This document shows, piece after piece, positions 1-13,977 of a DNA stretch of 13,977 nucleotides. The first letter of the stretch is position 1. Each line of letters begins with the position of its first letter. The notes beneath the pieces were generated by a model that worked only from the letters and a program-made list of their open reading frames with translations, was not told where the DNA came from and searched no databases. A program made the position numbers and the translations under genes. The DNA is from Atopobium sp. ICM42b (GTDB lineage: Bacteria > Actinomycetota > Coriobacteriia > Coriobacteriales > Atopobiaceae): contig JDFH01000018.1 of NCBI GenBank assembly GCA_000564995.1, positions 1-13,977 on the forward strand. The letters run 5' to 3'.

Positions 1-265
1 GGTGTGTAATATGCCCGCATCTGAGCAGAATATCCGACTTAGGTGTGTTCCGTAGATACAGAATTTATCGATAGTTAAATTTCTTATATAAGTCTATTCA
101 TGTTTAAGCATATTAGGTTAAGTTTATGCATAGAGATGCATATCGGGTAGTGCGGCCGCCTAGCTGCCCGGCTCTCTTGATTAGGAACATGTCAATTCTT
201 TAGCAAAACCTACCAAAGCTGCGCTATTTTGTGCGCCAGGCCTAAAAGCCGACGCTAACACGCTG
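1..265. other. Left-end noncoding stretch, no gene recognised
   Basis: I find no convincing gene in this stretch. Bases 60-125 are AT-rich. A short inverted repeat, TATGCAT (125-131) and ATGCATA (136-142), encloses the four bases AGAG. Just after it lies a GC-rich patch (about 144-172, containing a NotI-type octamer) whose ends CGGGTAG and CTGCCCG can pair, with no T-run behind it. A minus-strand open frame at 181-441 runs into lsrF and has an arginine-rich, gene-unlike composition, so I do not call it. The stretch lies beyond the lsr terminator and presumably separates lsr from a neighbour outside the window. Confidence 0.5.
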
Positions 266-299
266 AAAAAAAGCTGGTAATCCTTACGGATTACCAGCT
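266..299 (-). terminator. Rho-independent terminator of the lsrACDBF operon
   Basis: A perfect 12-bp stem (272-283 with 288-299) closes a GTAA tetraloop (GNRA type, read on the minus strand) and is followed on that strand by seven T's (266-272). It lies about 110 nt past the lsrF stop codon and is a textbook intrinsic terminator for minus-strand transcription. Confidence 0.92.
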
Positions 300-339
300 C
301 AAGGTCAGTATGTTTCTCGTCACATGAGAAAGCCACGTG

Positions 340-374
340 TTCGCGCGCGTTCGCGCTTGGCGCGCTTTCGCGCC
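340..374 (-). repeat. GC-rich inverted repeats behind lsrF
   Basis: This short run of CG/GC dinucleotides lies between the lsrF stop and the terminator. One exact hairpin is GGCGCG (359-364) with CGCGCC (369-374) around a four-base loop. A second overlapping GCGCG/CGCGC pairing lies just before it (about 343-354). In the transcript it would form a stable 3'-UTR structure upstream of the terminator, possibly protecting the mRNA end. Function is inferred. Confidence 0.5.
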
Positions 375-410
375 CGTTGTACCTGCGGCGACGCCGTGCT
401 CGTTGCGCTC

Positions 411-1289
411 TTAGTGGGTTGCGTCCTCGAAGAACTCCCATGCCTGAGCGTCGGTTGCGCCCTCGTGAACGATCATGCGGACAGCCTCAGCCATCTGCAG
501 AGGATGGGTGCTCTGGAAGATGTTGCGGCCCATGTCAACGCCGCGTGCACCCTTGCGGATAACGTCGTATGCAAGGTGCAGAGCGTCGCGCTCAGCAAGC
601 TTCTTGCCGCCAGCAACAACAATTGGAACTGGGCATGCTGCAACGACTTCCTCGAAGTCTTCGCAGTCGTAAGTCTTAACAATCTGGCAGCCCATCTCAG
701 CAATGATACGAGTTGCAAGCTTGAAGAAGCGACCGGTGCGCTCCATGTCCTTACCAACAGCACAAACGCCAAGGGTAGGAATGCTATAGCGGAAACCAGC
801 GTTAATGACCTGGCTCAGGTTGTCGATGCTGGAGAGCTGGCCATCAGCACCGATGAAGGTCTGAACAGCCATGCAGTCTGCGTTCATGCGGATAGCGTCC
901 TCGATGTCAACAGCAACAACCTCGTGCGAGAGGTCGGACTGCAGCATAGAAGAGCCGGAAGAGACGCGAAGAGCGATGCCCTTAGAAACCTCAGGAGAAA
1001 CGCAAGTCCTGATTGCGCCACGGGTGCCCATGAAGCAATCGACGTAAGGAGCAAGCTGTGGAAGCAGCAGGTCAAGACGCTCGAGACCAGCGGTTGAGCC
1101 CATGAAGTAACCGTGGTCAAATGCGAACATTACAGTGTTGCCGCTCTTTGGATCAAAGATGTTGGAGAGGTGCTTCTGCATACCCCAGTCGAGGTTGTTT
1201 GCACCCTTTACATAAAATCCCTGATTGTTAGCAAAAGGAGTGTCTACGTGATAATCCTTAGCTACTTTCAATCCGTCCAGATCTGCCAT
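411..1289 (-). CDS. lsrF: 3-hydroxy-5-phosphonooxypentane-2,4-dione thiolase LsrF
   Basis: LsrF is the cytoplasmic class I aldolase-fold thiolase that ends AI-2 breakdown, transferring an acetyl group from 3-hydroxy-2,4-pentanedione-5-phosphate to CoA. At 292 aa it matches the usual length (about 291). From memory it aligns with E. coli LsrF end to end: MADLD start, LDWGMQ (33-38), FAFDHGYF (55-62), IVAGGKK-type VVAGGKK (224-230) and GVDMGRNIFQS (250-260). The Schiff-base lysine is K205 in QIVKTYD (E. coli K203). The ATG is preceded by AAAGGA five bases upstream. It is last in the minus-strand operon, 167 nt behind lsrB, with a stable hairpin in the gap that may lower its expression relative to the transporter. 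Stop TAA at 411-413. Confidence 0.97.
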   Translation of the reverse strand: MADLDGLKVAKDYHVDTPFANNQGFYVKGANNLDWGMQKHLSNIFDPKSGNTVMFAFDHGYFMGSTAGLERLDLLLPQLAPYVDCFMGTRGAIRTCVSPEVSKGIALRVSSGSSMLQSDLSHEVVAVDIEDAIRMNADCMAVQTFIGADGQLSSIDNLSQVINAGFRYSIPTLGVCAVGKDMERTGRFFKLATRIIAEMGCQIVKTYDCEDFEEVVAACPVPIVVAGGKKLAERDALHLAYDVIRKGARGVDMGRNIFQSTHPLQMAEAVRMIVHEGATDAQAWEFFEDATH

Positions 1290-1319
1290 GAAAATCCTTT
1301 CAATAAAACCTTAAAGCGC

Positions 1320-1390
1320 GCAGAAGAGGAGTGGTTCTTTGGCGGCGCCCTCCTTAGGAGAACCGCCCTAGGAGGACCACCCTCCTCTGC
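1320..1390 (-). other. Structured intergenic segment between lsrB and lsrF
   Basis: Imperfect outer arms (1320-1335 and 1376-1390) enclose an interior with its own inverted repeats: CCTCC with GGAGG, GGCGG with CCGCC, and CTCCT with AGGAG. The minus-strand RNA should fold into a branched, GC-rich structure directly upstream of the lsrF leader. The region is noncoding and contains several Shine-Dalgarno-like and anti-Shine-Dalgarno-like blocks. The structure is visible in the sequence. A role in lsrF mRNA stability or translation is inference. Confidence 0.5.
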
Positions 1391-1408
1391 GGCTGAATTA
1401 CCTCATAA

Positions 1409-1438
1409 GCTGGCGAGAAGATCGGTCTTCTCGCCAGC
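1409..1438 (-). repeat. 13-bp perfect hairpin between lsrB and lsrF
   Basis: Exact 13-base arms GCTGGCGAGAAGA (1409-1421) and its complement (1426-1438) surround a four-base loop. It begins 18 nt past the lsrB stop on the minus strand. No T-run follows, so it looks more like an mRNA 3'-end stabiliser or partial attenuator than a full terminator, which agrees with lsrF belonging to the same operon. The arm sequence recurs downstream of the cupin gene (9528-9587). Confidence 0.75.
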
Positions 1439-1456
1439 CGTGAACTTACGCCTTGA

Positions 1457-2581
1457 TTAGAAGGAGTAGTTGTTCATGTTCTCCTTGGTGAAGACAAGGC
1501 GCTCAGGAAGCAGGACAACGCCGTTGTTCTTCTCGCCAGTCTTTGCGCCCTCAGCGATGGAGTCGTTAGGCTCAACCTTGACATCGCCAATGCTTGGGAT
1601 GGAGATGGTGTCGCCAACCTTGACCTCGTTACCAGCTGCAAGGAATGCTGCAACGTAGCAGCCCATAGCGCCCTGAACTGCGCAGTCCCAGAGACCCCAG
1701 TTGTAGATGGTGCCGTGCTCGCAGTAGGACTTGATGGACTGTGGAGAAGCAAAACCGGTGATGGTGATCTTCTTTTCGTCGTAGCCCTTGTTCTCTGCAG
1801 CCTGAAGCTGACCAGGAAGAGCGGTGGAGTCGTTGCAGATGATCAGGTCAATCTCTGGATAAGCGTCAAGGATTGCCTCACCAATGGTAATTGCCTGCTC
1901 TGCGTCCTGGTTGGAGTAGTAGTTCTCGTGGACGTTCTTCCACTTAGGATACTTCTCCTTGATGATCTTCTGTGCAGCTACCTGCCAGGAGTTCTGGTCG
2001 GTAACGGTTGCCTGGGAGTAGTGCCAGACGTAGGTGATCTCGTCCTTCTCTGGATCCTTGCCGCGCTCCTTGAGGCCAGCGACGCCCATGTCAACGAGCA
2101 TCTGGCCAAGGATCTCTGGGGTGCCCTGAGAAACCATGAGGGTACGATCCTCTGGGTTAGCGTCGGAGTCCCAAGTGGTAACTACGATACCAGCAGCGGT
2201 TGCCTTCTTCAGTGCGTCGGAAACGCCCTTTGCGTCAACGGTGGAGATGCTGATTGCGTCTACGCCGTTAGCAACTGCCTGGTTGATGACGGAAACCTGA
2301 GCGGAAACAGATGCGGTTGCGTCGCCGATGTAGTCAACGGTGAAGCCCCACTCCTTAGACTTGTCCTGTGCGCCCTTGTTTGCGGACTCGAAGAATGCGT
2401 TACCGGTGACCTTAGGAATAAATGCTACGGTCTTACCCTTGACGTCTCCGCCACCCTCGGACTTCTTGGTCTCTTCCTTCTTCTCGCCACCACCATTATT
2501 GCAGCCTGCCAGAGCGAGGCCAGCGCTAACTGCGGTAATACCAGCGGCACCAATAAAACCACGACGAGTAATCTCTTGCAT
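1457..2581 (-). CDS. lsrB: AI-2-binding lipoprotein LsrB (ABC substrate-binding protein)
   Basis: LsrB is the extracytoplasmic receptor that hands AI-2 to LsrACD. From ATG 2581 it is 374 aa. I chose this ATG over an upstream in-frame TTG (2623) because GGGAGG lies six bases before it and the signal peptide then starts correctly. Residues 1-27 are a lipoprotein signal with a twin-arginine motif TRRGFIG (5-11) and lipobox LAGC (C27), followed by a charged Gly/Lys/Glu linker to about 50. Salmonella LsrB ligand positions map to K57, D138 (TTWDSD), D195-Q196 (VTDQN) and P256. The A222 position is Q258, a contact known to be through the backbone. The C-terminus VVLLPERLVFTKEN is diagnostic of LsrB rather than RbsB. 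It lies 45 nt behind lsrD. Confidence 0.96.
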   Translation of the reverse strand: MQEITRRGFIGAAGITAVSAGLALAGCNNGGGEKKEETKKSEGGGDVKGKTVAFIPKVTGNAFFESANKGAQDKSKEWGFTVDYIGDATASVSAQVSVINQAVANGVDAISISTVDAKGVSDALKKATAAGIVVTTWDSDANPEDRTLMVSQGTPEILGQMLVDMGVAGLKERGKDPEKDEITYVWHYSQATVTDQNSWQVAAQKIIKEKYPKWKNVHENYYSNQDAEQAITIGEAILDAYPEIDLIICNDSTALPGQLQAAENKGYDEKKITITGFASPQSIKSYCEHGTIYNWGLWDCAVQGAMGCYVAAFLAAGNEVKVGDTISIPSIGDVKVEPNDSIAEGAKTGEKNNGVVLLPERLVFTKENMNNYSF

Positions 2582-2626
2582 AGGTAACCTCCCTTGTCTG
2601 TGCCTAAGGCACAATTTCCCCAAAGC

Positions 2627-3661
2627 TTATGCCTTGGCTTTACTGCTGCTTGAAAGCAGCGATTTCAAAAACGCACCAATATTTGTTCCGCTTGCTGCCG
2701 ATCGAGCAACGATGACAACAACCAGCAGGACACCAACAGGAATATCCAGGTACTGTGGGCTTACCTTGAAGCACAGTGGCAAGCCGAAGCGCAAGAATGC
2801 AATAACAAACGAAGCAAGTGCGGTACCAACAATGGAGCCCTTACCACCAGTAGAGAGCGTGCCACCCAAAACAACTGCGGTGATGATGTCCATGGTAAGG
2901 TCGGCGCCAAGGTCGGACTTAGCGGTACCCAGGTAAGCGGTCAGGACAACACCTGCAATAACAGCTGAAACTGCGGTGAGCATGTAGGTGGACATGATGA
3001 CTGCTCGGCTGTTAATGCCAGAGAACTCAGCTGCGCTCTGGTTAACGCCAACCAGGGTAATGCGGCGACCATACTTGGTCTTGTGCAGCAGAATGAACGC
3101 GATAACCAGCATCAAGATGTAGATCAGCAACTGGAATGGGATGACGCCAAAGAGCTGGAAGTTAGATACAAACTTGAAGTCCTCGGGGAAACCGCCAATT
3201 CCCTGGTAGCTCTCGGTCTTGGAGAGCGTGGAGATGAGCAGCGCCAGACCGGAGTACAGAAAGCTACCACCCAGGGTAACAACCATTGCTTGCACTCGAC
3301 AGTACGCAATCAAGAAGCCCGAAAGCGCGCCACAAGCAACAACCAGGACAAAGGCAACGCCTACAGCGCCCCAGATAGGAAGACCAAAGTCCTGCCAGCC
3401 AACGCCAATGGTGATGGACGTCAGACCAACCAGAGACGCAACCTGAATGTCGATGCCGCCGGTAACCATAACAAGCGTTACAAAGAGCGAGATCATAAAG
3501 ACTGGCAGGTTATCGTTAATGCTGGTAAACAGCAGTGCTGGACGCAAGAACTTACCGTTTGCAGCACCAAAAATCACAAACTCAAGCACAAGCAGACCGA
3601 TGAGGATCATGTTCCAGCTTGTCTGACCCTTGGACAAGAATCCCTTAAGTGTCTTCATCAT
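2627..3661 (-). CDS. lsrD: AI-2 ABC transporter permease LsrD
   Basis: One of two inner-membrane permeases of the AI-2 importer, 344 aa (E. coli LsrD about 330), of the BPD_transp_2 / RbsC-like family with about nine to ten hydrophobic segments. Family landmarks are VTGGIDIQVASLVGL (66-80) and the cytoplasmic coupling loop MDIITAVVLGGTLSTGGKGS (257-276). The start codon shares one base with the lsrC stop (TAATG), and only a weak purine stretch precedes it, which points to translational coupling to lsrC. A second ATG follows immediately. LsrC and LsrD pair asymmetrically, and this one is assigned as LsrD from its operon position and the IDIQVAS signature. Confidence 0.92.
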   Translation of the reverse strand: MMKTLKGFLSKGQTSWNMILIGLLVLEFVIFGAANGKFLRPALLFTSINDNLPVFMISLFVTLVMVTGGIDIQVASLVGLTSITIGVGWQDFGLPIWGAVGVAFVLVVACGALSGFLIAYCRVQAMVVTLGGSFLYSGLALLISTLSKTESYQGIGGFPEDFKFVSNFQLFGVIPFQLLIYILMLVIAFILLHKTKYGRRITLVGVNQSAAEFSGINSRAVIMSTYMLTAVSAVIAGVVLTAYLGTAKSDLGADLTMDIITAVVLGGTLSTGGKGSIVGTALASFVIAFLRFGLPLCFKVSPQYLDIPVGVLLVVVIVARSAASGTNIGAFLKSLLSSSSKAKA

Positions 3662-4737
3662 TAGCGAACACCGCCCTTCTTACCCAAAGGGCTCATAGCT
3701 GCCTCACCAAAGTCTGCAATCTGCTCTGCAAGAACCTCAGAAGTTGCCTTTGGAGAAACACGTGCGTTCAGACGGGCATGCCTGTTCTGAACAATGGAAC
3801 GGTGCTGAAGCAGGGCGTCCACAACAACAATGACAATCAGGATGACGCCGGTAATTGCGTTGTCGTAATTTGACGAGAAGCCCATGAAGACCAACAGGTA
3901 GCTGATGGATGCCATGATGACGGAACCGACAGCTGCACCAAGGACGGAGCCAACGCCACCAAGCAGGCTAACGCCACCAAGAACGCAGGCTGCAATAGCC
4001 TTCATCTCGTAACCATTGCCGCTCATTGGGGTAACAAAACCAATACGGCTGCAGAAGATGATGCCGCCGATAGCTGCCATAACGCCGCAGATGACGTATG
4101 CCAGAATCTTGGTCTGAAGAGCTGGAATACCAACCAGGGTTGCACCGTTAGCGTTATCGCCAACTGCTGCAAACCAGCGACCACGACGGGTCTGGATTAG
4201 TGCAAAGTGAATCAGAATAACCAGTGCGATAACTGCGCAATAGTAAACCGTGAAGTCGCCAATACCAGTTACTGCCGAGAAGTCCTTGAACTCCTTAGGA
4301 AGGTTCTCAACCCACTGACCATTGGTGTACACGTAAACAATACCGCGCAGAACACCGTTGGTGCCTAGGGTAAAGATGAGCGATGGAGCTTTCATAACGG
4401 CAACGCCCCAGGCGTTGACCAGGCCAATTGCTACACCAATAAGAATACCTACCAGGCAAGCAACAGGCAGTGGAGTTCCATCTCTCAGCATGCTGCCAAC
4501 TACCACAGCAACAAGACCCAAGTTAGAACCAACAGAAACGTCAATCTCACCAATAAACAGGGTGAAAGCCACACCAACAGCGACCAATGTGTAGACAACG
4601 GACGTGTTAAAGCAGGCAGCAATTGTTGCTGGTGTCAAGAATGCAGGATTCATTGCACCAACAATAATAAAGAGAGCAATCAGGAATGCGAGGCTGCTCA
4701 GTCCCCTAGCCTTGAGAAGGCGCTTTACAAGATCCAT
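3661..4737 (-). CDS. lsrC: AI-2 ABC transporter permease LsrC
   Basis: Partner permease of LsrD, 358 aa (E. coli about 342). Landmarks are IGEIDVSVGSNLGL (62-75) and the coupling loop EMKAIAACVLGGVSLLGGVG (244-263), as in the RbsC family. A hydrophilic C-terminal tail of about 45 residues (from 312) extends beyond the last membrane segment and is probably cytoplasmic. ATG 4737 is preceded by AGGAGG with six bases between, and the TAG stop of lsrA (4748-4750) lies inside that ribosome binding site, so the two genes are tightly packed. It sits second in the lsrACDB order known from enterobacteria. Confidence 0.93.
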   Translation of the reverse strand: MDLVKRLLKARGLSSLAFLIALFIIVGAMNPAFLTPATIAACFNTSVVYTLVAVGVAFTLFIGEIDVSVGSNLGLVAVVVGSMLRDGTPLPVACLVGILIGVAIGLVNAWGVAVMKAPSLIFTLGTNGVLRGIVYVYTNGQWVENLPKEFKDFSAVTGIGDFTVYYCAVIALVILIHFALIQTRRGRWFAAVGDNANGATLVGIPALQTKILAYVICGVMAAIGGIIFCSRIGFVTPMSGNGYEMKAIAACVLGGVSLLGGVGSVLGAAVGSVIMASISYLLVFMGFSSNYDNAITGVILIVIVVVDALLQHRSIVQNRHARLNARVSPKATSEVLAEQIADFGEAAMSPLGKKGGVR

Positions 4738-4747
4738 ACGTCACCTC

Positions 4748-6301
4748 CTACAATCCAAATGCAGCGGACATGAGGTTGTCCTGCGTAATTTCTTCTTTTT
4801 TGAACTCGTGATTAATGCGTCCCTGGTACATAGTGAACGCGCGGTCAGCAAGCTCAATAATCTCTTCCATATCAGAAGAAATCAGAAGAATAGAAACACC
4901 TTGCTTACGGAGCTCCTGCAAAACGGCGTACACATCGCCACGAGCAGCAGCGTCAATACCACGGGTTGGCTCGTCCAAAATAACAACCTTTGGAGCAACC
5001 GAGAATGCGCGGCCAATAACAATCTTCTGCTGGTTACCACCAGAGAGGCCGCCTACCTCCTGATCAAGGCCAGTAACCTTGGTACGGAAGTTATCAACGT
5101 AGTTCTGAGAAACCCTATCTTCTTCTTTGCGGTTAAGCAGCAGCTTACCCAGGGAAGAATTTGCAAGCAGAGAGCTTGTGGTGTTCTCGGCAACGTCACG
5201 AATTCTAAACAGACCGTCGTTAAAGCGATCCTCTGGGACATAGCTCAGACCTGCAGCAATAACGTCCTTGGTGGACTTGCCGGTAATGTCTTTGCCATCG
5301 ACAAATACCTTGCCGCCCAAAACCTTATCCATACCGTAAATGGTGGTAGCCATCTCTGATCTACCAGCACCAACGATACCCGCAAGACCAACAATCTCGC
5401 CTGGATAAATGTTGAGGTTTACGTCAGCAAAGCCATAGCCGGTGAACTCAGCAAGCTCAAAAATAGGCTCTGCGTCGTAATCAATGTTTGCGCTCTCGGC
5501 AATTTCTTTCTTAATCTCTGCTGCGTCTGGTGGAAGAAGTCCGCGCACAAGATCTTCTCGCGTAAAGTCCTCTACCTTGCCGCGCATAGCCATAACGCCG
5601 TCGCGCAGAATACCAATGCTGGTAGAAATCTCAAAGACCTCTGCCAGTCGGTGGGTAATGTAGATGATGCCAATGTTCTTCTGCTTGAGCTCCTGGACTA
5701 CCTTGAAGAGGCTCTGTACCTCGTCAAAGGTAAGTGCAGAAGTTGGCTCGTCCAGAATAAGAATCTCGGAATGACGCATAAGACCGCGGAGAATCTCAAC
5801 CATACCCTGCTCAGCAATGGAAAGCGTCATTGCCTTGCGGTCCAGATCAAGCTCCCAGCCAATCTCTTTCATAGTATCTTCGAGCATCTTGTTGAGCTCA
5901 GCTTTTGGAGCCTCAAAACCAATGGTGATGTTCTCTCTAACGGTCATGTTAGGGAACAGCATTGGCTCCTGAGGAACCATATAGATACTGTGTGCAAGTG
6001 CGGCCTTAGGATTGGAGATATCAACCTTTTGACGATCGATAGAAATTTCTCCCTCATCGGCAGAGTAAATACCCATGATGATCTTCATGAGGGTAGATTT
6101 ACCGGAACCGTTGCCACCAATAAGAGAGATGACCTCTCCTGGCGCCAAATCTAAGTTAATGCCTTTTAATACTTCGTTGGAACCAAATGACTTCTTGATT
6201 CCACGAACGGAAAGAAGTGTGTCGCACTGCTCACACGCATCTTTTCCTTCAGGCGACTTTGGGTCAGTGGCATCGATATCGATGTCAAAAGTTTCACCCA
6301 T
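4748..6301 (-). CDS. lsrA: AI-2 ABC transporter ATP-binding protein LsrA
   Basis: Duplicated ATPase that powers AI-2 import, 517 aa from ATG 6301 (E. coli 511). I prefer this start to an upstream in-frame start (6337) because AGGAGG lies four bases before it. The N-terminal ATPase has Walker A GGNGSGKST (62-70), a degenerate signature around LSIAEQG (160-166), Walker B LILDEPTSAL (181-190) and H-loop H217. The C-terminal ATPase has a Walker A without lysine, GIVGAGRSE (308-316), as is normal in the RbsA/LsrA family, plus signature LSGGNQQK (419-426) and Walker B VVILDEPTRGID (439-450). It has an extra acidic N-terminal stretch of about 27 residues. It is the first gene of the operon, transcribed from the divergent promoter region. 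Confidence 0.95.
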   Translation of the reverse strand: MGETFDIDIDATDPKSPEGKDACEQCDTLLSVRGIKKSFGSNEVLKGINLDLAPGEVISLIGGNGSGKSTLMKIIMGIYSADEGEISIDRQKVDISNPKAALAHSIYMVPQEPMLFPNMTVRENITIGFEAPKAELNKMLEDTMKEIGWELDLDRKAMTLSIAEQGMVEILRGLMRHSEILILDEPTSALTFDEVQSLFKVVQELKQKNIGIIYITHRLAEVFEISTSIGILRDGVMAMRGKVEDFTREDLVRGLLPPDAAEIKKEIAESANIDYDAEPIFELAEFTGYGFADVNLNIYPGEIVGLAGIVGAGRSEMATTIYGMDKVLGGKVFVDGKDITGKSTKDVIAAGLSYVPEDRFNDGLFRIRDVAENTTSSLLANSSLGKLLLNRKEEDRVSQNYVDNFRTKVTGLDQEVGGLSGGNQQKIVIGRAFSVAPKVVILDEPTRGIDAAARGDVYAVLQELRKQGVSILLISSDMEEIIELADRAFTMYQGRINHEFKKEEITQDNLMSAAFGL

Positions 6302-6387
6302 AGTACCTCCTACCAAAAATAACAAACGGCCGTACAAAATCTCACACTTTGAAGATATCTATAAATAGGCATTCTTCAAAGCACCGT

Positions 6388-6415
6388 CACGGCAAACGGT
6401 ATTATTACTGCCGTG
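6388..6415. promoter_or_regulatory. Candidate LsrR operator O1
   Basis: Exact inverted repeat CACGGCA (6388-6394) and TGCCGTG (6409-6415), with centres 21 bp apart, that is two helical turns. It would lie just downstream of the predicted lsrA transcription start. The spacing suits a multimeric SorC/DeoR-type repressor such as LsrR, encoded next door. The operator role is inferred from position and symmetry. Confidence 0.6.
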
Positions 6416-6428
6416 AATGGTATTTTTG

Positions 6429-6437
6429 ATTGTATCA
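6429..6437 (-). promoter_or_regulatory. Predicted lsrA promoter (extended -10)
   Basis: The minus strand reads TGATACAAT, an extended -10 element (TGn followed by a 5/6 match to TATAAT). No good -35 lies at 16-18 bp, which extended -10 promoters can tolerate. The start would fall near 6422, giving a leader of about 120 nt. The candidate operator at 6453-6479 covers its -35 region and the one at 6388-6415 covers its early transcribed region. Confidence 0.5.
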
Positions 6438-6452
6438 TGAACAATAGTCCGC

Positions 6453-6479
6453 AATACCGCTATACGCAATTATGGTATT
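6453..6479. promoter_or_regulatory. Candidate LsrR operator O2
   Basis: Exact inverted repeat AATACC (6453-6458) and GGTATT (6474-6479), with centres 21 bp apart, the same spacing as the neighbouring repeat at 6388-6415. Further GGTATT half-sites occur at 6398-6403 and 6419-6424. It overlaps the -35 zone of the predicted lsrA promoter and lies upstream of the lsrR promoter, so it could control both. Confidence 0.55.
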
Positions 6480-6493
6480 TGTAGTATATCTTC

Positions 6494-6522
6494 CTGTTAA
6501 TAGGGAGAATAATTACTATAAT
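6494..6522 (+). promoter_or_regulatory. Predicted lsrRK promoter
   Basis: A perfect -10 TATAAT (6517-6522) sits 17 bp from a weak -35 CTGTTA (6494-6499, 3/6). Transcription would start near 6529, about 55 nt before the lsrR ATG. The surroundings are AT-rich, as expected for a promoter. Confidence 0.55.
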
Positions 6523-6584
6523 GAAGTCTAGTATGTTAGATACAAATGTTTTATCATTAAACAAAAGTATCAACTGGAGGACGG

Positions 6585-7499
6585 ATGGACGAGCAGACAT
6601 ATGCACTAGCCACCAAGGCTGCATGGTATTACTACATGGAAGATAACACCCAGGCTCAGATTGCTGAGGTCATGGGCGTTTCTCGTGCAAAAGTTATTCG
6701 TCTGCTTGAAGAGGCTCGCGCGCAGGGCATTGTTCAGTTCAGCTTCAGAAAAAACGACAGCCAGCGCGTTTCCGCAGAACAACTCCTTATTGACCGCTTT
6801 GGCCTCAAGGATGCTTTTGTGATACCCACTCCCCTGGACAGCTCTGCTATTAACCAATCTATTGCTCAGGGCGCAGCTCACTACGTCTCCGATCACCTGC
6901 GCGAGGACGGCTACCTCAACATTGGCTACGGCGACACCGTCAGTCGCATGCTGGGATTTCTTGCCAAGAACCGCGAGGAGTCGCTCAACGTTGTAAGCCT
7001 TACGGGCGGCGTGAGCTACTACCTGCCATCCGTTGGCACCACTGCCTACTCCATGCACCTGTTCCTGACACCGTCTCCACTTGTTGTGTCTTCTCGCCAA
7101 GTGCGCGATGCACTTCTTGATGAGAAAAGCCTGCAAGACGTGTCCACTATGACGGAATATGCAGACATGAGTGTGGTTGGTATCGGCGCCGCAGTTGAGG
7201 GCGCCACCGTTTTGCGCAATGGCATCCTTAACGAGGGCGAGCTGACCGTACTTAAGATGCAAGGAGCCGTCGGTGACGTCCTCAATCACTTTATGGATAA
7301 AGACGGCAATCTTATTCAGACAGAAATTGAAGATCGTGTCATTAGTACCGATCTGGACAAGCTTCGCCAGCTCAAGAACGTTGTTGGCGTTGCTGGTGGC
7401 AAAGATAAAGTTACGGCAATTAAGGCAGTGCTTAACGGCGGCTATCTGAACGTGCTCATCACGGATTCAGACACCGCTGCTGAGCTGCTTCTTTCGTAA
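6585..7499 (+). CDS. lsrR: Transcriptional repressor LsrR, SorC/DeoR-like
   Basis: LsrR represses lsr transcription until phospho-AI-2 binds. It is 304 aa (E. coli 317). An N-terminal helix-turn-helix (about 22-45) includes TQAQIAEVMGVSRAKVIRLL. The C-terminal SorC sugar-phosphate-sensing domain has the family blocks GYGDTVSRM (114-122), SLTGGV (138-143), VVGIGA (197-202), GAVGD (227-231), GVAGGKDK (268-275) and LITDSDTAAELL (291-302). From memory the last block is almost the same as in E. coli LsrR. The start codon follows GGAGG with four bases between. It is divergent from lsrA and 14 nt ahead of lsrK. In E. coli the pair is ordered lsrK-lsrR, so the order is swapped here. Confidence 0.94.
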   Translation: MDEQTYALATKAAWYYYMEDNTQAQIAEVMGVSRAKVIRLLEEARAQGIVQFSFRKNDSQRVSAEQLLIDRFGLKDAFVIPTPLDSSAINQSIAQGAAHYVSDHLREDGYLNIGYGDTVSRMLGFLAKNREESLNVVSLTGGVSYYLPSVGTTAYSMHLFLTPSPLVVSSRQVRDALLDEKSLQDVSTMTEYADMSVVGIGAAVEGATVLRNGILNEGELTVLKMQGAVGDVLNHFMDKDGNLIQTEIEDRVISTDLDKLRQLKNVVGVAGGKDKVTAIKAVLNGGYLNVLITDSDTAAELLLS

Positions 7500-7513
7500 A
7501 CAAGGAGGATTTG

Positions 7514-9079
7514 ATGAGCAAGTATCTTCTTGCACTAGACGCGGGAACAGGAAGTATTCGCGCCGTTCTCTTTAGTGTTGACGGTGAGCAGGTTGGGGTT
7601 GCTCAGCGCGAGTGGGAGCACCATGAGGACCCTCGTTGGCCTGGCAGCATGGACTTTGATTGGGTTGCTGACTGGCAGCTTGCTCTGGACTGCATCAAAG
7701 AGGTTCTGGCAAAGACCTCCATTGATCCTAAAGAAATCGCTGGTATTTCCACTACCTGTATGCGTGAGGGTATCCTCCTGTATGACCAGGACGGCAATGA
7801 GATTTGGGCATGCGCTAACGTTGACGCTCGAAGTGTTGACGAGGTCAAACAGCTCATTGATATGGACCCAGAGCTTGAAAAGAAGATTTACCAGAAGAGT
7901 GGTCAGACCTATGCACTAGGCGCTCTACCTCGTCTTCTTTGGGTTAAGAACAAGATGCCAGAAATCTACAACAAGGCAGCCAAGATTGGCATGTTCAACG
8001 ACTGGCTTGCTTACAAGCTCACCGGTATTTTGGCGGTTGAGCCATCAAACGGCAGTACCACCGGCATTATGAGCCTGGAAGAACGCGCCTGGGATCCAGA
8101 GATTGCTAAGGAGTGCGGTCTTCGCGACGACCTGTTTGGCCAGGTCATCGAGTGCGGAGAAGTTCTTGGCACTGTAACTGCAGACGCCGCAGCAGAGACG
8201 GGCCTTGCCGAAGGTACACCTGTTGTTGTCGGCGGCGGCGATTGCCAGCTGGGTATGATTGGCGTTGGCGCTTGCGAGCCTGGCCAGGCTGGCGTTTTTG
8301 GTGGTAGCTTCTGGCAGTACGAGTTCAACACCGATAAGAGCACTCCAGACCCAGATTATCGCGTCCGTGTAAACTGCCACGCTATTCCACAGATTTGGCA
8401 GTACGAAGCTCTGGCATTCAAGCCTGGTCTGGTTATGCGTTGGTATCGTGACGGCTTCTGCCAGGCAGAAAAGGCCGAAGCAAAAGAGCGTGGCATTGAT
8501 GACGTGTATGAGGTCATGAACGAGCACGCTGCAGAGATTCCTGCTGGTAGCCACGGTATGCTTTGCTGCTTCAGTGACGTTATGAACTACATCCACTGGA
8601 TCCACGCAAGCCCAACGTTCACCAACTTTGAGCTTGATCCAGAGCGTTTCAATAAGTACACCTTCTATCGCGCAATTTTGGAGAACACCGCCCTTCTCGT
8701 CCGCGGCCATATTGACCTGGTCAAAGAAGCTACGGGCAATGAGCCAAGCGAGCTCATCTTTGCAGGTGGTGCTTCCAAGTGTTCTCTGTGGGCACAGATT
8801 GTTGCCGACGTTACTGGCAAGAACGTCCGCATCCCAGAGGTCAAAGAGGCAACTGCTCTGGGCGCCGCTGTCCTTGCAGGCTACGGTGTAGGCATCTACC
8901 CAAGTATCGCTGAGGGCGCAAAGCGCGTTGTTAAATGGGATAAGACATTCTCCCCCAACCCAGACAACAAAGCTGTTTACGATCAGCTCTATGTCCAGTG
9001 GAAGGATGTTTACAAGAGTCAACTTGAGCTTGCAGAAGAGAACAAGGTCAAGAGCATGTGGAGAGCACCTGGTCTGTAA
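7514..9079 (+). CDS. lsrK: Autoinducer-2 kinase LsrK
   Basis: LsrK phosphorylates imported AI-2 (DPD) with ATP, trapping it and creating the LsrR inducer. It is 521 aa, FGGY carbohydrate kinase family (E. coli 530). The start is ATG 7514, five bases after AGGAGG (7503-7508). An in-frame TTG at 7511 is less likely. The N-terminal phosphate/substrate block is LALDAGTGSIRAV (6-18). SMREG-type CMREGILLY (82-90) and WACANVDARS (98-107) are LsrK-specific. The catalytic aspartate is D243 in VVGGGDCQLG (238-247). The ATP site is FAGGASKCSLW (416-426), with EVKEATALGAAVLAG (442-456) after it, and the protein ends in WRAPGL, like E. coli. It is co-transcribed with lsrR. Confidence 0.96.
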   Translation: MSKYLLALDAGTGSIRAVLFSVDGEQVGVAQREWEHHEDPRWPGSMDFDWVADWQLALDCIKEVLAKTSIDPKEIAGISTTCMREGILLYDQDGNEIWACANVDARSVDEVKQLIDMDPELEKKIYQKSGQTYALGALPRLLWVKNKMPEIYNKAAKIGMFNDWLAYKLTGILAVEPSNGSTTGIMSLEERAWDPEIAKECGLRDDLFGQVIECGEVLGTVTADAAAETGLAEGTPVVVGGGDCQLGMIGVGACEPGQAGVFGGSFWQYEFNTDKSTPDPDYRVRVNCHAIPQIWQYEALAFKPGLVMRWYRDGFCQAEKAEAKERGIDDVYEVMNEHAAEIPAGSHGMLCCFSDVMNYIHWIHASPTFTNFELDPERFNKYTFYRAILENTALLVRGHIDLVKEATGNEPSELIFAGGASKCSLWAQIVADVTGKNVRIPEVKEATALGAAVLAGYGVGIYPSIAEGAKRVVKWDKTFSPNPDNKAVYDQLYVQWKDVYKSQLELAEENKVKSMWRAPGL

Positions 9080-9167
9080 ACGCCGGGCTCCGCTGCGCCA
9101 CGGATACGCATAGCGCACAAGAAAAACGTTTGGTCGCATCAAAAGTTGCGCCTGAAAGGAAAGCAAG

Positions 9168-9518
9168 ATGTTTATTGTCAACGAGAACGATTTTGAGTAC
9201 AGGTGCGGAGATCACGGCCCTAAGTACCTGATGAAGGGTCCTCGCATGAACTACGCCATGGTCCAGTTCCAGCCAGGCCAGGATTTCCAGGCCCACTACC
9301 ACAACATCATGGAGGAGAACTTCCACATCCTCCAGGGCAAGGTTGACATTGTGGTTGACGGCGAGGTTCACACCCTCTCAGCTGGCGACTTCATCCACAT
9401 TGAGCCCGGCGAGGTTCACTACGTCAACAACCCTTATGACGAGCCAATTGTCATGGTCTCAACCCTTGCTCCTTTCCAGGAGGTCGACAAGGTTGAGGTA
9501 GAAAACCCTACCTACTAA
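9168..9518 (+). CDS. Small single-domain cupin, candidate phospho-AI-2 isomerase
   Basis: A 116-aa protein that is essentially one cupin domain. Motif 1 is complete: G37, H43, H45, E50 and G57 in GQDFQAHYHNIMEENFHILQ followed by G. Motif 2 has G73, PG (80-81), H84 and N88. H43, H45, E50 and H84 would bind one metal ion. There is no signal peptide, so it acts in the cytoplasm. ATG 9168 follows a GAAAGGAA purine stretch, 88 nt past lsrK, with no terminator between, so it is probably in the lsrRK transcript. Because lsrG is absent from the window, this cupin may catalyse the isomerisation of phospho-AI-2 that LsrG (an ABM-fold protein) does in E. coli. The family call is firm and the reaction is hypothesis. 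Confidence 0.85.
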   Translation: MFIVNENDFEYRCGDHGPKYLMKGPRMNYAMVQFQPGQDFQAHYHNIMEENFHILQGKVDIVVDGEVHTLSAGDFIHIEPGEVHYVNNPYDEPIVMVSTLAPFQEVDKVEVENPTY

Positions 9519-9527
9519 GATCAACAT

Positions 9528-9587
9528 CTGGCGAGAAAACCAGCACTTGACGAGAAGATCGTTCAAGCGCAACGTTCTTCTCGCCAG
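9528..9587 (+). repeat. Degenerate second copy of the CTGGCGAGAA palindrome
   Basis: CTGGCGAGAA (9528-9537) is exactly complementary to 9578-9587, the same arm sequence as the hairpin between lsrB and lsrF. An internal segment, 9551-9563, can instead pair with 9571-9583 (one mismatch, 7-nt loop), so the two left arms compete for one right arm. It starts 9 nt after the cupin stop codon and precedes a regular terminator. Confidence 0.7.
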
Positions 9588-9598
9588 CGCAAACGCGA

Positions 9599-9629
9599 AG
9601 AGGGCTGCCGCAAGGTAGCTCTCTTTTTT
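9599..9629 (+). terminator. Rho-independent terminator of lsrRK-cupin
   Basis: An 11-bp stem (9599-9609 with 9614-9624, two G-U pairs) closes a GCAA tetraloop and runs into six T's (9624-9629). It ends the plus-strand operon 80-110 nt past the cupin and faces the convergent 284-aa gene. Confidence 0.87.
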
Positions 9630-9677
9630 GGACAGCACGATATCAGACCACAACCAGATAGCGCAGCCCATATGTTT

Positions 9678-10532
9678 TTAACACCAACAAATAGGATGCC
9701 GTGTTTCTATGGATGCTACAAGGAGGTTCCTAATCTTATTTAGCCTCCAAAAATGACCAGTTTCTTTGAAGTCTAAAGTTGCCTTTTGAACAGTAAAGCT
9801 TCTTAAAACAGAATTGTCTAATTCACTATCAATTGGACCTGGCAAAGTTATTTTAAAGTTTGACGCACTGTTATTTGGTTCATCGCAAAAAACAACCACC
9901 TTATGCGTCTGCTCAAAATCATCAGCTGGAATCTGGCAAAAATGGTCAGCGTAAAATATACGTGAAGGCTTAAGTTGATGGAAATACATTGTGTCTTCTG
10001 CGAATCCATAATCAATATATTTGTCACTGTAAAGACAAAAACCGTCATCCACCGCACAGGAGATAAGAGCTTTATTCGTCTCCTTATCAATGAGCTGATA
10101 TCCCGGGATCTTTGAATGCTCTTCTATGAATCTATCAAGTTCATCAAGAGTAGGCTGCGCTTTTTCAACTGGATAAACACCTCCATTGCCATCAGGAAGC
10201 ATAGTATTTAATAACGGATACTTTGACTCTCCCTCATCTGAACTTAAAACTGCACCAATGCTTAACAAGCCGCAAAAATTACCAACTCTTTCGGAACAAA
10301 TTTCACCATCTTCATGCTCGCAGGCATTATATGTCCAATCAACAAAATCACGCTCTAGGTCTCCATAGAGTTTCTCAAATTGTTCAGAGCTAAGCTCTTT
10401 ACGCTTTTGATCTAAAAACTTTGAACAGATAAATTCTTCATCATCAATGTAAAGATCTTCAAAGGGAATTGGGCCAGGTTTAAGTTTTCCCTCTTCAAAA
10501 CACCTGCAACGAACAAATGCATCAAGACCCAT
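9678..10532 (-). CDS. Hypothetical protein, 284 aa, cysteine-rich
   Basis: I do not recognise a named family. The start MGLDAFVRCRCFEEGKL resembles a conserved N-terminal pattern I have seen in uncharacterised bacterial proteins (MGLD-x-x-V-x-C-x-C), but I cannot attach a function. The protein is soluble (no signal peptide or membrane segment), acidic, and has 12 cysteines, including C9 and C11. ATG 10532 follows AAAGGAG with five bases between, and the frame is open throughout, so it is a genuine gene. It is clearly more AT-rich than the lsr genes and stands alone between convergent lsrRK-cupin and a 352-base gap, which suggests later acquisition. A GTGTCCA/TGGACAC palindrome lies about 50 bp upstream of its start. 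Confidence 0.8.
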   Translation of the reverse strand: MGLDAFVRCRCFEEGKLKPGPIPFEDLYIDDEEFICSKFLDQKRKELSSEQFEKLYGDLERDFVDWTYNACEHEDGEICSERVGNFCGLLSIGAVLSSDEGESKYPLLNTMLPDGNGGVYPVEKAQPTLDELDRFIEEHSKIPGYQLIDKETNKALISCAVDDGFCLYSDKYIDYGFAEDTMYFHQLKPSRIFYADHFCQIPADDFEQTHKVVVFCDEPNNSASNFKITLPGPIDSELDNSVLRSFTVQKATLDFKETGHFWRLNKIRNLLVASIETRHPICWC

Positions 10533-10582
10533 TACAACTCCTTTCTCTGTTGCAACAAATCTAGATACTCATAAGATTTTAG

Positions 10583-10602
10583 GTGTCCAACATAGTGGAC
10601 AC
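10583..10602. promoter_or_regulatory. Palindrome TGTCCA-N6-TGGACA, copy 1
   Basis: Exact 7-base arms GTGTCCA (10583-10589) and TGGACAC (10596-10602) around ACATAG. The core TGTCCA-N6-TGGACA recurs at 13633-13650. Both copies lie upstream of minus-strand genes, so they could be operators for a shared regulator. Equally, they could be ends of a mobile element. Confidence 0.5.
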
Positions 10603-10779
10603 TAAGTCTATTGCCGCTACGAAGGAATCATCTAATTCGCCCAATCAAAAAATCGTTTATAGCAGCCTTCTTTTACACTGATTTTAGGTCAGATAGGTAG
10701 CATCGCAGTAGTCTGTTACCTTCATGCTTAGAGATATGTGCGGGCGCAGAAATGATAATGTGATAGTGGAGTGGGTAGT

Positions 10780-10840
10780 CACAAAAAATGCCGTCGGAAA
10801 CCCAACGGCATTTTCAGTTCATATAGGAAAGAAAGAAACA
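10780..10840. repeat. 61-bp repeat, left copy (dps downstream region)
   Basis: It matches 13917-13977 at 59 of 61 positions. It contains the terminator hairpin of dps and 26 bases of flanking sequence. The match runs to the end of the window and may continue beyond it. Confidence 0.95.
10783..10814 (-). terminator. Terminator downstream of dps
   Basis: 13-base arms (10785-10797 and 10802-10814, one mismatch) with a four-base loop. On the minus strand six T's follow (10783-10788). The other side also has TTTT, so it may work in both directions. It lies 70 nt past the dps stop. Confidence 0.82.
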
Positions 10841-10884
10841 CAAGGCTTAGCCGGTCGTCTGAACCGACTGGGTATTTACCAAAC

Positions 10885-11316
10885 TTACTTGTTGGACTGC
10901 TTGATCATCCAAATAGTCTTGGAGAGAAGAGCGATGTGCTCGTCCATTGCTGCGGAAACAAGGAAATTGTCCTCAGCGTCTGCATCCTTCTTGATCTCTG
11001 CTGCGAATGCACGGATTGCCTCGTAGTCAGCAAGAATAGCCTGGTAAATCTCCTGTGGATTCTTGAAACCCTCTGCTGCCTCGGAAAGAGTTGCGTTCTT
11101 GAGGAAGGAATCCATGGATCCAAGTGGAGAACCGTCGTTCATCAGAATGAGCTCAGCAACCTCGTCAAGCTGGTCATACATTGCGCCGTAAACCTCGTCG
11201 AGGTCAGTGTGGACGTTGTAGAAAGAAGGACCGCTAACATACCAATGGAAGTTGTGAATCTTGTGAGCCTCAACAGCATAGTTAGCGAGAAGAACGTTGA
11301 GCTTATCGTTTAGCAT
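10885..11316 (-). CDS. dps: Dps-family ferritin-like DNA-protection protein
   Basis: Dps dodecamers oxidise and store iron using peroxide, protecting DNA under oxidative or starvation stress. From ATG 11316 the protein is 143 aa. The in-frame GTG at 11325 overlaps the ribosome binding site and is rejected. The complete inter-subunit ferroxidase centre is present, with the E. coli Dps spacing: H24 (NFHWYV), H36, D40, D51 and E55. The N-terminus is short and not lysine-rich, so direct DNA binding through a Dps-type tail is unlikely, as in many Gram-positive Dps-like (Dpr/DpsA) proteins. It is a single-gene unit with two palindromes upstream (11345-11367 and 11382-11407) and a terminator on each side. 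The name dps follows the family, and dpr would be equally apt. Confidence 0.93.
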   Translation of the reverse strand: MLNDKLNVLLANYAVEAHKIHNFHWYVSGPSFYNVHTDLDEVYGAMYDQLDEVAELILMNDGSPLGSMDSFLKNATLSEAAEGFKNPQEIYQAILADYEAIRAFAAEIKKDADAEDNFLVSAAMDEHIALLSKTIWMIKQSNK

Positions 11317-11344
11317 GGTTAACACCTTTCTATCTGGTTCCTAT

Positions 11345-11367
11345 TAAATAGGAATAATTACTATTTA
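11345..11367. promoter_or_regulatory. Fur/PerR-like palindrome upstream of dps
   Basis: Two 11-base arms flank a single central base (A11356) and match at 10 of 11 positions. The inner part, TAGGAAT-A-ATTACTA, has the 7-1-7 layout of Fur-family boxes. It ends about 29 nt before the dps ATG, in the position of a promoter-proximal operator. dps genes are commonly under PerR/Fur/DtxR-type control. The assignment to a specific regulator is inference. Confidence 0.55.
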
Positions 11368-11381
11368 ACGTTTATATTCCC

Positions 11382-11407
11382 AAAGTAAGTTACCCTATAC
11401 TTACTTT
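11382..11407. promoter_or_regulatory. Second palindrome upstream of dps
   Basis: Exact 9-base arms AAAGTAAGT (11382-11390) and ACTTACTTT (11399-11407) around eight bases. It lies about 65-90 bp upstream of the dps start, so a second regulator or an upstream activator site is possible. A TATAAA sequence on the minus strand lies between the two palindromes, but I see no matching -35. Confidence 0.5.
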
Positions 11408-11449
11408 TACAGAATTTGTAGAAATTTTTTGAAGGCTGTTATGTTAAAT

Positions 11450-11487
11450 AAAAAATGACCCCTCTGACCTTTATCAGAAGGGTCATT
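11450..11487 (-). terminator. Terminator of the LPXTG surface protein gene
   Basis: 14-base arms (11454-11467 and 11474-11487, one wobble pair) with a six-base loop. On the minus strand six T's follow (11450-11455). It begins about 23 nt beyond the stop codon. Confidence 0.9.
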
Positions 11488-11510
11488 TGCACTATATGAA
11501 ATAAATTCTT

Positions 11511-12560
11511 TTAATGCTTACGCTTACGCATGAAACCCGCGGTGGCAAGAATAGATCCTGCGCTTGCTAAAAGACCGGTAGCAGAGACAGCATCACCAGT
11601 TTCTGGAAGTACGGATTTCTTTGAACGACGTCCAGAAGAAGTCTGCTCCTGCGCAGTGTTATTTGATTGCTCTTGTGCGTTCTGGCCCTGAGTCTCGGAA
11701 TCTGCAGGGGTTGATGGGTCTGCAGGGGTTGATGGGTCTGCAGGGGTTGATGGGTCTGCAGGGGTTGATGGGTCTGCAGGGGTTGCAGTATTTGGTCTCC
11801 AAATAGCATAGAGAGTATAGATTTCATCAGTCTTACTTGGAAGCGCACCATTAGTAGTGTGACCTGGAATATGCTCTGCATCACGAATACTTATTGGTGA
11901 TGTTAGCGTGCTGGCTGGAGCAGTAATATCGTTTTTATTTCTCGAAAAACCAACAAGAGTATAGCCGTCACGAACTACTTTACTAACAGCCTGAACGTTG
12001 TGCATCTCTGCTGGAAGATAGTCATGGCGCTCAAGCATAGTAGAAACGCCACCCTCAAAATGGCCACCGTTTGCATCAATCACAAGACGATACTGAACAT
12101 CGTCATTGCCGTCTTTTGGCTGCCAAACTGCATGGAAAGTCAGTCCATTAATGTACTGAAGTTCAAACAACTCGCCAGGTTCCATCTCAGTACCGTCATC
12201 TGCCACCCATTTAACAATTGCATGACCGTCTGGGTCAGTTAGACCAGAAGGAGTGTATGCATGTCCCTCAAAATCTCCAACAACCTTATAACCTTGAAGA
12301 GATACCTCAGATACAAACTGGACTGCCATTTCGTCATCAGGAACATCCTGTCGTACTGGAGGAATATTGCCCTGTGTAAAGGTAAAAGAAGTTTCAGTTG
12401 GAATTGATGCTACTGATGTTAAGGTAGTAGCAGCTGTATTTGATGAAGTTTCAGCAAATACAGGAGTTATTCCGGCAACAAGCGAAGAAGTTGCAATAGT
12501 TGCCGCTGTTACGCAAACAACAATGCGCCTTTTTGTTTCTTCTCGAATAAACGTTGACAC
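11511..12560 (-). CDS. LPXTG cell-wall-anchored surface protein with InlB-type repeats
   Basis: A 349-aa exported protein. A basic N-terminus and hydrophobic core form a signal peptide, likely cut after VFA (36). Two modules resemble the Listeria-Bacteroides InlB B-repeat (Flg_new): about 84-148, ending TFHAVWQP, and 157-256, with IDANGGHF, DGYTLVGFSRNKN and YTLYAIWRP. A low-complexity wall-spanning stretch with PADPST repeats (261-287) and a Gln/Asn/Ser-rich part follow, then LPETG (318-322), a hydrophobic helix and a basic tail RKRKH. Sortase would link the threonine to peptidoglycan. The start is GTG 12560 with AAAGGA eight bases upstream. The modules suggest adhesion or host contact. The ligand is unknown. 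The gene is monocistronic. Confidence 0.93.
   Translation of the reverse strand: MSTFIREETKRRIVVCVTAATIATSSLVAGITPVFAETSSNTAATTLTSVASIPTETSFTFTQGNIPPVRQDVPDDEMAVQFVSEVSLQGYKVVGDFEGHAYTPSGLTDPDGHAIVKWVADDGTEMEPGELFELQYINGLTFHAVWQPKDGNDDVQYRLVIDANGGHFEGGVSTMLERHDYLPAEMHNVQAVSKVVRDGYTLVGFSRNKNDITAPASTLTSPISIRDAEHIPGHTTNGALPSKTDEIYTLYAIWRPNTATPADPSTPADPSTPADPSTPADPSTPADSETQGQNAQEQSNNTAQEQTSSGRRSKKSVLPETGDAVSATGLLASAGSILATAGFMRKRKH
11700..11784 (-). repeat. 18-bp tandem repeat coding for PADPST
   Basis: Four identical 18-base units (starting at 11701, 11719, 11737 and 11755) and a partial fifth at 11773 encode repeated PADPST in the wall-spanning region of the LPXTG protein. The units are identical at the nucleotide level, so the expansion is recent or kept uniform by slippage. 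Copy number probably varies between strains. Confidence 0.97.
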
Positions 12561-12830
12561 ACCCGTTCCTTTCTATTAGAGCAAATCTCCTGCTCTTATC
12601 TATCTTCTATGGTTTGCTTATATTGCAAACGATTACACGCAGATACCAATTCACAAGTTATTTATGCATCTAATTACTAATTCTAGTACCTCATGACAAT
12701 TAATTATTTTTTTAGTATATATATACCTGATGTGAAAATATATGTATTCACCTAATTCACATATTTGTTCAAATTACAAATAAATATGTCTAACTGCTCT
12801 GTATTAAAATGAATATTTTCATAAGTTTAA

Positions 12831-12968
12831 AATCACTTTAACCATGGATTTGGTATCCACTCAATGGAACTTATCGCTAAGCGATATAACGGAAACATCC
12901 ACGTTGGCGTTAATGATGATGTCTTCTATCTCAATGCGTTCTTCCCTCTTCCAAAACAGGGAAACTAG
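12831..12968 (+). pseudogene. C-terminal relic of a GHKL-type sensor histidine kinase
   Basis: After a TAA at 12828-12830 the frame stays open for 45 codons to TAG 12966-12968. It reads NHFNHGFGIHSMELIAKR and then YNGNIHVGVNDDVFYLNAFF, ending PLPKQGN. This is the pattern of the G2 box and last strands of the GHKL ATPase domain (HGFG-I-S-M/I-x-x-I-A-x-x-Y-N-G, then D-x-V-F-x-L and a final PLP). Everything upstream (sensor domain, H box, N box) is missing and replaced by AT-rich DNA. No ribosome binding site precedes the inner ATG 12864. A decayed or deleted two-component system is the best explanation. Recognition is by motif from memory only. Confidence 0.6.
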
Positions 12969-12982
12969 AATCGCTTAATTAC

Positions 12983-13012
12983 AAAAGAGAGCCACTTTAT
13001 GGTGGCTCTCTT
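12983..13012 (-). terminator. Terminator of the DUF5067-like lipoprotein gene
   Basis: A perfect 11-bp stem (12985-12995 with 13002-13012) closes a six-base loop. On the minus strand TTTT follows (12983-12986). It lies 30 nt beyond the lipoprotein stop codon and 17 nt after the end of the plus-strand kinase relic, so it may once have served both. Confidence 0.8.
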
Positions 13013-13041
13013 GAAGTAACTACCTAGTCATGATGACGCAC

Positions 13042-13533
13042 TTACTGCAGGCTAAAAGTCTGGGTAGCAAGTTTGTCTTTACCAATGAGCGGATATACCT
13101 CTACTTCAACATCGGACGAGCTAATGAGCTTGTATGCCTGTTCAACATCAAGACTTGTGCCAGTCTTGATCTTTGTTGTTGTGCTCTCCATATTAACGTC
13201 ACCGCTTGTTACAAATGCAATTTCAAGCTGCTTGCCATCCTGGTACGCTTCGACACGTACCGAACTCATAAATGAAGTGGTCTCGTCAGAGTTATTTGTG
13301 AAATTAAACGTGATCTTTGCAGCTGGGTCTCCATTGAAATCAGCGATTTGTGTGAGAGTACCAATGGTTACCTCATACTTTTCTGGCTGCTTCTCCTCTG
13401 ACTTCTTTGGCTCTTCCTTCTGCGCATCAGAAGTAGAAGTGGATGTTGTACCACTGTTTCCACAACCCGCCAAGCCAAGAGCGAACAAACTAGAAGCACC
13501 TGCATAAATGAACTCGCGACGTGTTAAAGACAT
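13042..13533 (-). CDS. Small exported lipoprotein, DUF5067-like
   Basis: A 163-aa lipoprotein. The signal peptide has a twin-arginine motif LTRREFIYAG (3-12) and lipobox LAGC (C24). A Ser/Thr/Lys/Glu-rich linker runs to about 50. The remaining part, from YEVTIGTLTQIADFNGDPAA through ITFNFTNNSDETTSF, EAYQDGKQLE and KIKTGTSLDVEQAYKL, matches my memory of the DUF5067 beta-sandwich found in Gram-positive lipoproteins. Molecular function is unknown. The start ATG has AGGAGG four bases before it. It is a single-gene unit, with a TGTCCA-N6-TGGACA palindrome about 100 bp upstream and a terminator after it. Confidence 0.88.
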   Translation of the reverse strand: MSLTRREFIYAGASSLFALGLAGCGNSGTTSTSTSDAQKEEPKKSEEKQPEKYEVTIGTLTQIADFNGDPAAKITFNFTNNSDETTSFMSSVRVEAYQDGKQLEIAFVTSGDVNMESTTTKIKTGTSLDVEQAYKLISSSDVEVEVYPLIGKDKLATQTFSLQ

Positions 13534-13632
13534 AATTCCTCCTATGTTTGATGTGTCTTTTGCCTGTTAAACGCCTTTTTGAACAAGAACACTTACTACA
13601 GTGCAGATAGTAGTCATTGAAATGCGGTCATG

Positions 13633-13650
13633 TGTCCACCACGTTGGACA
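13633..13650. promoter_or_regulatory. Palindrome TGTCCA-N6-TGGACA, copy 2
   Basis: The same arms and the same six-base spacer length as the palindrome at 10584-10601, but with a different spacer (CCACGT). It lies 44 bp left of the first 29-bp element and about 100 bp upstream of the lipoprotein start, so either a regulatory site or an element end is possible. Confidence 0.45.
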
Positions 13651-13693
13651 GTTGACCTAGTCGTGGAACGCCTTGTAGATTTTTCAGAGTCGA

Positions 13694-13722
13694 TTGATCC
13701 AAAACCCGGGTAATTATGTGTC
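13694..13722 (+). repeat. 29-bp element, copy 1 (plus)
   Basis: Pattern TTGATCCAAAA-N6-TAATTATGTGYC. Spacer CCCGGG, final bases TC. It starts 32 bp before the next copy. Confidence 0.9.
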
Positions 13723-13725
13723 CGC

Positions 13726-13754
13726 TTGATCCAAAAGTGGGGTAATTATGTGCC
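13726..13754 (+). repeat. 29-bp element, copy 2 (plus)
   Basis: TTGATCCAAAA, spacer GTGGGG, TAATTATGTGCC. Separated by only GAAA from the inverted copy 3, so the pair forms a long hairpin. Confidence 0.92.
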
Positions 13755-13758
13755 GAAA

Positions 13759-13787
13759 GGCACATAATTACGTGGGCTTTGGATCAA
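13759..13787 (-). repeat. 29-bp element, copy 3 (minus)
   Basis: On the minus strand it reads TTGATCCAAAG, spacer CCCACG, TAATTATGTGCC. Its inner 12 bases pair perfectly with copy 2. Confidence 0.92.
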
Positions 13788-13800
13788 AATCGGGTTTCTC

Positions 13801-13829
13801 GACACATAATTAGTTCACTTTTGGATTAA
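13801..13829 (-). repeat. 29-bp element, copy 4 (minus)
   Basis: On the minus strand it reads TTAATCCAAAA, spacer GTGAAC, TAATTATGTGTC. One change in the first block. Confidence 0.88.
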
Positions 13830-13862
13830 TCGAGCTCCAAAAATCTGCATTCACCAGTGCGA

Positions 13863-13891
13863 CGCACATAATTGCTGCGGTTTTGGATCAG
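13863..13891 (-). repeat. 29-bp element, copy 5 (minus)
   Basis: On the minus strand it reads CTGATCCAAAA, spacer CCGCAG, CAATTATGTGCG. The most diverged copy, but with the same 11-6-12 layout. Confidence 0.85.
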
Positions 13892-13916
13892 TCTTTTCAA
13901 CGACGCCATAGACAAC

Positions 13917-13977
13917 CACAAAAAATGCCGTCGGAAATCCGACGGCATTTTCAGTTCATATAGGAAAGAAAGAAACA
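13917..13977. repeat. 61-bp repeat, right copy, cut by window end
   Basis: 59 of 61 bases match 10780-10840. Its hairpin (13922-13934 with 13939-13951) is a perfect 13-bp stem with loop AAAT, where the left copy has one mismatch. This side therefore keeps full pairing and should work as a terminator for a minus-strand gene beyond the window. Confidence 0.95.

Follow-up and report, generated by a model that had tools for sequence, protein, structure and literature searches.

A stretch of about 215 bp at 13674..13888 of the window (the whole stretch of DNA analysed, 13,977 nucleotides from Atopobium sp. ICM42b) is probably a non-autonomous, MITE-like transposable element in an Atopobium/Lancefieldella relative. 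Two of the features by which MITEs are recognised are present: the unit is short and has no transposase gene, and it occurs at different loci with an empty site in a relative (two loci, one empty site). While the second locus and the empty site are observed, we infer that its five 29-bp repeats are putative binding sites for a transposase, a multi-site DDE enzyme. An earlier note on this DNA had proposed, among other readings, a MITE or gene-less insertion element, and the second locus, the empty site and the lack of convincing scattered sites all support that proposal.

Layout of the sites and extent of the unit

The window holds five matches to the 29-mer at up to three mismatches, against none in 200 shuffles, and all five keep an 11-6-12 layout without indels. 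Two lie on the plus strand, L1 (13694-13722, core CCCGGG) and L2 (13726-13754, core GTGGGG), and these alone match the pattern exactly. They are followed by a four-base junction between left-type and right-type sites, GAAA (13755..13758), and then by three copies on the minus strand: R3 (13759-13787, one mismatch, core CCCACG), R2 (13801-13829, one mismatch, core GTGAAC) and R1 (13863-13891, three mismatches, core CCGCAG), the last of which departs from the pattern at both ends. All sites point towards the interior of the unit, spaced by 32 bases on the left and by 42 and 62 on the right. The earlier note's count of five copies, two plus and three minus, all with this layout, was therefore borne out, but its assertion that every copy carries the full pattern holds only for the plus pair. 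Likewise, the sites do sit in its interval of 13694..13891, although the unit is larger, with homology to a second copy running from 13674/13675 to about 13888.

The left terminal module (13674..13693, plus strand) begins TGTAGATTTTT and, judged by eye, is common to four loci with differing outer sequence. An inverted-repeat search recovered its inverted copy (TGCAGATTTTT...) at 13830..13849 on the minus strand, which is a possible true right terminus. Together these belong to an inverted repeat with 49-base arms (13674-13722 and 13801-13849, 73%), while homology to the second copy, in Atopobium sp. BS2, continues to 13888. The inverted module stops at 13849, 13 bp short of R1, and the spacer and R1 beyond it are common to BS2 (30 of 38 aligned bases). 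The termini read TGTAGA...TCTGCA in the window, with a right end of ...TCTACA in BS2, and they do not mirror each other once R1 is counted in. Either a third, outer site belongs to the right end, making the termini unequal, or R1 was acquired in an older nested event. It is conceivable, if rather unlikely, that an undescribed multi-site transposase mobilises the unit with asymmetric ends and with R1 beyond the apparent inverted-repeat terminus; in that case this non-autonomous element would have a binding site that lies beyond the cut site, or two right ends that can serve in turn. The earlier note had suggested looking for target duplications at the flanks, and none of at least 4 bp was found in the window or in BS2 under two right termini and offsets of up to 3, a result to be read in the light of an unsure right terminus and of the fact that old or deletion-associated insertions can be without a duplication.

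The unit is gene-less, the sole ORF of at least 20 aa entirely within 13674..13888 being 21 aa long; eight such ORFs overlap 13640-13930, of which the longest is 49 aa. It is intergenic and lies 141 bp upstream of where a DUF5067 gene starts. The promoter-like match seen at 13652-13681 is no better than expected by chance. The window also contains a complete-looking autoinducer-2 (lsr-type) cluster (411-9518), with matches to LsrF-type thiolase, LsrB, LsrD, LsrC, LsrA, LsrR and AI-2 kinase models and a small protein without a match; of these models, the thiolase and the kinase alone score above curated cut-offs. The same terminator-like stretch and flank are seen twice, at about 10780-10840 and at 13918-13977. 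In the window this stretch adjoins a gene of ferritin-like type (10885-11325), and similar sequence also follows the stretch in BS2 and in a second genome, G024; going by this arrangement, a second ferritin-like gene may lie beyond the end of the window.

RUP and BOX are named palindromic repeats, and the unit could in principle be a repeat of that kind, kept for an RNA or DNA hairpin. Its predicted fold is very strong on either strand (z -8.25 and -7.34, with none of 200 shuffles as low). However, the facing cores of L1 and R2 (CCCGGG and GTGAAC) are unpaired and are instead largely kept by position, and the window gave no Rfam match at the gathering threshold; we consider this explanation very improbable. 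The strong folding follows from the inversion of the sites, and as the facing cores do not pair we read it as a by-product. Low-copy MITEs with long-stem folding are described in the accessible part of one report (PMC11578231).

A second locus, an empty site and solitary left ends

When window positions 13560-13977 were compared by blastn with 140 genomes of the family, two genomes matched. The first, BS2, is the nearest genome compared, with 36% of sampled words in common with the window. Positions 57-195 of its contig 37 (NZ_JDFG01000037.1) correspond to window positions 13675-13813, and positions 19778-19864 of its contig 31 to 13800-13888. An insertion sequence terminates each of the two contigs: the BS2 genome contains five matches to the contig 31 end, with which the contig 37 end has a 20-base inverted terminus in common (90%). 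As CATAATTAG, likely the target duplication of this insertion sequence, stands at both junctions, the two contigs appear to represent one unit split by a single insertion, which lies within site R2. The multi-copy insertion sequence (L004:1-61 on contig 37, L013:1366-1582 on contig 31) is presumably IS256-like; a 36-residue fragment of it matched no Pfam family.

With its halves set end to end, the BS2 unit is identical to the window at 185 of 207 aligned bases (~89%) in nine segments, a count that leaves out seven bases between sites. The alignment extends from 13674/13675 to 13888 and not convincingly further. By site, identity is 28/29 for L1, 26/29 for L2, 27/29 for R3, 29/29 for R2 and 23/26 for R1, and the six core bases are kept at 5, 5, 5, 6 and 4 positions, respectively. 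The cores are thus variable between sites, as the earlier note had it, but largely kept position by position between the two copies. The junction was read as GAAA at both loci, although one comparison of the two copies gave a change at one of its four bases.

The BS2 unit occupies a different locus from that of the window, its outer sequence having no blastn match there. The window unit lies beside the DUF5067 gene and the repeated terminator-like stretch; the BS2 unit lies beside other genes, which we take to be an XRE-type membrane protein gene and, at the opposite flank, a LytTR-like pair. An apparent homology of the flanks (24/28 on the left, 7/11 on the right) came from a gap-rich global alignment and was dismissed, given the blastn bounds of 13675-13888.

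The common internal junction, present at two loci, suggests that it was the short form that moved. This bears on the possibility, also raised in the earlier note, that the array represents the two ends of an element that had lost its transposase genes. The layout indeed fits two insertion-sequence ends brought together, and left ends without the rest exist in both BS2 (C20) and G024, as would suit a full insertion sequence reduced to a relic by the loss of its genes in place and immobile in its short form. With the GAAA form at a different locus in BS2, though, the simplest account is that the deletion came before the spread, and we regard an immobile relic as improbable.

The second matching genome, G024, is of the same genus and consists of a single contig of 1,543,805 bases. 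It has matches to the window to the left (13564-13661) and to the right (13916-13977) of the unit, and in G024 these are 27 bases apart, which constitutes the empty site. For the BS2 copy G024 offers no clean empty site: the flanks lie about 8 kb apart in the same order and orientation, and three further genes stand between them. In locus L152 (G024 C1:1404800-1413800), the counterparts of the genes that flank the BS2 unit are separated by about 7 kb, in which there are three long ORFs. There may have been a deletion adjacent to the insertion in BS2, which the unit could mark. A deletion beside an insertion has been reported for ISPve1, an IS21 element, in the portion of the source available (PMC3281130).

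Degenerate left ends without the rest of the unit were found at BS2 C20:28503-28564 (by blastn) and at G024 C1:396926-396948 (E 0.0051 with a 29-mer model built without that site). Both were then put into a 49-base end model, so that their E values there, 2.2e-11 and 1.8e-11, follow by construction. The left terminus (T/C)GTAGAT is common to all four loci and the sequence outside it differs, as judged by eye. The C20 left end seems to be absent from its G024 counterpart, according to a gappy alignment. At that locus (L015:1500-1880) the left end is followed by about 300 bp without a clear G024 counterpart, within which, by eye, a further inverted repeat seems to lie; this is possibly a second, different short element.

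Distribution of the site and the search for a parent

An exact search of 84,980 species genomes, a collection that may omit records very close to the window, returned one stretch, in Atopobium sp. BS2. At up to three mismatches the motif was found in 1 of 140 family genomes, at three places in BS2, all within the unit. The 29-mer model matched 21 of the 140 at E up to 10, but below 0.01 only six BS2 sites, which are in the model, and the one G024 site remained; in BS2, 53 of 868 first-look candidates were scored. Across the order, the end model matched 58 of 395 genomes at E up to 1, with only BS2, G024 and G151 below 1e-3. The matches in G151 (8.5e-4), G189 (0.0145) and G173 (0.0423), three genomes of one genus in another family, fall within a conserved long ORF and were taken as chance. 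A shorter pattern matched 12 of 396 genomes in a phylum sample, compared with 3 for a reversed control pattern; outside BS2 these were one or two sites per genome at two or three mismatches, none clustered as in the window, and those in G427, G562 and G753, of one genus, lie within a conserved ORF. No other convincing copies were seen in the 140 family, 395 order and 396 phylum genomes. Searches of viral contigs with three exact patterns and of phages gave no match, and plasmids gave none save a weak 27-base one (Vibrio, E 0.8).

Single weak matches are thus a little above control and unclustered, a sequence pattern that argues against genome-wide regulator sites. The earlier note had suggested searching relatives for the 29-mer, and what these yielded was the five-site unit in BS2, not convincing scattered single sites. 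Its suggestion of a regulatory or partition-type array, in the form of sites bound by a regulator, nucleoid or partition protein of the host, would suit the bipartite conserved blocks with their variable core and an intergenic place upstream of the DUF5067 gene. Nevertheless, the scarcity of scattered sites in BS2 and its relatives disfavours such an array, as does the unit's being missing at the matching G024 site and beside other genes in BS2, and we think it highly unlikely.

A gene-less, relocating unit whose repeated bipartite sites are inverted between two ends is the expected remnant of a transposon that had multi-site ends. We propose that the unit consists of transposon ends only, with two 29-bp sites at the left end and three at the right, separated by the four-base junction and each facing the same way relative to its own end. 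A transposase supplied in trans would bind each bipartite 29-mer through its two conserved blocks, with the core free, and would then pair the two ends and move the unit.

No autonomous element with these ends, and hence no intact insertion sequence carrying two and three copies as the earlier note had envisaged, was found in the 140 family or 395 order genomes, using end models under stricter filters and with part of the candidates scored. The unit contains no istA or istB gene. In five genomes of the genus the best matches to PF01695 had E values of 9.2e-16 (G025), 4.3e-5, 5.2e-5, 8.4e-4 and 8.9e-4, for a model that also matches 13 of 14 controls. Among the loci listed, 30 IstB loci of the family (L016-L045) held no 29-mer site at up to seven mismatches, in scans of about 1.5 kb each side of istB that mostly do not include the left end; a site at eight mismatches in L025 was taken as chance.

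Within the host's bacterial family, five genomes supplied eight pairs of IS21 copies whose ends were also compared. Three pairs in G056 represent a single element, G117 and G121 (L122/L123) have another in common, and with G045 there are three kinds; the pairs L124/L125 and L126/L127 showed no clear ends. In all three kinds the ends begin with TGT, no more than two bases from the match, and contain sub-repeats, as seen by eye. The best terminal likeness, of TGTTGATTTTCAATAG to TGTAGATTTTTCAGAG, was the best of six ends scored (G056, left) and is not significant, being reached by 6% of shuffles. As these relatives in the host's family have ends of like style, IS21 is the likeliest type of parent, a leading guess that falls somewhat short of an even chance and is not a finding. 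The IS21 suggestion in the earlier note accordingly stays plausible for its multi-repeat inverted ends, without gaining an intact element with these ends or a target duplication.

Tn7, Tn5053 and Mu ends have multiple transposase sites that are unevenly spaced, tight on one side and wide on the other, and Mu-transpos_C (PF09299) is a domain typical of their transposases. The unit could accordingly be a non-autonomous derivative of this group and not of IS21, with several TnsB/TniA-type sites per end and TGT...ACA termini. The TGTAGA...TCTGCA termini of the window, the ...TCTACA end in BS2 and the three unevenly spaced right sites would all fit. Mu-transpos_C nonetheless had matches in just 1 of the 140 family genomes, the five of the genus having none, and no duplication of at least 4 bp was seen, which leaves such a parent unlikely.

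Significance and comparison with known elements

If a parent is found, the unit would be a ready minimal 2+3-site substrate for asking how many sites the transposase needs. For genome annotation, a MITE-like element explains an otherwise puzzling intergenic repeat. Its importance is modest while the parent transposase is missing. We found no literature on miniature inverted repeats in Atopobium; for Coriobacteri the retrieved records held nothing but a lung-cancer match, going by its title, and those on MITEs together with IS21 held, in the portions available, no MITE derived from an IS21-type element.

IS21 elements (istA/istB) are described, in the accessible parts of two sources, as having ends that start TGT with at least two direct sub-repeats, inverted between the ends (PMC10122671, PMC11208146). 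The unit is alike in these respects, with direct repeats at both ends, two left and three right, inverted between them. One of these sources, in the part available, also reports that IstA needs two repeats per end and that the IS21 repeats named R1 and R2 are bound by different subunits (PMC10122671). Unlike IS21, the unit has no istA/istB, carries three sites on one side and shows no target duplication; in sequence its sites are unlike the IS21 ends that were compared, and their spacing is irregular, less even than in those ends.

The unit also resembles the bacterial MITEs MITEPye1 and MITEPsy1/2 as presented in the available text of two reports (PMC11578231, PMC3189936). Like the unit, these are short, intergenic and low in copy number, have no transposase gene, and combine long-stem folding with occurrence at different loci; they also have inverted-repeat ends, which the unit may share. 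Parents of the IS1182 and IS5 kinds have been suggested there for the MITEPye1/MITEPsy MITEs, though not for MITEPsy2, whereas none was matched for the unit. In contrast to their simple inverted repeats, the unit has five 29-bp sites, and this 2+3 layout is unusual within what is probably a known kind of element.
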